DNA from: Novosphingobium lentum NBRC 107847
GTDB lineage: Bacteria; Pseudomonadota; Alphaproteobacteria; Sphingomonadales; Sphingomonadaceae
Length of the DNA: 64,000 nt
Direction: 5' to 3'
NCBI RefSeq assembly: GCF_001590965.1
Contig: NZ_BCTW01000009.1
Coordinates: 1-64,000 of the forward strand
Under the pieces are notes generated by a model, which was not told where the DNA came from, did no database searches, and was given only the letters and a program-made list of their open reading frames with translations. The position numbers and the translations under genes are program-made. This document shows, one piece after another, positions 1-64,000 of the stretch (positions are counted from its first letter, which is position 1; each line of letters opens with the position of its first letter).

Positions 1-1
1 C

Positions 2-106
2 GCCATGGGATACCGCGAGCGTGCACTTGCCCTATGGGGTCGCCGTGCGTCGTTTTGGCGATGGGAAAAGGTTGCGTTCAATCCGGACGAACTAGCGGCG
101 CGCTGA
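2..106 (+). CDS. C-terminal end of an unidentified protein (5' part outside window)
   Basis: An open frame enters from the left edge and ends at a TGA at 104-106, giving about 34 residues rich in Arg and Trp (ends ...FNPDELAAR). The composition looks coding rather than random, and the frame stops just where the oppositely oriented membrane protein gene ends, as for two convergent genes. Too little is present to name a family. It could be chance open sequence. Confidence 0.35.
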   Translation, partial: AMGYRERALALWGRRASFWRWEKVAFNPDELAAR

Positions 107-667
107 GGTGGGGGATTTGTCGGCGGGCAGGGCCGAGGCTGACACCCGCGCCCGCCGCCGATCCAGATATGCGGCAGGGAATGGCAAAAGAGGCCAAGCC
201 AATCCGAGTGTAAAAATGACCGCGATGATCGACAGGAGGAACCAGCCAATGCCAAATCGCAGGAAATATAATGGGCCAAGGATCAACTGCGTAAAGGTGA
301 TCGGAGGCTGATTTTCTGGGACGTAGCCGGTCGCCGCAAGCGCGATCAGTCGCTGGACCTCGACATAGAGGGTGGGAAATTCGTCACTGGCGACCGTGCA
401 GACCATTTCGGAGCCTTCGGTCGTCCTGATAGTCACCGCCGTCCTGCCCCGCCGCCCGGCGATTGATCCGACGATTGCCCCGGCTGCGCCGAATGTCATT
501 GCGCCGAGCGCGGCACCCCCAAGAGAACCGGCCGGATCGGTCGCACCTCCGTCAAGGCGATCCATCGATACCGGCAGGTGCAACCTGCCACGGTATCGGA
601 TGCCTTTCTTTTGCACAGTCGCGATCCGAACTTTGTTGTGGCCCTCGATGACATGAAGTGTAAGCAT
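92..667 (-). CDS. Glycine-zipper/transmembrane protein divergent from the controller gene
   Basis: A 191-residue protein of unknown function. Residues about 1-40 form a soluble beta-like segment. Residues about 48-70 are a glycine/alanine-rich stretch of glycine-zipper type (GSLGGAALGAMTFGAAGAIV), followed by a short basic and beta-rich segment. One or two hydrophobic helices follow at about 128-168, then a basic Arg-rich tail. The start is supported by GGAGGG six bases upstream of the ATG. The gene is transcribed away from the XRE-type regulator at 820, and a 20-bp perfect palindrome (678-697) sits immediately upstream of its ribosome site. That palindrome shares its core with the one in front of the regulator, so the gene is probably controlled by it. 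Whether it is an effector of the locus, an immunity or envelope protein, or an unrelated cargo gene cannot be told from sequence. Confidence 0.65.
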   Translation of the reverse strand: MLTLHVIEGHNKVRIATVQKKGIRYRGRLHLPVSMDRLDGGATDPAGSLGGAALGAMTFGAAGAIVGSIAGRRGRTAVTIRTTEGSEMVCTVASDEFPTLYVEVQRLIALAATGYVPENQPPITFTQLILGPLYFLRFGIGWFLLSIIAVIFTLGLAWPLLPFPAAYLDRRRARVSASALPADKSPTSARR

Positions 668-677
668 TCGCCCTCCG

Positions 678-697
678 ATAGAGACTATAGTCTCTAT
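678..697. promoter_or_regulatory. 20-bp perfect palindrome, probable operator (copy 1)
   Basis: The sequence ATAGAGACTATAGTCTCTAT is a perfect 20-bp palindrome 10 bp upstream of the ATG at 667. Its core GACTATAGTC recurs at 772-781 in front of the HTH gene. GACT...AGTC half-sites are typical of the C-boxes bound by restriction-modification controller proteins. Assignment as the binding site of the product of 820-1026 is inference. Confidence 0.7.
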
Positions 698-769
698 TCA
701 TAGGCAGATAATTGCTCGAAGCGAACAGCAAAAGCGCTGACTCCCCGGCATGAGGCAAACTTCATGATG

Positions 770-783
770 GGGACTATAGTCCC
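770..783. promoter_or_regulatory. 14-bp palindrome, probable operator (copy 2)
   Basis: GGGACTATAGTCCC is a perfect palindrome with the same GACTATAGTC core as copy 1, centred 89 bp from it and 36 bp upstream of the ATG at 820. The position suggests autoregulation of the HTH gene. No clear Shine-Dalgarno precedes that ATG, so a leaderless or weakly translated transcript, as known for several controller genes, is possible. Confidence 0.7.
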
Positions 784-819
784 TCGTCGATTGAGTCCGG
801 CGCGGGTTCATGCTCTCCA

Positions 820-1026
820 ATGGATTGGAATCAGATCGTTGGTGATAACGTGCGGAGGTTGCGGGGTAAGCGCGGCCTTACCCAAGAGCAGCTTGCCCAT
901 GACGCCGAGATTGATGTGACCTACCTTCGGGGGATAGAAAGCCGCCGTCGCAACCCGTCCGTTGCAGTGATCGGAAAAATTGCTGCCGCCCTCGGTGCTC
1001 ATCCGCGCGATCTCTTTGAAAAATAA
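820..1026 (+). CDS. Controller-type XRE helix-turn-helix regulator
   Basis: A 68-residue protein consisting of one HTH_XRE/Cro-C1 domain. Recognisable are the helix 2-turn-helix 3 region (GLTQEQLAHDAEIDVTYLRG), the IESRRRNPSV loop and the terminal helix IGKIAAALG. Size and pattern match the controller (C) proteins of type II restriction-modification systems, which bind GACT/AGTC palindromes and time expression of the restriction side. Two such palindromes lie just upstream (678-697 and 770-783), one facing each divergent gene. The gene begins the block that carries a GHKL ATPase, a methyltransferase-like protein and a Dcm-type methylase, which fits that role. The exact targets are inferred. 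A generic Xre repressor of a mobile element is the alternative. Confidence 0.8.
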   Translation: MDWNQIVGDNVRRLRGKRGLTQEQLAHDAEIDVTYLRGIESRRRNPSVAVIGKIAAALGAHPRDLFEK

Positions 1027-1229
1027 TTGTATTTTATGCGAATTTTGCATGTTCAGCTCGATTAAAGACTTATCGAGGCCGTGCGTTCTCGCTGACGATC
1101 GAAATAGACCTCGCCTAGTGCTGCAAAACTTTCATTTTTGACGTTCTCCTTCATATATTTGCAGCGCGACCTTGTCGTCGCACCTTGTCAGTCGCAAGGC
1201 GTTGAGGATAGATAGCGGGAGGGGGAATC

Positions 1230-1748
1230 GTGTCCGCATTCTATAATTTCATTTCAGCGCTCGACTGGCGCCAAATCCTTTTTGGCGGCGCCATCGGAGC
1301 GCTGACGCTTGGATTTCGAACAGTGATCCAAGCGCCGATTAAGGCGCTTACACAGCATGCACTTGCGATCCGATACTTAGGCTGGCTATCTCCTCAGGAG
1401 CCTTTTAGCGGCCGGTGGGAAGTTGCCTGGCACGTTGACAGTAGCCGTTTTCCAAATATTAATATCGATACGGTCCGTATCCATTGTTTGTTTGGAAGTG
1501 TGACATTCACGACATCCACCAAACTACGTGACGGCACACCGGAAACATGCGTCTTTGTGGGTAAACTTATCGACCGAACGTTAACCGGTCGTTGGTACGA
1601 TCCTAAGGACCAGGAGCGCGGCTACTATGGCGTTTTTCAGGTCCGGCTTCATGGCGGGCTCCGAGAAGGCCAGGGCGCGTGGTCGGGATGGACGAGCGAG
1701 GGAACTGTGCAATCCGATTCCATGACGTTGCGCAAAATCGAAGGGTAA
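1230..1748 (+). CDS. Membrane-anchored beta-rich protein in the defence locus
   Basis: A 172-residue protein starting with GTG behind GGGAGGGGG. An N-terminal hydrophobic segment (about residues 14-32) is followed by a domain made almost entirely of predicted beta-strands. Repeated Trp/Gly positions are seen (GRWEVAW, LTGRWYDP, GYYGVFQVRL, GAWSGW). This plan, a short membrane anchor plus a small beta-barrel-like domain, resembles in outline membrane effectors such as Cap15 of CBASS, but no family is recognised and the resemblance is architectural only. It ends 11 bp before the GHKL ATPase start and probably shares its transcript. AT-richer composition matches the rest of the block. It could act as a membrane-active effector or an anchor for the ATPase. 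Confidence 0.7.
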   Translation: MSAFYNFISALDWRQILFGGAIGALTLGFRTVIQAPIKALTQHALAIRYLGWLSPQEPFSGRWEVAWHVDSSRFPNINIDTVRIHCLFGSVTFTTSTKLRDGTPETCVFVGKLIDRTLTGRWYDPKDQERGYYGVFQVRLHGGLREGQGAWSGWTSEGTVQSDSMTLRKIEG

Positions 1749-1759
1749 GGACTACTAAT

Positions 1760-3127
1760 ATGACCGAGCCTATCGCTTATGCGGACGCGAATGCCAGTCG
1801 AGCATTTTTTGTGCAGATGCTGACCCGAGACATTACGCTCGAAGATTGCGTACTCGACCTGCTCGACAATAGCGTGGACGGCGCATGGCGATCCATTGGG
1901 CATATCGCGCCAACCCTGGATGATGGTGCTGATCTCAGTCCCTTCTGCATCGATATTCGAGCCGATGAGGGCGGCTTTTGGATGAGCGATAATTGTGGTG
2001 GAATGGACCTGCAACGAGCTGAGAACCATGCCTTCACATTCGGTCGAAAGGATGATGACGACGAAGACCGTACCGGAGATTACCGTATCGGTGTTTATGG
2101 TATCGGAATGAAGAGAGCCATCTTCAAGCTTGGGTGGAAGGTTAAAATAAACAGCACTTACTGCGATAACGGAATTGCAAAAGCTTTCTTCGTTCCAATC
2201 GATGTTAGGGCTTGGATGGCCCAAGCTGATACGGACTGGAAATTTGAAATATTCAACGCCGAACCTGCGAAATCGCAGGGGGTGGCGATCGAAGTGACGG
2301 ATCTTACGCGCGGGACAAAGAGCGCCTTCGGAAATCCCTCGTTCCAGCAGAACCTGCGGCGTGTCATCGCTAGGGACTACGCGCTTCACCTACACCGTGG
2401 TCTTACGATTGTCCTGAACGGTGTGGCAGTCGATGCTTCTCTAATAACGCTGCTCGAAAGCGCTGAGTTCGCCCCTCTCCGGAAGAGTTGGGACGTCGCT
2501 GCCGAAGGTGGATCGGTGCACATCGAGATACTTGCCGGCGCCTCTGCTGCTCCACCGGATGACGAGGCTCCCGACGAGGACGACCGGGGAGAAGAGCGCT
2601 ACGGGTGGTATGTCGCTTGCAATGGGCGGATCGTTCTTGCCGGAGATAAGTCCACGACCTCAATTTGGGGGCTCGAAGGGTTTCCGATTTGGCACCGGCA
2701 ATATCGAGGTTTCATAGGTTTGATTCTGTTTACCTCGGATGAAACTGAACTACTCCCCCTTACTACCACAAAGCGGAGTGTCGATCTATCTTCTGAGGTG
2801 TTCCGCAGCGCTCGGCCAACCATGCGTGAGGTAACGCGTGCGTGGATCGACTACACCGGAGCAAGGAAGCAGGCTCGTGAAGTGGCGAAGGTTGCTGAGC
2901 AAGCTGCAAAGTCTGTCTCGCTTTTTTCAATCGCACAGAATCCGGTAATCGTCACGCCGACACTTCCGGCAAAGCCGAAGATAAAGACTAGCACAATCCA
3001 ATATTCAATGGCGGTGACTAGGATACGTGCCTTGGCTACTGAATTTGGAAATGTAAACCTCTCTGCGAGAGAGGTTGGAATGCGGTCATTCGATTATGCT
3101 TATGATGACATGGTTGGAGAGGAGTAG
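1760..3127 (+). CDS. GHKL-type ATPase (MORC/MutL/Hsp90-like fold)
   Basis: A 455-residue protein. The ATG at 1760 is chosen because an upstream in-frame start would overlap the previous gene by about 70 bp. The N-terminal GHKL ATP-binding fold is visible. The N-box is at about residues 22-38 (LDLLDNSVDGA, with the Mg-ligand-type Asn), motif G1 is SDNCGGMD (about 77-84), and motif G2 is GVYGIGMKRA (about 112-121). The middle contains a transducer-like segment with an acidic linker (PDEDDRGEE). The C-terminus is unassigned. Prokaryotic MORC-like GHKL ATPases are known from restriction-modification and other defence operons, where ATP-driven clamp closure is thought to act on DNA. Its stop overlaps the GTG start of the next gene (TAGTG), so the two are translationally coupled and likely form one machine. 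No nuclease motif was seen. Confidence 0.85.
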   Translation: MTEPIAYADANASRAFFVQMLTRDITLEDCVLDLLDNSVDGAWRSIGHIAPTLDDGADLSPFCIDIRADEGGFWMSDNCGGMDLQRAENHAFTFGRKDDDDEDRTGDYRIGVYGIGMKRAIFKLGWKVKINSTYCDNGIAKAFFVPIDVRAWMAQADTDWKFEIFNAEPAKSQGVAIEVTDLTRGTKSAFGNPSFQQNLRRVIARDYALHLHRGLTIVLNGVAVDASLITLLESAEFAPLRKSWDVAAEGGSVHIEILAGASAAPPDDEAPDEDDRGEERYGWYVACNGRIVLAGDKSTTSIWGLEGFPIWHRQYRGFIGLILFTSDETELLPLTTTKRSVDLSSEVFRSARPTMREVTRAWIDYTGARKQAREVAKVAEQAAKSVSLFSIAQNPVIVTPTLPAKPKIKTSTIQYSMAVTRIRALATEFGNVNLSAREVGMRSFDYAYDDMVGEE

Positions 3128-4077
3128 TGCCCTCATTCGACGCTGTAAATTATAGCTTGAGGCCAAATAAAACTATTCAGCGCGCGATAGTTTTTGAAGG
3201 ACTTCGGTCATTGTCATATGCGCTCGATTGGTCGAGCGCTGCATACATCGGATTTGGGTCAATTTGGTTCGCTGATTTTGTGATGGCTCATAAGCGATTA
3301 GGTATCGAGCGAATGATATCTATTGAATCCGACCAAATCGGTTTCCGACGCGCTGAATACAATAGGCCATTTCGTACAGTCACCGTCCTGAATGGACTAT
3401 CTTATGAAATTATACCCGAGTTTTATGACGATCCCGTGATGATGTCTCAGCCTTGGGTTATATGGTTAGATTACGACTCCGAGCTTTCGGATGATGCGAC
3501 GCACGAGCTACGCGGGGTCGTCGAGCGAGCACCTGCGAACAGCGCTTTAATGGTTACAGTCAATGCCTCAGGGAAAAAATACGGTGCCGATCCATCGCAA
3601 AAGCGCGAGCGTTTACGCGTCCTGCTTGGCGATGTCGTTCCTGATGCGCTTACTCGGGAACAATTGCGGGACCCTGACGCATTTGCGCTGACGATGGCAG
3701 ACCTTCTTCAGCAATTTTTACAGGCAACGGCAGAAAACTGTGCACGACCGGGCGGTTTTGTTCCGGCTTTTAGAGCGGCTTACAGGGATAAGGCTTCCAT
3801 GATTACCGTAGGCGGGATTCTGCCAACGATAGAGAGACGAGACGCCGTATCCACGTTGGTTACCGAAGATCGCTGGGAAGGCTTTTCCGATCTCGCGATC
3901 ATCGCACCTCATTTGACATTAAAAGAACTCGCTGTTCTACAGGCGCAGATGCCCCGATCTGAAGTTATGGATCGCACTGTAGTGCAAGAACTTGGCTTTG
4001 ACCTGGGCGAGGATCAAATTGAGATATTCAGACGCTATTATCGGCATTATCCCGCTTTCGCGCAGCTGAGCGCCTAA
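3127..4077 (+). CDS. Methyltransferase-fold-like protein coupled to the GHKL ATPase
   Basis: A 316-residue protein starting with GTG that overlaps the ATPase stop codon, preceded by GGAGAGGAG. Residues about 38-66 (YIGFGSIWFADF, then IERMISIES) resemble strand 1/motif I and the acidic end of strand 2 of Rossmann-fold SAM-dependent methyltransferases. VIWLDYDSEL at about 114 resembles motif IV. The glycine motif is not canonical, so SAM binding is uncertain. Similar proteins are, to my recollection, annotated as putative O-methyltransferases beside ATPases in defence islands. It may be the modification, sensing or nucleic-acid-recognition subunit of the system. It ends 17 bp from the convergent methylase gene. 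Function is inferred. Confidence 0.65.
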   Translation: MPSFDAVNYSLRPNKTIQRAIVFEGLRSLSYALDWSSAAYIGFGSIWFADFVMAHKRLGIERMISIESDQIGFRRAEYNRPFRTVTVLNGLSYEIIPEFYDDPVMMSQPWVIWLDYDSELSDDATHELRGVVERAPANSALMVTVNASGKKYGADPSQKRERLRVLLGDVVPDALTREQLRDPDAFALTMADLLQQFLQATAENCARPGGFVPAFRAAYRDKASMITVGGILPTIERRDAVSTLVTEDRWEGFSDLAIIAPHLTLKELAVLQAQMPRSEVMDRTVVQELGFDLGEDQIEIFRRYYRHYPAFAQLSA

Positions 4078-4094
4078 GCCTACCGACTATCATA

Positions 4095-5243
4095 TTATTC
4101 CACCGCCTGATGTAGATCCTCGCCTTCGATCATTTGATCATGTTTCGGAAAATTTCCGACTTTCAAACGGATCGCTTCAAAAACAGCCTTGGCGATAATG
4201 GGCGAGACGCTGTTTCCGATCATTCTGAAGCTGTGCCACACAGTGGGATGGAAAATATGAGTGTCGGGGAAACCCTGCAGCCTTGCGGCCTCGCGAACGG
4301 TAATGACACGGTTTTCTGAAGGATGGATCGGCCTGACCGATTGGTACGATCCGCGATCGGCACCAGTTCCGGCCCGAAGCGTGGGGCATTGCCCCTCCCA
4401 TGCCAATCGGGGATGCCGACCAATCTTATCCATACTTCCCGGCTTAACGCGAGAGAAGCGCTCGACTACGCTTTCAGTGTGTGAGGTGAACCTGTGACCG
4501 GTAAACTGCCCGTTGCTAGATCGAAGCTGGCGCGCATAGCTGGACATAGAGCCTCGCTGCATAATCTTCCAGTGATCGAAACCGTCTTGGTCGTTGAGTT
4601 TGCGAGCGCCCTGCAAATCTAGAATTGCGTCCCGAACCGTCGCCGCTGGTCGCCTGAAAATATCCATGTCTTCAGGTGCAAACGGATCACACCGCTCCCG
4701 GTCAATCCCGATAATGAAAATGCGGGGCCTCTTGGTCGGCGCACCGAATTGGGATGCATCCCATACTTGCGGACCGATCACATCATATGACCCGGCCACA
4801 ACGGCGATCGCGTCATTCAGCTCGGATCGAGCGTCTTCATATGCAAGACCCAGGACGTTCTCCATTACGAAAAACGCAGGCTTCAGTTCACTTACCAGAC
4901 GGAAGAAATGTCCTAGCAACGTTCGACGGACGTCCGTCGAATCACGGCGTCCGATGCTGCTAAAGCCTTGGCAGGGGGGGCCGCCGAAGACGCCGTCGAT
5001 TGGAGCGCCCACCGATTTTGCAACCTGCTGGCCTGACAGTTGGGCAATGTCTACGAGGTGGAGTTGCGTGTTCTGAAAGTTGCGAGTGTACGACGATGTG
5101 AGAATTGGGTCGATGTCGTAGGCAGCGGCTACCTTGAAGCCCGCCTGATGGGCGCCAAGTGAAAATCCACCGCTACCGCAAAAAAGATCGACCAGCTTCA
5201 TCGCATTCGTACCCACTCCCTCTACGGACGCCTTGCCGAACAT
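4095..5243 (-). CDS. DNA (cytosine-5-)-methyltransferase, Dcm/type II family
   Basis: A 382-residue C5-cytosine methylase that transfers a methyl group from SAM to cytosine in a short DNA site. The full motif series is present: motif I DLFCGSGGFSLG, motif IV GGPPCQGFS with the catalytic Cys, motif VI MENV, motif VIII QFGAPTKRPRIFIIG, motif IX around ITVREAARLQGFP, and motif X GNSVSPIIAKA. The start given has an AGGAGG 14 bases upstream. The internal ATG at 5201 (MKLVDLF) is the family-typical start and equally possible. The target specificity cannot be read from sequence. It converges on the ATPase/methyltransferase-like pair and has its own promoter (5280-5308), so protective methylation can be expressed independently of the controller-driven genes. 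Confidence 0.92.
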   Translation of the reverse strand: MFGKASVEGVGTNAMKLVDLFCGSGGFSLGAHQAGFKVAAAYDIDPILTSSYTRNFQNTQLHLVDIAQLSGQQVAKSVGAPIDGVFGGPPCQGFSSIGRRDSTDVRRTLLGHFFRLVSELKPAFFVMENVLGLAYEDARSELNDAIAVVAGSYDVIGPQVWDASQFGAPTKRPRIFIIGIDRERCDPFAPEDMDIFRRPAATVRDAILDLQGARKLNDQDGFDHWKIMQRGSMSSYARQLRSSNGQFTGHRFTSHTESVVERFSRVKPGSMDKIGRHPRLAWEGQCPTLRAGTGADRGSYQSVRPIHPSENRVITVREAARLQGFPDTHIFHPTVWHSFRMIGNSVSPIIAKAVFEAIRLKVGNFPKHDQMIEGEDLHQAVE

Positions 5244-5279
5244 CTTGCCCTAGGAAACCTCCTAGGAACAGGCGGTCCG

Positions 5280-5308
5280 ATAAAATGCGGTACCTATACG
5301 GTACTCAA
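5280..5308 (-). promoter_or_regulatory. Promoter of the methylase gene with an embedded palindrome
   Basis: On the minus strand TTGAGT (5303-5308) and TTTTAT (5280-5285) are separated by exactly 17 bp. The spacer, together with the last two bases of the -35 box, contains the inverted repeat GTACC-N5-GGTAC (5290-5304), well placed for repression. Two CCTAGG sites (5249-5254 and 5261-5266) follow in the leader. The binding factor is unknown. Confidence 0.55.
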
Positions 5309-5373
5309 CCCTTTTCGAGGCCTTCTGTTAACTCTCAGGAACAACTTAAATAATTAATATGTAACAATAATTA

Positions 5374-5449
<76 letters not shown>

Positions 5450-5498
5450 CCTTTGCGTGCGACCGATCGTGCGGGCATGCGCAGCCGCGCTCTTAGCG

Positions 5499-6374
5499 TC
5501 ATGTGACGCCGAAGGTCCAGCCTTCGGTTTGCGCGAGGTGGCGATCCAGGCCGCGGGGACGCCATGCGCCGGGATCGCGTTGCGCGCGGTGCAGCCAGGC
5601 GGCGGTGATCAGCGCGTCGGTCGCGTGGTCGTCGTAGCGGGCGAGCAGCGGCGGTGCAGGTTCGTCCACTGCCGCGAACAGCGCCTCCAGGCGTTCGCGG
5701 CTGCGCACCTTGCTGCGGCCCTTGGGCAGGCCCAGCTGCACCGCCGCGATGCTGGTGTAGATTTCCACGATCGCCGGGCCATGCGCGGGCAGCGGGTCCA
5801 TCGGCCAGATCGCGATGCGCCCGGCCAGTCGGTGGAGCAGCCGCATCGCGGTGAGGCTCGCCTTGCCGACTTGCGCGGCGCCGACGAGGTTGAGGCTGCA
5901 GTAAGGGTTGGCGAGGCCCGCCTCGCGACTGGCGATTTCCACCCGCCGCAGCCGCCCGCCGGGCGCCGCGCCATACCGGTCGCCCAGCCGCCCGGTCTGA
6001 CGGAAGTATCGCCCGGCTTCGGCATGCGCGACGAAGGCATTGGCGGCAAAGTGCGGTTCGTCGGTGGCGTGGCGCTCGACCAGTGCCCACAACGCGCGGG
6101 CGGTGGCGGGGGTTTCGTCCCATCCGGGAAAGTAGGCGCCGGTATCGAGGAACGGCAGCCCGACCGACACGTCGAGCCCGATCAGGATGTCGTCGCGCGC
6201 CGCGATGCGCGCTTCGATCCAGGCGAGCGCGCGGGCGCGGCTCCAGCCGCCGGGCGGTTCGATCAGGGCAGGGGCCTTGCCCGCCTGCTTGATCGCCAGC
6301 GCCATGCCGGGAAGCCGTTCGCCCACCGCGCCCGACCAGTCGAACACGGCAGCGGCAGCAAATTGGCGGGTCAT
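5499..6374 (-). CDS. DUF429-like hypothetical protein
   Basis: A 291-residue protein. The ATG at 6374 is chosen because the N-terminal FDWSGAVGE stretch is the conserved-looking start and lies 13 bp after the rarA stop. An acidic N-terminal strand (VFDWSG), a second acidic segment (ILIGLDVSVGLP) and a late ARYDDHATDALITAAWL segment resemble the RNase H-like fold of DUF429 proteins, which carry separated acidic residues. Substrate and role are unknown. The close spacing suggests co-transcription with rarA. Confidence 0.65.
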   Translation of the reverse strand: MTRQFAAAAVFDWSGAVGERLPGMALAIKQAGKAPALIEPPGGWSRARALAWIEARIAARDDILIGLDVSVGLPFLDTGAYFPGWDETPATARALWALVERHATDEPHFAANAFVAHAEAGRYFRQTGRLGDRYGAAPGGRLRRVEIASREAGLANPYCSLNLVGAAQVGKASLTAMRLLHRLAGRIAIWPMDPLPAHGPAIVEIYTSIAAVQLGLPKGRSKVRSRERLEALFAAVDEPAPPLLARYDDHATDALITAAWLHRAQRDPGAWRPRGLDRHLAQTEGWTFGVT

Positions 6375-6387
6375 GGCTTGCGCGCCG

Positions 6388-7722
6388 TCAACGCCCCTGC
6401 ATCTCGCGGCGCTTGCCGTCCCAGAATGCCAGGCGCTCGCGCAGCTTGGCCTCGAACCCGCGTTCCACCGGGGCGTAGTAGGTTTGCGGTGCCATCTCTT
6501 CGGGCCAGTAGTCCGCGCCCGAAAACCCGTCGGACGCGTCGTGGTCGTACGCATAGCCTTCGCCATAGCCGATCTGTTTCATCAGCTTGGTCGGGGCGTT
6601 GAGGATCGAGGGCGGCGGCATCAGCGATCCGGTTTCTTTTGCGCTGCGCCACGCCGCGCCCATCGCCTTGTAGGCGGCGTTCGATTTGGGTGCGGTGGCG
6701 CAGTACAGGCAGGCCTGCACGATCGCCAGTTCGCCCTCCGGCGAGCCGAGGAATTCATACGCATCCTTGGCGGCAAGGCACTGCACCAGCGCCTGCGGAT
6801 CGGCGAGGCCGATGTCCTCGCTGGCGAACCGCGTCAGGCGGCGCAGCACGTACAGCGGCTCCTCCCCCGCAGTCAGCATCCGCGCCATGTAGTACAGTGC
6901 GGCCTGCGGATCGGACCCGCGCAAGGATTTGTGCAGCGCCGAGATCAGGTTGTAATGGCCGTCGCGATCCTTGTCGTACACCGCCACGCGGCGCTGCAGG
7001 AACGCACCGAGCGCGGCGGGATCGAGCGGGGCGCCCACTTCGGTGTCGAACAAAGTCTCTGCCTGGTTGAGCAGGAACCGCCCGTCGCCATCGGCCGACG
7101 CGACCAGCGCGGCGCGGGCGTCCGCCGTCACCGGCAGTTGGCGGCCGACGAGCGCTTCGGCCTTGGCCAGCAGGCGTTCCAGCGCGTCGGCATCGAGCCG
7201 GTGGAGGATCAGCACTTGCGCACGGCTGAGCAGCGCGGCGTTGAGCGCGAAGCTGGGGTTCTCGGTCGTCGCGCCGACCAGCGTCACCGTGCCGCGCTCG
7301 ACATACGGCAGAAACCCGTCCTGTTGCGCGCGGTTGAAGCGGTGAATCTCGTCCACGAACAGAAGTGTCCTGCGGCCAGCCAGCATGCCCACCTCGGCCT
7401 CGGCGAACACTTTCTTGAGGTCCGCCACGCCCGAAAACACCGCGCTGATCGCGGCAAAGCGCAATCCCACGGCATCGGCCAGCAGCCGGGCGATGCTGGT
7501 CTTGCCCGTGCCGGGCGGCCCCCACAGGATCATCGAGGAAAGCTTACCCGCCGCGACCATGCGCCCGATCGCGCCGTCGGGGCCGGTGAGGTGCTCCTGC
7601 CCGACCACCTCTGCCAGCGCGGCGGGGCGCAGGCGATCGGCCAGCGGCGCATCGTCGGCCACCGTCTCGCGCGGCTGGTCTGCGGGATCGTGGGGCGGGG
7701 TGTCTGCAAAAAGATCGGCCAT
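6388..7722 (-). CDS. rarA: Replication-associated recombination protein A (RarA/MgsA ATPase)
   Basis: A 444-residue AAA+ clamp-loader-like ATPase that acts at stalled replication forks. Walker A GPPGTGKTS (about 61-69), Walker B LLFVDEIHRF and the sensor region TTENPSF are present, followed by the RarA-type C-terminal tetramerisation region (GSLMPPPSILNAPT, YDHDASDGFSGADYWPE). The start MADLF at 7722 is preferred over an upstream in-frame ATG inside the divergent PadR promoter region. It is divergent from the PadR gene. Confidence 0.93.
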   Translation of the reverse strand: MADLFADTPPHDPADQPRETVADDAPLADRLRPAALAEVVGQEHLTGPDGAIGRMVAAGKLSSMILWGPPGTGKTSIARLLADAVGLRFAAISAVFSGVADLKKVFAEAEVGMLAGRRTLLFVDEIHRFNRAQQDGFLPYVERGTVTLVGATTENPSFALNAALLSRAQVLILHRLDADALERLLAKAEALVGRQLPVTADARAALVASADGDGRFLLNQAETLFDTEVGAPLDPAALGAFLQRRVAVYDKDRDGHYNLISALHKSLRGSDPQAALYYMARMLTAGEEPLYVLRRLTRFASEDIGLADPQALVQCLAAKDAYEFLGSPEGELAIVQACLYCATAPKSNAAYKAMGAAWRSAKETGSLMPPPSILNAPTKLMKQIGYGEGYAYDHDASDGFSGADYWPEEMAPQTYYAPVERGFEAKLRERLAFWDGKRREMQGR

Positions 7723-7791
7723 CGCGGGCAAGATAGGGGCACGGCGGGCCGGATGCGAAAAATTTTCACACAGGCCTTGCCAAGATGCAAT

Positions 7792-7805
7792 TAAGATATA
7801 TCTTA
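7792..7805. promoter_or_regulatory. 14-bp palindrome at the PadR start, probable operator
   Basis: TAAGATATATCTTA is a perfect palindrome ending 8 bp before the ATG of the PadR gene, inside the 91-bp gap shared with divergent rarA. Its AT-rich character contrasts with its surroundings. PadR repressors usually bind such palindromes in their own promoters, so autoregulation is likely but inferred. Confidence 0.6.
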
Positions 7806-7813
7806 GATGCATC

Positions 7814-8626
7814 ATGAAAAGGATGAAACAGATGCACAGGCATTCTCACGGTCCCCACGGGGGACATCACGACAACAACGGCTGCGGCGAAGGTCGCGAG
7901 GATCGGGGACGACACAGCGAAGGTCGCCGCGCAGAAGGTCGGCACGGCGAAGGTCGGCATGGCGAGGGTCGGCATGACCAGCGCGGCGCATGGTTCGCCG
8001 CGCGCTTCGGTGGTGGCTGGCCGGGTGGGCTCGCGGGCGGTTTCGCCCACGATTTCGCCCATGATTTCGCACGCGAATTCGGTCGAGGCTTCGGTGGTCC
8101 CGGCGGCCCCCGAGGGCGCGGCGGCCCTGACGGTCCGGGCGGCAGGGGTGGCCGGCGCGGTCCGCGCGGACGCATGTTCGGTGGCGGCGAACTGCGCCTG
8201 TTGCTGCTCGCGCTCGTCGCCGAACAGCCGCGCCACGGTTACGAGCTGATCAAGGCGATCGAGGATCTGGCGGGAGGGCAGTATGCCCCCAGTCCGGGCG
8301 TAGTCTATCCCACGCTCAGCCTGCTGGTGGACGAAGGCATGATCGCCGAAAGCGCCGCCGACGGACCGCGCAAGGCGTTCACCGTGACCGAAGCCGGGCA
8401 GGCCGAACTCGCCACCCGCGCGGACGAAGCGGCGGGCTTGCGGGCGCGGCTCGCGGAACTGGGCGCGGCGCAGGATCATGAGGCGGCCCCCCCGGTGCGT
8501 CGCGCCATCGGCAACCTGTTCGCTGCGCTGCGTGCGGGAGCGGCGGCCGAGGGCTTCGACCGCGAAAAGGCGCACCAGATCGCCGATATTCTCGACGAGG
8601 CGGCGCGCAAGATCGAGCGGTTGTAA
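7814..8626 (+). CDS. PadR-family regulator with a His/Gly/Arg-rich N-terminal extension
   Basis: A 270-residue protein. Residues about 1-118 are low complexity: a His/Gly/Glu/Arg part with imperfect GRHGE repeats, a part with repeated FAHDFAHDF-type units, and a Gly/Pro/Arg-rich linker. The winged-helix PadR domain follows (about 122-195: LRLLLLALVAEQPRHGYEL, SPGVVYPTLSLLVDEGMI, FTVTEAGQAEL), with a C-terminal helical dimerisation arm. PadR proteins are ligand- or stress-responsive repressors. The His-rich extension suggests metal binding, but this is not shown. The start at 7814 is close to two further in-frame ATGs (7823, 7832). A palindrome lies just upstream, compatible with autorepression. 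Confidence 0.88.
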   Translation: MKRMKQMHRHSHGPHGGHHDNNGCGEGREDRGRHSEGRRAEGRHGEGRHGEGRHDQRGAWFAARFGGGWPGGLAGGFAHDFAHDFAREFGRGFGGPGGPRGRGGPDGPGGRGGRRGPRGRMFGGGELRLLLLALVAEQPRHGYELIKAIEDLAGGQYAPSPGVVYPTLSLLVDEGMIAESAADGPRKAFTVTEAGQAELATRADEAAGLRARLAELGAAQDHEAAPPVRRAIGNLFAALRAGAAAEGFDREKAHQIADILDEAARKIERL

Positions 8627-8730
8627 CCCGACGCCGACGCAAACCTGAACCACACCTAACCTCACATTGCCCAACCCGGGCGGAGCGTGATATGCTCCGT
8701 CCGGGTCCACTGGCTTGGGGAGAGGCGACG

Positions 8731-9174
8731 ATGGAACTTGCCAGCGACACGCGCAACGCGGCACCGTGGCACTTGTGGGCGATCGGCACGATCAGCCTGC
8801 TGTGGAACAGTTTCGGCTGCTACGATTACACGATGACCAACTTGCGCGATGCGAAATACCTCGCGCAGTTCCCGCCCGAAGTGATCGGTTATCTCGACAC
8901 CATGCCCGGGTGGCTGACCGCCTTCTGGGCGCTGGGCGTGTGGGGGTCGATCGCGGGGTCGGTGTTGCTGCTGCTACGCTCGCGCCATGCGGTGACCGCG
9001 TTTGCCGTCTCGCTGCTCGGACTGGCGGTGAGCCAGGGCTACCAGTTCGTCACCGGCCGTCCCGACGCGATGAAGGGCTCGGCCATGCTGGTGATGACCG
9101 TGGTCATCTGGGGCGCGCTGATCTTCTTCCTGTGGTACGCCGCGCGGATGAAGCGGCAGGGCGTGCTGGGGTAG
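8731..9174 (+). CDS. Four-helix integral membrane protein, unknown function
   Basis: A 147-residue protein with a good ribosome site (GGGGAGAGG) before the ATG. Four hydrophobic helices are evident at roughly 13-30, 63-85, 92-110 and 122-142, with a periplasmic or cytosolic loop containing a Tyr/Asp motif (GCYDYTMTNLRDA). This resembles a conserved small membrane protein of sphingomonads sometimes labelled a hypothetical sugar transporter, but I cannot support transport. It stands alone after the PadR gene and converges on the glycosyltransferase. Confidence 0.75.
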   Translation: MELASDTRNAAPWHLWAIGTISLLWNSFGCYDYTMTNLRDAKYLAQFPPEVIGYLDTMPGWLTAFWALGVWGSIAGSVLLLLRSRHAVTAFAVSLLGLAVSQGYQFVTGRPDAMKGSAMLVMTVVIWGALIFFLWYAARMKRQGVLG

Positions 9175-9202
9175 CGCAGGCCCGGCTCGGACTGGAACCG
9201 GT

Positions 9203-10429
9203 TCAGGCCGGAACCGACCACCGCCGCGCCTGCTTCTGGCGGATCAGCCGCAAGTAGGTGTCGGCCACCGCCTGGTTGATCTGGTCCCAGCCGAATTCCC
9301 CCGCGCGCGCCTCACCTGCTGCGCCGTGGCGCGCGCGCAAGGCGGGATCCTCGATGTAGCAGCGCAAGGCTTCGGCGAAGTTGCGCACCGCGCCCGGCGT
9401 GATCAGGCGGCCCGAAACGTGGTCGTCGACCAGGCTCTGGCTGCCGGTCGCGGCGGCGGCGACCACGGGCAGGCTGCAGGCCATCGCCTCCAGCGTGACG
9501 TTGCCGAACGTCTCGGTCACGCTGGGGTTGAACAGCACATCCATGCTGGCCACTGCGCGGCCCAGGTCCATGCCGCCCTGAAAGCCGGCGAACACCGCCT
9601 GCGGCAGCCGCGCGGCGAACCATTCGCGCGCCGGGCCTTCACCCACGATCAGCACGCGATGGCGCACGCCGCGCCGCGCGAGCATGTCGATCGAGTCCGA
9701 AAACACGTCGAGCCCCTTTTCCATCACCAGCCGGCCGAGGAACCCGATCACGATCTCGTCGTCGGCGATGCCCAGCTCCTGCCGCCACGCATTGCTGCGG
9801 CGACCGGGGTGGAAGATGTCACGGTCCACCCCGCGCGACCAGATGTCGATGTCATAGTTCATGCGCTGCGCGCGCAGCATCTGCGCCATCGATTCCGACG
9901 GCGCGACCAGCGCGTCGCAGCGGCGGTAGAACCGGCGCAGGCCCGCTTCGACCACGGGTTCGAGGAACGCCATGTTGTAATAGCGCGGATACGTCTCGAA
10001 CCGGGTGTGGACCGAGGCGAGGATCGGGAGCTTCTTGGCGCGCGCCCAGCTGACCGCGCGATGGCCGACGATGTCGGGCGAGGAGACGTGGATCACGTTC
10101 GGCGCAAAATCGCGCAAGTCACGGCGCACGCGCGGGCTGAGCGCCAGCGGCAGCCGGTATTCGGCGCGGCCGGGAATGGGCAGCGACGGCACGCCCACCA
10201 GCCGGCCCTTGGAAGGGAACGCCGGATGCGCGACCTTGGGTGCATAGACCCGCACATGTGCGCCCTGCCGCTGCAAGTAGCCCACCAGCCGGTTGAGCGC
10301 CTGGTTCGCGCCATCGCGCACATAGTTGTAGTTGCCGCTGAACAGCGCCACGCGCAAGTCGCTAAGCTCCGGGGCGGTGTTTTCTGCATCGCGCGGACCG
10401 GTGGGCGAATGTTCTGCGAGATCGGCCAT
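9203..10429 (-). CDS. GT4-type glycosyltransferase (alpha-mannosyltransferase-like)
   Basis: A 408-residue GT-B glycosyltransferase. The N-terminal acceptor half begins at DLRVALFSGNYNYVRDGAN, and the C-terminal nucleotide-sugar half carries VIGFLGRLVMEKGLD, the E-x7-E-like block FNPSVTETFGNVTLEAMAC and a typical GT4 ending. The pattern is close to GDP-mannose-dependent mannosyltransferases and sulfoquinovosyl/diacylglycerol glycosyltransferases. The ATG at 10429 (MADLAEH) is preferred because upstream residues look non-coding. The probable role is glycolipid or envelope glycan synthesis. Donor and acceptor are undetermined. Confidence 0.88.
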   Translation of the reverse strand: MADLAEHSPTGPRDAENTAPELSDLRVALFSGNYNYVRDGANQALNRLVGYLQRQGAHVRVYAPKVAHPAFPSKGRLVGVPSLPIPGRAEYRLPLALSPRVRRDLRDFAPNVIHVSSPDIVGHRAVSWARAKKLPILASVHTRFETYPRYYNMAFLEPVVEAGLRRFYRRCDALVAPSESMAQMLRAQRMNYDIDIWSRGVDRDIFHPGRRSNAWRQELGIADDEIVIGFLGRLVMEKGLDVFSDSIDMLARRGVRHRVLIVGEGPAREWFAARLPQAVFAGFQGGMDLGRAVASMDVLFNPSVTETFGNVTLEAMACSLPVVAAAATGSQSLVDDHVSGRLITPGAVRNFAEALRCYIEDPALRARHGAAGEARAGEFGWDQINQAVADTYLRLIRQKQARRWSVPA

Positions 10430-10564
10430 GGTCGGGCGCCATACTGCCGTCGCGGTCGCTTGGCGAGCGCGAAGCACGACGCGGCGCACTGTCCCAGATG
10501 GGAAACTCCGATGAACAGGTACGGGCGGCTTGCCCAAGCGCGCCGCCCGTTCCGTCAATCCGGC

Positions 10565-10954
10565 TTACCAGCCGCGATGGTGTCCGCGTCCTTCGCCACG
10601 ACCGCCCCAGCCGCGCCGATCGCCGTCATGGTCCCAGCCGCGACGGTCGCGGCGCCAGTCGCGGTCGCGGTAATAGTTGCCGCGATAGGCGGGGTACGAA
10701 TTGTAGTAGTAATAGCTGCCACGATAGCGCGGATAATAGCCGCGATCGTAGTAGTAGCCGTCGTCGTAATCGCGATGGTCCGATGCCAGCGCGGCGCCGA
10801 GCGCGAGGCCGACCACACCCGCGCCGATCGCGATGGCGGCATCGTCGCCACCGCCACGGTGGCGGTAATAATCGCGCGCTTCGGCCGGTGCCGCCGCGGT
10901 CAACGCACTCGCCGCAAAAGCAGCAGTCAGCGCAGCCTTGCCAAACAGGTTCAT
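10565..10954 (-). CDS. Secreted glycine-zipper protein with Tyr/Arg/Asp-rich tail
   Basis: A 129-residue protein with a clear signal peptide (MNLFGKAALTAAFAASALTA, cleavage near AEA). A short glycine-zipper stretch follows (AIAIGAGVVGLALGAALAS), then a tail dominated by Tyr, Arg, Asp and Gly. It is a paralogue in plan of the protein at 12224-12640. The two sit either side of the outer-membrane barrel at 11192. Its role is likely periplasmic or envelope-associated, with no enzymatic motif. Confidence 0.8.
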   Translation of the reverse strand: MNLFGKAALTAAFAASALTAAAPAEARDYYRHRGGGDDAAIAIGAGVVGLALGAALASDHRDYDDGYYYDRGYYPRYRGSYYYYNSYPAYRGNYYRDRDWRRDRRGWDHDGDRRGWGGRGEGRGHHRGW

Positions 10955-11191
10955 GTTGCGTCTCCAGACATTTCCGGACGGCAGCCCGCGACCCATCCGC
11001 CGACTCGCCGGAATTGTATATCCGGATTGGAGCATTCCAGCGGTGAACCGCCGATTAACTCGCTGTTGATGTGTGTCTTGATTGCAACAGTTGCTCAGAA
11101 TGGACCAATAGGCCGGGAACGGCTCGTGCATTGGATGCTTTGGATGTTCGATGGCGCTGGCCATCGCGAGCTTGATCACAAAGGAATTCAC

Positions 11192-12043
11192 ATGAGCACC
11201 TTCCATTGTATTGCGTGGCCGCTGGCTGCTGCCTCCGCAATGCTGGCATTCCCGGCCATGGCGCAGGACAATACTTTCAACCGCGACAAGCATTTCGATG
11301 GTCCGTATATCTCGGGCACGGTCGGCGTCGCGGCGCAGCCCAACGATCCCGGCGATACCCTGATGTTCGACACCGGCAGCGGCAGCTATAACGACACCGT
11401 CACCACGGCGGCTGGCGGAAACGCGTTCTCGCCCGGGTTCTGCAACGGTCGCTTCACCAGCACCGCGCCGGGCACCGGCTGTTCGAACGACAAGGACCGC
11501 GTCGCCTATTCGGGCCGCATCGGTTACGACAAGCGGATGGGCAGCAACATCGCGATCGGCGCGCTGGTCGAAGGTTCGGGCAACAACGCGCTCGACGGGA
11601 CCTCGGCGTTCAGCACCACGCCGGCGGCGTATGAAATCACGCGCGGTCTTGACTATGCCATCTCGGCGCGGGCGCGTGCCGGGTTCACTCCCGGCGGCGG
11701 CGCGCTGTTCTATGGCACCGGCGGCATCAGCTATGCCAAGATCGCGCACAGCTTCCGCACCACCAACACCGCCAACACGTTCACGCCGAACCGCGACGGC
11801 AAGATGGTGTTCGGCTACCAGGCCGGCGGCGGCACCGAAGTGATGCTGACCGACCACATCTCGCTGGGGCTGGAATACCTGTTCAACCGCTACAAGGACA
11901 ACAAGTACTACGTCCAGGTCGGGCAGGGCACGGCGGCGGCCACCAACCCGTTCATTCTGAACGGCCGGACCACCCGCATCCGCCAGGGCAGCGAGAACCT
12001 GACGTTCCACACGCTGAGCGCCACGATGAGCTATCGCTTCTGA
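11192..12043 (+). CDS. Outer-membrane beta-barrel protein (OmpA-like/OMP_b-brl)
   Basis: A 283-residue protein with a signal peptide (cleavage after AMA, before QDNTF). A long series of amphipathic strands alternates with Gly-rich turns, ending in the outer-membrane C-terminal signature SATMSYRF. The ribosome site is AAAGGA 7 bases upstream of the ATG. Motifs such as GYQAGGGTEVML and ISLGLEYLFNRYKD are typical of the small OmpA/opacity-type barrels. It is followed by a terminator at 12074. Function is unknown, perhaps a structural or surface antigen. Confidence 0.88.
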   Translation: MSTFHCIAWPLAAASAMLAFPAMAQDNTFNRDKHFDGPYISGTVGVAAQPNDPGDTLMFDTGSGSYNDTVTTAAGGNAFSPGFCNGRFTSTAPGTGCSNDKDRVAYSGRIGYDKRMGSNIAIGALVEGSGNNALDGTSAFSTTPAAYEITRGLDYAISARARAGFTPGGGALFYGTGGISYAKIAHSFRTTNTANTFTPNRDGKMVFGYQAGGGTEVMLTDHISLGLEYLFNRYKDNKYYVQVGQGTAAATNPFILNGRTTRIRQGSENLTFHTLSATMSYRF

Positions 12044-12073
12044 ACGCAACCCGCGTTACCGAAGCCTGCAACG

Positions 12074-12105
12074 AAGGGCCGTCTCCTGCGGGAGGCCGCC
12101 CTTTT
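12074..12105 (+). terminator. Intrinsic terminator after the outer-membrane protein gene
   Basis: GGGC...CTCC and GGAG...GCCC arms form a GC-rich hairpin with a TGCG loop, followed by TTTT. It lies 30 bp downstream of the stop codon. Confidence 0.7.
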
Positions 12106-12131
12106 CGCATGGTGGCCCGCAAGGTGCCGGA

Positions 12132-12169
12132 CAAAACAAATCCCCCGGAACCTTGCAGCCCCGGGGGAT
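12132..12169 (-). terminator. Intrinsic terminator of the glycine-zipper gene (12224-12640)
   Basis: Read on the minus strand, ATCCCCCGG and CCGGGGGAT form a 9-bp perfect stem with a 12-nt loop, followed by TTGTTTTG. It lies about 55 bp beyond the stop codon of the minus-strand gene. Confidence 0.7.
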
Positions 12170-12223
12170 CGGTAATTCAGGTCAGGCCCGATCTGGCTCG
12201 CGGACCGGGCCGGACTTCAGCGA

Positions 12224-12640
12224 TCAGTCGTCGTCGCGGTCATGGCTGCGGTGCTGGTTGTAGCCGCGGTTGTCATATCCGCGACGATCGTAGCCACGGT
12301 CATAGCCGTTGTTGTAGCCATTGTAGCCGTTGTTGTAATAGCCGTTGTTGTAGCCGTTATAACCGTTGTTGTAGTAACCGTTGTTATAGCCATTGCTGTA
12401 GTAACCACGGTTGCTGCCGTTGCTGTAATAGCCCCGGTCGCGATCGCGATGATGGTTGTTGCCCGATGCCACGGCGGCACCGATGGCCAGGCCGATGATC
12501 CCGCCGACAACGGCGCCGGCAACGGCATCGCCGCCGCCGTCATGGTATCCGCGAGCCTGCGCGGCAGGGGCGGTGGTGGCGAGCGCGGTGGCTCCAAGGG
12601 CCAGACCCAGGGCAGCCTTCTTGAACATGGTCTTCATCAT
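12224..12640 (-). CDS. Secreted glycine-zipper protein with NNGY repeats
   Basis: A 138-residue protein with a signal peptide (MFKKAALGLALGATALATTA...) and a strong glycine zipper (AGAVVGGIIGLAIGAAVASG). A tandem Asn/Gly/Tyr repeat follows, with two copies of a 12-residue NNGYYNNGYNGY unit and degenerate flanks, then an Arg/Asp tail. At DNA level the repeat is a 36-bp period around 12308-12400. It is related in architecture to 10565-10954. Glycine zippers insert in or associate with membranes. The repeat may be adhesive or intrinsically disordered. Two adjacent ATGs (12640, 12634) could both serve as start. Confidence 0.82.
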   Translation of the reverse strand: MMKTMFKKAALGLALGATALATTAPAAQARGYHDGGGDAVAGAVVGGIIGLAIGAAVASGNNHHRDRDRGYYSNGSNRGYYSNGYNNGYYNNGYNGYNNGYYNNGYNGYNNGYDRGYDRRGYDNRGYNQHRSHDRDDD

Positions 12641-12932
12641 TCATCTCCTCGGTCCGGTGCGCCGCGCTTGTGCGTCGCGTTCCGTGGCCTCGAAGATGGT
12701 TATGGATGATTCGTCCTGAACGGTCGCGGCACAACCGTGGCAGCTTTCGTTCAGGAAAGTAAAAAGTTGTATTAACGGCGTTTCATGTGCGTTGACCGGT
12801 CCCTGACTTCGTCAGCGATCTTGCGCGGCATCGGTCCGCGCGGTTGGTTTTGTGTTTCAGCGAGGCTGAAACAGAGCGGGCCGGTGCCGCCCCCGCCGTG
12901 AGGCGGGAAAAAGCGCGTCGGCCCGCGAACCC

Positions 12933-14777
12933 TTACGCAGCCTTCTTGCGGCCGGCCTTCTTGCGATCGTTGGGATCGAGCAGCGCCTTGCGGATGCGGA
13001 TCGACTTGGGGGTGACTTCGACCATCTCGTCGTCGTCGATGTAGGCGATGGCCTGTTCCAGCGTCATGATCTTCGGCGGGGTCAGGCGGATCGCGTCGTC
13101 CTTGCCCGTCGAGCGGAAGTTGGTCAGCTGCTTCGACTTCATCGGGTTGACTTCGAGATCGTCGGGCTTGGCGTTCTCGCCGATGATCATGCCTTCGTAC
13201 AAAGGCTCACCCGCGCCGACGAACAGGATGCCGCGTTCCTCGAGCGGGCCGAGCGCGTAGGCCACCGCTTCGCCCGCGCCGTTGGAGATCAGCACGCCGT
13301 TCTTGCGGCCTTCGATCTTGCCCTTGTGCGGCCCGTACTTCTCGAACAGCCGGTTCATGATCCCGGTGCCGCGCGTGTCGGACAGGAATTCGCCGTGGTA
13401 GCCGATCAGCCCGCGCGACGGGGCGGAGAAGGTGATGCGGGTCTTGCCGCCGCCTGAGGGACGCATGTCGGTCATCTCGCCCTTGCGGGTGGCCATCTTC
13501 TCGACGACGGTACCGGCGTATTCGTCGTCCACGTCGATCACGGTGGTTTCGTACGGTTCGGTCTGCTTGCCGTCCTCGTCGGTGCGATAGAGCACGCGCG
13601 GACGGCTGATGCCCAGCTCGAAGCCTTCGCGACGCATCGTTTCAATCAGCACGCCCAGCTGCAGTTCCCCGCGCCCGGCCACTTCGAAGCTGTCCTTGTC
13701 GGCGCTTTCGGTCACCTTGATCGCGACGTTCGATTCGGCTTCGCGGGCCAGACGGTCACGGATCATGCGGCTGGTGACCTTGCTGCCCTCGCGGCCCGCC
13801 ATCGGCGAATCGTTCACGGCAAAGCGCATCGACAGCGTCGGCGGATCGATCGGCTGCGCGTGCAGCGGCTCGGTCACCGAAGGATCGCAGATGGTGTTGG
13901 CGACGGTCGCCTCGGTCAGCCCGGCGATCGAGATGATGTCGCCCGCCTTGGCTTCGTCCACCGGCACGCGTTCGAGCCCGCGGAACGCCATCAGCTTGGA
14001 GGCGCGGCCGGTCTCGATGATGTTGCCGTCGTTATCCAGCGCGTGGATCGGGCCGTTGACCTTGATCGTGCCCGACTGGACCTTGCCGGTCAGGATGCGG
14101 CCAAGGAAGTTGTCGCGATCGAGCAGCGTGACGAGGAACTTGAACGGTCCGTCGACATCGGCGGCCGGCGGCGGCACATGCTCGACGATCTTGGCGAACA
14201 GCGGCTTCAGGTCGCCTTCGCGGGCTTCCATATCCTCGCTGGCGTAACCGTTGCGGCCCGAGGCGTAGAGCACGGGGAAATCGAGCTGTTCGTCGTTGGC
14301 ATCAAGGCTGACGAACAAGTCGAACACTTCGTCGAGCACTTCCTGTGCGCGGCCGTCCTGGCGATCGATCTTGTTGACCACCACGATCGGCTTGAGACCC
14401 AGCGCCAGCGCCTTGCCGGTGACGAACTTGGTCTGCGGCATCGCGCCTTCGGAGCTGTCGACCAGCAGGATCACGCCATCGACCATCGACAGGATGCGCT
14501 CCACCTCGCCGCCGAAATCGGCGTGGCCGGGGGTGTCGACGATGTTGATGTGCGTGGTGTGGCCGTTGTGGTCATCCCATTCGACCGAGGTGCACTTGGC
14601 GAGAATGGTGATCCCGCGTTCCTTTTCGAGGTCGTTCGAATCCATCGCCCGCTCCTCGACCCGCTGATTCTCGCGGAAGGTGCCCGACTGGCGGAACAAC
14701 TGATCGACCAGAGTGGTCTTGCCGTGATCGACGTGCGCAATGATTGCGATGTTGCGCATGGGGGTTGGGGCGGACAT
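12933..14777 (-). CDS. typA: Ribosome-associated translational GTPase TypA/BipA
   Basis: A 614-residue full-length TypA. G1 AHVDHGKTTLVDQL, G3 DTPGHADFGGEVER and G4 NKIDR are intact. The EF-G-like domains II, III and V follow, then the TypA-specific C-terminal domain (LIGYHGEFLSDTRGTGIMNR). The tail ends in a Lys/Arg run. TypA binds the ribosome and is needed under cold and other stresses. It is monocistronic here. A perfect 7-bp inverted repeat (12854-12872, GTTTCAG/CTGAAAC) lies downstream but has no U-run. Confidence 0.96.
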   Translation of the reverse strand: MSAPTPMRNIAIIAHVDHGKTTLVDQLFRQSGTFRENQRVEERAMDSNDLEKERGITILAKCTSVEWDDHNGHTTHINIVDTPGHADFGGEVERILSMVDGVILLVDSSEGAMPQTKFVTGKALALGLKPIVVVNKIDRQDGRAQEVLDEVFDLFVSLDANDEQLDFPVLYASGRNGYASEDMEAREGDLKPLFAKIVEHVPPPAADVDGPFKFLVTLLDRDNFLGRILTGKVQSGTIKVNGPIHALDNDGNIIETGRASKLMAFRGLERVPVDEAKAGDIISIAGLTEATVANTICDPSVTEPLHAQPIDPPTLSMRFAVNDSPMAGREGSKVTSRMIRDRLAREAESNVAIKVTESADKDSFEVAGRGELQLGVLIETMRREGFELGISRPRVLYRTDEDGKQTEPYETTVIDVDDEYAGTVVEKMATRKGEMTDMRPSGGGKTRITFSAPSRGLIGYHGEFLSDTRGTGIMNRLFEKYGPHKGKIEGRKNGVLISNGAGEAVAYALGPLEERGILFVGAGEPLYEGMIIGENAKPDDLEVNPMKSKQLTNFRSTGKDDAIRLTPPKIMTLEQAIAYIDDDEMVEVTPKSIRIRKALLDPNDRKKAGRKKAA

Positions 14778-15095
14778 GGGACGCTTTCAAAAATGTGATG
14801 GCAAAAGGTGTTGGCGATTGCGGGTGTTCGGCGGACGCTACGACCCGCTCATTCCAAGGGCGCGCGCTTAGCCGCAATTGTGCGCTGCGGCAAGGCTTGG
14901 TGCAGGGGTGGTCCCACTGAAACCTGTGTCAATAAGGCAACAATCGGTGGTTATGCGCCACGGATTGCGATTTGGCGATTGTGCGGATTCGCGTCGAATT
15001 CTACAAAATCGGTCGGGACCAGGATGTATCAGACCACAACGGCCGCTTCTGTGCGGAACATCCCGGTCAGTCGTTGAGAAGGATATCCACGCATC
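14778..15095. other. Intergenic region between typA and the TonB receptor gene
   Basis: A 318-bp gap between divergent genes. It must hold both promoters. I see no gene, no convincing paired -35/-10 elements and no known operator. The sequence is somewhat AT-richer near 14930-15010. Confidence 0.5.
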
Positions 15096-17810
15096 ATGAA
15101 GATCGTCTTCGCGGGCCGCCGCGCCTCTGCCGTTGACTCGCTCGCCCGTCCGGCCCTGCTGGCCGGGGCCGCCGGCTTGGCGCTCGCCATCGCCGCGCAG
15201 GCCCATGCGCAGGCGCCCGCCGCGCAACCTGCCGAGGAAATGGCGCAACCCGCCGCCGATGCGCCGTCCGCTGCCACCGGCGAAGGCAACGAGATCATCG
15301 TTACCGCGACCAAGCGCGAGCAAACGCTGCAGGATATCCCGGTGGCAGTCAGCGTGACCACGGCGCAGACTCTGGAGCGCGCCCAGATCCGCGATATTCA
15401 GGATCTGCAAAGCGTGGTTCCGTCGCTCCGCGTCAATCAGCTGCAAAGCTCGGCCAACACCAACTTCTTCATCCGCGGCTTCGGCAACGGCGCCAACAAC
15501 GCGGGCATCGAACCTTCGGTCGGCGTGTTCATCGATGGCGTCTACCGTTCGCGGTCAGCGGGGCAGGTCGGCGATTTCCCCGACGTGCAGCGCATCGAAG
15601 TGCTGCGCGGACCCCAGTCCACGCTGTTCGGCAAGAACGCGTCGGTCGGCGTGATCTCGATCGTCACCAAGGCGCCGCAGTTCACGCTCGGCGGCAACGT
15701 CGAGGCGAGCTACGGCAACTACAACGCGGTGGTGCTTAAGGGTGTTATCACCGGCCCGATCACCAAGGACCTCGCGGTCAGCCTGGCAGGCGGGTACAAC
15801 CGCCGCGACGGTTACAACGAGGATCTGGGCACCGGCAACAAGACCAACGAGCGCAACCGCTGGTTCGTGCGCGGGCAGGCGCTGTACGAGCCCACCTCGC
15901 AGCTCAAGATCCGGCTGATCGGCGATTACGCCAAGGTCAATGAAAACTGCTGCGGCGTGGTGAATCTCCAGCCGTCGGCAGCCACCGCGATCATCAGGGC
16001 GCTGGGCGGCAACGTCAATGCGACCAGCGATCGTTTTGGCAACCACGTTTACGACAACTTCGATTCGACCAACAAGATCGAGAACTACGGCCTGTCGGGC
16101 CAGGTCGATTATGAAGCCGGTCCGCTGACCTTCACCTCGATCACTGCCTATCGCCGCACCAACGCGGTGACCAACCAGGATTCGGACTTCTCCAGCGCCG
16201 ATCTGATCGGGCGCAACTTCCAGGATCTGCGGATCAAGACGTTCACCCAGGAACTGCGGCTTGCGACCAACCTCGAAGGTCCGCTCAACTTCCTGCTCGG
16301 CGGCTACTACTTCAACGAAAACATCAAGCAGGCCAACCAGATTACGCTGGGCACGCAGTTCCGGCCTTATGGCAATGCGCTGGTGCAGGGCGCGACCGGT
16401 GGGGCGCTCAGCCTTCCGGTGCTCGAAGGCACGTTCGGCGCGCTTGAAGGCAATCCCGGCAAATATATCGGCCAGTTCTTCGCCACGGGTCAGGGCCTGG
16501 ACGAACACTATCGCCTGAAGGACGAGGCGTTCTCGGTCTTTGCGCAGGCCGATTTCAAGATCGGTGACCGGCTGACGCTGACCGGCGGTGTGAACTACAC
16601 CAAAGACAAGAAGAACTTCGGCATCAACGTCAACACCACCGACGCGTTTTCCCAGATCAATCTGGACAATCCGGCCTATGCGCCGTTCCGCAAGGCGCTG
16701 CTGCTGGGCGGGGCGTTGCAATCGGCCGGGATCGACCCCAACAACGCTGCGGCGGTAGGAGCATTCGCGACCAACCCGGCTACCGCGCCGATCTTTGCAG
16801 CGTTCAACGCCTTTGCCACGGCCAACCAGAACAACCCGGCGGCCAACCCGCTGAATGCGCTCAAGGGCTTTCAATTCCTGCCACCGGGCGTGCCTGTGCC
16901 CAACGCAGTGGAGCCGGGCAAGACGAGCGATGACAAGTTCACCTACCTTGCCCGCGCGGCCTACAAGATCACCGATCAGGTCAACGTCTACGCCAGCTTC
17001 GCCACGGGGTTCAAAGCCAGCTCGATCAACCTTTCGCGTGACAGTCGCCCGTTCCCGTCGGATGCGGCGGCGCTGTCGGCTGCCGGGCTGACCCAGGTCA
17101 ACCAGACATTCACCACGCGCTTTGCACAGCCGGAAAATTCCACGGTCTATGAACTGGGGCTCAAGGCCAACTGGGGCGTGGTTTCGGTCAACATCGCGGC
17201 GTTCGACCAGATCATCAGGAATTTCCAGTCCAACGTATTCACCGGTCTGGGCTTTGTCCTGACCAACGCCGGCAAGCAGTCGGTCAAGGGCTTCGAATTC
17301 GAAGGCACCGCCAGGCCGACCCCTGAACTGACGCTGTCGATGGCGCTGACCTACCTGAAGCCCAAGTATGACCAGTTCAACCTGTCGGCGCTGGGCAACC
17401 TGTCGGGTACGCGACCTGCGGGCATCCCGGCGATTTCCGCCACCTGGGGCGCGCAATACGATCACGGCTTCGCCAACGACGATCACCTGATCGCGCACCT
17501 CGACTATCACTATGAATCGCCCGTGCTGACCGAGGAAGGCCTGCCCAACTTCCTTGACGCCAAACTGCCCGATGGCGGGACGGCCAACGCGATCGCGGCA
17601 TCGCGCCAGTTCATGGCCGAAGTCAGCGAACTCAACGCTTCGCTGACCTACGCCATGCACAACGGCATGGAATTGAGCGTATGGGGCCGCAACCTGACCG
17701 ATCACCGCTACCTGCTGAACATCTTCCCTTCGGTGGCGCAGCTGACCTCGGTGTCGGGCTACACCAGCCCGCCGCGCACGTATGGCGTGTCCGGCCGCTA
17801 TCGCTTCTGA
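15096..17810 (+). CDS. TonB-dependent outer-membrane receptor
   Basis: A 904-residue receptor with a signal peptide (cleavage near AHAQAP). An Ala/Pro-rich linker precedes a TonB-box-like segment (GNEIIVTATKRE). The plug domain follows (about 68-180: IPVAVSV, SVGVFIDGVYRSRSAG, IEVLRGPQSTLFGKNASVGVI), then a 22-strand-type barrel ending in GVSGRYRF. This subtype (TATKR...IEVLRGPQSTLFG) is the large CirA/FyuA-like group abundant in sphingomonads and often used for aromatic, terpenoid or carbohydrate substrates. The substrate is unknown. It stands alone and is followed by a strong terminator. Confidence 0.93.
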   Translation: MKIVFAGRRASAVDSLARPALLAGAAGLALAIAAQAHAQAPAAQPAEEMAQPAADAPSAATGEGNEIIVTATKREQTLQDIPVAVSVTTAQTLERAQIRDIQDLQSVVPSLRVNQLQSSANTNFFIRGFGNGANNAGIEPSVGVFIDGVYRSRSAGQVGDFPDVQRIEVLRGPQSTLFGKNASVGVISIVTKAPQFTLGGNVEASYGNYNAVVLKGVITGPITKDLAVSLAGGYNRRDGYNEDLGTGNKTNERNRWFVRGQALYEPTSQLKIRLIGDYAKVNENCCGVVNLQPSAATAIIRALGGNVNATSDRFGNHVYDNFDSTNKIENYGLSGQVDYEAGPLTFTSITAYRRTNAVTNQDSDFSSADLIGRNFQDLRIKTFTQELRLATNLEGPLNFLLGGYYFNENIKQANQITLGTQFRPYGNALVQGATGGALSLPVLEGTFGALEGNPGKYIGQFFATGQGLDEHYRLKDEAFSVFAQADFKIGDRLTLTGGVNYTKDKKNFGINVNTTDAFSQINLDNPAYAPFRKALLLGGALQSAGIDPNNAAAVGAFATNPATAPIFAAFNAFATANQNNPAANPLNALKGFQFLPPGVPVPNAVEPGKTSDDKFTYLARAAYKITDQVNVYASFATGFKASSINLSRDSRPFPSDAAALSAAGLTQVNQTFTTRFAQPENSTVYELGLKANWGVVSVNIAAFDQIIRNFQSNVFTGLGFVLTNAGKQSVKGFEFEGTARPTPELTLSMALTYLKPKYDQFNLSALGNLSGTRPAGIPAISATWGAQYDHGFANDDHLIAHLDYHYESPVLTEEGLPNFLDAKLPDGGTANAIAASRQFMAEVSELNASLTYAMHNGMELSVWGRNLTDHRYLLNIFPSVAQLTSVSGYTSPPRTYGVSGRYRF

Positions 17811-17844
17811 CCTTAACGGATACATCCTGGGGAGAGGATGGGAA

Positions 17845-17869
17845 GGGGGCCGCTCGCGGCCCCCTTTTT
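17845..17869 (+). terminator. Strong intrinsic terminator after the TonB receptor
   Basis: GGGGGCCG and CGGCCCCC form a perfect 8-bp stem with a CTCG loop, followed immediately by TTTTT, 34 bp beyond the stop codon. Confidence 0.95.
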
Positions 17870-17999
17870 CGTGCGCGCAACAGGCACGCCCGGCCTGCCT
17901 TTCGGCGGCGATCGCCCGTTTTTCTTGCAGCGGCGCACATTTCGTGTCTCATTCATGCCGGGAGCGACCTGCAAGGGGCGCGCTGCAAGGGGACCGATC

Positions 18000-18425
18000 A
18001 TGGAATGGATGCTGTTGCCGTATCGCCGGTACTTCGAATTTACCGGGCGGTCGCGCCGCAAGGAATACTGGATGTTCGTGCTCTTCTCGATCCTGGTGCA
18101 GATCGCGATCGGCATCGTGTTCGGTCGCACCACCACCACCACGTATGGCCCGACGGGGATCGGCGGCGGGTTCTACACCTCGCTGACGGGCGGCGGCAAC
18201 ATCGTGTCGAGCCTGTTCAGCCTGGCCAACTTCATTCCCAGCCTGGCCGTGGCGGTGCGGCGGCTGCACGATCAGGACAAGTCGGGCTGGCTGATGCTGC
18301 TGGTGTTCATCCCGCTGCTGGGGTGGATCGCGCTGCTGGTGCTGATGTGCCTGGAAGGAACGCGCGGCCCCAATCGCTTTGGTGACGATCCCAAGGGCGT
18401 CGGCGGCGCGGCGGTGTTCGAATAG
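18000..18425 (+). CDS. DUF805 family membrane protein
   Basis: A 141-residue protein. The ATG at 18000 is chosen because the DUF805 signature starts there (YFEFTGRSRRKEYW). Helices lie at about 20-40, 62-82 and 98-118, and the conserved AVRRLHDQDKSGW and GTRGPNRFGDDP motifs are present. DUF805 proteins are small inner-membrane proteins of unknown function. It is monocistronic. Confidence 0.9.
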   Translation: MEWMLLPYRRYFEFTGRSRRKEYWMFVLFSILVQIAIGIVFGRTTTTTYGPTGIGGGFYTSLTGGGNIVSSLFSLANFIPSLAVAVRRLHDQDKSGWLMLLVFIPLLGWIALLVLMCLEGTRGPNRFGDDPKGVGGAAVFE

Positions 18426-18455
18426 GCGGCGGGCGCAACCCGCTGAACAAACCGG

Positions 18456-18526
18456 TGTCCCCGCGAAAGCGGGGGCCTCGTTCGGTGAGGCGGTGAAGGC
18501 CTGAGGTTCCCGCCTTCGCGGGGATG
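18456..18526. repeat. Palindromic repeat family A, copy 1
   Basis: A paired element in which the left hairpin CCCCGC-GAAA-GCGGGG and the right hairpin CCCGCCTTCGCGGG face each other, flanked by GGCCTC and CCTGAGG. The same layout recurs at 40231, 44631, 45081, 46096 and 47871. It lies between convergent DUF805 and ABC permease genes and could also act as a transcription barrier. Confidence 0.85.
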
Positions 18527-18541
18527 CAGGTTCGGGAGGCG

Positions 18542-21124
18542 TTACAACTCGCGCAGCACCGCGGCGGGCCGGGTGCGCAGCGCGCCCAGCGATCCGCCCA
18601 CCGCCAGCCCGATCACCAGCGCCAGTCCGGTTCCGAGCACCGCCAGGATCCGGCCCCAGTTCGGCAGCCACGCAAAGTCGAACAGTTCGACGATCACCAG
18701 CCACGCCGCGCCGCTGCCCAGCGCCAGTGCCAGCACCGCAAGCACGCCCGCCAGCACTGCGTATTCGGCCAGCAGCAGCGTCAGCAGCTGCCGTCGGCTG
18801 GCCCCCAGCACCCGCAGGATGACGTTGTCATAGGCGCGCGCTTCCCGCGCGGCGGCGATCGCGCCGGCCAGCACCGCCAGCCCCGCCAGGATCGCCACGC
18901 TGGCCGCCGACAGGATCGCGGTGCCCATCTGGCCAAGGATGTGGCGCGCCTGCGCAATCACCGGGCCGACCTCGATCACCGATGTCGACGGGAACCCGCG
19001 CACCAGCCCGGTGAGCAGCGCGCGGCGCACCGGCGCGGTTTTTTCGGATGCGGGCAGTTCGATCGTCGCGGCCAGGTTGTGCGGCGCGTCGGCGATCGCG
19101 TTGGGGCTGAACACCAGCACATAGTTGAAGCCCATGCTGTCCCAGTCGATCCGCCGCAGCGAGGCGATGCGCGCGGTGCGCTCGATCCCCAGCAGGCTGA
19201 TCGTCAGTTCGTCGCCGATCGACAGATTGAGCGCCTGCGCCAGCTTCTCGTCGATCGAGACCAGCGGCGGACCCGCATAGTCGGCGGGCCACCACTGCCC
19301 GGCGGTGAGCGAATTGCCGTCGGGCACGGTGGCGGCATAGGTCAGCCCGCGCTCGCCGCGCAACGGCCAGGCATCGTCGGGGATCTTCGCCATGTCGGCC
19401 ACGCGGATCATGCGTCCGGCCGGGCCATAGGCGGTGATCGTGCCGCGCAAGGCGGGCACCATGCGCACGTCGGCGCGGGGCGCGGCGGCGTGGACCGCCT
19501 TGCCGAACGCCTCGGCCTGCGGGCGCGGTACGTCGAGCACGAAGTAATCGGGCGCGCGTGCCGGCACGCGTTGCGCGATGTTGGCATCGAGGCTGGTCTC
19601 GACGCCGGCCAGCAGCACGAATGCCGACAGCCCGAAGCCCAGCGCCACCACCAGCGCGCCGGTCTGCGCACCGGGGCGGTGGAGGTTGGCCAGCGCCATC
19701 CGCGCGATGCTGTTTTTGGGGCGGGGGCTGCGCGCGGCGAGCCACGACACGCTAAAGCCCAGCGCGGCGAGCAGCACGAACAGCGCCGCCGCTCCGCCCA
19801 GGAACCCGGCGGCGAGCCACGGCTGCGGCGAGGTGCCGATGGCCAGCGCGGCAATCCCGGCAAGGCTTGCCCCGACCGGCAGCACCGCCGCGCGCCAGCC
19901 GCGCGCCATCGGGCTCACCCGCGCGCGCATCAGCGTCATCGCGGGGAAATCGCGCGCGCGCAGCAGCGGCGGCGCGGCGAAGGTCAGCGCGATCAGTGCG
20001 CCATAGGCCGCCGCGATGGCCAGCGCGCGCGGATCGAACACCACGCCCGGCGCAATCGGCAGCAGCCCCGACAGCGCCCAGCCGAGCACCGGCGTCACCG
20101 CCAGCCCGATCGCCAGCCCCGCCACGATCGCCAGCGCGGTCGTCACGCCCAGTTGCAGCAGATAGATCCGCGCGATGTCGCCGCCGGTTGCGCCCAGGAT
20201 CTTGAGCGTGGCGATGCTGCCGCGCCGCGCCTCGAGATACGATGTCACGCCGTTGCCGATGCCGATCCCGGCAATCGCCAGCGCGGCCAGTGCGACCAGC
20301 ACGAGGAACTGGCCCATCCGCTCGATGAAATTGTACAGGCCCGGCACGGCGCGTTCGCGCGTGCGCACGTCGAATCCAGCGGCGGGGAACTCGTGCTTGA
20401 TCCGTGCCGAGACCACGTCGGGATCGCTGGCGGGTGGCAGGCGCAGCCGGTACTTGGCCTTGGCCATGCTGCCCGGCTGAACCAGCCCGCTGGCATCGAG
20501 CGCGGCGCGGCTGACGATCACCGTGGGGCCGAGCGAGAACCCTTCGCCCAGCCGGTCGGGCTCATCGGCGACGATGCCGCCCACGCTGAGCGTTGCGTTG
20601 CCGATCAGCAGCCGGTCGCCCGGCTTCACGCGCAGGCGGTCGGCCACGCCGGGCGCGATCCATGCGGACAGGCCTTGCGGGGCGGATGCGTTGTGCGCAG
20701 CGCCGTCCGGCCCGGTCACGGTGAGCGTGCCGTACAGCGGCCAGGCGGCGTCGACCTGCTTCAGCTCGATCGGCACCGCCAGCGTATCGTTGCCCGGAAC
20801 GCGCGCTATCGCCTGCAGGCGCATGCCCGCCGAAACCCGCCCCATGCCGTTGAGCGCGGCCAGTTCATCGGGCGCCGCCTCGCGCTGCGAAACCGAGACT
20901 TCGACGTCGCCGCCCAGCAGCACCCGGCCGCGCCCCATCAGCTCCTGCTGGATCGCGCCGGTCAGCGTGCCGATCGCGGCAAGCGCGGCGGTGCCCAGCA
21001 CGAGGCAGGCGATCAGCAGGCGAAGCCCCCTGAACCGCCAGTCGAGCCCGCGCCGCGCGATCGCCCAGGCGCTGCCCCAGCCGAGGCGCGGGGACGCTGC
21101 CACGCTCAAATGGGGATCGCTCAA
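18542..21124 (-). CDS. ABC transporter permease, FtsX/MacB-type (YbbP-like)
   Basis: An 860-residue membrane protein with duplicated FtsX-like permease halves. TM1 is at about 36-58, with a large periplasmic domain to about 255. Core helices cluster around 265-470, and a second periplasmic domain spans about 500-720. The final helices end in ...GGSLGALRTRPAAVLREL, a typical FtsX/MacB C-terminus. Its start overlaps the ATPase stop by 4 bp (ATGA). With the ATPase and the divergent tesA-like lipase it reproduces the tesA-ybbA-ybbP arrangement known from E. coli. The family is linked to extraction of lipids or hydrophobic compounds. The substrate is not established. Confidence 0.9.
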   Translation of the reverse strand: MSDPHLSVAASPRLGWGSAWAIARRGLDWRFRGLRLLIACLVLGTAALAAIGTLTGAIQQELMGRGRVLLGGDVEVSVSQREAAPDELAALNGMGRVSAGMRLQAIARVPGNDTLAVPIELKQVDAAWPLYGTLTVTGPDGAAHNASAPQGLSAWIAPGVADRLRVKPGDRLLIGNATLSVGGIVADEPDRLGEGFSLGPTVIVSRAALDASGLVQPGSMAKAKYRLRLPPASDPDVVSARIKHEFPAAGFDVRTRERAVPGLYNFIERMGQFLVLVALAALAIAGIGIGNGVTSYLEARRGSIATLKILGATGGDIARIYLLQLGVTTALAIVAGLAIGLAVTPVLGWALSGLLPIAPGVVFDPRALAIAAAYGALIALTFAAPPLLRARDFPAMTLMRARVSPMARGWRAAVLPVGASLAGIAALAIGTSPQPWLAAGFLGGAAALFVLLAALGFSVSWLAARSPRPKNSIARMALANLHRPGAQTGALVVALGFGLSAFVLLAGVETSLDANIAQRVPARAPDYFVLDVPRPQAEAFGKAVHAAAPRADVRMVPALRGTITAYGPAGRMIRVADMAKIPDDAWPLRGERGLTYAATVPDGNSLTAGQWWPADYAGPPLVSIDEKLAQALNLSIGDELTISLLGIERTARIASLRRIDWDSMGFNYVLVFSPNAIADAPHNLAATIELPASEKTAPVRRALLTGLVRGFPSTSVIEVGPVIAQARHILGQMGTAILSAASVAILAGLAVLAGAIAAAREARAYDNVILRVLGASRRQLLTLLLAEYAVLAGVLAVLALALGSGAAWLVIVELFDFAWLPNWGRILAVLGTGLALVIGLAVGGSLGALRTRPAAVLREL

Positions 21125-21852
21125 GCGCGCGTGTCCGAAACGATGTGGCCGTCGGCCAGCGTCACTACGCGGCCGCAGCGCGCGGCCAGCGCCGGGTCGT
21201 GCGTCACGATCAGCAGCGTCGCACCCGCTTGCGCGGCGCGCGCGAACAGCAGGTCGGACACCGCATCGCCGTTGGCGGCATCAAGGTTGCCGGTGGGCTC
21301 GTCGGCGAACAGGATCGCGGGGCGCGGCGCGAGCGCGCGGGCCATCGCCACGCGCTGCTGCTCACCGCCCGAAAGTTGCGCCGGGTAATGCGTCAGCCGG
21401 TGACCCAGCCCGACCGCGCCGAGTTCCTCCGCCGCGCGCGAGAAGCCATCGGGCATGCCTGCCAGTTCGAGCGGCGTGGCGACGTTTTCCTGCGCGGTCA
21501 TCGTCGGCAGCAGGTGGAACGCCTGCAGCACGATGCCGATGCGCCCGCGCCGGGCGGCCGCCAGCCCGTCTTCGTCGAGCGCCATGAAATCGGCGCCCGC
21601 CACCTGCAGACTGCCGCCGTCGGCGCGCTCCAGACCGGCCAGCACCGCCAGCAGCGAGGACTTGCCCGAACCCGAAGGCCCCAGCAGCGCCAGCGTCTCA
21701 CCCCGCCGCACTGCCAGGTCGATCCCGCGCAGGATTGCGACCCGCCCGTCGCCTTCGCCCAGCGACAGGATGAGGCCGCGCGCGTCGATGACCGTTTCGG
21801 CTGAGGATGTGGTTGCAGGGGTGGGGGCGAGCGGCGGGAGAGCGGTTTTCAC
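21121..21852 (-). CDS. ABC transporter ATP-binding protein (YbbA/LolD-like)
   Basis: A 243-residue ATPase. Walker [12 protein letters not shown]-loop VLQAFHLLP, signature LSGGEQQRVAMARAL, Walker B ILFADEPTGNLD and the switch His in VTHDP are all present. The GTG at 21852 (VKTALPP) is preferred. An earlier in-frame TTG at 21912 would coincide with the start of the divergent gene. It pairs with the permease by a 4-bp overlap and energises it. Confidence 0.9.
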   Translation of the reverse strand: MKTALPPLAPTPATTSSAETVIDARGLILSLGEGDGRVAILRGIDLAVRRGETLALLGPSGSGKSSLLAVLAGLERADGGSLQVAGADFMALDEDGLAAARRGRIGIVLQAFHLLPTMTAQENVATPLELAGMPDGFSRAAEELGAVGLGHRLTHYPAQLSGGEQQRVAMARALAPRPAILFADEPTGNLDAANGDAVSDLLFARAAQAGATLLIVTHDPALAARCGRVVTLADGHIVSDTRA

Positions 21853-21911
21853 AGTGCACGCGTGCCATGGAATGGTTGCGGTTTGCAACCCGATCGCGGT
21901 ATCCTGCGACA

Positions 21912-22628
21912 ATGTCGATCAAACTTGGCGTTATCGCCTGCCTCGCCATTCCCTGTCTCGCCATGTCCGGTTGCGGAAAGGGCGACGCGCCGACGTCTCC
22001 CGATACCGCATCCGCTGCGCCGCTGGCTTCGGTGTCGGCTGACCCGCTGGCCGGCGCGCCGGTGGTGCTCGCGTTCGGTGACAGCCTTTACGCCGGTTAC
22101 CAGCTCAAGCCGGGCGAGAGCTATCCCGCCAAGCTGCAGGCGGCGCTGGCCGCGCGCGGAGTGCGGGCGAAGTTCGTCAATGCCGGCGTCTCGGGCGATA
22201 CCACGGCGGCGGGGCTGGAACGGCTGGCGTTCACGCTCGACAACCAGCCGGTCAAGCCCGTGCTGGTGATGGTCGGGCTGGGCGGCAACGACATGCTGCG
22301 CGGGCTGCCGCCCGAACAGACCCGCCAGAACCTCACCGCGATCCTGGCCGAGCTGAAAAAACGGCACTTGCCCGCGATGCTCACCGGGATGCTCGCCGCG
22401 CCGAACATGGGCGCGGACTATGTCGCGAAGTTCAACCCGATCTACCCGGCGCTGGCCAACACCTACCATGCGCCGCTGGTGCCGTTCCTGCTCCAGCCGA
22501 TCTTCACCCACCCCGAACTCAAGCTGGCCGACGGCATCCACCCCAACGCCGCTGGCGTCGACCGGATCGTCGTGGCCACGGTCGATCAGGTGGAAAAAGC
22601 GCTGAAGGCGGCGGAGAAGGGTGGGTAG
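21912..22628 (+). CDS. tesA: GDSL/SGNH-hydrolase lipoprotein (TesA-like acyl-CoA thioesterase/arylesterase)
   Basis: A 238-residue protein with a lipoprotein signal (hydrophobic stretch ending LAMSGC, Cys about 19). Block I FGDSLYAGYQL carries the catalytic Ser, block III VGLGGNDMLRG the Asn, and block V DGIHPNAAG the Asp-His pair. It is therefore a periplasmic membrane-anchored esterase, thioesterase or lysophospholipase of the TesA type. It is divergent from the ABC transporter genes, with only about 59 bp between start codons, so promoters overlap. Confidence 0.9.
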   Translation: MSIKLGVIACLAIPCLAMSGCGKGDAPTSPDTASAAPLASVSADPLAGAPVVLAFGDSLYAGYQLKPGESYPAKLQAALAARGVRAKFVNAGVSGDTTAAGLERLAFTLDNQPVKPVLVMVGLGGNDMLRGLPPEQTRQNLTAILAELKKRHLPAMLTGMLAAPNMGADYVAKFNPIYPALANTYHAPLVPFLLQPIFTHPELKLADGIHPNAAGVDRIVVATVDQVEKALKAAEKGG

Positions 22629-22650
22629 GCCCGGATAGCTTTACCCTCCC

Positions 22651-22737
22651 CGCTCATCCCGAGCGAAGTCGAGGGATGCTGCGCTGTGTCCGCCGACAAC
22701 TGAACGTGTCTCGACGACGCTCGACATGAGCGGGGAG
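22651..22737. repeat. Palindromic repeat family C, divergent copy
   Basis: The arms CGCTCATCCCGAGCGAAGTC and ...CGACGCTCGACATGAGCGG face each other between convergent tesA and recF. This is a diverged relative of the TGAGCTTGTCGAAGG elements at 28531, 33291, 41626, 52811 and 60156. Confidence 0.65.
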
Positions 22738-22758
22738 GGGTGGCTTATCCAACGAGCT

Positions 22759-23862
22759 TCACACCCGCTCCACCTGCCCATCCGCCACGCGCCACACCGC
22801 CGCCTCGCCCGCGATGTCCGCGAACGGGGCGATCTCCGTCCCGGTCATCCACACTTGCGCGCCGCTGTCGCGCAGCCGGTCGAACAAGGCGGCGCGGCGC
22901 AGCGGATCGAGGTGCGCGGCGATCTCGTCGAGCAGCAGCAGGCGCTGGCGACTGTCGGCTGAAGGCTCCGCATGGGCCAGCCCGGCATGCGCCAGCACGA
23001 TCGCGATCAGCATCGCCTTCTGTTCACCGGTCGAGCAATCGGCGGCGGGCGCGGCCTTGGCGGCGAGCGTGACGACCAGGTCATCGCGGTGTGGCCCCGC
23101 CAGCGTCCGCCCCGCCGCGCGTTCGCGCCGCCGTCCGGCGCGCAGGGCGCTGCGCAAGGCGGCCTCGTCGGGCACCACGTCACCGGCATAGACCAGCAGC
23201 GGCCGCGCGAACGGGTGCTCGGGCTGGGTCGCCAGCACGGCGGTCAGCGCCGCGACCAGCCCGGCGCGCGCCGTGCCGATCGCCGCGCCGCATTCCGCCA
23301 GCTGCACCTCCAGCGCATCGAGCCACGCCGGGTCGGGCTCGGCCGGTTCGGACAGCAGGCGGTTGCGTTCGCGCAGCGCGGTCTCGTAGCGCGCCGACAG
23401 CCGCGCGTGGCCGGGGTCGCGCGCCAGCACCATGCGGTCGAGGAAGCGTCGCCGCGCGCCCGGTCCTTCGGCGAACAGGCGGTCCATCGCCGGGGTCAGC
23501 CAGTTGATCGAAAGCCATTCGCCCAACCGCGCCGCCGGGCCTTCCGCGCCGTTGATCCGCACCATCCGGCGGTTGGGCGCGGAGGCGAGCGTGGCGGTGG
23601 ACAGCACCACCGCGCCGTTCTCCAGCTCTGCCGCGACCGAAAATCCGCTGGCCGGTACAACGTCACCGTTGGTTCGCCCGGCCATTTCCGCGGCCTGCGC
23701 GCGCCGCAACCCGCGTCCCGGTGCGAACAGCGACAGCGCCTCCAGCACGTTGGTCTTGCCCGCGCCGTTCTCGCCCACCAGCACGTTGAAGCCACGTGTA
23801 TCGGCCAGCCGCGTGGCCGCGTGGTTGCGGAAATTCTGCAGGGTCAGCCGGTCGAGCGCCAT
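22759..23862 (-). CDS. recF: DNA replication and repair protein RecF
   Basis: A 367-residue SMC-like ATPase that loads RecA at gaps with RecOR. The N-terminal motif LTLQNFRNH is followed by Walker A GENGAGKTN (about 31-39), the signature LSTGEQ-type region (DCSTGEQKAM), and Walker B LLLLDEIAAHLD. The ATG at 23862 begins the canonical MxLxxLxLxNFRNH start. An upstream ATG lies in a repeat-rich region. It is not next to dnaN here. Confidence 0.95.
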   Translation of the reverse strand: MALDRLTLQNFRNHAATRLADTRGFNVLVGENGAGKTNVLEALSLFAPGRGLRRAQAAEMAGRTNGDVVPASGFSVAAELENGAVVLSTATLASAPNRRMVRINGAEGPAARLGEWLSINWLTPAMDRLFAEGPGARRRFLDRMVLARDPGHARLSARYETALRERNRLLSEPAEPDPAWLDALEVQLAECGAAIGTARAGLVAALTAVLATQPEHPFARPLLVYAGDVVPDEAALRSALRAGRRRERAAGRTLAGPHRDDLVVTLAAKAAPAADCSTGEQKAMLIAIVLAHAGLAHAEPSADSRQRLLLLDEIAAHLDPLRRAALFDRLRDSGAQVWMTGTEIAPFADIAGEAAVWRVADGQVERV

Positions 23863-23910
23863 CGTGGGAGTGCTTAGGGCGCGGCGGCGCAAAGGCCTAG
23901 GGGTGTTGCG

Positions 23911-23990
23911 CCGTCCCGGACCTGATCCGGGACCGCTGGCCAACTGGCGCAACCCGGCCACCGGTCCCGGGTCAAGCCCGGGACGACGCC
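23911..23990. repeat. Palindromic repeat family D, copy 1
   Basis: The arms GTCCCGGACCTGATCCGGGAC and GTCCCGGGTCAAGCCCGGGAC (each one itself a hairpin) are arranged as an inverted pair between recF and pspF. A second copy lies at 29078-29159. Confidence 0.85.
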
Positions 23991-23991
23991 A

Positions 23992-25056
23992 TCAGCCCCC
24001 CGCGCGCTCCATCAGCCCGTGCTTCTTCAGGCAGTGGCGCAGCTGGTCGTAAGTGAGGCTCAGCGCCTTGGCGGTGTGGCGCTGGTTGTAGCGGTGCTTG
24101 CCCAGCGCATGGACCAGGATCGCGCGTTCGTGCGCATCGACCGCGCCGCGCAAGTCGGCCACGCCGTCGAAGTGGTGTGCCGGTGCGGGGGCGGCGGCCG
24201 TGTGGGCAGGCGCGCGGTTCTCGTTCGCAGGGGGCGGGGCAGGGGACGCCACCGGCGCCGCTGCACCGGGTCGCCACGGCGATTCGAACGGATCGAACTG
24301 CATGTGCGCGATCGCGTTGTATGGATCGTCCCAGCGGTACACCGCGCGTTCGATCACGTTGCGCAGTTCGCGCACGTTGCCGGGCCAGGGGTGGTCCTCC
24401 ATCGCCTGCGCGACATGCGGGGCAAAGCCCGGCCACGCATCCCAGCCGATCTCCGCGCCCATCCGCCGCCCGAAATATTCGGCGAGCACGCCGACATCGC
24501 CCTCGCGGAAGCGCAGCGGCGGCAGGGTGATGACCTCGAAGCTCAGCCGGTCGAGCAAGTCGGGGCGAAAGCGGCCTTCCTCGGCCAGCTTGGGCAAGTG
24601 CTCGTTGGTCGCGGCGACGATGCGTACATCGACGTGGATCGGACGCGATGACCCGATGCGCGTGACTTCGCCGTATTCGACCGCGCGCAGCAGGCGCTCC
24701 TGCGCGCCCATCGACAGCGTGGCGAGTTCGTCGAGGAACAGCGTGCCCTTGTCGGCTTCCTCGAACCGGCCGACGCGCGCGCGGGTGGCGCCGGTGAACG
24801 CGCCGGCTTCATGCCCGAACAGTTCGGCCTCGATCAGCGTTTCGGGCAGCGCCGCGCAGTTGAGCGTGACCAGCGGTTCGTCCCAGCGCGTGGACAGGCG
24901 GTGGAGGCGTTCGGCGATCAGTTCCTTGCCCGTGCCGCGCTCACCGATGACCAGCACTGGGCGGCGCATCGGCGCGGCGCGGCTGGCGCGCTCGACCGCA
25001 TCGAGGAACGCGCCCGACTGGCCGATGAACTGGACTTCACGATCCATGCCTGACAC
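23992..25056 (-). CDS. pspF: Phage shock protein operon activator PspF (sigma54 enhancer-binding protein)
   Basis: A 354-residue AAA+ activator without a regulatory receiver domain, as in E. coli PspF. Walker A GERGTGKE (about 38-45), the sigma54-contact loop GAFTGA, Walker B GTLFLDELATL, the sensor/arginine-finger region and a C-terminal Fis-type HTH (HRYNQRHTAKALSLTYDQLR) are visible. The start may be the ATG at 25056 or at 25047 (MDREVQF). A Pro/Ala-rich linker (about 258-290) precedes the HTH. It is divergent from the psp operon and is expected to act at the sigma54 promoter 25179-25195. Confidence 0.93.
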   Translation of the reverse strand: MSGMDREVQFIGQSGAFLDAVERASRAAPMRRPVLVIGERGTGKELIAERLHRLSTRWDEPLVTLNCAALPETLIEAELFGHEAGAFTGATRARVGRFEEADKGTLFLDELATLSMGAQERLLRAVEYGEVTRIGSSRPIHVDVRIVAATNEHLPKLAEEGRFRPDLLDRLSFEVITLPPLRFREGDVGVLAEYFGRRMGAEIGWDAWPGFAPHVAQAMEDHPWPGNVRELRNVIERAVYRWDDPYNAIAHMQFDPFESPWRPGAAAPVASPAPPPANENRAPAHTAAAPAPAHHFDGVADLRGAVDAHERAILVHALGKHRYNQRHTAKALSLTYDQLRHCLKKHGLMERAGG

Positions 25057-25100
25057 CCCGAGTCCAACGCCGCGATCCGGCCCAACTCATAGCGGAATTT

Positions 25101-25163
25101 CCCAATGTTGGGCAATAGACACCATTGAATTTGTCCGCCGCAACGCCGAAATTGGCGGAAATG
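25101..25163. promoter_or_regulatory. Putative PspF enhancer region (UAS)
   Basis: The 60 bp upstream of the sigma54 promoter contains an inverted repeat CCCAATGTTGGG (25101-25112) and a pair of GTCCGCC / GGCGGAAAT-like facing half-sites (about 25133-25163). Distance and placement suit enhancer sites bound by PspF and possibly autoregulation of pspF. The exact sites are guessed. Confidence 0.45.
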
Positions 25164-25178
25164 CGCCGCTCGCGGCAG

Positions 25179-25195
25179 TTGGCACACGCCTTGCT
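25179..25195 (+). promoter_or_regulatory. Sigma54 (-24/-12) promoter of the psp operon
   Basis: TTGGCACACGCCTTGCT matches the RpoN consensus TGGCAC-N5-TTGCW, with GG (25181-25182) and GC (25193-25194) separated by exactly 10 bp. It is positioned 34 bp before the first small gene of the operon and next to divergent pspF, the matching activator. Confidence 0.92.
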
Positions 25196-25228
25196 ATATC
25201 ATGAACAACCAGATCACGGAGACCGATC

Positions 25229-25387
25229 ATGACCACCCGCCCTTTCTTCTCGACCACGCTCGGCCGCGCAGCGCTTGCCAGCATCCTGGCGATGGCGGCG
25301 ATGAATGGTGTTGCCCTGACCCACCAGTTGCGCGCCCAGCCGGCGTTGCTGGCATCCAGTGCGGCGATCACCGGCGAGCTGGCGTGA
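25229..25387 (+). CDS. Small (52 aa) protein, first gene of the psp operon
   Basis: ATG at 25229 follows CGGAG and lies 34 bp after the sigma54 promoter. The frame (MTTRPFFSTTLGRAALAS... to ...ITGELA) has a hydrophobic central helix (about 11-30), so the product is probably a single-pass or exported small protein. It precedes pspA by 158 bp. Its TGA (25385-25387) overlaps a GTG in the pspA frame, which could extend PspA by 54 residues, although the standard PspA start at 25546 is better supported. No family is recognised. Confidence 0.6.
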   Translation: MTTRPFFSTTLGRAALASILAMAAMNGVALTHQLRAQPALLASSAAITGELA

Positions 25388-25545
25388 GCGAGGAGCTCAC
25401 CCCCCTCGGTCCCGGGCCCGGTTCAGCGCGGGGCCGCCGTTCCTCGCGCTTCGACGAGGAAGTCGAAGCCTTGCGCACCAACGCCGGTTCGCGCCAGAAC
25501 GGCGCTTTCGGTTCCGGTCGTTCTTTCACCAGCGGAGTTCAGTTC

Positions 25546-26238
25546 ATGGGCATCTTTTCGCGCACCCGCGATATCATTGCCGCCAATTTCAATGACTTGC
25601 TTGACAAAGCAGACGATCCTTCGAAGATGATCCGGATGATCATCCTCGAAATGGAGGAAACGCTGGTCGAAGTGCGCGCCAGCGCCGCCCGCACCATCGC
25701 CGATCAGAAGGAAATGCACCGCCACACGGTCAAGCTCGACCGGCTGCAAGCCGACTGGGCGGACAAGGCGCAGCTCGCGCTGAGCAAGGACCGCGAGGAT
25801 CTGGCCCGCGCCGCGCTGGTCGAGAAGAAGAAGGCGGCCGACATGGCCGACCAGCTGAAGGCCGAGATCACCGTGCTCGACGATGCGCTGCGCGCGTACG
25901 AACTCGACATCGAGAAGCTGCAGAACCGCCTGCGCGAAGCCCGCAGCCGCCAGACCGCGATCGCCGCCCGGCTCGAAAGCGCCGAGAACCGCGTCAAACT
26001 CCGCACGCTATTGTCGACCGAGCGTGTCGATGAAGCGATGGCCCGTTTTGACCAGCTCGAACGCCGGGTCGATTATGCCGAAGGCCGCGCCGACGCGATG
26101 AGCCTGGCCGACAGCTCGACCACGCCGAGCCTGGCCGACCAGATCTCCGCGCTTTCGGGCGGCGACGTGATCGACGACGAGCTGGAAGCGATGAAGGCCG
26201 CAATGAACAGCGGCTCCGCCGCACCGAAGGAGGGTTGA
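25546..26238 (+). CDS. pspA: Phage shock protein A (ESCRT-III-like membrane stress effector)
   Basis: A 230-residue PspA/IM30. The N-terminal amphipathic helix MGIFSRTRDIIAANFNDLL is followed by the DKADDPSKMIRMIILEMEETL signature, then a long Glu/Lys/Arg-rich coiled coil to about 190 and a flexible tail. PspA polymerises on damaged inner membrane and inhibits PspF in unstressed cells. The ATG at 25546 is preceded by GCGGAG, and the frame is also open upstream. It is followed 3 bp later by pspB. Confidence 0.96.
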   Translation: MGIFSRTRDIIAANFNDLLDKADDPSKMIRMIILEMEETLVEVRASAARTIADQKEMHRHTVKLDRLQADWADKAQLALSKDREDLARAALVEKKKAADMADQLKAEITVLDDALRAYELDIEKLQNRLREARSRQTAIAARLESAENRVKLRTLLSTERVDEAMARFDQLERRVDYAEGRADAMSLADSSTTPSLADQISALSGGDVIDDELEAMKAAMNSGSAAPKEG

Positions 26239-26241
26239 GCC

Positions 26242-26547
26242 ATGGGTGACCTGATCCCCATATTCGTCTGCGGGTTCCTGTTCATCGGGCTGCCGTGGAT
26301 CGTACTACACTACATCACCAAGTGGAAAACCGCCGCCACGCTGACCACCGGCGACGAGACGCTGCTCGATGAGCTGTACCAGCTTGCCCGCCGTCTCGAT
26401 GAGCGGATGGACACCGTCGAACGCCTCGTTTCCGCCGACAACCCCGAATTCAAGCCGCCGCGGATCATGCACGACCGCGAAGTCGACAATCAGCCGCTGC
26501 GCGAAATCGATCGCATGATGGCTGACACCAGGAGGACATCGAAGTGA
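26242..26547 (+). CDS. pspB: Phage shock protein B
   Basis: A 101-residue protein. One N-terminal membrane helix (about 4-26: IPIFVCGFLFIGLPWIVL) is followed by a cytoplasmic helical segment (LLDELYQLARRLDERMDTVERLV) typical of PspB. The tail is longer than in E. coli (74 aa). PspB works with PspC to relieve PspA inhibition of PspF. The stop overlaps the GTG start of pspC (GTGA). Confidence 0.9.
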   Translation: MGDLIPIFVCGFLFIGLPWIVLHYITKWKTAATLTTGDETLLDELYQLARRLDERMDTVERLVSADNPEFKPPRIMHDREVDNQPLREIDRMMADTRRTSK

Positions 26548-26921
26548 ACAGCGAACGCACCCGCTTCTACCGCGACAAGCTCAACGGCAAGCTGATGGGC
26601 GTCTGCGCGGGGATCGCCGATTACACCGGGATCGATACCGTCTGGGTTCGCCTGGCCACCATCATGCTGCTGTTCACGCTCGGCCCGATCCTGCTTGGCG
26701 CCTACTTCGCCATCGGCTTCCTGGCCTCGAAAAAGCCGCAGCACTTGTACGTCGACCGGCAGGAACAGCGGTTCTGGCAGGGTGTGCGCCAGTCGCCCGC
26801 CCGCACCGCCCGCGAAGTGCGCGCCTCGTTCCGCGACATCGATCGCCGCCTGGCCGATGTGGAAAGCTTCTACGTCAGCAACAACCCGCGCCTTTCGGCC
26901 GAAATCGACCGCCTGCGCTGA
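26544..26921 (+). CDS. pspC: Phage shock protein C (PspC-domain membrane sensor)
   Basis: A 125-residue PspC. The start region NGKLMGVCAGIADYTGID is the family signature, followed by a TM helix (about 36-60: TIMLLFTLGPILLGAYFAIG) and a cytoplasmic Arg-rich helix region ending SFYVSNNPRLSAEIDRLR. It starts with GTG overlapping the pspB stop. It senses envelope stress and recruits PspA. Confidence 0.92.
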   Translation: MNSERTRFYRDKLNGKLMGVCAGIADYTGIDTVWVRLATIMLLFTLGPILLGAYFAIGFLASKKPQHLYVDRQEQRFWQGVRQSPARTAREVRASFRDIDRRLADVESFYVSNNPRLSAEIDRLR

Positions 26922-26944
26922 GCAATCCACAAGGGGGAATGGTC

Positions 26945-27229
26945 ATGGGACCGGATACAATCTGGGTGTTGATCCCGATCTTTGCGATGATGATCCCCAT
27001 CACCAAGGTGTGGGCCAGCCATCGCCAGAAAATCGTCGAAATGCAGGTCAATGCGACCGCCAGCCTGAGCGCCGAAAAGGCCGCGCAGTACGCCTCGCAC
27101 AGCCGCGAACTGGAAGAACGGGTACGGGTGCTGGAACGCATCGTCACCGACAAAGGCTACGACGTGGCCACCCAGATCGAGGCGCTGCGCGATGCCAGGT
27201 CGATCGAGAACGGGAGCGCACGGCAATGA
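26945..27229 (+). CDS. PspB-like small membrane protein 1
   Basis: A 94-residue protein. One N-terminal helix (about 2-20: TIWVLIPIFAMMIPITKVW) precedes a charged coiled-coil with the motif VRVLERIVTD and IEALRD near the C-terminus. The ATG at 26945 is 5 bases from GGGGGA. The ATG at 26939 is also in frame. It is the first of five consecutive proteins sharing this layout and the LERIVTD motif, related to the cytoplasmic part of PspB. The last four bases overlap the next gene (ATGA). Confidence 0.75.
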   Translation: MGPDTIWVLIPIFAMMIPITKVWASHRQKIVEMQVNATASLSAEKAAQYASHSRELEERVRVLERIVTDKGYDVATQIEALRDARSIENGSARQ

Positions 27230-27591
27230 GTGGCGATTTTGTCTCGACGCTGCCATGGCTGATCGGCGGCGGGCTGGTCATGGGGTTCTCGGGCGTGATC
27301 GGGTGGATCTACACCACGCGCCTCAAGATCCATCACGGCTATCCGCTGGAGGGCATGTGGGGCCAGTCGCTCAAGCCCGGTATGGGCAGCGAGGCGGCCG
27401 AGCGGGTCAAGCTGCTCAGCCAGGAAAACGCCGCTCTGCGGGCAGAGATCGGATCGATCAAGGACCGGCTGGGCAATGTCGAACGCATCGTGACCGACAG
27501 CGGCTATGGCCTGGGCGACCGGATCGAGGCGCTGCGCAACCAGGACGCGGGTCGGCCCGCTGCGATCAAGGACGGGAGCACACGGCAATGA
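27226..27591 (+). CDS. PspB-like small membrane protein 2
   Basis: A 121-residue protein. It has a membrane helix (about 10-30: LIGGGLVMGFSGVIGWIYTT), a short loop, then a coiled coil (ERVKLLSQENAALRAEIGSI) and the shared end LGNVERIVTDSGYGLG...IEALR. The start and stop overlap both neighbours by 4 bp, indicating one polycistronic unit. Same family as 26945-27229 and 27588-27860. Confidence 0.72.
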   Translation: MSGDFVSTLPWLIGGGLVMGFSGVIGWIYTTRLKIHHGYPLEGMWGQSLKPGMGSEAAERVKLLSQENAALRAEIGSIKDRLGNVERIVTDSGYGLGDRIEALRNQDAGRPAAIKDGSTRQ

Positions 27592-27860
27592 GCCCGGAAG
27601 ACATGTTCGCGTTTGTCGCGTTGCTGATCGGGCTGGCGATCACGCTGGGGATCTTTTCCGACGTGTACAAGCGCCGCCTGCAGTTCAAGGAGCGCGAGCT
27701 GGAACTGCTTTCGCAACACACCGCCGAAAAGGCCGCGCAATATGCCGCGCAGTCCGAACGGCTCGAACAACGGGTGCGCGTGCTCGAACGCATCGCCACC
27801 GACAAATCCACCGACGTCGCGCTGCAGATCGAAGGCTTGCGCGATCCGTCGGTGAATTGA
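27588..27860 (+). CDS. PspB-like small membrane protein 3
   Basis: A 90-residue protein. The TM helix at about 5-25 (MFAFVALLIGLAITLGIFSD) is followed by a coiled coil with VRVLERIATDKSTDVALQIEGLRD. Residues 38-75 (HTAEKAAQYAAQSERLEQRVRV) are nearly identical in pattern to protein 1, showing recent duplication. Its last codons overlap the first unit of a 20-bp tandem repeat (27848-27920). Confidence 0.72.
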   Translation: MSPEDMFAFVALLIGLAITLGIFSDVYKRRLQFKERELELLSQHTAEKAAQYAAQSERLEQRVRVLERIATDKSTDVALQIEGLRDPSVN

Positions 27861-27920
27861 ACTGGCCCTCGGTCAATTGAACCGGCCGTCGGTCAACTGA
27901 ACCGGCCAACTGAACCGCGA
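27848..27920. repeat. 20-bp tandem repeat array (3.5 units)
   Basis: Three consecutive 20-bp units of consensus GTCGGTCAATTGAACCGGCC (27848-27867, 27868-27887, 27888-27907) plus a partial fourth. The first unit contains the end and stop codon of the preceding gene. The array fills the gap before the next small gene and is not palindromic. Confidence 0.85.
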
Positions 27921-27957
27921 GCCCATCGGGCTCTGACCTCACAGGAGTGAATGCGTC

Positions 27958-28224
27958 GTGGGATTCTGGAACGCTGTCGTCATCATCGTCGCGATCGTCG
28001 TGTTCGCCAACATGCGCCGCCATCGCCACCTTTCCGGCGGCGACATCGCGCGGCAGCCGTTCGCGCAGCCCGACAGCGGCTACACCCGCGAGTTGGCCAA
28101 TCGGGACCTGGAGCGCGAAGTGGTCGACTTGCGCAAGCGGCTGGAGGTGCTGGAACGCATCGTCACCGATGAACGCGAGACCAAGCGCCTTGCCCACGAA
28201 ATCGAATCGCTGCGCGACCGCTGA
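27958..28224 (+). CDS. PspB-like small membrane protein 4
   Basis: An 88-residue protein beginning with GTG behind CAGGAG. The N-terminal helix FWNAVVIIVAIVVFANM precedes a Ser/Gln linker and a coiled coil ending VLERIVTDERETKRLAHEIESLRDR, the shared signature of this gene series. It belongs to the same operon, about 97 bp after the tandem repeat. Confidence 0.7.
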   Translation: MGFWNAVVIIVAIVVFANMRRHRHLSGGDIARQPFAQPDSGYTRELANRDLEREVVDLRKRLEVLERIVTDERETKRLAHEIESLRDR

Positions 28225-28258
28225 GGCCGCGCCTGCTTCTCACCCGGAGTGACTTCGC

Positions 28259-28525
28259 ATGAGCACCGAAATCGCCAGCCCCGAAATCCTCGTCATCGCC
28301 GCTGCTTCGCTGATCGGACTGGGGGTGATCGCCGCCACGCTGCTCAGGGCCTGGCACGACTGGCTGCAGCTGAAGCGGCTCGAGATCGAGCATGGCCGCG
28401 GCGACAGCCTGTCCACTGGCGCGCCCCTGTCGGGTCCAGTCTCCGGCATGGCGCGGATCGAGATGGCCGACCTCAAGGAACGCATCCGCAAGCTGGAAGC
28501 GATCGCCAGCGGGGTGGACCTCTGA
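28259..28525 (+). CDS. PspB-like small membrane protein 5
   Basis: An 88-residue protein and last member of the series. The N-terminal helix (about 9-29: ILVIAAASLIGLGVIAATLL) is followed by a charged region with MADLKERIRKLEAIASGVD, a weaker version of the LERIVTD end. The ribosome site is CCCGGAG 9 bases upstream. A palindromic repeat follows, so the operon probably ends here. Confidence 0.68.
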   Translation: MSTEIASPEILVIAAASLIGLGVIAATLLRAWHDWLQLKRLEIEHGRGDSLSTGAPLSGPVSGMARIEMADLKERIRKLEAIASGVDL

Positions 28526-28530
28526 AATTT

Positions 28531-28643
28531 TGTCCGCTCATCCTGAGCTTGTCGAGCCGAAGGCGGCCGCAGGCCAACGACGGTCCTTCACTTCGCCACG
28601 CCAGGCAGTAAAGAGCGACCCTTCGACAAGCTCAGGGTGGACG
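28531..28643. repeat. Palindromic repeat family C
   Basis: The arms CATCCTGAGCTTGTCGA and CCTTCGACAAGCTCAGGGTGG lie in opposite orientation across about 110 bp, with a GACGGTCCTTCACTTC insert. The right arm ends 9 bp from the start codon of sufE. Confidence 0.85.
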
Positions 28644-28651
28644 GATTTCTG

Positions 28652-29077
28652 GTGAGGCCTCTCGACGACATTCTCGAAGAATACCTCTTCCTCGACGGCG
28701 ACGAACGCTATCGCCTGCTGATCGAGCTGGGCCGCGAGCTGGAGCCGATGCCCGATGCGCTGAAGACCGACGCCACGCTGGTGCGCGGCTGTTCGGCCAG
28801 CGTGTGGGTCTATCCGGTGCCCAGCGACGCAGGCCGTGGGGGGCAGGGCACATTGCACTTCCTGGCCGACAGCAACGCCGCGATCACCAAGGGCATCGTC
28901 GCGCTGGTGCTGTCCGCGGTGCAGGACCGCGCCGCTGCGGACGTGGCGACGATGGACGTCGCCAAGGCGCTTGGCCCGTTCGATCTGAAGAACCAGCTGT
29001 CATCCAATCGCACGCAAGGCGTGCCCAACATGATCGCGCTGGTGAAACAGCACGCCGCGCGGCTGGCGGAAATCTAG
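28652..29077 (+). CDS. sufE: Cysteine desulfurase accessory protein SufE
   Basis: A 141-residue SufE. The family core DILEEYLFLDGDERYRLLIELG...LEPMPDAL is followed by the sulfur-accepting Cys in LVRGCSASVWV, and the TKGIVALVLSAVQ region is intact. The start is uncertain: the GTG at 28652 gives the family-typical M(R)PLDDILEEY, while an open GTG at 28637 lies inside the adjacent palindromic repeat. SufE stimulates SufS in Fe-S assembly. It is isolated from other suf genes here. Confidence 0.92.
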   Translation: MRPLDDILEEYLFLDGDERYRLLIELGRELEPMPDALKTDATLVRGCSASVWVYPVPSDAGRGGQGTLHFLADSNAAITKGIVALVLSAVQDRAAADVATMDVAKALGPFDLKNQLSSNRTQGVPNMIALVKQHAARLAEI

Positions 29078-29159
29078 CGTCGTCCCGGACTTGATCCGGG
29101 ACCGCAGGCCGTGAAGCGCCCGACCGCCAGCGATCCCGGGTCAAGTCCGGGACGACGCC
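29078..29159. repeat. Palindromic repeat family D, copy 2
   Basis: GTCGTCCCGGACTTGATCCGGGACC and GATCCCGGGTCAAGTCCGGGACGACG face each other across 36 bp, between convergent sufE and the DUF1801 gene. Same layout as 23911-23990. Confidence 0.85.
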
Positions 29160-29166
29160 AGGATTC

Positions 29167-29547
29167 TCAGCGCTTTTTCTTCGATCCGTTAAGCTCCGCC
29201 GACCCACGCACCAGCGCCTGGAACGCCTCAGCGTCGATGTCCCCGCCTTCGTGGATATCGATCGCGCGGCGGGTGTTGCCGTCCAGGCTGGAATTGAACA
29301 GCCGCGCCGGATCGTCGAGCGCTGCGCCTTTGGCGAACGTCAGCTTGACCACCGCCTTGTACGTCTCGCCGGTGCAGAGGATGCCGCCGTGTTCCCACAC
29401 CGGTACGCCGCGCCACTTCCACGTCTCGGTCACGTCGGGCACCGCCGCGTGGATCAGCGCGCGTATGCGGGCGAGCGTGACGCCGCGCCAGTCGCCCAGT
29501 TCGCGGATGCGCGCGTCGATCTGGTCTGAGGCAGAGAGTTCGCTCAT
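29167..29547 (-). CDS. DUF1801 domain protein
   Basis: A 126-residue protein with the DUF1801/YdhG-like pattern: the helix IRALIHAAVPDVTETWKWRGVPVW and the beta segment YKAVVKLTFAKGA. The C-terminus, SSLDGNTRRAIDIHEGG, is typical of the subgroup annotated for iron chaperone-like or hypothetical proteins. No catalytic residues are known. It lies 4 bp downstream of crtZ, so probably the two are co-transcribed. Confidence 0.85.
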   Translation of the reverse strand: MSELSASDQIDARIRELGDWRGVTLARIRALIHAAVPDVTETWKWRGVPVWEHGGILCTGETYKAVVKLTFAKGAALDDPARLFNSSLDGNTRRAIDIHEGGDIDAEAFQALVRGSAELNGSKKKR

Positions 29548-29550
29548 AGC

Positions 29551-30081
29551 CTATCCTTCCACCGCCTCGCGCACCACCGCGATCCCTGCCGCCTTCTGCG
29601 CCGCCAGTTCGCGCTTGAGCGCCGCGGGATCGCGCGCGATGACGAAGCCGAAGCTGACCCCGCCCGCTTTGCCGATGGTCGCATGGTGCAGCTTGTGCGC
29701 CTGCACCAGCCGCTTGGCATAGCCCCGGCGCGGCACCCAGCGGAACCAGCGCTGGTGCACCAGCCCGTCATGCACCAGCGTATAGATCACGCCGTAGAAC
29801 AACACGCCCAGCCCCAGCCACGTGCCCGGCGCCCACGCCGCAGGCCCGCGCACCAGCGGGCTGCCGCTGGCGAACAGGCCGATGCTCAGCGCGGCGCCGA
29901 CCAGTGCGAAGCGGTCATTCTTTTCGAGCAGGCGGTCGTGCGGTTCGTGGTGGTCGCGGTGCCAGCCCCAGCCGAACCCGTGCATCACGTACTTGTGGCT
30001 GGCCCAGGCGACCAGTTCCATCGCCGCAGCGGCGCCCAGCGTGAGCGCGATGGCGGTCGGAATCGAAAGCTGGGCAGACAT
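29551..30081 (-). CDS. crtZ: Beta-carotene hydroxylase CrtZ
   Basis: A 176-residue di-iron fatty acid hydroxylase-type membrane enzyme that adds 3/3'-hydroxyls to beta-carotene rings, giving zeaxanthin. His motifs HKYVMHG, HRDHHEPH, HDGLVHQRW and HKLHHA are all present between hydrophobic helices. The start is set at the ATG for MSAQLSIPT. A longer in-frame start 18 bp upstream (MRYGGAMSA) is possible. No other carotenoid gene is adjacent. Confidence 0.92.
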   Translation of the reverse strand: MSAQLSIPTAIALTLGAAAAMELVAWASHKYVMHGFGWGWHRDHHEPHDRLLEKNDRFALVGAALSIGLFASGSPLVRGPAAWAPGTWLGLGVLFYGVIYTLVHDGLVHQRWFRWVPRRGYAKRLVQAHKLHHATIGKAGGVSFGFVIARDPAALKRELAAQKAAGIAVVREAVEG

Positions 30082-30201
30082 CGCGCCACCATAGCGCATC
30101 GCGGGCGGACGCGACACAATCTTACAAATCGAGAGGGACCCGTACCTGCACATCGGGCATTCTCCTGCCATCGCAAACCATGCATTGATTGGAGAAAAAC
30201 G

Positions 30202-30579
30202 ATGCGTAAACAGATTCTTGCCGCGATGCTTCCCGCGCTCATGCTCGGCATTGCCGCCACCCCCGCCGCCGCGCAGGACTGGCGCCACCGTGACGACGAC
30301 CGGGGCGGCTGGCAGATGACGCCGGCGCGCAACAACCAGATCCGCGCCGATATCTGGGCGCTCGACAACGCCATCGCCCGTGCCCAGTCCAACCGCACGA
30401 TTTCCCCGCGCGAAGCCTACGGCCTGCGCCGCGACAGCAACCAGATCCGCGCCACGTTCAACGCCTATGCCCGCAACGGGCTCGATCGCGGCGAAGTGGC
30501 GCAACTGCAGACCCGCGTGAACCGCGTGCGCCAGTCGCTGCGCATGGAGCGTCGCGACTGGAACAACTGGCGCGGGTAA
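30202..30579 (+). CDS. Small secreted Arg/Gln-rich protein
   Basis: A 125-residue protein with a signal peptide (MRKQILAAMLPALMLGIAA..., cleavage near AAAQD) and ribosome site GGAG 7 bases before ATG. The mature part is helical and rich in Arg, Asn and Gln (NNQIRADIWALDNAIARAQ, REAYGLRRDSNQIRATFNAY). It resembles small envelope proteins of sphingomonads of unknown function. It is followed by a strong hairpin (30586-30616). Confidence 0.8.
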   Translation: MRKQILAAMLPALMLGIAATPAAAQDWRHRDDDRGGWQMTPARNNQIRADIWALDNAIARAQSNRTISPREAYGLRRDSNQIRATFNAYARNGLDRGEVAQLQTRVNRVRQSLRMERRDWNNWRG

Positions 30580-30585
30580 ATCTTT

Positions 30586-30616
30586 CGCCGGGGCGCAACA
30601 AGATTGCGTCCCGGCG
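30586..30616 (+). terminator. Probable terminator hairpin after the small secreted protein
   Basis: A 13-bp stem with one G-U pair (arms CGCCGGGGCGCAA / TTGCGTCCCGGCG) and loop CAAGA lies 7 bp after the stop codon. No U-tract follows, so termination is only likely. Confidence 0.5.
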
Positions 30617-30674
30617 GCTCCCGGCGCGCCCATTCCTGCTTGAAAACGTAAGTGGGCGCGCCTAACCGGCTGTT

Positions 30675-32129
30675 ATGACCAGCCCATCCAAAGCGGATAT
30701 GCCGCGCACGCTGTACGAGAAAATCTGGGACGCGCACGTCGTCGAAACGCGCGACGATGGCACCTGCCTGCTCTACATCGACCGGCATCTCGTGCACGAA
30801 GTGACCAGCCCGCAGGCGTTCGAGGCGCTGCGCACATCGGGCCGCACCGTCCGCCGCCCCGATCTGACGCTGGCGGTGCCCGACCACAACCTGCCGACCA
30901 CCGCGCGCCTTGACGCGGCGGGCAACCCGCTGCCCATCGCCGACGCCGAAAGCGCCGCGCAACTCGCCGCGCTGACCCGCAACGCGCCCGAATTCGGCAT
31001 CCGCTACATCGGCGCGACCGATGCCGAGCAGGGCATCGTCCACGTCGTCGGGCCCGAGCAGGGCTTCTCGCTGCCCGGCGCGACGATCGTCTGCGGTGAC
31101 AGCCACACCGCCTGCCACGGCGGCATGGGCGCGCTGGCGTTCGGCATCGGCACCAGCGAGGTCGAGCACGTGCTGGCCACGCAGACGCTGCAGCTCACGC
31201 CGTCCAAGACCATGGAAGTGCGCGTCGAGGGCGATCTTTCGTCCGGCATCACGCCCAAGGATCTGATCCTGCACATCATCGGCGTGATCGGCACGGCGGG
31301 CGGCACCGGTCACGTCATCGAATATCGCGGCAAGGTGTTCGAGGACATGAGCATCGAGGGCCGGCTGACGGTGTGCAACATGAGCATCGAGGGCGGCGCG
31401 CGCGCCGGCCTGATCGCGCCCGACGCCACGACCTACGCGTTCCTCAAGGGCCGCCCTTACGCGCCCACGGGTGCGGATTGGGATGCGGCGGTGGTTTGGT
31501 GGGACAGCCTTGCCACCGATCCCGGCGCGACGTTCGACAAGTCGGTGACGATCGACGCCGCCACCATTCTGCCCACCGTGACCTGGGGCACCAGCCCCGA
31601 GGACGTCGTGCCGATCGACGGCGTGGTCCCCGCGCCGGAAAGCTTTGCCGACCCGTCCAAGCAGGACGCCGCGCGCGCCAGCCTCGCCTACATGGGGCTG
31701 GAGCCGGGGCAGCGGATGGACGCAGTCGAGGTCCAGAACGTGTTCATCGGCAGCTGCACCAACAGCCGGATCGAGGACTTGCGCGCCGCCGCCGACGTGC
31801 TGCGCGGGCGGCACAAGGCGGCCAACGTCAAGTGGGCGATCGTCGTGCCCGGATCGGGCCTGGTCAAGCGCCAGGCCGAGGCGGAAGGGCTGGACAAAGT
31901 GTTCACCGACGCCGGGCTGGAATGGCGCGAGCCGGGCTGTTCGGCGTGCCTGGGCATGAACCCCGACAAAGTCCCGCCGGGCGAACGCTGCGCCAGCACG
32001 TCCAACCGCAACTTCGTCGGGCGGCAGGGCCCGGGAGCGCGCACGCATCTCGTTAGCCCGGCGATGGCGGCGGCGGCGGCGGTCACCGGCCACCTTACCG
32101 ACGTGCGCGCGCTTGCCCCGGTAGGCTGA
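30675..32129 (+). CDS. leuC: 3-isopropylmalate dehydratase large subunit
   Basis: A 484-residue aconitase-family enzyme that isomerises 2- to 3-isopropylmalate in leucine synthesis. The 4Fe-4S ligand Cys are in [11 protein letters not shown] and [10 protein letters not shown]. The [29 protein letters not shown] and [10 protein letters not shown] blocks are conserved. It pairs with leuD at 34172, separated here by two unrelated genes and a repeat, which is looser than the usual leuCD. Confidence 0.97.
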
Positions 32130-32171
32130 GCGGCTTACCCCTGCGTTGGAGTTGCGGCGGAGGGAACGGCG

Positions 32172-33224
32172 ATGGACTTGGTAAAAGGCGTGCGCGTGCC
32201 CGAACGCGCCTATCGCATCGTGCTGTGGGTGGTGTCGCTGGTGTTCGCCGGCTTCATCATCGGGCTGGGCAACCTCGTCATCGGCGATCTGCCGATGGTC
32301 GAGCAGCAGGTCGTGCCCGAAGTCAGCACGTCGTCGCCGCAGATGGTCCGGCTGCGCAGCGACCTGACCGCCATCGCCGCGCGGCGCGGCCAGATCGATG
32401 ACAAGCTGGAGATCGCCAAGCTGCAGCTGACGCAGGCGCAGCGCGCCTCGCAGACCGGCAGCGAAACCTTTGCAGCATGGATCGCCGCGCGCACCGCCAC
32501 CACCGATCCGCAGCAGGACCCCGAAGTGCTCGCCCGCACCCGCCAGCTCGAACAGGCCAAGGCCAGTGAGCGTGCGGTCCAGCAGGCCATCGATGCGCTG
32601 GAGGACGAACGCGTCCCGCTCAACCAGCACGAGAGCGCGCTGCTGGCGCAGCAGTCGCAACTGTCCGCCGATGCCATCCCCGCGCAGGAACGCGCGATGT
32701 TCTGGCAGGAACTGCGCGTGTTCGCGCTGCGACTGGCGATCACGCTGCCGATGCTGCTGGTCGCGACGTGGCTGGTGGTGAAGAAGCGCCGGTCCGATTA
32801 CTGGCCGCTGATGCGCGGGTTCGTGCTGGCGGCGGTGTTCGTGTTCTTCGTCGAACTGGTGCCGTACCTGCCCAGCTACGGTGGCTATGTCCGCTATGTC
32901 GTGGGCATCGTGCTGACGTTCGCGGCGGGGCATTTCCTGATCAAGAACATGCGTACGTACCTCGCGCGGCGGCAGGCGGCCGAGGCGCAGGCCGAGGACG
33001 AGCGCCGCAAGCTGGTCAGCCACGACGAGGCGTTCAAGAAGATGGCGGCCAAGCAATGCCCCGGCTGCGACCGCCCGATCTCCACCACCGACGGCGCGGA
33101 AAGCAACTTCTGCGTCCACTGCGGCATGACCCTGTTCAACCACTGCGCCGGCTGCGACGCGCGCAAGATGGCGTTCTACCGCTATTGCATGGCGTGCGGC
33201 GTGCCGGCCGAGGCGCCTGCTTGA
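32172..33224 (+). CDS. Membrane protein with coiled coil and zinc-ribbon tail
   Basis: A 350-residue protein. TM1 is at about 16-40. A long helical segment rich in Gln, Leu and Ala (about 55-165) looks like a coiled coil. Two or three TM helices follow (about 185-260). The C-terminus carries two CxxC zinc-ribbon pairs (CPGC...CVHC and CAGC...CMAC). Function is unknown. The zinc ribbons suggest nucleic-acid or protein binding. It sits between leuC and the DNA glycosylase and has a good ribosome site (GGAGGG). Confidence 0.8.
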   Translation: MDLVKGVRVPERAYRIVLWVVSLVFAGFIIGLGNLVIGDLPMVEQQVVPEVSTSSPQMVRLRSDLTAIAARRGQIDDKLEIAKLQLTQAQRASQTGSETFAAWIAARTATTDPQQDPEVLARTRQLEQAKASERAVQQAIDALEDERVPLNQHESALLAQQSQLSADAIPAQERAMFWQELRVFALRLAITLPMLLVATWLVVKKRRSDYWPLMRGFVLAAVFVFFVELVPYLPSYGGYVRYVVGIVLTFAAGHFLIKNMRTYLARRQAAEAQAEDERRKLVSHDEAFKKMAAKQCPGCDRPISTTDGAESNFCVHCGMTLFNHCAGCDARKMAFYRYCMACGVPAEAPA

Positions 33225-33290
33225 AGGGCATATCTCGCCTCACCATCACCCTGCTTGTCCAGAGCGGAGTATGCCCATCCCCAATCCCGA

Positions 33291-33374
33291 CCGTCCTGAG
33301 CTTGTCGAAGGACTGCTCTTTTTCTACTGTTGCTGAAGTGAAGGACGATCCTTCGACAGGCTCACGATGAGCGG
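33291..33374. repeat. Palindromic repeat family C
   Basis: CCGTCCTGAGCTTGTCGAAGG and CCTTCGACAGGCTCACGATG are inverted arms about 80 bp apart. The element ends about 20 bp before the N-terminal coding region of the DNA glycosylase gene and may have altered its start. Confidence 0.85.
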
Positions 33375-33445
33375 GGTATTGGGGGTAAGTCACTATCAGC
33401 ACCCGCAAATCCTCGTTCGCCCCCATCACCAGCGCACGCACCCGC

Positions 33446-33892
33446 TTGCTCATCCTCGGTAGCCTGCCGGGGGAGGCGAGTCTGGCGGCGGCGCGGTATT
33501 ATGCGCATCCGCAGAACGAGTTCTGGCGGTTGACCGGCGGGGCGATCGGGCAGGACGTGGCCGCGCTCGATTATCCCGCACGGCTGGCCGCGCTCGACGC
33601 CGCCGGGATCGGGTTGTGGGACGTGGTCGGCTCGGCGCGGCGCGCAGGCAGCCTCGACACCGCCATCCGCGAAATAGCCGCCAACCCGCTGGCCGACCTC
33701 GTCGCCACGCTGCCCCAGTTGCGCGCGGTGGCGTTCAACGGCGGCACCGCCGCCCGCATCGGTCGCCGCCAGCTTGGCCGCCCAGTTGACCTCGCGCTGA
33801 TCGACCTGCCGTCGAGCAGCGCGGCCTATTGCCGCATACCGTTCGCGCAAAAGCAGGAACGATGGGATGAGTTGCGGATATTCCTCGCGTGA
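33446..33892 (+). CDS. DNA-deoxyinosine/uracil glycosylase (UDG superfamily, MUG-like)
   Basis: 148 residues from the first canonical start codon (TTG, 33446). The family motif GSLPGEASL, the substrate loop YYAHPQNEFW and the C-terminal LIDLPSSSAAYCR match the G/U-mismatch/hypoxanthine glycosylase group, which excises damaged bases. The conserved N-terminus of the family (R-K-S-S-F-P-P-like) is found upstream in the same frame. It begins with RKSSFAPI and is preceded by a stop at about 33386, with no ATG, GTG or TTG between. The likely true start is upstream, possibly at a rare ATC codon at 33395. Confidence 0.85.
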   Translation: MLILGSLPGEASLAAARYYAHPQNEFWRLTGGAIGQDVAALDYPARLAALDAAGIGLWDVVGSARRAGSLDTAIREIAANPLADLVATLPQLRAVAFNGGTAARIGRRQLGRPVDLALIDLPSSSAAYCRIPFAQKQERWDELRIFLA

Positions 33893-33945
33893 CGCTTGCA
33901 ATGCGGCGGTAACAGGCCAATTTTGGTGCCTGAGAGGAGTTTTTC

Positions 33946-34110
33946 GTGAACAAGAAGATCGACAAGCCCAGCTGGACCGGCGCCGCCGCCATGGCGGGGG
34001 CCGCCATCGGTTCGGCCGCGCTCGCCGCCGCGCTGCTCTACACCTCGCGCCGCAAGGAACGTGCGGAAAGCGCCAGGAAGCCCAAGCTCGATCCGATCGA
34101 CACCGATTGA
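33946..34110 (+). CDS. Small (54 aa) single-pass membrane protein
   Basis: A GTG start preceded by GAGAGGAG. The 54-residue protein has a Lys-rich N-terminus, one Ala/Gly-rich membrane helix (about 10-33) and a basic tail ([15 protein letters not shown]). No family is recognised. It lies between the glycosylase and leuD and probably shares their direction of transcription. Confidence 0.6.
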
Positions 34111-34171
34111 TCGCAAATGCCGGGCGATCGGCACCCGTTGCACGGGCGGTGGCCGTCGCTATAGCGGTGGC

Positions 34172-34774
34172 ATGGAACCGGTAAACCAGATCGATGGACG
34201 GGCTATCCCGTTCGGCCGCAAGAACGTCGACACCGACGTCATCATCCCCGCACGCTGGCTGAAGACGATCAGCCGCGAAGGACTGGGCAAGGGCGCGTTC
34301 GAAACGATCCGCGCCGATCCCGACAACATCTTCGACAGCGCCGAATTCGCCGGATCGCCGATCCTGATCGCGGGCGACAATTTCGGCTGCGGGTCCAGCC
34401 GCGAGCACGCTGCGTGGGCGCTGCTCGACCTCGGCATCAAGGCGGTGATCGCGCCGAGCTTTTCGGACATCTTCTCGGGCAACGCGTTCAAGAACGGCAT
34501 CCTCACCGTGGCGCTGCCGCAGGACGAGATCGACCGGTTGATGGAGGTCGCGAAGACCGATCCGGTGCACATCGATCTGGAAGCGCAAAGCGTGACCACA
34601 CCGTTCCAGGACCGGTTCAGCTTCGAGATCGACCCGTTCCGCAAGGCCTGTCTGCTGGGCGGGCTCGACGAGGTCGGGCTCACGCTGGCGCGCGGCGATG
34701 CGATCTCGGCGTTCGAGCAACGTGCAAAAGTGGCGCGGCCGTTCTTGGCGCAGGGTACGGGGATCGCGGCATGA
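34172..34774 (+). CDS. leuD: 3-isopropylmalate dehydratase small subunit
   Basis: A 200-residue swivelling-domain subunit with [17 protein letters not shown], the substrate-contact [15 protein letters not shown] block, and [14 protein letters not shown]. It forms the active isopropylmalate isomerase with LeuC. The stop overlaps the ATG of the next gene (ATGA), so the two are coupled. Confidence 0.96.
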
Positions 34775-35769
34775 AGGCGCTGCGCACGCATGCCGTCGGC
34801 GGGCCCGAGACGCTGACGCTCGACGACATTGCCGATCCGGTGGCGGGCAAGGGCGAAGTGGTGGTCGCGGTGAAAGCCTGCTCGATCAACTTCCCCGACA
34901 CGCTGATGATCCGCGACATGTACCAGTTCAAGCCGCAACGCCCTTACGCGCCGGGCGGTGAATTCGCCGGCGTGATCGAGAGCGTGGGCGAGGGCGTTTC
35001 CGGCTGGAAAGCCGGCGACCGCGTGATCGCGATGACCGGCCATGGCGGGCTCGCCGAAAAGGTCGCGGTCGAGACCGGGCGGCTGTTTCCTCTGCCCGAC
35101 GGGGTGAGCTTCGAGGTCGGCGCGTCGCTGCTGATGACTTATGCCACCACGATCTACGGGTTGCAGGACCGCGGCCACCTCAAGGCGGGCGACACGCTGC
35201 TGGTGCTGGGCGCGGCGGGCGGGGTCGGGCTTTCGGGCATCGAACTGGGCAAGGCGATGGGCGCGCGCGTGGTCGCCGCCGTATCGAGCGAGGTCAAGGC
35301 GCAAGTCGCGCGCGAAGCGGGCGCGGACGAAGTGGTGATCTACGGCCGCCCACCGTTCGACAAGGACCAGGCGCGCAGCCTGACCGAAGCGTTCAAGGCC
35401 GCCTGCGGCGCCGACGGCGCCAACGTGGTCTACGATATCGTCGGCGGCGAGTATTCCGAGGCCGCGTTGCGCGCCATCGCGTGGGAAGGGCGGTTCCTGG
35501 TCGTCGGCTTCCCGGCGGGCATCGCCAAACTGCCGCTGAACCTGACGCTGCTGAAATCGTGCGATGTCTGCGGCGTGTTCTGGGGCGGCTTCATCGCGCG
35601 CGATCCGGCGGCCAACGCGGCGCATGTCGCCGAACTGTTCCGCCTGCTCGCCGACGGCAAGATCGCCCCGCGCGTGTCCGAGACGTTCCCGCTGGAACGC
35701 GGCGGCGACGCCATCGCCAAACTCGCCAACCGCGAGGCGGTGGGCAAGCTGGTGGTGACGATGGGGTAG
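34771..35769 (+). CDS. NADPH:quinone oxidoreductase / zinc-type MDR family reductase
   Basis: A 332-residue MDR reductase. N-terminal catalytic GroES-like half ([18 protein letters not shown]) is followed by the nucleotide-binding Rossmann half with [22 protein letters not shown]. Catalytic zinc-type Cys-His pairs are absent from the usual positions, so it fits the zinc-free quinone oxidoreductase (QOR) group. Translationally coupled to leuD by a 4-bp overlap. The substrate is unknown. Confidence 0.9.
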
Positions 35770-35917
35770 CTAACGTCGGCTCAGATCAAGGCGTCGAGGC
35801 ACCGCAACGACCCGATTCTCTGCTTAATCTGCAAAAAGTGATGTGCTGTCGTGAAGATGTCGTGGTCAAGCAGGCGCCCCGTGCGCAATTTGTCCTGACG
35901 AATGACAGGAGGCGTAC

Positions 35918-36460
35918 TTGCAGATCGATCCAGCAAAGCTTGTTGAGGCCCGGATGGCGCGGGCCATGTCGCAAGAAGAAGCGGCCACTGCCGCCGACCT
36001 GAGCGCGCGAACGATTCAACGGATCGAGGCCGGGCACCCGGCGTCGCTGGAAAGCACCAAGGCGCTGCTCACGATCTTCGGTGCCGATATCATCCATGAG
36101 CCCGAGTCGCAGGTTCCTGGTGTGGAGGCTTCGCCATGGCTGCTGCTGCGATCGCGTGTCGCCCGGGCAATGCGCCGATCGGCCAGCTTTGGCTTCGACG
36201 GACTACGGCTGGTTTTCGTGGTGACCTTCCTGCTGATCGCCGCCGCGAAACCGTTCATGCCGGATCGGACCGGCTTGTTCGTCGGCGGCGACGGGGCGAT
36301 GCTGGGGATGGCCACGCGCCAGCCGACCAGTTCGCATGAAGTGCTAGGCTACTGGATAACGCCACTGCTGGCAATCGTGGCCATCGCCCTGCTGCTCAGC
36401 ATCGGCCGGTTCCGGCACGCTGCGGCACCCCGGTTGCGCGAGTATTCTTCACGCGTCTGA
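35918..36460 (+). CDS. XRE-type HTH protein with transmembrane helices
   Basis: A 180-residue protein starting with TTG after AGGAGGCG. An N-terminal HTH_3/XRE domain (about 5-60: SQEEAATAADLSARTIQRIEAGH, SLESTKALLTIFGAD) is joined to a membrane part with two hydrophobic helices (about 100-116 and 147-165). This looks like a membrane-tethered regulator of the kind often paired with sensory or metabolic genes. The target is unknown. It has an own promoter gap of 148 bp. Confidence 0.78.
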   Translation: MQIDPAKLVEARMARAMSQEEAATAADLSARTIQRIEAGHPASLESTKALLTIFGADIIHEPESQVPGVEASPWLLLRSRVARAMRRSASFGFDGLRLVFVVTFLLIAAAKPFMPDRTGLFVGGDGAMLGMATRQPTSSHEVLGYWITPLLAIVAIALLLSIGRFRHAAAPRLREYSSRV

Positions 36461-36473
36461 GCGGGGCCCGTCG

Positions 36474-37148
36474 CTATCCCCCGCCGCCAAACGCGGGCAA
36501 TGCCAGCCGCCACCGTATAGCCGCGCCGCGCAAGGCAAAGCCCGCCAGCGCTGCCACCGGCCACACCAGTCCGCGCGGCAGGCCCAGTGCAAACCCGCCC
36601 GCGAACAGGCCGGCCGACAGTGCCGCAGCGGTGACGTACAATTCGGGCCGCATCAGGATCGACGGACGGCCCGCCAGCACATCGCGAATGATCCCGCCGA
36701 CGCAGCCGGTGATCACCCCCATCAGCATCGCCGGGACGGGCGCCACGCCGTAGCCCAGCGCCTTGGCGGTGCCGAGCACGGCATAGGCGGCCAGCCCCAG
36801 CGCGTCGGCCCAGTCGAGCAGTCCGTAGGTTTCATCGTCCACCGCCCACCACCGGCGCGGGGAGAACCACGCGACCAGCGCGGTGGCCAGGCACACCGGC
36901 GCCACCCACGGATCGCGCACCCAGAACACCGGCGCGCCGATCAGCAGGTCGCGCACCGATCCGCCGCCGACGCCGGTCACCAGCGCGAAGAACGCGCAGG
37001 TCACGAACGTCTGCCGCAGCCGCGCGGCGAGCAGCGCGCCGGTCAACGCGAACACCGCGATGCCCGCCAGATCGACCACGTTGACGATCGCGGGCAGGGC
37101 CAGTGGCAGCGCATGCGGCAGTATCGCGGGAAGGGCGGCGGCGCTCAT
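36474..37148 (-). CDS. Trimeric intracellular cation (TRIC)-type channel, UPF0126/YadS family
   Basis: A 224-residue membrane protein built of two repeats of three helices. The UPF0126 glycine motifs VTGVGGGSVRDLLIG and ITGCVGGIIRDVLAGRPSI occur in each half. The ATG at 37148 is chosen because the start lies in the ATGA overlap with the upstream gene's stop. Prokaryotic TRIC proteins conduct K+ or other cations. Partner unknown. Confidence 0.9.
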   Translation of the reverse strand: MSAAALPAILPHALPLALPAIVNVVDLAGIAVFALTGALLAARLRQTFVTCAFFALVTGVGGGSVRDLLIGAPVFWVRDPWVAPVCLATALVAWFSPRRWWAVDDETYGLLDWADALGLAAYAVLGTAKALGYGVAPVPAMLMGVITGCVGGIIRDVLAGRPSILMRPELYVTAAALSAGLFAGGFALGLPRGLVWPVAALAGFALRGAAIRWRLALPAFGGGG

Positions 37149-38671
37149 CGCATGTCGAGTTCGACCGACGCGGTGCCGGTGCCCCACACCGGCAGGTACA
37201 GGCCCTGGCCCGCCGCCTTCAGCGAGCCGGTGCGCACGTTGTCGATCCGTGCGCGGATCACGAAGTTGCCTTCGCGCTTTTCATCGATGGCGCGGCCGAT
37301 CTTGCCCATCAGATCGTTATAGTCCTTCGCGAAGTTCTGCGCGAGCGCGTCGGCGATGGTCTGCGACAGGCCCGGGGTGTTGGCCAGCTGCAGCAGCAGG
37401 TTGGTGCCCGTCCGGTCGGTCACCCCGCTGACCGCCAGATCGGCGAACGAGACCTGTTGCGTGCCCGCCGGGTTGACCGGGGTGCCGGTCAGCCACACGG
37501 TGCCGCTCGACTTGCCCAGCCGGTCGGCCGCATCCTGCGCGCTGAAGGTTACCCCCACCGCGATGCGCCCGGCGCCAGGCACGTTTCCAGGGGTGCCATA
37601 GATCGTCGCCTTGCCGAACTTGGCGTTGACCGGGCCGACGCCGGGCACCTCGAACGGGCGGGCCTCGCGCTTGCGCAGCGCCTTTTCGATCACCGGTTCC
37701 AGCTCGCGATAATCGGCCATGACCGGGATGTAGAACAGCAGCTTGCCCGGCGTGGCGTTCAGTTTTGCCAGCGGGGGCAGCGGCGTGCGCTCGGGGTCCG
37801 CCGGGCGATCGCCAACGAAACTCTCGGTCAGCGTCTCCATCCCCAGCCGCAGCACGATCGCGCGGCCTTCGATGGCATAGCCGCCATAGCGCAGCGACTT
37901 GGGCGTCAACCGCATCCACACCGGCGGACGCGCATCGTTGAGCTTGAGCGAGGTGAACGCCTTGGCCCAGCTGTCCGCCACTTTCTCATGGAAGTGCAGC
38001 TTGGCCAGTTCGCGCGGCAGCGTCTGCTCCAGTCTGGCGATCACGCCCTGCAGCTTCGCGTCGGCCTTGCTGGTGAACTCGATCCGCTGGCCGAGGAAAT
38101 CGATCCCCGGCTCGCGCGTCCAGTCATAGGCGATGGCGACCTTGCCGCCCAGCGACCAGTCGCGCGCCAGATCCAGCTTCACCACCGCGCGCACTTGCGC
38201 ATCGCCGGTGGCGGTCTCGCGCTTGAGGATGCCGCCGACGTCGTTGGCGCTGACCGTGGCGTGGATCGGCATGGTCACGACGATGTTCTGCCCCGATCCG
38301 CTGACCGTCAGCGGCCCGCGCGTCACCTGGCCGACGATGCGGCAGTGGAGCGTGGGCGTGACCTTCAGCTTGATGCCCAGCAGCTTGACGTGCTGCGGCG
38401 GCACGCACGTCTGCCCCGGCTTGTCGATCGTCCACAGCGTGCGCGGGATCGCCTGTTCGAGCGCGGCGGTCAGGTCGGAAATGTCGGCGTGCACCGGCAC
38501 CGCGATGACCGATGTCTGCGGCGACAGCACGATGGCATCGTCGGCGCGGGGCGGGGCGCCGACGTGGGTCTTGTCAGAACAGCCAGCCAGCGCGATCGCA
38601 GCCAGCCCAAGCGCTGCCAAACCGGCTTGCACCGCCGGGCGTCGCCCGATCCGCTGTTCCGTCATTCGCAT
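37145..38671 (-). CDS. DUF4403 family lipoprotein
   Basis: A 508-residue exported protein. The lipoprotein signal has its lipobox at LAGC (Cys about 29). The remainder is beta-rich with two similar halves (VSVNA-type strands, ALEQAIPRTLWTID, DRTGTNLLLQLANTPGLSQTIAD), as in DUF4403, which resembles lipid-transfer-like beta-barrel folds. The ATG at 38671 is chosen as start. It is coupled to the TRIC gene by a 4-bp overlap. Confidence 0.87.
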   Translation of the reverse strand: MRMTEQRIGRRPAVQAGLAALGLAAIALAGCSDKTHVGAPPRADDAIVLSPQTSVIAVPVHADISDLTAALEQAIPRTLWTIDKPGQTCVPPQHVKLLGIKLKVTPTLHCRIVGQVTRGPLTVSGSGQNIVVTMPIHATVSANDVGGILKRETATGDAQVRAVVKLDLARDWSLGGKVAIAYDWTREPGIDFLGQRIEFTSKADAKLQGVIARLEQTLPRELAKLHFHEKVADSWAKAFTSLKLNDARPPVWMRLTPKSLRYGGYAIEGRAIVLRLGMETLTESFVGDRPADPERTPLPPLAKLNATPGKLLFYIPVMADYRELEPVIEKALRKREARPFEVPGVGPVNAKFGKATIYGTPGNVPGAGRIAVGVTFSAQDAADRLGKSSGTVWLTGTPVNPAGTQQVSFADLAVSGVTDRTGTNLLLQLANTPGLSQTIADALAQNFAKDYNDLMGKIGRAIDEKREGNFVIRARIDNVRTGSLKAAGQGLYLPVWGTGTASVELDMR

Positions 38672-38817
38672 CGTTTGCCTGTGCCCCGCAGTCCCCATGT
38701 CGCGGCTCAACCCGCGAACCGGGACTTGGGTTCCACGGCAGGGCGCCAGTGGCAAACGGCGGTCCGTCCGGTCTGGGGTGGCAGCGCGGTCCGGTGCCGA
38801 CGATCAGGTGGGCGGGA

Positions 38818-40218
38818 TCAGATGTGGATCGGCTTGCCGTTGACCGCCATCGCCGCTTCCTTCAGCGCCTCGGCATGCGTCGGGTGCGCGTGGCAGGTGT
38901 AGGCAATGTCTTCCGACGTCGCGCCGAATTCCATGCCCAGCGCGGCTTCGGCGATCATCGTGCCCGCCACGCTGGCGATGATCCACACGCCCAGCACTTT
39001 GTCGGTCTTGGCGTCGGCGATCACCTTGACGAAACCGTCGGTCTCGCGGTTGGTCTTGGCGCGGCTGTTGGCCATCATCGGGAACTTGCCGACCTTGATG
39101 TCACCCGCCTCGCGCGCGGCTTCCTCGGTCAGGCCCACGCCGGCGATCTCGGGCATGGTATAGACCACGCTGGGGATCACCGCGTGGTTGACGATGCCGG
39201 TCAGCCCGGCGATGTTTTCGGCCACCGCGATGCCCTCGTCCTCGGCCTTGTGCGCCAGCATCGGGCCGGGGATGACATCGCCGATCGCCCACACGCCGTC
39301 GATCGTGGTGCGGAAATCGTGGTCGGTCTCGATCTGCCCGCGCTTGTTGGGGGCCAGCCCGATCGCTTCGAGGTTCAGCCCCTCGGTGTTCGGACGCCGC
39401 CCGATCGACACCAGCACGCAGTCGGCCTCCAGCGTTTCTGCCGCGCCCCCTGCCGATGGTTCGAGCGTCAGCGTGGCCTTGCCGCCGGACACGGTCGCGC
39501 CGGTGACTTTGGTCGACAGGCGCAGCTCCATGCCCTGCTTCTTGAACAGCTTGGCGCTTTCCTTGCGCACTTCGCCGTCCATGCCGGGCAGCAACTGGTC
39601 GAGGAATTCCACGACGGTGACCCTGGCACCGAGCCGACGCCATACCGAGCCCAGCTCCAGCCCGATCACGCCGCCGCCAATCACCACCATGTGTTCGGGC
39701 ACACGATCGAGCGCCAGTCCACCGGTTGAATCGACAATGACGCCCGCATCGTTGTCCACCGCCACGCCGGGCAGCGGGGTCACACTCGATCCGGTGGCGA
39801 TGACGATGTTCTTCGCGGTGATCGTCTGATCGCCCACGGTGACGGTGTGTGCATCCTTGAACGCGGCGCGGCCCTTGATCCAGGTGACCTTGTTCTTCTT
39901 GAACAGGAACGCGATCCCGCCGGTCAGTTCCTTGACCGCCAGCGCCTTTTCGCCCTGCAGCGCGGGCAGGTCGAGTTCGACCGAGCCGAGCTTGACCCCG
40001 AACTTGGCCAGCGTGCCATCGTGCGCTTCCTCGAAGAATTCCGAGCCGTGGAGCAGCGCCTTCGACGGAATGCAGCCGACGTTGAGGCAGGTGCCGCCCA
40101 GCGTCTCGCGGCTTTCGACGCACGCGGTCTTCAGCCCCAGCTGCGCCGCGCGGATCGCCGCGACATAACCGCCCGGGCCCGAACCTATGATCAGGACGTC
40201 GTAGTCGTAGTCAGCCAT
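38818..40218 (-). CDS. lpdA: Dihydrolipoyl dehydrogenase (E3 of 2-oxoglutarate dehydrogenase)
   Basis: A 466-residue flavoprotein. FAD motif DVLIIGSGPGGYVAAIRAAQLG, redox disulfide GTCLNVGCIPSKALLH, NAD motif VIGGGVIGLELGSVWRRLG, and catalytic His-Glu in HAHPTHAEALKEA are intact. It reoxidises dihydrolipoamide from SucB. Last gene of the minus-strand TCA cluster, with a palindromic repeat between it and sucB. Confidence 0.96.
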   Translation of the reverse strand: MADYDYDVLIIGSGPGGYVAAIRAAQLGLKTACVESRETLGGTCLNVGCIPSKALLHGSEFFEEAHDGTLAKFGVKLGSVELDLPALQGEKALAVKELTGGIAFLFKKNKVTWIKGRAAFKDAHTVTVGDQTITAKNIVIATGSSVTPLPGVAVDNDAGVIVDSTGGLALDRVPEHMVVIGGGVIGLELGSVWRRLGARVTVVEFLDQLLPGMDGEVRKESAKLFKKQGMELRLSTKVTGATVSGGKATLTLEPSAGGAAETLEADCVLVSIGRRPNTEGLNLEAIGLAPNKRGQIETDHDFRTTIDGVWAIGDVIPGPMLAHKAEDEGIAVAENIAGLTGIVNHAVIPSVVYTMPEIAGVGLTEEAAREAGDIKVGKFPMMANSRAKTNRETDGFVKVIADAKTDKVLGVWIIASVAGTMIAEAALGMEFGATSEDIAYTCHAHPTHAEALKEAAMAVNGKPIHI

Positions 40219-40230
40219 TTCAAACTCCTG

Positions 40231-40308
40231 CGTCCCCGCGCAGGCGGGGACCTCGTGCCTTCATGCGGACCGTGGCCGGCCTGAGGCCCCCGCCTGCGCG
40301 GGGGCGCA
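40231..40308. repeat. Palindromic repeat family A, copy 2
   Basis: CGTCCCCGCGCAGGCGGGGAC followed by CTCGTGCC, then GGCCTGAGG and CCCCCGCCTGCGCGGGGGCG. This mirrors copy 1 at 18456. It sits between lpdA and sucB. Confidence 0.88.
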
Positions 40309-40316
40309 CGGCTTTA

Positions 40317-41603
<1,287 letters not shown>

Positions 41604-41625
41604 TAGTAAGTTCCCGATCTCAAAT

Positions 41626-41714
41626 CCGTCCGTGCTGAGCTTGTCGAAGCACTGCTTTTTACGTTGGACAGCAGAAGAAGAAAAATCAGTCCTTCGACAA
41701 GCTCAGGACGAATG
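41626..41714. repeat. Palindromic repeat family C
   Basis: CCGTGCTGAGCTTGTCGAAGC and CCTTCGACAAGCTCAGGAC facing each other, between sucA and sucB. Confidence 0.85.
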
Positions 41715-41723
41715 GAGAAAACG

Positions 41724-44612
41724 CTAGGTTTTTTTGCGGCGGCGAATCTCGCCGCGCACCGACAGGCCCAGCGCATCGGCAACCAGCGCGCCCTGCTCGC
41801 TGGCGTGGCGGCTGGCGAGGCCGGTGGCGGGCGAGGCCGAGGCGGTGCGCCCGGCATAGCGCGGGCGCTTCACCTTGGAGCCTGACCCGGTCAGCGCCTG
41901 CTCGATGCAGCCTTCGACGAAGAACCAGCCGCCGTTGTTGCGCGGTTCTTCCTGGCACCACACCACGTGTTCGAGGTTGGTCATCCGCGCCAGGCGGATT
42001 TCCAGCGCTTCCTCGGGGAACGGATACAGTTGCTCGATCCGCACAATCTGCGTGTCGGTGATGCCCGCCGCATTGCGCGCCTCGATCAGGTCGTAGGCGA
42101 CCTTGCCCGAACACAGCACCAGCCGTTTGGTGTCCTTGTCGGCGGGCGGGGTCGGATCGGACAGGATGCGCATGAAATGCCCGTCGCCGATGAAATCGGT
42201 CGAGGCGCTCTTGGCCATCGGATGGCGCAGCAGCGACTTGGGGCTCATGATCACCAGCGGCTTGCGGAACGGACGGTGCATCTGCCGGCGCAGCACGTGG
42301 AAATAGTTTGCCGGGGTGGTGATGTTGCACACCTGCATGTTGTCCTGCGCGCACAGTTGCAGGAACCGTTCGAGCCGCGCCGAACTGTGTTCCGGGCCTT
42401 GCCCTTCATAGCCATGCGGCAGCAGCAGCACGAGGCCGTTGGCGCGCAGCCACTTGGCCTCGCCCGCCGCGATGAACTGGTCGATGATCACTTGCGCGCC
42501 GTTGGCGAAATCGCCGAACTGGCCTTCCCACAGCACCAGCGACTTGGGATCGGTCAGCGCATAGCCATACTCGAAGCCGAGCACGCCGAATTCGCTGAGC
42601 GGGCTGTCCAGCACCTCGAAATGCCCGTGCGGCAGCGTCTTCAACGGAACGTGGCGATGCTCGTCGGTCTGATCGACCCACACCGCGTGGCGCTGGCTGA
42701 ACGTGCCGCGCCCCGAATCCTGGCCCGACAGGCGCACCCCGAACCCTTCGGTGACGAGGCTGCCGAACGCCAGCGCCTCGCCCGTCGCCCAGTCGAAGCC
42801 CATGCCGCTGGCGAACATCTCGCGCTTGGCGTCGATCACGCGCGTCAGCGTCTTGTGGATGGTGAGGTCGGCGGGCACCGTGGTCAGCGTGCGGCCCAGG
42901 CTGTCGAACAGCTTGCGGTCGATGCCGGTGGGCACGTTGCGACGAGCGCCGACCGGGTCGGCCGGCTTGTTCAGCCCGCTCCAGCGCCCGGCGAACCAGT
43001 CCGCCTCGTTGGGCTTGTAGCTGGCCGCGCCCTGGAATTCCTGTTCGAGCAGCCCGACGAAGCGGTCGGCATTCTCGCCCGCCCAGTTCTTGTCGATCAC
43101 GCCTTGCGCCACCAGCCGCCCGGCATAGATCGCGCTGACCGGGGGATGCGCGCGGATCTTGGCGTACATCAGCGGCTGGGTGAAGCTGGGCTCGTCGCCC
43201 TCGTTGTGGCCGAAGCGGCGGTAGCACCACATGTCGATCACGATGTCGCGGCCGAACTTCTGGCGGTAGTCGATCGCCAGCTTGCACACGAACGTCACCG
43301 CCTCGGGATCGTCGCCGTTGACGTGCAGGATCGGCGCCTGCACACCCTTGGCCACGTCGGACGGATAGGGCGAGCTGCGCGCGAACTGCGGGCTGGTGGT
43401 GAAGCCGATCTGGTTGTTGATGACGAAGTGCATCGTCCCGCCGGTGTTGTACCCGCGCACGCCCGAAAAGCCGAGGCATTCCCACACGATGCCTTGCCCC
43501 GCGAACGCCGCGTCGCCGTGGATCAGCACGGGCAGCACTTGCTGGTGCTTGCCGCGCGCCACGTCGCCGGGGATGCCGTCGCTGGTCTCGTCGCCGATAT
43601 CGTCACGCAGCGCCTGCGTCGCGCGGACCTTGCCCAGCACCACCGGGTTCACCGCCTCGAGGTGGCTGGGGTTGGGCACGAGGGACATGTGCACCTTGAT
43701 CCCGTCGAACTCGCGGTCGGTCGACGTGCCGAGGTGGTACTTGACGTCGCCCGAACCGCCGACATCGTCGGGGTTGGCGCTGCCGCCGGAGAATTCGTGG
43801 AAGATCACGCGGTAGGGCTTGGCCATGACGTTGGCGAGCACGTTCAGGCGGCCACGGTGGGCCATGCCATAGACGATCTCCTTCACGCCCTGCGCGCCGC
43901 CGTACTTGATCATCGCCTCGAGCGCGGGGATCATCGATTCGCCGCCGTCGAGCCCGAACCGCTTGGTGCCGACGTACTTCTTGCCGAGGAACTTCTCGTA
44001 CTGTTCGCCACGGATCACGGCGGCGAGGATCGCCTTCTTGCCCTCGGGCGTGAAGTCGATGGTCTTGTCCGCGCCTTCCATCCGCTCCTGCAGGAAGCGG
44101 CGTTCCTCGACGTCGGCGATGTGCATGTATTCAAGGCCGACCTTGCCGCAATAGTTGGCGCGCAGGATCTCGACCAGATTGCGCACGGTGCCCCAGGTAA
44201 GCCCCAGCGTGCCGCCCATGAACACCTTGCGATCGAGCGCGGCGCCGGCAAAGCCGTGGTATTCGGGCGAAAGATCGGCCGGGATCTTCTGGTGCGACAG
44301 CCCCAGCGGATCGAGATCGGCGGCAAGGTGCCCGCGCACGCGATAGGTGCGGATCAGCATCATCGCGCGGATCGAATCCGACGCGGCCTGCTCCATCGCG
44401 GCTTCGGACAGCGCGGGCGCGCCGGTGTCCTTCACCGCGGCGGCGATCGCCAGCTTCATCGCCATCGGATCGAGCGCGGCGGTCAGATCATCGTCGGCGC
44501 CGGCATCCATCAACGGCCAGCGCGCGCTCTGCCACGACGGGCCGGGCTGCGGCGCATCCTGCGCCTCGTTGCCCGATTCGGGAGCGGTGAAGTCGTGCAA
44601 TTCCTGGCCCAT
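41724..44612 (-). CDS. sucA: 2-oxoglutarate dehydrogenase E1 component
   Basis: A 962-residue thiamin-diphosphate-dependent E1, full length. The N-terminal region for E2 binding is followed by the active-site blocks GMAHRGRLNVL, HGDAAFAGQG, RFGHNEGDEPSFTQP, and the transketolase-like half (LPHGYEGQGPEHSSARLERFLQ). It decarboxylates 2-oxoglutarate and transfers the succinyl group to SucB lipoyl. Part of the mdh-sucD-sucA-sucB-lpdA line on the minus strand. Confidence 0.96.
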   Translation of the reverse strand: MGQELHDFTAPESGNEAQDAPQPGPSWQSARWPLMDAGADDDLTAALDPMAMKLAIAAAVKDTGAPALSEAAMEQAASDSIRAMMLIRTYRVRGHLAADLDPLGLSHQKIPADLSPEYHGFAGAALDRKVFMGGTLGLTWGTVRNLVEILRANYCGKVGLEYMHIADVEERRFLQERMEGADKTIDFTPEGKKAILAAVIRGEQYEKFLGKKYVGTKRFGLDGGESMIPALEAMIKYGGAQGVKEIVYGMAHRGRLNVLANVMAKPYRVIFHEFSGGSANPDDVGGSGDVKYHLGTSTDREFDGIKVHMSLVPNPSHLEAVNPVVLGKVRATQALRDDIGDETSDGIPGDVARGKHQQVLPVLIHGDAAFAGQGIVWECLGFSGVRGYNTGGTMHFVINNQIGFTTSPQFARSSPYPSDVAKGVQAPILHVNGDDPEAVTFVCKLAIDYRQKFGRDIVIDMWCYRRFGHNEGDEPSFTQPLMYAKIRAHPPVSAIYAGRLVAQGVIDKNWAGENADRFVGLLEQEFQGAASYKPNEADWFAGRWSGLNKPADPVGARRNVPTGIDRKLFDSLGRTLTTVPADLTIHKTLTRVIDAKREMFASGMGFDWATGEALAFGSLVTEGFGVRLSGQDSGRGTFSQRHAVWVDQTDEHRHVPLKTLPHGHFEVLDSPLSEFGVLGFEYGYALTDPKSLVLWEGQFGDFANGAQVIIDQFIAAGEAKWLRANGLVLLLPHGYEGQGPEHSSARLERFLQLCAQDNMQVCNITTPANYFHVLRRQMHRPFRKPLVIMSPKSLLRHPMAKSASTDFIGDGHFMRILSDPTPPADKDTKRLVLCSGKVAYDLIEARNAAGITDTQIVRIEQLYPFPEEALEIRLARMTNLEHVVWCQEEPRNNGGWFFVEGCIEQALTGSGSKVKRPRYAGRTASASPATGLASRHASEQGALVADALGLSVRGEIRRRKKT

Positions 44613-44630
44613 GATCTCGGTCCAATCCTG

Positions 44631-44720
44631 AGTCCCCGCGAAGGCGGGGACCTCGTGCCTGGGGGTCGAACCGGGGAAAGTCCCTCGCGCCGACCGAGGT
44701 CCCCGCCTTCGCGGGGACGC
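44631..44720. repeat. Palindromic repeat family A, copy 3
   Basis: AGTCCCCGCGAAGGCGGGGAC followed by CTCGTGCC, and AGGTCCCCGCCTTCGCGGGGAC on the far side. It lies 19 bp upstream of sucA's start codon, toward the GIY-YIG gene. Confidence 0.88.
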
Positions 44721-44761
44721 AGCTTGTTTTGTTTCCCCGCCTTGGCCGGGATATGATTAAC

Positions 44762-45052
44762 TCAAACTGGCAGCGTGTCGGTCAGGTCCCGCCAATCGGG
44801 GTTCTGACCGGCAATCCGCCGTAACTTCCAGCCCCGGTTCCACTTTTTCATGCGAACCTCGAACTGGCGCGCATCGTGGATGTCGTCGAAACCCTCGAAG
44901 CACACCAGCCGCGCACAATTGTAGCGCTTTGAAAAGCCGGCGACCTCGCGTGAACGATGCTGTGCGATCCGTTTGGACAGATCGTCGGTAACGCCAATGT
45001 ATAAAACACCGTTAGGCTTGTTGATCAGGAGATAGACGTAGCCTGGCTTCAA
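44762..45052 (-). CDS. GIY-YIG nuclease domain protein
   Basis: A 96-residue protein comprising a single GIY-YIG domain: YVYLL, then LYIGVTDDLSKRIAQH (GIY-like motif pair), Arg and the catalytic Glu region (CFEGFDD...RQFEVRMKKWNRGWKLRRI). This matches the UPF0213-like small nuclease group. It is placed between sucA and sucD and flanked on both sides by family A palindromic repeats, so it may be associated with them. Confidence 0.9.
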   Translation of the reverse strand: MKPGYVYLLINKPNGVLYIGVTDDLSKRIAQHRSREVAGFSKRYNCARLVCFEGFDDIHDARQFEVRMKKWNRGWKLRRIAGQNPDWRDLTDTLPV

Positions 45053-45080
45053 CGCCCGGTTCCCTCAATCCTGCACCTGC

Positions 45081-45160
45081 TCCCCCGCGAATACGGGGAC
45101 TCAGGCCCTAACCGAATACCCTCCCGACCGCCCGACGTCCCCGCCTTCGCGGGGACGCAA
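45081..45160. repeat. Palindromic repeat family A, copy 4
   Basis: CCCCCGCGAATACGGGGAC followed by TCAGGCCC, then ACGTCCCCGCCTTCGCGGGGAC. Left arm degenerate. It lies between sucD and the GIY-YIG gene. Confidence 0.85.
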
Positions 45161-45178
45161 GGGTGGTCGGGCGTTCAA

Positions 45179-46069
45179 TCACACCAACTCTTTCAGCAAC
45201 GCCGCCAGCGTGGTGCCCAATTCCGAAGGCGAGGGCGAGACGCGGATGCCCGCGTCTTCCATCGCCGCGATCTTGTCCTCGGCGCCGCCCTGGCCGCCCG
45301 AAACGATCGCGCCGGCGTGGCCCATGCGGCGGCCTGGGGGGGCGGTCAGCCCGGCGATGAAGCCGACCATCGGCTTCTTGCGCCCGCGCTTGGCTTCGTC
45401 CTTGAGGAACTGTGCCGCTTCTTCTTCGGCCGATCCGCCGATTTCGCCGATCATGATGATCGAGTGCGTGGCGTCGTCGGCCAGGAACAGCTCGAGCATG
45501 TCGATGAAGTTGGTGCCGTTGACCGGATCGCCGCCGATGCCAACAGCCGTGGTCTGGCCCAGGCCCGCCATCGTCGTCTGATGCACGGCTTCATAGGTCA
45601 GCGTGCCCGAACGCGAGACGACGCCGACGGTGCCCTTGGAGAAGATCGAGCCCGGCATGATGCCGATCTTGCATTCGTTGGGGGTCAGCACGCCGGGGCA
45701 GTTGGGCCCGATCAGGCGCGACTTGGAGCCGGTCAGCGCCCGCTTCACGCGGACCATGTCAAGCACCGGAACGCCTTCGGTAATCGCGACGATCAGTTCG
45801 ATTTCGGCATCGATCGCCTCGAGGATGGCATCGGCGCAGCCGGCAGGCGGCACGTAGACGCAGCTGGCGGTGGCACCGGTGACGGCCTTGGCTTCGGCGA
45901 CCGTGTCGAACTGCGGCAGGTTGAGGAACGTGGTTCCGCCCTTGCCCGGCGTGACGCCCGCGACCATCTGCGTGCCGTACGCCAGCGCGGCCTCGGTGTG
46001 GAAGCTGCCGGTCTTGCCGGTCATGCCTTGGGTGATGACCTTGGTATGCTTGTTGACGAGAATCGACAT
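45179..46069 (-). CDS. sucD: Succinate-CoA ligase, alpha subunit
   Basis: A 296-residue subunit: CoA-binding [35 protein letters not shown]-type block (NCPGVLTP) and the phosphorylated His in [12 protein letters not shown] are intact. It interconverts succinyl-CoA and succinate with SucC. No sucC is present in the cluster. Confidence 0.95.
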
Positions 46070-46095
46070 TCAAAAGTGCTCCTGGGGGAGGATTG

Positions 46096-46168
46096 CGTCC
46101 CCGCGACGGCGGGGACCTCAGGCAGTTCCGGCAACGAACGAGGCCCCCGCTTTCGCGGGGACGCACGC
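46096..46168. repeat. Palindromic repeat family A, copy 5
   Basis: CGTCCCCGCGACGGCGGGGAC with CTCAGGC, and AGGCCCCCGCTTTCGCGGGGACG, between sucD and mdh. Confidence 0.88.
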
Positions 46169-46177
46169 CGTGCGATT

Positions 46178-47296
<1,119 letters not shown>

Positions 47297-47354
47297 TTAA
47301 GTTTGATAACGGTTCGCAATAGCAAAAGGGCGCGTGGCATGGGTCGGGTGCGGC

Positions 47355-47684
47355 TCACGCGCGGGGCGCGCGGTTCCTCCGGCGATCCTGCCGCACGCAG
47401 TCGCGCGCCAGCCGGGCGTCGAGCGTGTGGCACACTTCGAGCCACCAGTCATAGCCCGCCGCATCGCCTGCGCCACGCGCCGCTTCGGCGGATTCACGCG
47501 CCCGCACGGCTGCCGAAAGCCCGTGCGCGCCGAACAGGCGCAGCGCGGCGGACAGCACCGCATCGCCATGGCCAAGCTCGCTGAGCATGCGCCCGTTGTC
47601 ATTGGCGGCGCGCAGCGGATGGCGGACGAGCCGGTGCGAAAGGCTGGCCGAGGGCCAGCCATGGGCGGGCGAAAAACGCAGCAT
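47355..47684 (-). CDS. Conserved small protein upstream of mdh, unknown function
   Basis: A 109-residue protein with start at the ATG for MLRFSPAHGWP. It contains HRLVRHPLRAANDNGRML and YDWWLEVCHTLDARLARDCVRQDRRR. Composition and spacing look coding, and a similar small protein with an RAANDN motif is common in sphingomonads. No domain or catalytic pattern is recognised. Confidence 0.6.
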   Translation of the reverse strand: MLRFSPAHGWPSASLSHRLVRHPLRAANDNGRMLSELGHGDAVLSAALRLFGAHGLSAAVRARESAEAARGAGDAAGYDWWLEVCHTLDARLARDCVRQDRRRNRAPRA

Positions 47685-47870
47685 GATCAGGGGGCTCTCC
47701 GTGTTTGCGGCTTGGCCCCCTGAATACCCACAGCGGACTAACATCCGGTTCGGTGACAAGGTGGATGAGGTGTTAACGCCTGCCGCGTGGCGTGGGTGGG
47801 GCACGGGTGGGCGCGTATCGGCGCGGCATTGGTGGATTGCCCGAACCCGAAACAGCTGTGATCGCCCGCG

Positions 47871-47944
47871 AAGGCGGGGGTCTCAGACGGAGGGTGGATC
47901 ACTTGCGCTGCAAGGCCTGAGGTCCCCGCTTTCGCGGGTACGCA
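47871..47944. repeat. Palindromic repeat family A, copy 6
   Basis: CGCCCGCGAAGGCGGGGGTCTCA and CTGAGGTCCCCGCTTTCGCGGG face each other, 19 bp beyond the stop of the SleB-like gene. The rest of the gap 47685-47870 shows no gene. Confidence 0.85.
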
Positions 47945-47962
47945 GTGGAATGGAACGAGGCC

Positions 47963-49276
47963 CTAACCCGCAGGCTGGGCGATCCATTTGCCGCTGTTCT
48001 CGTACTGCGGCAGCACGCCCGACGATCCGCTTGATGTCGTTCCGGCGCCCGATCCGGCTGGCGCCTGCGCGCGGTACAAGGCGTCGCCGCCGCGTTGCGC
48101 AACCGATGGCGTATAGGCGGGGGCATACGCTGGCGCCGCGTCACCGTGGGCCAGCGGGGCCTGCCCGAACGAACCGGCAGGCTGGCCCAGCGCGCCGCCA
48201 CCCGATTGCAGCGCGGCCTGGTGCAGCGCGGCGGCGCGGGCTTCGTCATAGGCGCGGGCGATCGCGATCGGGTCGGTCGCTTCGGGCGGTTGCGGGGTCC
48301 AGGTGCGCGGATGCGGCCCGGCCACCGGCTCGGCCCCGGAATAGGCCGCGTTGAACGCGGCGGGACGTCCTGCCGCTCCCTGCCAGCGATAGAACCGGTG
48401 CGCGCCGATCGTGCCGATGAACTGCAGGCTGTCGGCCCAGTATGGATGGATCGCGCTGGTGTGATAGTGGGTGGCGAGGCCGACCGGCGCATAGACATAG
48501 CCCGCCAGCGCGGCTTCGGCGACGCGGCGCGCGCGGTCCCAGTATTGCGCCATGGGGCGGCGCGCCATCGATCCGTCGCAGGCGAAGCTGAACTGGCAGC
48601 CCGTTCGTTCGGACCCCTGGTAGACCACGCCGCACACGCTGTGCGGGAAGGCGGGGTGCGCCACGCGGTTGAGCACGACTTGCGCCACCGCGCGCTGGCC
48701 GCCGTCGGGTTCGGACGCGGCTTCGTAATAGATCGCCGCGGTCAGGCACTGCAGCGCGCGATAGCGGTTCTCGCCCTCGGTGGCCATCAACGGCCGCGCG
48801 GCAGGGCCGGCGGGGGCAGAGGCCTGCGCTACGGTATCGTCGTCGCGGTGCACGTCCCACGCCTTGGCCGCGATATCGGGCGCGACCAGCCCGGGCGCCG
48901 AAACGTCGAGCGCAGATAGTGGCGCGGCGATCGCATCGTCGCGGTGGATCGCGGGGAGTACGCTGGCGAGCGCACCGCCGCCCTGCTGCGCGCGCGCCGC
49001 CTCGATCCCGGCGCTGCCCCAGCCGAGCGGGCCGAGCACCATGCCCAACGCTGCCAGCACCGCGATGCCGGCGGCGCGCTGGCGCAGGACGATATGCTTG
49101 GCCTTGCGGTGGAGGCGTCCGATCCCGGTGAAATCGCGGCGACGGATGCGGGCGGTGAAGTCGCGCGGCCGCTCTGTCGCGGGCAGGATCGCTCCTGCGG
49201 CAGGAACCGAAGGGCGCGCTTGCGACCGCCGCTCGGGCGGCAGAACGATGGGGCGGTAGGTGATCTCGAGCGGCAT
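47963..49276 (-). CDS. Cell wall hydrolase, SleB-type (Hydrolase_2)
   Basis: A 437-residue protein. An N-terminal cytoplasmic Arg-rich segment precedes a TM/signal anchor (about 69-88: GIAVLAALGMVLGPLGWGSAG). The Hydrolase_2 domain is at about 175-300: ALQCLTAAIYYEAASEPDGGQRAVAQVVLNR, with VCGVVYQGS and CQFSFACDG and the ATHYHTSAIHPYW block. The C-terminus is a Pro/Ala/Gln low-complexity tail. SleB-type enzymes cleave cortex or peptidoglycan. In non-sporeformers they act in cell wall remodelling. Confidence 0.9.
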   Translation of the reverse strand: MPLEITYRPIVLPPERRSQARPSVPAAGAILPATERPRDFTARIRRRDFTGIGRLHRKAKHIVLRQRAAGIAVLAALGMVLGPLGWGSAGIEAARAQQGGGALASVLPAIHRDDAIAAPLSALDVSAPGLVAPDIAAKAWDVHRDDDTVAQASAPAGPAARPLMATEGENRYRALQCLTAAIYYEAASEPDGGQRAVAQVVLNRVAHPAFPHSVCGVVYQGSERTGCQFSFACDGSMARRPMAQYWDRARRVAEAALAGYVYAPVGLATHYHTSAIHPYWADSLQFIGTIGAHRFYRWQGAAGRPAAFNAAYSGAEPVAGPHPRTWTPQPPEATDPIAIARAYDEARAAALHQAALQSGGGALGQPAGSFGQAPLAHGDAAPAYAPAYTPSVAQRGGDALYRAQAPAGSGAGTTSSGSSGVLPQYENSGKWIAQPAG

Positions 49277-49450
49277 GGACTGAAGCTAAACTCCTGTGCC
49301 ATCCCCGCTAGACCGGGGGTTTGCCCCCCGCATCCGTCGATTTCGCACCGTACCGATCCGGCACACACCACCGCTCTAGCGTAAACCGGTTAAGATGCGG
49401 CGAACCGGGCACGCGCATGGCAATCGCTCATGATCAGACCGTCCCTCGAT

Positions 49451-49582
49451 CGTCATCCTGAACTTGTTTCAGGATCCATCGTGCCATAGGCGCGGAGCAT
49501 GAAAAGGCGCGCAAGGCAGCGGCTCGCGCCACCTTGCTCCGTGCGGTCGGAGGAATGGATCCTGAAACAAGTTCAGGATGAC
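49451..49582. repeat. Palindromic repeat family B, copy 1
   Basis: CGTCATCCTGAACTTGTTTCAGGATCC and GGATCCTGAAACAAGTTCAGGATGACG are perfect inverted arms across about 130 bp. The centre (GCGCGCAAGGCAGCGG..., GGCTCGCGCCACCTTGCTCC) is similar to the centre of copies at 63616 and 63873 read in the other direction. Gap 49277-49450 shows nothing else. Confidence 0.9.
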
Positions 49583-49698
49583 GAAACTGGGTTTGATCCG
49601 GCCCCATGTGATTGCCCTGCGGTCTGTGATTGCCCTGCGGCAACGGGCTCGCCCTTGCATTTTGTTGCAACGCGGCATAGGAGCGCCGCCGACGCCAT

Positions 49699-49893
49699 CG
49701 GTGGCCTTAGGCGTTTCGACGCCAACGGGCCCCTGAGGGAATCCCGGTGCAAATCCGGAGCTGCCCCCGCAACTGTAACCGGTGAGCGGCCTGTCCAATA
49801 TGCCACTGGCCCCCGCGCCTTTTTCAGGTTTGGGGGGCTGGGAAGGCGGACAGACCCGCGATGACCCGGAAAGCCAGGAGACCTGCCGGTGTG
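49699..49893 (+). promoter_or_regulatory. Cobalamin (B12) riboswitch controlling btuB
   Basis: The conserved core is recognisable: AATCCGGAGCTGCCCCCGCAACTGTAA region (starting at about 49752), GCCACTG (49802-49808) and the closing segment AAGCCAGGAGACCTGCC (about 49870-49886). It lies about 110 bp upstream of the btuB GTG. A later hairpin (CCGCCTTG 49961-49968 with CAAGGC-C-GG 49982-49990) would mask the GGAGG ribosome site at 49989-49993, a plausible expression platform in which adenosylcobalamin represses translation. Confidence 0.95.
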
Positions 49894-50000
49894 TGGTCGT
49901 TCCGCGAGCCGGGCGGGGTGTACCGGACGCAAGCGGCAGGCGCGCAATCCCGCACGCCTTCCGCCTTGGGCGACATTCGCTCAAGGCCGGAGGTTTGCCC

Positions 50001-51905
50001 GTGAAGTACCTGTTTTCCGTTAGTATTATTGCCGTTTCTGCCGTTTCATCGCCCGCGTTCGCGCAGGACGCGTCGGACCTGATCGCAGCCCCACCCCGCA
50101 TCGTGACCACCGTCGTCGCCACCGGCAGCGAGACTCACCTCGACCAGACCGGGCAAGCCATCACGGTCATCACCCAAGGCGAGATCGACGCCGTCCAGGG
50201 CCCCGACCTCACCCGCGTGCTCGAACGCGCGCCCGGCGTGACCATCACCCGCAACGGCGGGCTGGGCAGCTTCACCGGCGTGCGCGTGCGCGGCGCGGAG
50301 GCCGAGCAGGTGCTGGTGCTGATCGACGGCGTGCGCGTGGCCGATGTCGCCTCGCCCGGCGGCGGCTATGACTTCGGCGGCCTGTTCTCGGGCGGGATCG
50401 GCAAAGTCGAACTGCTGCGCGGTTCCAACTCGGTGGTGTGGGGCAGCGCGGCGATCGGCGGCGTGATCGCGCTGACCAGCCGCGAGGTCAACGGCATCGA
50501 GGCGAGCGCCGAGGGCGGATCGCACGGCAGCTTCACCGGCGACGCCACCGCCGGGCTGGTGCTCGATCGCACCTCGATCAACCTCAATGGCGGCTACACC
50601 CGCACCGACGGCATCTCGTCCGCAGCCACGGGCACCGAGCCCGACGGCTTTCGCCAGTGGCACGTCGGCGGGCGTGGCCGCTTCGCGCTGACCGACAGCC
50701 TCGCGCTGGTCGCGGTCGGCCGCTATGCCGACAGCCGGCTCGACATCGACGGTTTCGCGCCGCCGACCTTCAGCTTTGGCGACACCCCCGAATACCAGAC
50801 CACGCGCGAAGCATCGGGCCGGGTCGGCGCGGAATACCGCTCCAACCTGCTCGACCTCAACGCCGGTTATGCGCTGTCCGACACGCGCCGCGCCTACTTC
50901 GATGCGCCCGCGATCGCCGCGCCGAACTACACCACGCAGGGCCGCAGCGAGCGCGCGGACGTGACCGGCACGTTGCGCCCGGTCGCGCACGTCACGCTCG
51001 ATTTCGGCGCGGACAGCGAGCGGACGCGGTTCTCCACGCTGTTCGATGCCGAAAAGCACGCACGGCTCACCAGCGGCCATGCGCTGCTGGGTTACCATGA
51101 CGACGGGCTGGACGTGGCCGCAGGCGTGCGGATCGACGATCACAGCCGGTTCGGCAGCGCGACCACGCTGGGCGCCAACGCCAGCTATCGCCTGGCACCG
51201 GGGCTGCGCGTGCGCGCCAGCTATGGCGAAGGGTTCAAGGCGCCGACGCTGTTCCAGTTGCTGTCAGATTTCGGCAACACCGGGCTCGTCCCCGAACGCA
51301 GCCGCAGCTATGACGCGGGCGTGGAATACGGCACGCAGGATTCCACCTTCCACGCCGCGCTCACCGCGTTCCGCCGCGACAGCCGCAACCTGATCGACTT
51401 CGCCTCGTGCTTCGGGATCAGCACCGGCATCTGCACCAACCGTCCGTTCGGCACGTACGACAACATCGGCAAGGCGCGCGCCGAAGGGTTCGAGCTGGAA
51501 CTGGGCCTGCGTCCCAGCGCGGTGTTCGGCGTGCAGGCGGCCTACACCTACCTCAAAGCCACCAACCGCACGCCGGGCGCGGCCAACCAGGGCAACGACC
51601 TGGCCCGCCGCCCGCGCAACGCGCTGACCGTGTCGGCCGACTGGACGCCCGATGTGGCGGGGATGGCCAAGGGCCTGACGCTGGGCGCGGACGTGCGGTT
51701 GGTGAGCGACAGCTACGACAACGCCAGCAACTTCACCCGGCTCGACGGTTATGAAGTGACCACGCTGCGCGCAGCGGTGCCGCTGGGTGACCGGCTGGAA
51801 CTGTTCGGGCGGATCGAGAACCTGTTCGACAGCCAGTACCAGACGGCGGCGGGCTACGGCACGTATGGCCGCACGGCCTACGCCGGGGTGAGGGTGCGCT
51901 ATTGA
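50001..51905 (+). CDS. btuB: TonB-dependent vitamin B12 receptor BtuB
   Basis: A 634-residue outer-membrane receptor starting with GTG behind CCGGAGG. It has a signal peptide (cleavage near PAFAQD), a plug (about 30-140: VTGSETHLDQTGQAITVITQ-like start, VRVRGAEAEQVLVLIDGVRV, KVELLRGSNSVVWG), and a barrel ending in YAGVRVRY. The B12 riboswitch and the following btuFCD genes support cobalamin uptake as its job. The stop overlaps the btuF TTG start. Confidence 0.94.
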   Translation: MKYLFSVSIIAVSAVSSPAFAQDASDLIAAPPRIVTTVVATGSETHLDQTGQAITVITQGEIDAVQGPDLTRVLERAPGVTITRNGGLGSFTGVRVRGAEAEQVLVLIDGVRVADVASPGGGYDFGGLFSGGIGKVELLRGSNSVVWGSAAIGGVIALTSREVNGIEASAEGGSHGSFTGDATAGLVLDRTSINLNGGYTRTDGISSAATGTEPDGFRQWHVGGRGRFALTDSLALVAVGRYADSRLDIDGFAPPTFSFGDTPEYQTTREASGRVGAEYRSNLLDLNAGYALSDTRRAYFDAPAIAAPNYTTQGRSERADVTGTLRPVAHVTLDFGADSERTRFSTLFDAEKHARLTSGHALLGYHDDGLDVAAGVRIDDHSRFGSATTLGANASYRLAPGLRVRASYGEGFKAPTLFQLLSDFGNTGLVPERSRSYDAGVEYGTQDSTFHAALTAFRRDSRNLIDFASCFGISTGICTNRPFGTYDNIGKARAEGFELELGLRPSAVFGVQAAYTYLKATNRTPGAANQGNDLARRPRNALTVSADWTPDVAGMAKGLTLGADVRLVSDSYDNASNFTRLDGYEVTTLRAAVPLGDRLELFGRIENLFDSQYQTAAGYGTYGRTAYAGVRVRY

Positions 51906-52966
51906 GGCAGCGGGCGCTCCAGATCCTGGGCATCACCGGGCTGCTGTTGCTGGCGTCGCTGGCGCTGGCGAACTGCTCGGCGATTCCGCTGCCCGTCGAT
52001 GTGGAGCGCCCGCACCCCACCATCGTCTCGCTCAACCCGTGCAGCGACGCGATCCTGGCGGACGTGGCCGATCCCGCGCAGATCCTGGCAATATCGAGCT
52101 ACAGCCACGATCCGCGATCGAGCTCGATGGACAGGACGCTGGCGCGGCGGTTCCGCGCGACCGGCGGCACGGTCGAGGAAGTCGCCGCGCTGCATCCCGA
52201 CGTGGTGGTGGCGGGCACGTTCCTGGGCCCGGCCACCGGCGCGGCGTTCGCGCGGATGGGGCTGACGCTGGATGCGCTGCCGATCGCCAACACCGTGCCG
52301 CAGGCGCGCGAACAGGTGCGCCATCTCGCCGCGCTGGTGGGCCATCCCGATCGCGGCGAGGCGCTGGTGGCGCGGATCGACGCCGCGCTGGCGCAAGCCG
52401 CGCCGCCGCCGGGCTGGCGCGCGGTGCCCACGGTGATCTGGGAATCGGGCGGGATGGTCGCGGGTGACGGCACGCTGATCGCCGACCTCCTGCGCCGCAC
52501 CGGCTTCACCAACTTCGCCGCCGCGCGCGGGTTGGGGCAGGCCGATGTGCTGCCGCTGGAAGCGATGCTCGCCGATCCGCCCGCGCTGATCCTGTCGACC
52601 GGCGACCCACGCAGCAACGAGGACCGCATGCTGGCGCATCCTGTGCTGGCGGCCATGACCGGAACGGCGCACGCCGGGCTGGACGCCACCCTTCTGTACT
52701 GCGGCGGGCCGACGATCATCCGCGCGGCCAGGCGGCTGGCAGCAGTGCGCGCCATCTTGCGTCCCCGCGCCGGCGGGGCCCTCGGGCGGTCATCCGCAGC
52801 GTATGGATCACGTCCTTCGACAGGCTCAGGACGAGCGGGTCTTTTCAGGGTTATTCACCCACACCCGCTCATGCTGAGCCTGTCGAAGCATGCTCGCAGC
52901 CTCGCCGAAGGTTATGTCCCGAACGCCGCCGTACCGCACACCCCCAACACCAGCCCCACAACATGA
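51902..52966 (+). CDS. btuF: Periplasmic cobalamin-binding protein BtuF with repeat-derived C-terminal tail
   Basis: A 354-residue frame starting with TTG overlapping the btuB stop. Exported (about 1-25). The TroA/BtuF-type binding fold runs from TIVSLNPCSDAIL through LHPDVVVAGTFLGP and IWESGGMVAGDGTLI to AAVRAIL near residue 284. The last about 70 residues are not family sequence: they are the translation of a half copy of palindromic family A (RPRAGGAL) and a family C element (RPSTGSGRAG...LSLSKHA). The stop overlaps the ATG of btuC. Normal members end near residue 285, so this is either a tail fusion or a frame that extends past the ancestral end. Confidence 0.88.
   Translation: MRQRALQILGITGLLLLASLALANCSAIPLPVDVERPHPTIVSLNPCSDAILADVADPAQILAISSYSHDPRSSSMDRTLARRFRATGGTVEEVAALHPDVVVAGTFLGPATGAAFARMGLTLDALPIANTVPQAREQVRHLAALVGHPDRGEALVARIDAALAQAAPPPGWRAVPTVIWESGGMVAGDGTLIADLLRRTGFTNFAAARGLGQADVLPLEAMLADPPALILSTGDPRSNEDRMLAHPVLAAMTGTAHAGLDATLLYCGGPTIIRAARRLAAVRAILRPRAGGALGRSSAAYGSRPSTGSGRAGLFRVIHPHPLMLSLSKHARSLAEGYVPNAAVPHTPNTSPTT
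52761..52896. repeat. Repeat cluster (half family A plus family C) inside the btuF frame
   Basis: A half family A hairpin GTCCCCGCGCCGGCGGGGCC (52761-52780) is followed by a family C element, CGTCCTTCGACAGGCTCAGGACG (52811-52833) and CTGAGCCTGTCGAAGCATG (52874-52892). Both are read through by the open frame of btuF. Confidence 0.88.
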
Positions 52967-53922
52967 CTCGCCCCACGCTCCTCCTCATCCTCGCGCTCGT
53001 CATCACCGTGCCGCTGTCGCTGCTGGCGGGCCGGGTGTGGATCGATCCGTTCCACCCTGCGATCCCCAACGCCACCGCCATCCTGATGCAGTTGCGCCTG
53101 CCGCGCGCGGTGCTGGCGCTGGTGGTGGGGGCGGGGCTGGGCGCTTCGGGGGCGGCGATGCAGGGGTATCTGCGCAATCCGCTGGCCGATCCCGGCCTGT
53201 TCGGCATCGCGCCCGGCGCAGCGCTCGGCGCGGTGCTGTCGCTGTACTTCGGCTATGCGGCGCAAGGCTTCCTGCTGCCCGCGTTTGCGCTGGTCGGGGC
53301 GGGGAGCGCGATGGCGCTGCTCGCGCTGATCGCGGGCCGCGATGCCGGCGTCGCGCTGTTCACGCTGGCGGGGATGATGCTGGCCAGCCTGGCCGGCGCG
53401 TTGACCAGCCTGGCGATCAGTCTGTCGCCCAACCCGTTCGCGCTGTCGGAGATCGTCACCTGGCTGATGGGCGCGCTGACCGATCGCGGCTGGCACGAAG
53501 TGGCGATCGCCGCGCCGCTGACCGCCGCGGGCATCGCGCTGTTGTGGACCGCGCGGCGCGGCCTCGATGCGCTGACGCTGGGCGAAGCGGCAGCGCGCTC
53601 GCTGGGGATCGAGCCGGCGCGGCTGCAGTGGCTGATGGTCGCGGGCGTGGGGCTGTGCGTGGGCGCGGGCGTGGCGGTGGCGGGGATCATCGGCTTCGTC
53701 GGGCTGATCGTGCCGCATCTGGTGCGGGGCCTGACCGATGGCCGCCCATCGACGCTGCTGGTGCCGAGCGCGCTGGCGGGGGCGCTGCTGCTGCTGGTGG
53801 CCGACGTGGTGTGCCGTCTGCTGCCGATGGCGACCGAGCTGCGGCTGGGCATCGCGCTGTCGCTGGTCGGCGCGCCGTTCTTCCTGGCGCTGCTGCTGCG
53901 GATGCGGAAAGGCCTCGCATGA
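52963..53922 (+). CDS. btuC: Cobalamin ABC transporter permease BtuC (FecCD family)
   Basis: A 319-residue inner-membrane protein with about 9-10 helices. The FecCD signature LRLPRAVLALVVGAGLGASGAAMQGYLRNPLADPGLFGI, SEIVTWLMGAL and the C-terminal IIGFVGLIVPHLVR helix are present. The start overlaps the btuF stop, and the stop overlaps btuD (ATGA). Confidence 0.93.
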   Translation: MTRPTLLLILALVITVPLSLLAGRVWIDPFHPAIPNATAILMQLRLPRAVLALVVGAGLGASGAAMQGYLRNPLADPGLFGIAPGAALGAVLSLYFGYAAQGFLLPAFALVGAGSAMALLALIAGRDAGVALFTLAGMMLASLAGALTSLAISLSPNPFALSEIVTWLMGALTDRGWHEVAIAAPLTAAGIALLWTARRGLDALTLGEAAARSLGIEPARLQWLMVAGVGLCVGAGVAVAGIIGFVGLIVPHLVRGLTDGRPSTLLVPSALAGALLLLVADVVCRLLPMATELRLGIALSLVGAPFFLALLLRMRKGLA

Positions 53923-54698
53923 GCGCGGCTATCGTGACGCTCGCCGCCGAGGCCCTGACGCTGCAACTGGGCACGGCGCGCGTGCTCGACGGGGTGAGCG
54001 CCGGGTTCTTGCCGGGTGAGGTCACCGCGATTTGCGGACCCAACGGCGCGGGCAAATCCAGCCTGCTCGCTTGCCTGGCCGCGCTGCACGCGCCGACGCA
54101 GGGCCGGGTCACGCTCGACGGGGCGGCGCTGTCCGCCTTGCCCGCGCAGGCCCGCGCCCGCGCCATCGGTTACTTGCCGCAAGCCCCCGAAGTGGCGTGG
54201 TCGATCTCGGTCGAAACGCTGGCCGGGCTGGGCCGCCTGCCGTGGCGCACCGGGGCGGTCGAGGATGCCGCCGCCGTGGCCGCCGCGCTCGCCGCGCTCG
54301 ATCTTGGCGGTTTTGCGCGCCGGAGCGTCGCCACGCTTTCGGGCGGGGAACGGGCGCGGGCGCTGCTGGCGCGGGTGCTGGCGGGGCGGCCGCGCTGGAT
54401 CCTTGCCGACGAGCCACTCGCCGCGCTCGATCTGGCGCACCAACTTGCCTTGCTCGGGCAGTTGCGGGTGCAGGCGCTGGGTGGGACCGGGGTGGTGCTG
54501 GTGCTGCACGACCTGGCGCTGGCGATGAACCACGCGGCGCGGGTGGTGGTGCTCGATGCGGGGCGCATCGTCGCCGATGGCCCGCCGGAGGTGGCGCTGT
54601 CGGAAAGCGTGATCGCGCGGGTTTGGGGGGTGACCGCGCGCTGGCTGGGCGAACCGGGCGCCCGCGCGCTCAGCGCCGGGGGCGGTATCGACCGCTGA
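53919..54698 (+). CDS. btuD: Cobalamin ABC transporter ATP-binding protein BtuD
   Basis: A 259-residue ATPase: Walker A GPNGAGKSSLLA, Q-loop LPQAPEVAW, signature LSGGERARALLARVLAG, Walker B ILADEPLAALDL, and switch His VVLVLHDLALAM. Energises BtuC and receives cobalamin from BtuF. It ends the riboswitch-controlled operon. Confidence 0.93.
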   Translation: MSAAIVTLAAEALTLQLGTARVLDGVSAGFLPGEVTAICGPNGAGKSSLLACLAALHAPTQGRVTLDGAALSALPAQARARAIGYLPQAPEVAWSISVETLAGLGRLPWRTGAVEDAAAVAAALAALDLGGFARRSVATLSGGERARALLARVLAGRPRWILADEPLAALDLAHQLALLGQLRVQALGGTGVVLVLHDLALAMNHAARVVVLDAGRIVADGPPEVALSESVIARVWGVTARWLGEPGARALSAGGGIDR

Positions 54699-54701
54699 GG
54701 T

Positions 54702-54926
54702 TCAGTGCCGCACGTGCTCGCGGCGCAGGCGTTGCCAGGCGGACTGGCCGCCATCGGCCAGCATTTCGCGCAGCGCGGCGTCGCTCAGCGCCGCATCGCG
54801 GGGCGTGCCTTGCCGACGCAGTTCGGGGCCGAGCAATTCTTCCAGCCACACGCGGAACGGGTCGCTGGCGGGGCGCAGATCGCCAATGGGGTCTGCGGCG
54901 TTCGCAACTGGGCGGCGCAAGGACAT
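54702..54926 (-). CDS. Small conserved hypothetical protein
   Basis: A 74-residue helical protein (SLRRPVANAADPIG, VWLEELLGPELRRQG, DAALREMLADGGQSAWQRLR). No signal or membrane segment, no recognised family. It converges on btuD with 3 bp between and lies 67 bp downstream of another small gene. Confidence 0.55.
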   Translation of the reverse strand: MSLRRPVANAADPIGDLRPASDPFRVWLEELLGPELRRQGTPRDAALSDAALREMLADGGQSAWQRLRREHVRH

Positions 54927-54993
54927 GGGCTGAAATCCGTCGAAAGGGTGTCCGGCGCCGGCCGTGGTCCGGCACGGTTCGAACCGTCGCCGG

Positions 54994-55185
54994 TCAGGCG
55001 GCGTGCGGCAGGTCGCTGTTGCGGGCTTCCTTCAGCGCCACGGCAAACTCGATCACGAAGTGCTCGGCAAAGCTGGCGCGTTCTTCCATCGAGATGGCGG
55101 GGCGGGGGGTGCGGGGGGCGTCGGTCGAGCGGCAGAACAGGCTCTGCCGCGACAGGTTGCGATAGTCTTCCATCTTGATAACCAT
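54994..55185 (-). CDS. Small conserved hypothetical protein
   Basis: A 63-residue protein with a second possible start at 55173 (MEDYRN). The sequence MEDYRNLSRQSLFCRSTD and the helix ISMEERASFAEHFVIEFAVAL look protein-like. No domain recognised. A 22-bp inverted repeat lies about 55 bp upstream (55239-55260). Confidence 0.55.
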   Translation of the reverse strand: MVIKMEDYRNLSRQSLFCRSTDAPRTPRPAISMEERASFAEHFVIEFAVALKEARNSDLPHAA

Positions 55186-55238
55186 GAACTTTTTCCATCC
55201 GTGCGGGCAACGACGCACCCGGACGCATTTTCCAATGT

Positions 55239-55260
55239 TGCCAACCTGACATGGTTGGCA
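55239..55260. promoter_or_regulatory. Inverted repeat upstream of the small gene
   Basis: TGCCAACC-N6-GGTTGGCA is a perfect 8-bp-arm inverted repeat about 55 bp before the ATG at 55185. It could be an operator or a leader hairpin. The bound factor is unknown. Confidence 0.45.
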
Positions 55261-55820
55261 GGCGATTAATTGTATCGACACGACAAAATTGCCGATGTCC
55301 GACGATGAAACACAAGATTGCGCGGTGACTAACGTTGTGGCGTCGTCACCGCGCCGGGCGGAAAGGCCGGGCGCGGGTGACTGGTCCACGCCGCTGCCGC
55401 TCCGCCACTGGTTTCATCGGCGGGGGGGTGTTGCCGATGACCATTCACTAGGCGCATCGAGCCCCGGTTTCTTGGCAACGCGGGGGAAACTTGCTGTGCC
55501 AGAATCTTTCCAGAATTGATCTGGTTAAGCCCGATGCCCGAAACACGCCCAAGTCATCGGCCAAATACATGAACTGCGAAGACTATCGCGGTCAACGCGG
55601 CGTTCGATCCGCGCGGCTTGCACTGTCGCGCGGTGGATTGACGGCATGGCGATTGAAGCGAAGTATTTGCGCATAACAGGGTTGCGAGTCGGGATTACCT
55701 GTCTGTCACCGGGGCCATGCGGCCGGCAACCTGCTTTTGCCTTCCGTTCGTCACCTGCGATCCGGCCGGTCATCCGTTCTATCGCGTCCGTGTCGGGACG
55801 TCTGTGCTGGGGGATCGACC
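55261..55820. other. Non-coding gap before the lysin gene
   Basis: About 560 bp without a convincing gene. Short open frames here lack ribosome sites and protein-like composition. The region is less GC-rich near 55480-55590. Confidence 0.5.
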
Positions 55821-56462
55821 GTGACCGTAATCAACCGCAAGTTCTTCTTCGACTATGTGCGCAGCCACGCGTTCGACGGCGCGCTCGCCGCGAGCCAGGT
55901 CGCCGGGCTCGGCGCGATCCTCGATGTGTGGGAGGCAGCCAGCGCCGCCGGGCAAGCCACTGGAGGAGCGGGGGCGGGCGACGACCGCTGGCTCGCCTAC
56001 ATGCTGGCGACCGCCTACCACGAGACCGACCGCAAGATGCAGCCGATCCACGAATACGGTTCGACCGGCTATTTCGACAAACGCTATGGTCCGCCGCCGG
56101 TGGGGCAGAAGCCCGCGCTGGCCAGGTCGCTGGGCAACACCCAGCAAGGCGATGGGTCGCGCTATGCCGGGCGCGGCTTCGTCCAGCTGACCGGGCGGCG
56201 CAACTACCATGACTGGGGGCAGCGGCTGAACATCGATCTCGAAGGCCACCCCGACATGGCGATGCAGGCCCCCGTCGCCACGCGCATCCTGTTCGAAGGA
56301 TCGGTCCACGGGACCTTCACGGGGCGCAAGCTGGCCGATTATTTCAGCCCGACCAAGGAAGACTGGGTCAACGCCCGCCGGATCATCAACGGCACCGACA
56401 AAGCCAACCTGATCGCCGGCTACGGCAAGTTGTTCTACGCCGCGATCAGCCATAAAGCCTGA
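55821..56462 (+). CDS. GH19-type glycoside hydrolase/lysin
   Basis: A 213-residue cytoplasmic-looking protein (no signal peptide) with a GTG start. It contains the lysozyme-like GH19 elements: YMLATAYHETDRKMQPIHEYG (catalytic Glu after AYH), YAGRGFVQLTGRRNYHDWGQRL, and the region DWVNARRIINGTDKANLIAGYGKLFYAAI. Such proteins are phage or T6SS peptidoglycan hydrolases or chitinases. It is followed 77 bp later by a DUF2235 hydrolase, suggesting a functional pair. Export would need a holin or secretion system not seen here. Confidence 0.88.
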   Translation: MTVINRKFFFDYVRSHAFDGALAASQVAGLGAILDVWEAASAAGQATGGAGAGDDRWLAYMLATAYHETDRKMQPIHEYGSTGYFDKRYGPPPVGQKPALARSLGNTQQGDGSRYAGRGFVQLTGRRNYHDWGQRLNIDLEGHPDMAMQAPVATRILFEGSVHGTFTGRKLADYFSPTKEDWVNARRIINGTDKANLIAGYGKLFYAAISHKA

Positions 56463-56538
56463 CGTTCCGGGCCTGACGGTCCGGGCCGGACGTTTTGGCG
56501 GCTGAGGGGGCGGTTGCCGCCGGGAAAGGAGCCTGCGC

Positions 56539-59500
56539 ATGGACCTGTCGCCCGATCGTCCGCATGCCCGCGACCTCACGCGCGGCCCGCGCAACATCAT
56601 CCTGTTCTCGGATGGCACCGGCAACAGCAGCGGCAAGCTGCAGAAGACCAACGTCTGGCGGCTGTATGAAGCGCTCGATCTGGGCTATCCCGTCGCCAAC
56701 GGCCTGCCGGTGCAGATCGCCTATTACGACAACGGCGTGGGCACGTCGGCTTTCCAGCTGTTCGCCGCGCTGGGCGGCGTGTTCGGCTTCGGCCTCGCGC
56801 GCAATATCCGCACGATCTACAAATTCCTGTGCCGCAACTACCAGCCGGGCGACCGCATCTACCTGTTCGGGTTCAGTCGCGGCGCGTTCACCGTCCGGCT
56901 GCTGGGTGCGCTGATCACCGCGCTGGGCGTGGTCACCGATCTTGGCGAGGAATCGCTCGACATGGCCGCGCACGACACCTGGCGCGAATTCCGCCGCGGG
57001 TTCCATACCAACAACGAGCTGACCGATCTGGGCGTGCGGCTGGGCATGGCCACCACCTTTGCGATCCTGCGCCTGGTCCGCTCCGATCTCGACGACAACG
57101 CCGATCTCGGCGAGAAGCCCGACCACGGTGCGGCCGGGAAAGCCTGGTGGTATGCCCGCCGCGCAGGCCGGTGGGTGGCGCGGCGGCTGACCGGAGCACA
57201 CGGCACGTTCGTGCGGCGCGCCGATGGCGGATGGTCGGCGCTGCACGACTGGTACGAACACTGGAACCGCCCGCTCGATCAGCGGCGCATGCCCGAATTC
57301 GTTGCCGCGCGCGGCATCCACCACACCCCCGACATCGAGTTCGTGGGCGTGTGGGATACCGTCGCGGCGTATGGCGGGCCGCTGGTCGAGATCACGCGCG
57401 GCATCGACGAGTGGATCTGGCCGCTGACGATGCCGACCTACGACCTGTCGCACAAGGTCAAGCGCGCGCGCCATGCGCTGTCGATCGACGACAAGCGCGA
57501 TTCGTTCCAGCCGCTGCTGTGGGACGAAGTGAACGAACAGGCGCTGGCCGCGAAGTATCGCCATGCGGCGAACGGCGCTGGCAAGCCGGTGGACGACGAG
57601 CACCGCGCGCTTGCGCTGCGGTTCTGCCACGAAGAGCGCCCGCGCCTGCAGCAAGTGTGGTTCGCCGGGATGCACGCCGATGTCGGCGGCGGCTATGCCG
57701 ATGAATCGCTCAGCTTCGTCTCGCTGTGGTGGATGATCGAACACGCCAAGGAAATGGCGCCCGAAGACGATCTGTCCATCGCCGCCTACGATGCGCTGCC
57801 CGACGCGGGCAAGGCGCTGACCTCGGACCCGCGCCGCCGGGGCCTGCGCCTGATCCCCGAGTTCGAGCACCGCATCGAAACCTTCCGCAACGTGTACGGG
57901 CCATTGCACGACAGCCGGGGCGGGGCGGGCATGTTCTATCGCTACCAGCCGCGCTACATCGGCGCGTGGGTCAATCGCGCGGCGGACGACACGGGCAGCC
58001 ACGTCAAGCCGGCGACGCAGCAGTTCCGCGATCCCACGATCGCGCAAGGGCGCTACCGGCGGCACGGGCTGCTGCAAGCGCCGATCCGGCTGCATCTCAG
58101 CGTCGAGGAACGGCTGCGCATGGCGACCGACGGCTATGCCCCGATCAACATCCCGCGCGACTATCACATCGACAACGGCGTGCACGAAGCGCCCGAACCC
58201 GAAGGCGCCAGCATCGACGCGACGCTCGACCAGACCTACCTCGATGCGCTGACGGTGCGGATCAAGCTGCGCCGGTTCTGGTATTTCCTGCAGATGTTCC
58301 TGGTGTTCCTGCTGCTGATCAAGCCGCTGTGGCCGCACATCAAGGGTCTGGCGATGTTCGCGGGCCAGGTCGACGCACGCACCAATTCGCAAGTGCTGGA
58401 AACCGCGATCAATGCGTTCGTGCCGTCGTTCCTGGCGACGTGGACCCATGCGATCGCCGCCGATCCGTTCAACTCGCTGCTGTTCTTTGCGGTGATGGGC
58501 GTCGTCGCGATGGTCGGCGCGACGCATGAACAGGGGCTCGCGGACATTTCGCGGCGGATGTGGGCGGCGCGGTTCGGCCAGAGCCTGCCGCCGCTGCCCA
58601 CGCTCAACTGGTTCAACCGCTTTTTCTACCGCAGGACCGACGAGCTGGCGAAAAGCGAGGCGGCGCAATCGGTGCTGGCGCGGCTGAAGTGGCGCATCGT
58701 GCCGTTCTTCGTCGGCGGCATCATGTGGCTGGGCATCGCCTATGCGGTGGTCGCCGGGGTGACACAGGGCTGGCTGGCGTGGGCCGAATCCGATCCGCGC
58801 ATCTGCGTGGCGAAGGGCGGAGCGAACCCGATCGGCCCGATGACGTGGACCGATCCGGTGTTCGCGGCCGAAGCCTGCCACGATCTCAACATCGAGGTGA
58901 AGCCCAACACCAGCTATCGCATCGTGCTCAAGGTCCGGTCGAGCGGGTACATCGTCACGCGCGACCGCACGGTGCCCGGCGGCAAGACGTTGTCGGGGCC
59001 GACGCCGCTGTTCTTCGACGGCGCACTGCCCGCAACGCCGCAGGGCTGGGCGGTCGATGGCCTGAAATTCAGGGCGGTCCATGGCGTCTCGCGCTATTTC
59101 CGGCGCGTGGCGCGGGCGCCGGTGATGGCCCCGGTGTTCGAGATCCGCCATCGCGGCGCGGACGTTCCGGAGACATTCCATGTGCTGTCGCTGCACAGCT
59201 GGGCGAACCTGCTGCTCGGCTTGCGCGGAGAGCCCAACTACATGGTCGTGCCGCCGCTGGTCCACAGCCTGCTGCCGGGGCACGAGGACGAATGGACCGG
59301 CACGCTGCGCACTCCCGATGCCGGTGCCCGCGTGTTCCGCTCGCTCGAATACGCGGCGACCGGTTCGGGCGACGAGGCGGTGCCGGGTCGGCTGTTCGTG
59401 TTCCTGAACGATGCGGTGCTGCCGATCGACCATGCGCAACTGCAGCCCGACGATGCCACGCTGCCGTCGGGTCCGCTGTGGCTGCCGCCGACGCAGCAGC

Positions 59501-59697
59501 TGGCCACGCTCAACCACGATTGCCCGACGCTGCCCGGCCGCTGGCTGACCTCGTGGATTCCGCTGCTGCACCGGGCGCGGGTGCTCGATTTGTGCAGCCG
59601 TTACGCCAACAACCGGGGCAGCTACACGCTGTCGCTGTCGCCGCTGAACGATACGGTGGAAGGCGCGGCGCCGTTACCGGCGGCCCCGCGCAACTGA
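56539..59697 (+). CDS. DUF2235 alpha/beta-hydrolase with membrane helices
   Basis: A 1052-residue protein. The DUF2235 domain (about 20-420) starts with NIILFSDGTGNSSGKLQKTNVW and has the nucleophile elbow YLFGFSRGAFTVR (Ser about 115), plus AGMHADVGGGYAD with a catalytic His/Asp candidate. A second half (about 420-1052) carries 3 or 4 hydrophobic helices (about 570-592, 650-668, 722-745) and a beta-rich C-terminus. DUF2235 proteins include type VI lipase effectors (Tle) and related phospholipases. The large C-terminal part is not recognised. Co-directional with the lysin upstream. Confidence 0.87.
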   Translation: MDLSPDRPHARDLTRGPRNIILFSDGTGNSSGKLQKTNVWRLYEALDLGYPVANGLPVQIAYYDNGVGTSAFQLFAALGGVFGFGLARNIRTIYKFLCRNYQPGDRIYLFGFSRGAFTVRLLGALITALGVVTDLGEESLDMAAHDTWREFRRGFHTNNELTDLGVRLGMATTFAILRLVRSDLDDNADLGEKPDHGAAGKAWWYARRAGRWVARRLTGAHGTFVRRADGGWSALHDWYEHWNRPLDQRRMPEFVAARGIHHTPDIEFVGVWDTVAAYGGPLVEITRGIDEWIWPLTMPTYDLSHKVKRARHALSIDDKRDSFQPLLWDEVNEQALAAKYRHAANGAGKPVDDEHRALALRFCHEERPRLQQVWFAGMHADVGGGYADESLSFVSLWWMIEHAKEMAPEDDLSIAAYDALPDAGKALTSDPRRRGLRLIPEFEHRIETFRNVYGPLHDSRGGAGMFYRYQPRYIGAWVNRAADDTGSHVKPATQQFRDPTIAQGRYRRHGLLQAPIRLHLSVEERLRMATDGYAPINIPRDYHIDNGVHEAPEPEGASIDATLDQTYLDALTVRIKLRRFWYFLQMFLVFLLLIKPLWPHIKGLAMFAGQVDARTNSQVLETAINAFVPSFLATWTHAIAADPFNSLLFFAVMGVVAMVGATHEQGLADISRRMWAARFGQSLPPLPTLNWFNRFFYRRTDELAKSEAAQSVLARLKWRIVPFFVGGIMWLGIAYAVVAGVTQGWLAWAESDPRICVAKGGANPIGPMTWTDPVFAAEACHDLNIEVKPNTSYRIVLKVRSSGYIVTRDRTVPGGKTLSGPTPLFFDGALPATPQGWAVDGLKFRAVHGVSRYFRRVARAPVMAPVFEIRHRGADVPETFHVLSLHSWANLLLGLRGEPNYMVVPPLVHSLLPGHEDEWTGTLRTPDAGARVFRSLEYAATGSGDEAVPGRLFVFLNDAVLPIDHAQLQPDDATLPSGPLWLPPTQQLATLNHDCPTLPGRWLTSWIPLLHRARVLDLCSRYANNRGSYTLSLSPLNDTVEGAAPLPAAPRN

Positions 59698-59737
59698 CCC
59701 GCTGCGGCGGCGGCAGTCTGGCCGGTGGCCAGTCCGG

Positions 59738-60106
59738 TCAGTTGTCGCAGGCGGAATAATCGCCGTCGCGGCAGGCGGCGACCGCGCGGCGCCATGACGC
59801 CATGTCGCGTTCGTAGCGTGCCCGTTCGCGCGCATAGTCGGCCTGCGATCGATCCGCTTCGGCATATTCGGAGCGACTGCCCTGTTCGCCGCGCCCGTCG
59901 CGCCAGTCGCTCCAGCCTTGCGCATAGCGGGCATCGCGCGCCTGCGTCCGGGCCAGCTCGTCGCGGTTGAGCTGGCGCACCACGTCGCGATCGTGCGCCC
60001 GCGCGGCAGCGCTGCGCATCGCCGGATCGTGCGGATCGTCGGCGTGCGCCACGGCAGGAACCATCGCGACGCCCAGCGCCGCACACATCGTCAACATTAC
60101 CCGCAT
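59738..60106 (-). CDS. Small secreted Arg/Asp/Ala-rich protein
   Basis: A 122-residue protein with a signal peptide (MRVMLTMCAALGVAMVPAVA, cleavage near AHADD). The mature part is helical, rich in Ala, Arg and Asp (AARAHDRDVVRQLNRDELARTQARD), and has two Cys at the end (AACRDGDYSACDN) that could form a disulfide. No family. It converges on the DUF2235 gene. Confidence 0.75.
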   Translation of the reverse strand: MRVMLTMCAALGVAMVPAVAHADDPHDPAMRSAAARAHDRDVVRQLNRDELARTQARDARYAQGWSDWRDGRGEQGSRSEYAEADRSQADYARERARYERDMASWRRAVAACRDGDYSACDN

Positions 60107-60155
60107 GTTTTTCCGTCCCGAACTTCAACGTTCTAGCTATCAGACCCATGCCCCA

Positions 60156-60268
60156 CCGCTCATGGTGAGGAGGGGCTGAGCTTGTCGAAGCCCCGTCTCG
60201 AACCACAGCATACGCGGTCCTTCGAGACGCCGTTTCGACAGGCTCAACGGATCCTCAGGATGAGCGGT
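60156..60268. repeat. Palindromic repeat family C
   Basis: CCACCGCTCATGGTGAGGAGGGGCTGAGCTTGTCGAAGCCCCG and GACAGGCTCAACGGATCCTCAGGATGAGCGGTCG lie as facing arms. The gap 60269-60486 upstream of uvrA must hold its promoter; no site is recognised. Confidence 0.8.
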
Positions 60269-60486
60269 CGATCCTGTGAGCACGACACCGCGCGCCCTTT
60301 GCGATTTATCAGTGTGTTACGCACTCCGGCACCATCAATGCGACAGGCCGTTGGCGGTTTGTCGCACTCCGCGCGCGCACTGCCTTGCAGAGGCGGCTTG
60401 TATCCCCGCTACCCGGCCCCATTTTAGCGCTGAGATGCCGCACGGCGGTCTTGCTACATCCGAACAAATATGGAACACCGCCGCGC

Positions 60487-63400
60487 ATGTCTCTTACCCA
60501 GATTTCCGTCCGCGGTGCCCGTGAGCACAACCTCAAGGGCATCGACGTGGATCTTCCGCGCGACAGCCTGATCGTCATCACCGGGCTGTCGGGCTCGGGC
60601 AAGTCATCGCTGGCGTTCGACACGATCTATGCCGAAGGGCAGCGGCGCTACGTCGAATCGCTCTCGGCTTACGCGCGCCAGTTCCTCGAGATGATGCAGA
60701 AGCCCGATGTCGAACATATCGACGGGCTGTCTCCCGCGATCTCGATCGAGCAGAAGACCACCAGCCGCAACCCGCGTTCTACCGTGGCCACGGTGACCGA
60801 AATCTACGACTACATGCGCCTGCTGTGGGCCCGCGTCGGCACGCCATACTCGCCCGCCACCGGCCTGGCGATCACCGCGCAGACCGTCAGCATGATGGTC
60901 GACCGGGTGATGGACCTGCCCGAAGGTACACGCGCCTACCTGCTCGCGCCCGCCGTGCGCGGCCGCAAGGGCGAATACCGCAAGGAATTGGCCGAATGGC
61001 AGAAGGCGGGCTACACCCGCGTGCGCATCGACGGCGAATTTTACGCGATCGAGGACGCCCCCGCGCTCGACAAGAAGTACAAGCACGACATCGAGGTCGT
61101 GGTCGATCGCATCGCGGTGCGCGACGGCATCCAGACCCGGCTGGCCGACAGTTTCGAACAGGCGCTGAAACTGGCCGACGGGCTGGCGTATATCGACCTG
61201 GCGGATACGACGGTGGCGGCGCTCCCGGTTAAGTCCCCTTCCCCTTCAGGGCAGGGAGAACCGCGCGCTGCCTCCCCTCTCCCAACCCTCTCCCCTGAAG
61301 GGGAGAGGGCGAGTGGCATGAAAGGCGCAGGCCTCCCCGCCAACCGCATCGTCTTCTCCGAGAAGTTCGCCTGCCCGGTCTCGGGCTTCACCCTGGAGGC
61401 GATCGAGCCGCGCCTGTTCAGCTTCAACGCCCCGCAAGGCGCGTGTCCGGCGTGCGATGGGCTGGGCGAAAAGCTGCTGTTCGATGCCGAACTGGTGGTG
61501 CCCAACGAAGCGCTCAGCCTCAAGCAGGGGGCGATCGTGCCGTGGGCCAAGTCCAACCCGCCGTCGCCTTACTACATGCAGGTGCTCGCCAGCCTCGGCG
61601 CGGAATTCGGGTTCGAGCTGACCACGCCCTGGGCCGAACTGCCGGGCGAGGTGCAGCTGATCATCCTCCACGGCACCGGCGGCAAGGCGATCCCGCTCAC
61701 GTTCAAGGACGGGCGCAAGAGCTACACCGTGAAGAAGGCGTTCGAGGGGGTGATCGGCAACCTAAACCGCCGCCTGCTGCAGACCGAAAGCGCGTGGATG
61801 CGCGAGGAACTGGGCAAGTACCAGACCGCGCAGGCCTGCGAGACGTGCCACGGCGCCCGGCTCAAGCCCGAGGCGCTCAGCGTCAAGATCGCGATGCAGG
61901 ATATTTCCGGCCCCACGCGCATGTCGGTCACCGATGCGCTCGAATGGTTCTCCACGCTCGAACCCAAGCTGACCAGCCAGCAGCAGCAGATCGCCAAGGC
62001 CATTCTCAAGGAAATCAACGAGCGGCTGGGCTTCCTCAACAACGTCGGGCTCGATTACCTCAATCTCGATCGCACCAGCGGCACGCTCTCGGGCGGCGAA
62101 AGCCAGCGTATCCGTCTTGCCAGCCAGATCGGCTCGGGCCTGTCGGGCGTGCTCTACGTGCTCGACGAACCCAGCATCGGCCTGCATCAGCGCGATAACG
62201 ACATGCTGCTCGCCACGCTGCGGCGCCTGCGCGATCTGGGCAACACCGTGATCGTGGTCGAACATGACGAGGACGCGATCCGCACCGCCGATCATGTCGT
62301 TGATCTCGGCCCCGGCGCGGGCGTGCATGGGGGCGAGATCGTGGCGCAGGGCACGCTCGCCGATATCCTCGCCTGCGACGCCAGCCTCACCGGCCAGTAC
62401 CTGTCGGGCAAGCGCCGCATCGATGTGCCCGCCACCCGCCGCAAGGGCAACGGCCACAAGATCACGGTCAAGAACGCGCGCGCCAACAACCTCAAGAACG
62501 TCACCGCCTCGATCCCGCTGGGCACGTTCACCTGCGTCACCGGCGTCTCCGGATCGGGCAAGTCGAGCTTCACCATCGACACGCTCCACGCCGGCGCCGC
62601 CCGCGCCCTGAACGGCGCGCGCGTCATCGCCGGGGCGCACGATGCCATCACCGGGCTGGAACACTGCGACAAGGTGATCGAGATCGACCAGTCGCCGATC
62701 GGCCGCACCCCGCGCTCCAACCCCGCCACCTACACCGGCGCGTTCACCCAGATCCGCGACTGGTTCGCCGGCCTGCCCGAAAGCGCCGAGCGCGGGTACA
62801 AGCCCGGCCGCTTCAGCTTCAACGTCAAGGGCGGGCGGTGCGAGGTGTGCCAGGGCGATGGCCTGATCAAGATCGAGATGCACTTCCTGCCCGACGTCTA
62901 CGTCACTTGCGAGGAATGCAACGGCAAGCGCTACAACCGCGAAACGCTGGAAGTGAAATTCCGCGGCCACTCGATCGCCGACGTGCTGGACATGACGATC
63001 GAGGATGCCGAAGGCTTCTTCAAGGCCGTGCCCCCCATTCGTGACAAGATGCAGATGTTGGGCGAAGTCGGCCTCGGCTACGTCAAGGTCGGCCAGCAGG
63101 CCACCACGCTGTCAGGCGGAGAGGCGCAGCGCGTCAAGCTCGCCAAGGAATTGAGCCGCCGCTCCACCGGGCAGACGCTGTACATCCTCGATGAACCCAC
63201 CACCGGGCTGCATTTCGAAGACGTGCGCAAACTCCTGGAAGTGCTCCACCGCCTGGTCGACCAGGGCAACTCGGTGGTGGTGATCGAACACAACCTCGAC
63301 GTGATCAAGACCGCCGACTGGGTGCTCGATCTCGGCCCCGAAGGCGGCGTGCGCGGCGGCGAGATCGTCGCCGAAGGCACCCCCGAACAAGTCGCCGCCA

Positions 63401-63606
63401 GCCCGCGCAGCTTCACCGGCCACTACCTCGCCCCGCTGCTGGAGGTGCAGCGCACCGAACGCGCCGCGCCCAAGCCCAAGCAGAAACAGCTGTTCCCCCA
63501 AACCAAAGCCGCCGCCAAACGCGAACGCGCGGCGGCCCGGGAGAAGGCGGCAGAGGTGAAGGCCGCACCCAAGGCGCGAAAACGCGCTGTAACATCCTCG
63601 TCCTGA
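60487..63606 (+). CDS. uvrA: Excinuclease ABC subunit A
   Basis: A 1039-residue damage-recognition ATPase of nucleotide excision repair (E. coli UvrA is 940 aa). Two ABC ATPase modules are present: Walker [15 protein letters not shown] and [14 protein letters not shown]. Signatures [17 protein letters not shown] and [15 protein letters not shown] are intact. Zinc-finger Cys are at [16 protein letters not shown] and CEVCQGDG...CEECNGKR. The start [17 protein letters not shown] at 60487 is family-typical. Two features make it long: an in-frame insert of about 35 residues at about 248-283, created by a palindromic repeat, and a C-terminal Lys/Ala/Arg tail of about 55 residues. Confidence 0.96.
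61233..61312. repeat. Palindromic repeat element inserted in frame in uvrA
   Basis: Contains CCCTCTCCCC-TGAA-GGGGAGAGGG (61286-61309, perfect 10-bp stem) and, in front, CCCTTCCCCTTCAGGGCAGGG. It encodes [12 protein letters not shown]...[14 protein letters not shown]. This is the fifth repeat family (E) in the window and the only copy within a housekeeping gene's middle. Confidence 0.9.
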
Positions 63607-63615
63607 ACCCTTGAT

Positions 63616-63750
63616 CGTCATCCTGAACTTGTTTCAGGATCCATCCCTCGCCCCACCCGGAGCAAGCGGTTGCGCGCACCGCAGTCTTGCGCGCCATTCG
63701 ACACGCCGCGCCTGCGTCCCGATGGATGCTGAAACGCGTTCAGCATGACG
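63616..63750. repeat. Palindromic repeat family B, copy 2
   Basis: CGTCATCCTGAACTTGTTTCAGGATCC, then CCACCCGGAGCAAGCGGTTGCGCGCACCGC and a diverged right arm GATGGATGCTGAAACGCGTTCAGCATGACG. About 135 bp, following uvrA. Copy 3 starts 122 bp further on. Confidence 0.9.
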
Positions 63751-63872
63751 AGGTTGGTTATGGGTCAAAAAGTGAACGCGCCCCCGTGGCCGACGTCCGA
63801 AACCGCCCCTGCGGTTAAAGCAGGTACCGCGATGCTCGCGTTCGCGGCAGCAATACCAAACCCTACCCCCAT

Positions 63873-64000
63873 CGTCATCCTGAACTCGTTTCAGGATCCA
63901 TCCCTCGGCCCACCCGGAGCAAGCGGTTGCGCGCACCGCAGCCTTGCGCGCCATTCGACACGTCGCGCCCGCCGCCCGATGGATGTTGAAACAAGTTCGG
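63873..64000. repeat. Palindromic repeat family B, copy 3 (cut by window end)
   Basis: A direct repeat of copy 2 with few differences (ACTCGTTTCAGG, GATGGATGTTGAAACAAG). The right arm is truncated by the window end. The 122 bp between copies has no gene. Confidence 0.88.

Follow-up and report, generated by a model that had tools for sequence, protein, structure and literature searches.

Two perfect palindromes that share the core GACTATAGTC lie between a gene for a 68-residue helix-turn-helix (HTH) protein (positions 820 to 1026, plus strand) and a divergent gene for a 191-residue membrane protein (92 to 667, minus strand) in the 64-kb stretch of DNA analysed here, which we refer to as the window. 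We propose, with a probability of about two in three, that this arrangement constitutes a two-promoter regulon, in which a regulator of the controller (C) protein type would use both palindromes as dimer sites, controlling (most likely activating) its own gene from the palindrome at 770 to 783 and repressing the membrane-protein gene from that at 678 to 697. This proposal is built on sequence comparison and on analogy with known systems, which together suggest that the regulator's own gene has a conserved operator and that the divergent gene has a second, isolated one that is particular to this genome. Because one likely target site precedes each divergent gene, the regulator probably switches both.

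The palindrome on the left spans 20 bp (678 to 697) and reads ATAGAGACTATAGTCTCTAT, and the palindrome on the HTH side spans 14 bp (770 to 783) and reads GGGACTATAGTCCC. On the outer side, the left palindrome is 10 bp from the ATG of the left gene (667, minus strand) and the HTH-side palindrome is 36 bp from that of the HTH gene (820); their centres are 89 bp, or 8.48 helical turns, apart. An earlier note on this DNA had described two perfect palindromes with a common core, 10 and 37 bp from the two genes and 89 bp from one another; the palindromes, the first distance and the separation (taken centre to centre) are borne out by the sequence, and only the 37 bp must be corrected. In the whole genome (4,407,848 bases), the exact core is found at these two sites and nowhere else, and the same two sites are the only places within two mismatches of GGGACTATAGTCCC. 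When up to one mismatch to the core is allowed, the window holds two occurrences, whereas 0.17 are expected. Perfect palindromes of at least 14 bp number 16 in the window, compared with a null mean of 12.5, and those of 20 bp number two, compared with 0.17; the other one of that length, TTCGACGGACGTCCGTCGAA, resides at 4922 to 4941 inside a C5-methyltransferase gene. Long palindromes as such are therefore not rare, and the signal lies in the sharing of a core within one intergenic region and in the conservation of the HTH-side site rather than in palindromy. A wider regulon was rejected, as three mismatches yield 32 further places in the genome and a reversed control pattern yields 78. In the literature, the letters of the core were met only in papers with unrelated titles.

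The 68-residue protein matches HTH_3 (1.5e-13) and the PADLOC Control_protein family (7.9e-16), and among PDB sequences its best match is QseC (9xz9, 1.1e-9), followed by C.AhdI (9.9e-9). Its structural model, computed from an alignment of 31 sequences with a pLDDT of 96.6, is a bare five-helix domain, for which the top solved fold is C.AhdI (Z 14.1, rmsd 1.3, 66 aligned residues, 39% identity), with SinR (Z 13.6) and ClgR (Z 13.3) tied within 1 of it. The protein is a small, single-domain XRE HTH with the C-protein fold, but this fold is common to XRE regulators of the SinR type and does not by itself mark a C protein. On the combined strength of its family matches and its predicted structure, the 68-residue HTH is of the C protein type.

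Conservation of the HTH-side site was evaluated in 110 HTH loci, the window included, which comprise 30 of the 46 matches of one search and the best 80 of 381 matches of another. Of these loci, 35 share the window protein's helix motif, [VIL]D[LVI][TR]Y. Seven of them, two being apparent duplicate records, have GGAACTATAGTTCC in or next to the locus and were set apart from the site analysis; the pairs L006/L069 and L009/L082 are apparently duplicate records. In 27 of the remaining 28 loci, a site matches GGGACTATAGTCCC at 10 to 14 of its 14 positions with its centre 42 to 43 bp from the ATG. Of the non-redundant relatives, 22 of 23 have such a site, with the consensus AATAGGGACTATARTCCCTA, 42 to 43 bp upstream of the HTH ATG, and the sole miss (L044, 68% identical) has no recognizable site; the centre of the window's own site is 43 bp from its ATG. 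The C-box assignment made in the earlier note is thereby upheld, in that this conserved site identifies the palindrome as a C-box-type operator of the family of the 68-residue protein. The 2-bp core spacing that had seemed odd is no departure at all, because GAC-TATA-GTC is the optimal core of C.Esp1396I according to an excerpt of PMC3758141.

A logo was built from 22 relatives after exclusion of the window, of L044 for want of a site and of four near-copies of L048 (L049, L051, L052 and L054). Their consensus, AATAGGGACTATARTCCCTAGAGACTATANGCCCGAT, consists of a strong palindrome and, 16 bp further along, a diverged version of it, which is the layout of an OL-OR pair. Upstream of the site the logo displays nothing conserved, including no -35/-10 pair. 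Scored with a matrix of the relatives' OR, this second copy exceeds 10 in 15 of the 22 relatives and falls below 5 in seven, whereas in the window the corresponding stretch (784 to 803, plus strand) scores -3.7, a value attained by 65 of 5000 shuffles of the same 20 bases, and appears to be a degenerate OR remnant. Among the seven nearest relatives (L041 to L047), the OR is degenerate in five and strong in L045, and L044 is without a site. The window combines a GAC/GTC half-site operator at the family's fixed distance from the regulator's own gene with a degenerate second site in place of the adjacent OL-OR arrangement, and it also lacks the outer TG...CA contacts of the classical C-box, its flanks being GGG/CCC and GAG/CTC.

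The classical box (GACTnATAGTC, up to one mismatch) was found in 12 of 75 other loci, centred 42.5 to 44.5 bp from the ATG in nine of the 12. Operator types cluster on the protein tree, requiring 19 changes as compared with 53.0 in shuffles, and the window's type requires five as compared with 20.9, which makes it clustered and yet not one clade; the tree behind these counts has 95 rows, 36 of them with an unclassed operator, and it contains only a small number of columns, many unresolved forks and some near-copies. The window's operator class, with its fixed geometry, is found across several families of Alphaproteobacteria, and the operator types together with the recognition-helix sequences form a ready test set for specificity. 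C-box motifs were reportedly sorted into classes by Sorokin et al. in 2009, and the window motif may be described there.

A symmetric site matrix derived from the relatives, with the window left out of training, locates both palindromes. The left site (677 to 698) scores 21.9 and the HTH-side site (766 to 787) scores 20.0, compared with -3.7 for the third-best place in the window and maxima of -2.7 to 0.5 in five shuffles; the lowest training score, 24.0, exceeds both of them (the training scores are not cross-validated). The left site carries the family flanks AATAG...CTA, and its half-site GAGACTA is that of the relatives' OR (TAGAGACTATA). It adjoins the Shine-Dalgarno-like GGAGG of the left gene (672 to 676, minus strand) and covers a TATAGT that could serve as a -10 element. 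Its rarity, as one of only two such sites in the genome, its matrix score and its position make it a candidate isolated operator, resembling the OM site of C.Esp1396I discussed below.

An isolated second site at a divergent gene was found in none of 27 relatives' loci (25 of L041 to L068 plus L033 and L034, scanned for up to 6 kb per side and in some cases to a contig end), so that the conservation in relatives proposed as a check in the earlier note exists for the HTH-side site but not for the left one. Six of the scanned loci (L048, L049, L051, L052, L054 and L055) have a second strong site that precedes a tandem C-like gene; these loci harbour tandem C-like gene pairs, each gene with its own operator of the GGGACTATARTCCC type. 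Two such sites 55 to 85 bp apart occur in one of 396 genomes of the order, namely that of the window. The HTH-side site therefore appears to be old, and the left site particular to the window locus as far as the searches extend.

This restricted distribution, along with a left gene that has no clear relatives, is what would be expected if the HTH-side palindrome alone were functional and the left palindrome were a chance or decaying copy. We consider this improbable given the perfect 20-bp symmetry of the left site, its family flanks and half-sites, the expectation of only 0.17 such cores in the window, and its place just upstream of the left gene's Shine-Dalgarno sequence. Conservation cannot decide the matter, since the left gene is without a clear relative. 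At a threshold of 0.001, its 191-residue product has no match among Pfam, PADLOC or NCBIfam families, and at E values up to 10 Pfam returns chance-level matches only, among which DUF2285, the family of QseM, is not present. PHROGs yields a weak match (E 0.0067) to a family of unknown function. No match to the gene was found in 147 other related genomes or on plasmids, and 384 other genomes of the class gave a single weak match (E 1.5e-4) with a stop inside.

The identical cores within one intergenic region also invite the view of a split operator, to use the term of the earlier note, on which two dimers would act jointly, by looping or bridging, on both arms. Such joint action is very unlikely. 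A separation of 89 bp (8.48 turns) puts the sites on opposite faces of a short, stiff stretch of DNA, the usual arrangement in relatives is an adjacent OL-OR pair, and the modelled regulator is a bare domain of five helices. What survives of the earlier view is a predicted operator at each divergent gene; what does not is a single C-box pulled apart, since the window retains an intact OL next to a degenerate OR and has the left site in addition to these. Because the spacing makes looping or joint occupancy unlikely, two operators describe the region better than one split operator does.

It is less credible still that the palindromes serve some other function, as a hairpin or terminator, as replication iterons or as a methyltransferase target. 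Four phage contigs (L152 to L155) hold about five copies of GACTATAGTC each in an iteron-like series within an open reading frame of approximately 350 to 380 residues, which we read as a putative replication protein. The window has two copies only and no array, the position upstream of the regulator gene is fixed across relatives, and a methylation target that occurs just twice per genome is implausible. No related regulator was found in the stretches of these phage contigs that were examined, and the 10-bp core is taken to be shared with the window by chance or convergence. A terminator was rejected, as positions 560 to 1300 contain no terminator-like site.

In the two-operator regulon that we favour, a dimer of the 68-residue protein would bind OL (770 to 783), centred 43 bp upstream of its own ATG, a position also seen in classical C genes, and most likely activate the HTH gene. 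By analogy with known C genes, the HTH transcript would be leaderless and would arise from this OL-activated promoter; no obvious Shine-Dalgarno sequence is seen before the HTH gene. Leaderless C transcripts are called common in a portion of PMC4824078, which also states for C.Csp231I that mutation of OL abolished activation and mutation of OR abolished repression. C proteins are homodimers that activate when scarce and repress when abundant. Because OR is degenerate in the window, self-repression should be weak. A dimer on 678 to 697, lying over TATAGT and beside the Shine-Dalgarno sequence, would repress the divergent gene in the manner of OM at the Esp1396I M gene. Activation and repression by one dimer would be separately measurable in such a two-site regulon.

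A plain autorepressor, in which the TATAGT of each palindrome is a -10 element and the bound dimer shuts both promoters without any activation, is a rather unlikely competitor. Each palindrome does contain TATAGT, several relatives have TATAAT at that place, and a degenerate OR would permit a one-site design like that of a simple repressor. On the other hand, no -35 element is conserved upstream of the site, and the strict 42 to 43 bp to the ATG, coupled with the lack of an obvious Shine-Dalgarno sequence for the HTH gene, fits a leaderless, OL-activated promoter. A promoter scan of positions 560 to 1300 produced no promoter-like match on either arm, its single match (1026 to 1055, minus strand) being on neither of them. 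With no conserved -35/-10 pair and no promoter match on the arms, the sequence does not settle the choice between activation and repression.

Among known designs, the closest are Esp1396I and the divergent qseC-qseM pair. In the Esp1396I system, as outlined in sections of PMC3758141, C.Esp1396I binds OL and OR beside the C/R genes and, apart from these, OM at the M gene, and the PDB title of 3ufd names OM as its highest-affinity site. Shared with the window are the C-protein fold, the GAC-TATA-GTC core, and operators at the regulator's own promoter accompanied by a separate operator at another gene. However, that other gene encodes a methyltransferase there and a divergent membrane protein in the window, the window differs in its GGG/CCC and GAG/CTC flanks and its degenerate OR, and the two proteins are 26 to 28% identical in structural alignments. 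C.AhdI, which resembles the window protein most closely in fold and second most closely among PDB sequences, binds an adjacent double C-box, and we know of no isolated C.AhdI operator at a divergent gene. In integrative elements of Mesorhizobium, QseC controls the adjacent qseM (from part of PMC8627217), and a figure legend in PMC5882170 calls the two genes divergent. QseC is the best PDB sequence match (9xz9, 1.1e-9), but QseM is an antiactivator and the window's left gene shows no such family; in addition, relatives that we take to be QseC-like carry another operator, GGAACnATnGTTCC. In C-like loci L105 to L108 and L111 to L114, a conserved divergent open reading frame of 90 residues, which we take to resemble QseM, may be a further case of a C-like regulator paired with a divergent gene.

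The neighbours of related regulators provide a broader context for the divergent arm. Of the 19 non-redundant loci of this helix group, which cover both operator types, 14 have a divergent product with a hydrophobic or signal-peptide-like character, as compared with five of 26 other C-like loci (Fisher p 5.7e-4), and a stricter rule using hydropathy alone gives ten of 19 and four of 26 (p 0.011); the choice of open reading frame was mechanical, but the idea of an envelope neighbour arose from the same loci, so the p-value is not independent and serves as a guide only. These counts leave out near-copies (80% identity) as well as loci that have no divergent neighbour (2/21 and 13/39). The misses in the helix group are L043, L047 and L061 plus L056 and L059, the last two of which look exported by eye and were still counted as misses. 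In 13 relatives' loci picked for a likely envelope-protein neighbour, a median of 34 bp separates the centre of OL from the divergent start that lies furthest upstream, a proximity by which one operator could serve both arms in many relatives. The window's OL is 109 bp away from where the left gene starts, and 20 bp separate that start from the centre of the second operator.

These observations lead us to suggest, tentatively and with more doubt than confidence, that the regulators with the operator AATAGGGACTATARTCCCTA are mainly not restriction controllers. They might instead act as the switch of a mobile cassette of two genes, the other of which would encode a small envelope protein that is exchanged rapidly and perhaps excludes phages or plasmids. 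The window would then hold a version in which the common operator has been doubled so that each arm has its own. Among the papers listed for C proteins with divergent genes, none used the term lipoprotein. C proteins are known timing devices of restriction systems, and an operator class of fixed geometry beside divergent envelope-type genes would show another use for them.

Downstream of the HTH gene, and separated from its stop by 203 bp, begins a group of genes whose first member (1230 to 1748, plus strand) encodes a 172-residue protein with an N-terminal hydrophobic helix. This protein is possibly co-regulated, although joint transcription with the HTH gene would have to extend across that gap. 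Searches of Pfam, PADLOC, NCBIfam and PHROGs assign it to no family, and its model, made without an alignment, is too poor for comparison (pLDDT 45.7). Directly behind it are genes for a MORC/paraMORC-like HATPase_c_3 ATPase (1760 to 3127, plus strand; PF13589, 9.5e-8) and a Methyltransf_35 protein (3127 to 4077, plus strand; PF20553, 1.8e-89), followed by a C5-cytosine DNA methyltransferase gene convergent with them (4095 to 5243, minus strand; PF00145, 2.1e-57) and by a tRNA-Thr predicted by ARAGORN (5374 to 5449, minus strand) that is probably an island edge. No endonuclease family was matched in the window by Pfam, PADLOC or NCBIfam.

A GHKL ATPase beside a cytosine methyltransferase corresponds to a restriction-modification module of the MORC/paraMORC type, and ATPase-methylase neighbourhoods of this kind are described in a section of PMC2292703. 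The module recurs in related stretches of 15 to 17 kb (L140 to L151, 12 of the ATPase loci from 15 other genomes), with the GHKL ATPase in 12 of 12, the C5-methyltransferase in 11 and Methyltransf_35 in nine, and in at least L140, L144 and L145 the methyltransferase gene points towards that of the ATPase, as it does in the window. A C-like gene, sought with two queries, is found at one of these 12 loci (L145, genome G132), where it has a classical box. Among the best 80 of 381 loci, four (L041, L042, L044 and L046) have a C5-methyltransferase within about 1 kb of the HTH gene. These four and the window, all of which pair a C-like gene with a C5-methyltransferase, have a tRNA-Thr or tRNA-Lys within a few kb, a closeness that suggests islands. 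For example, L044 contains a C-like gene, a tRNA-Thr (3836 to 3911) and relatives of the window's 355-residue gene and of its rarA-like gene, a name that we assume to be appropriate. The contig on which the window lies probably starts inside such an island.
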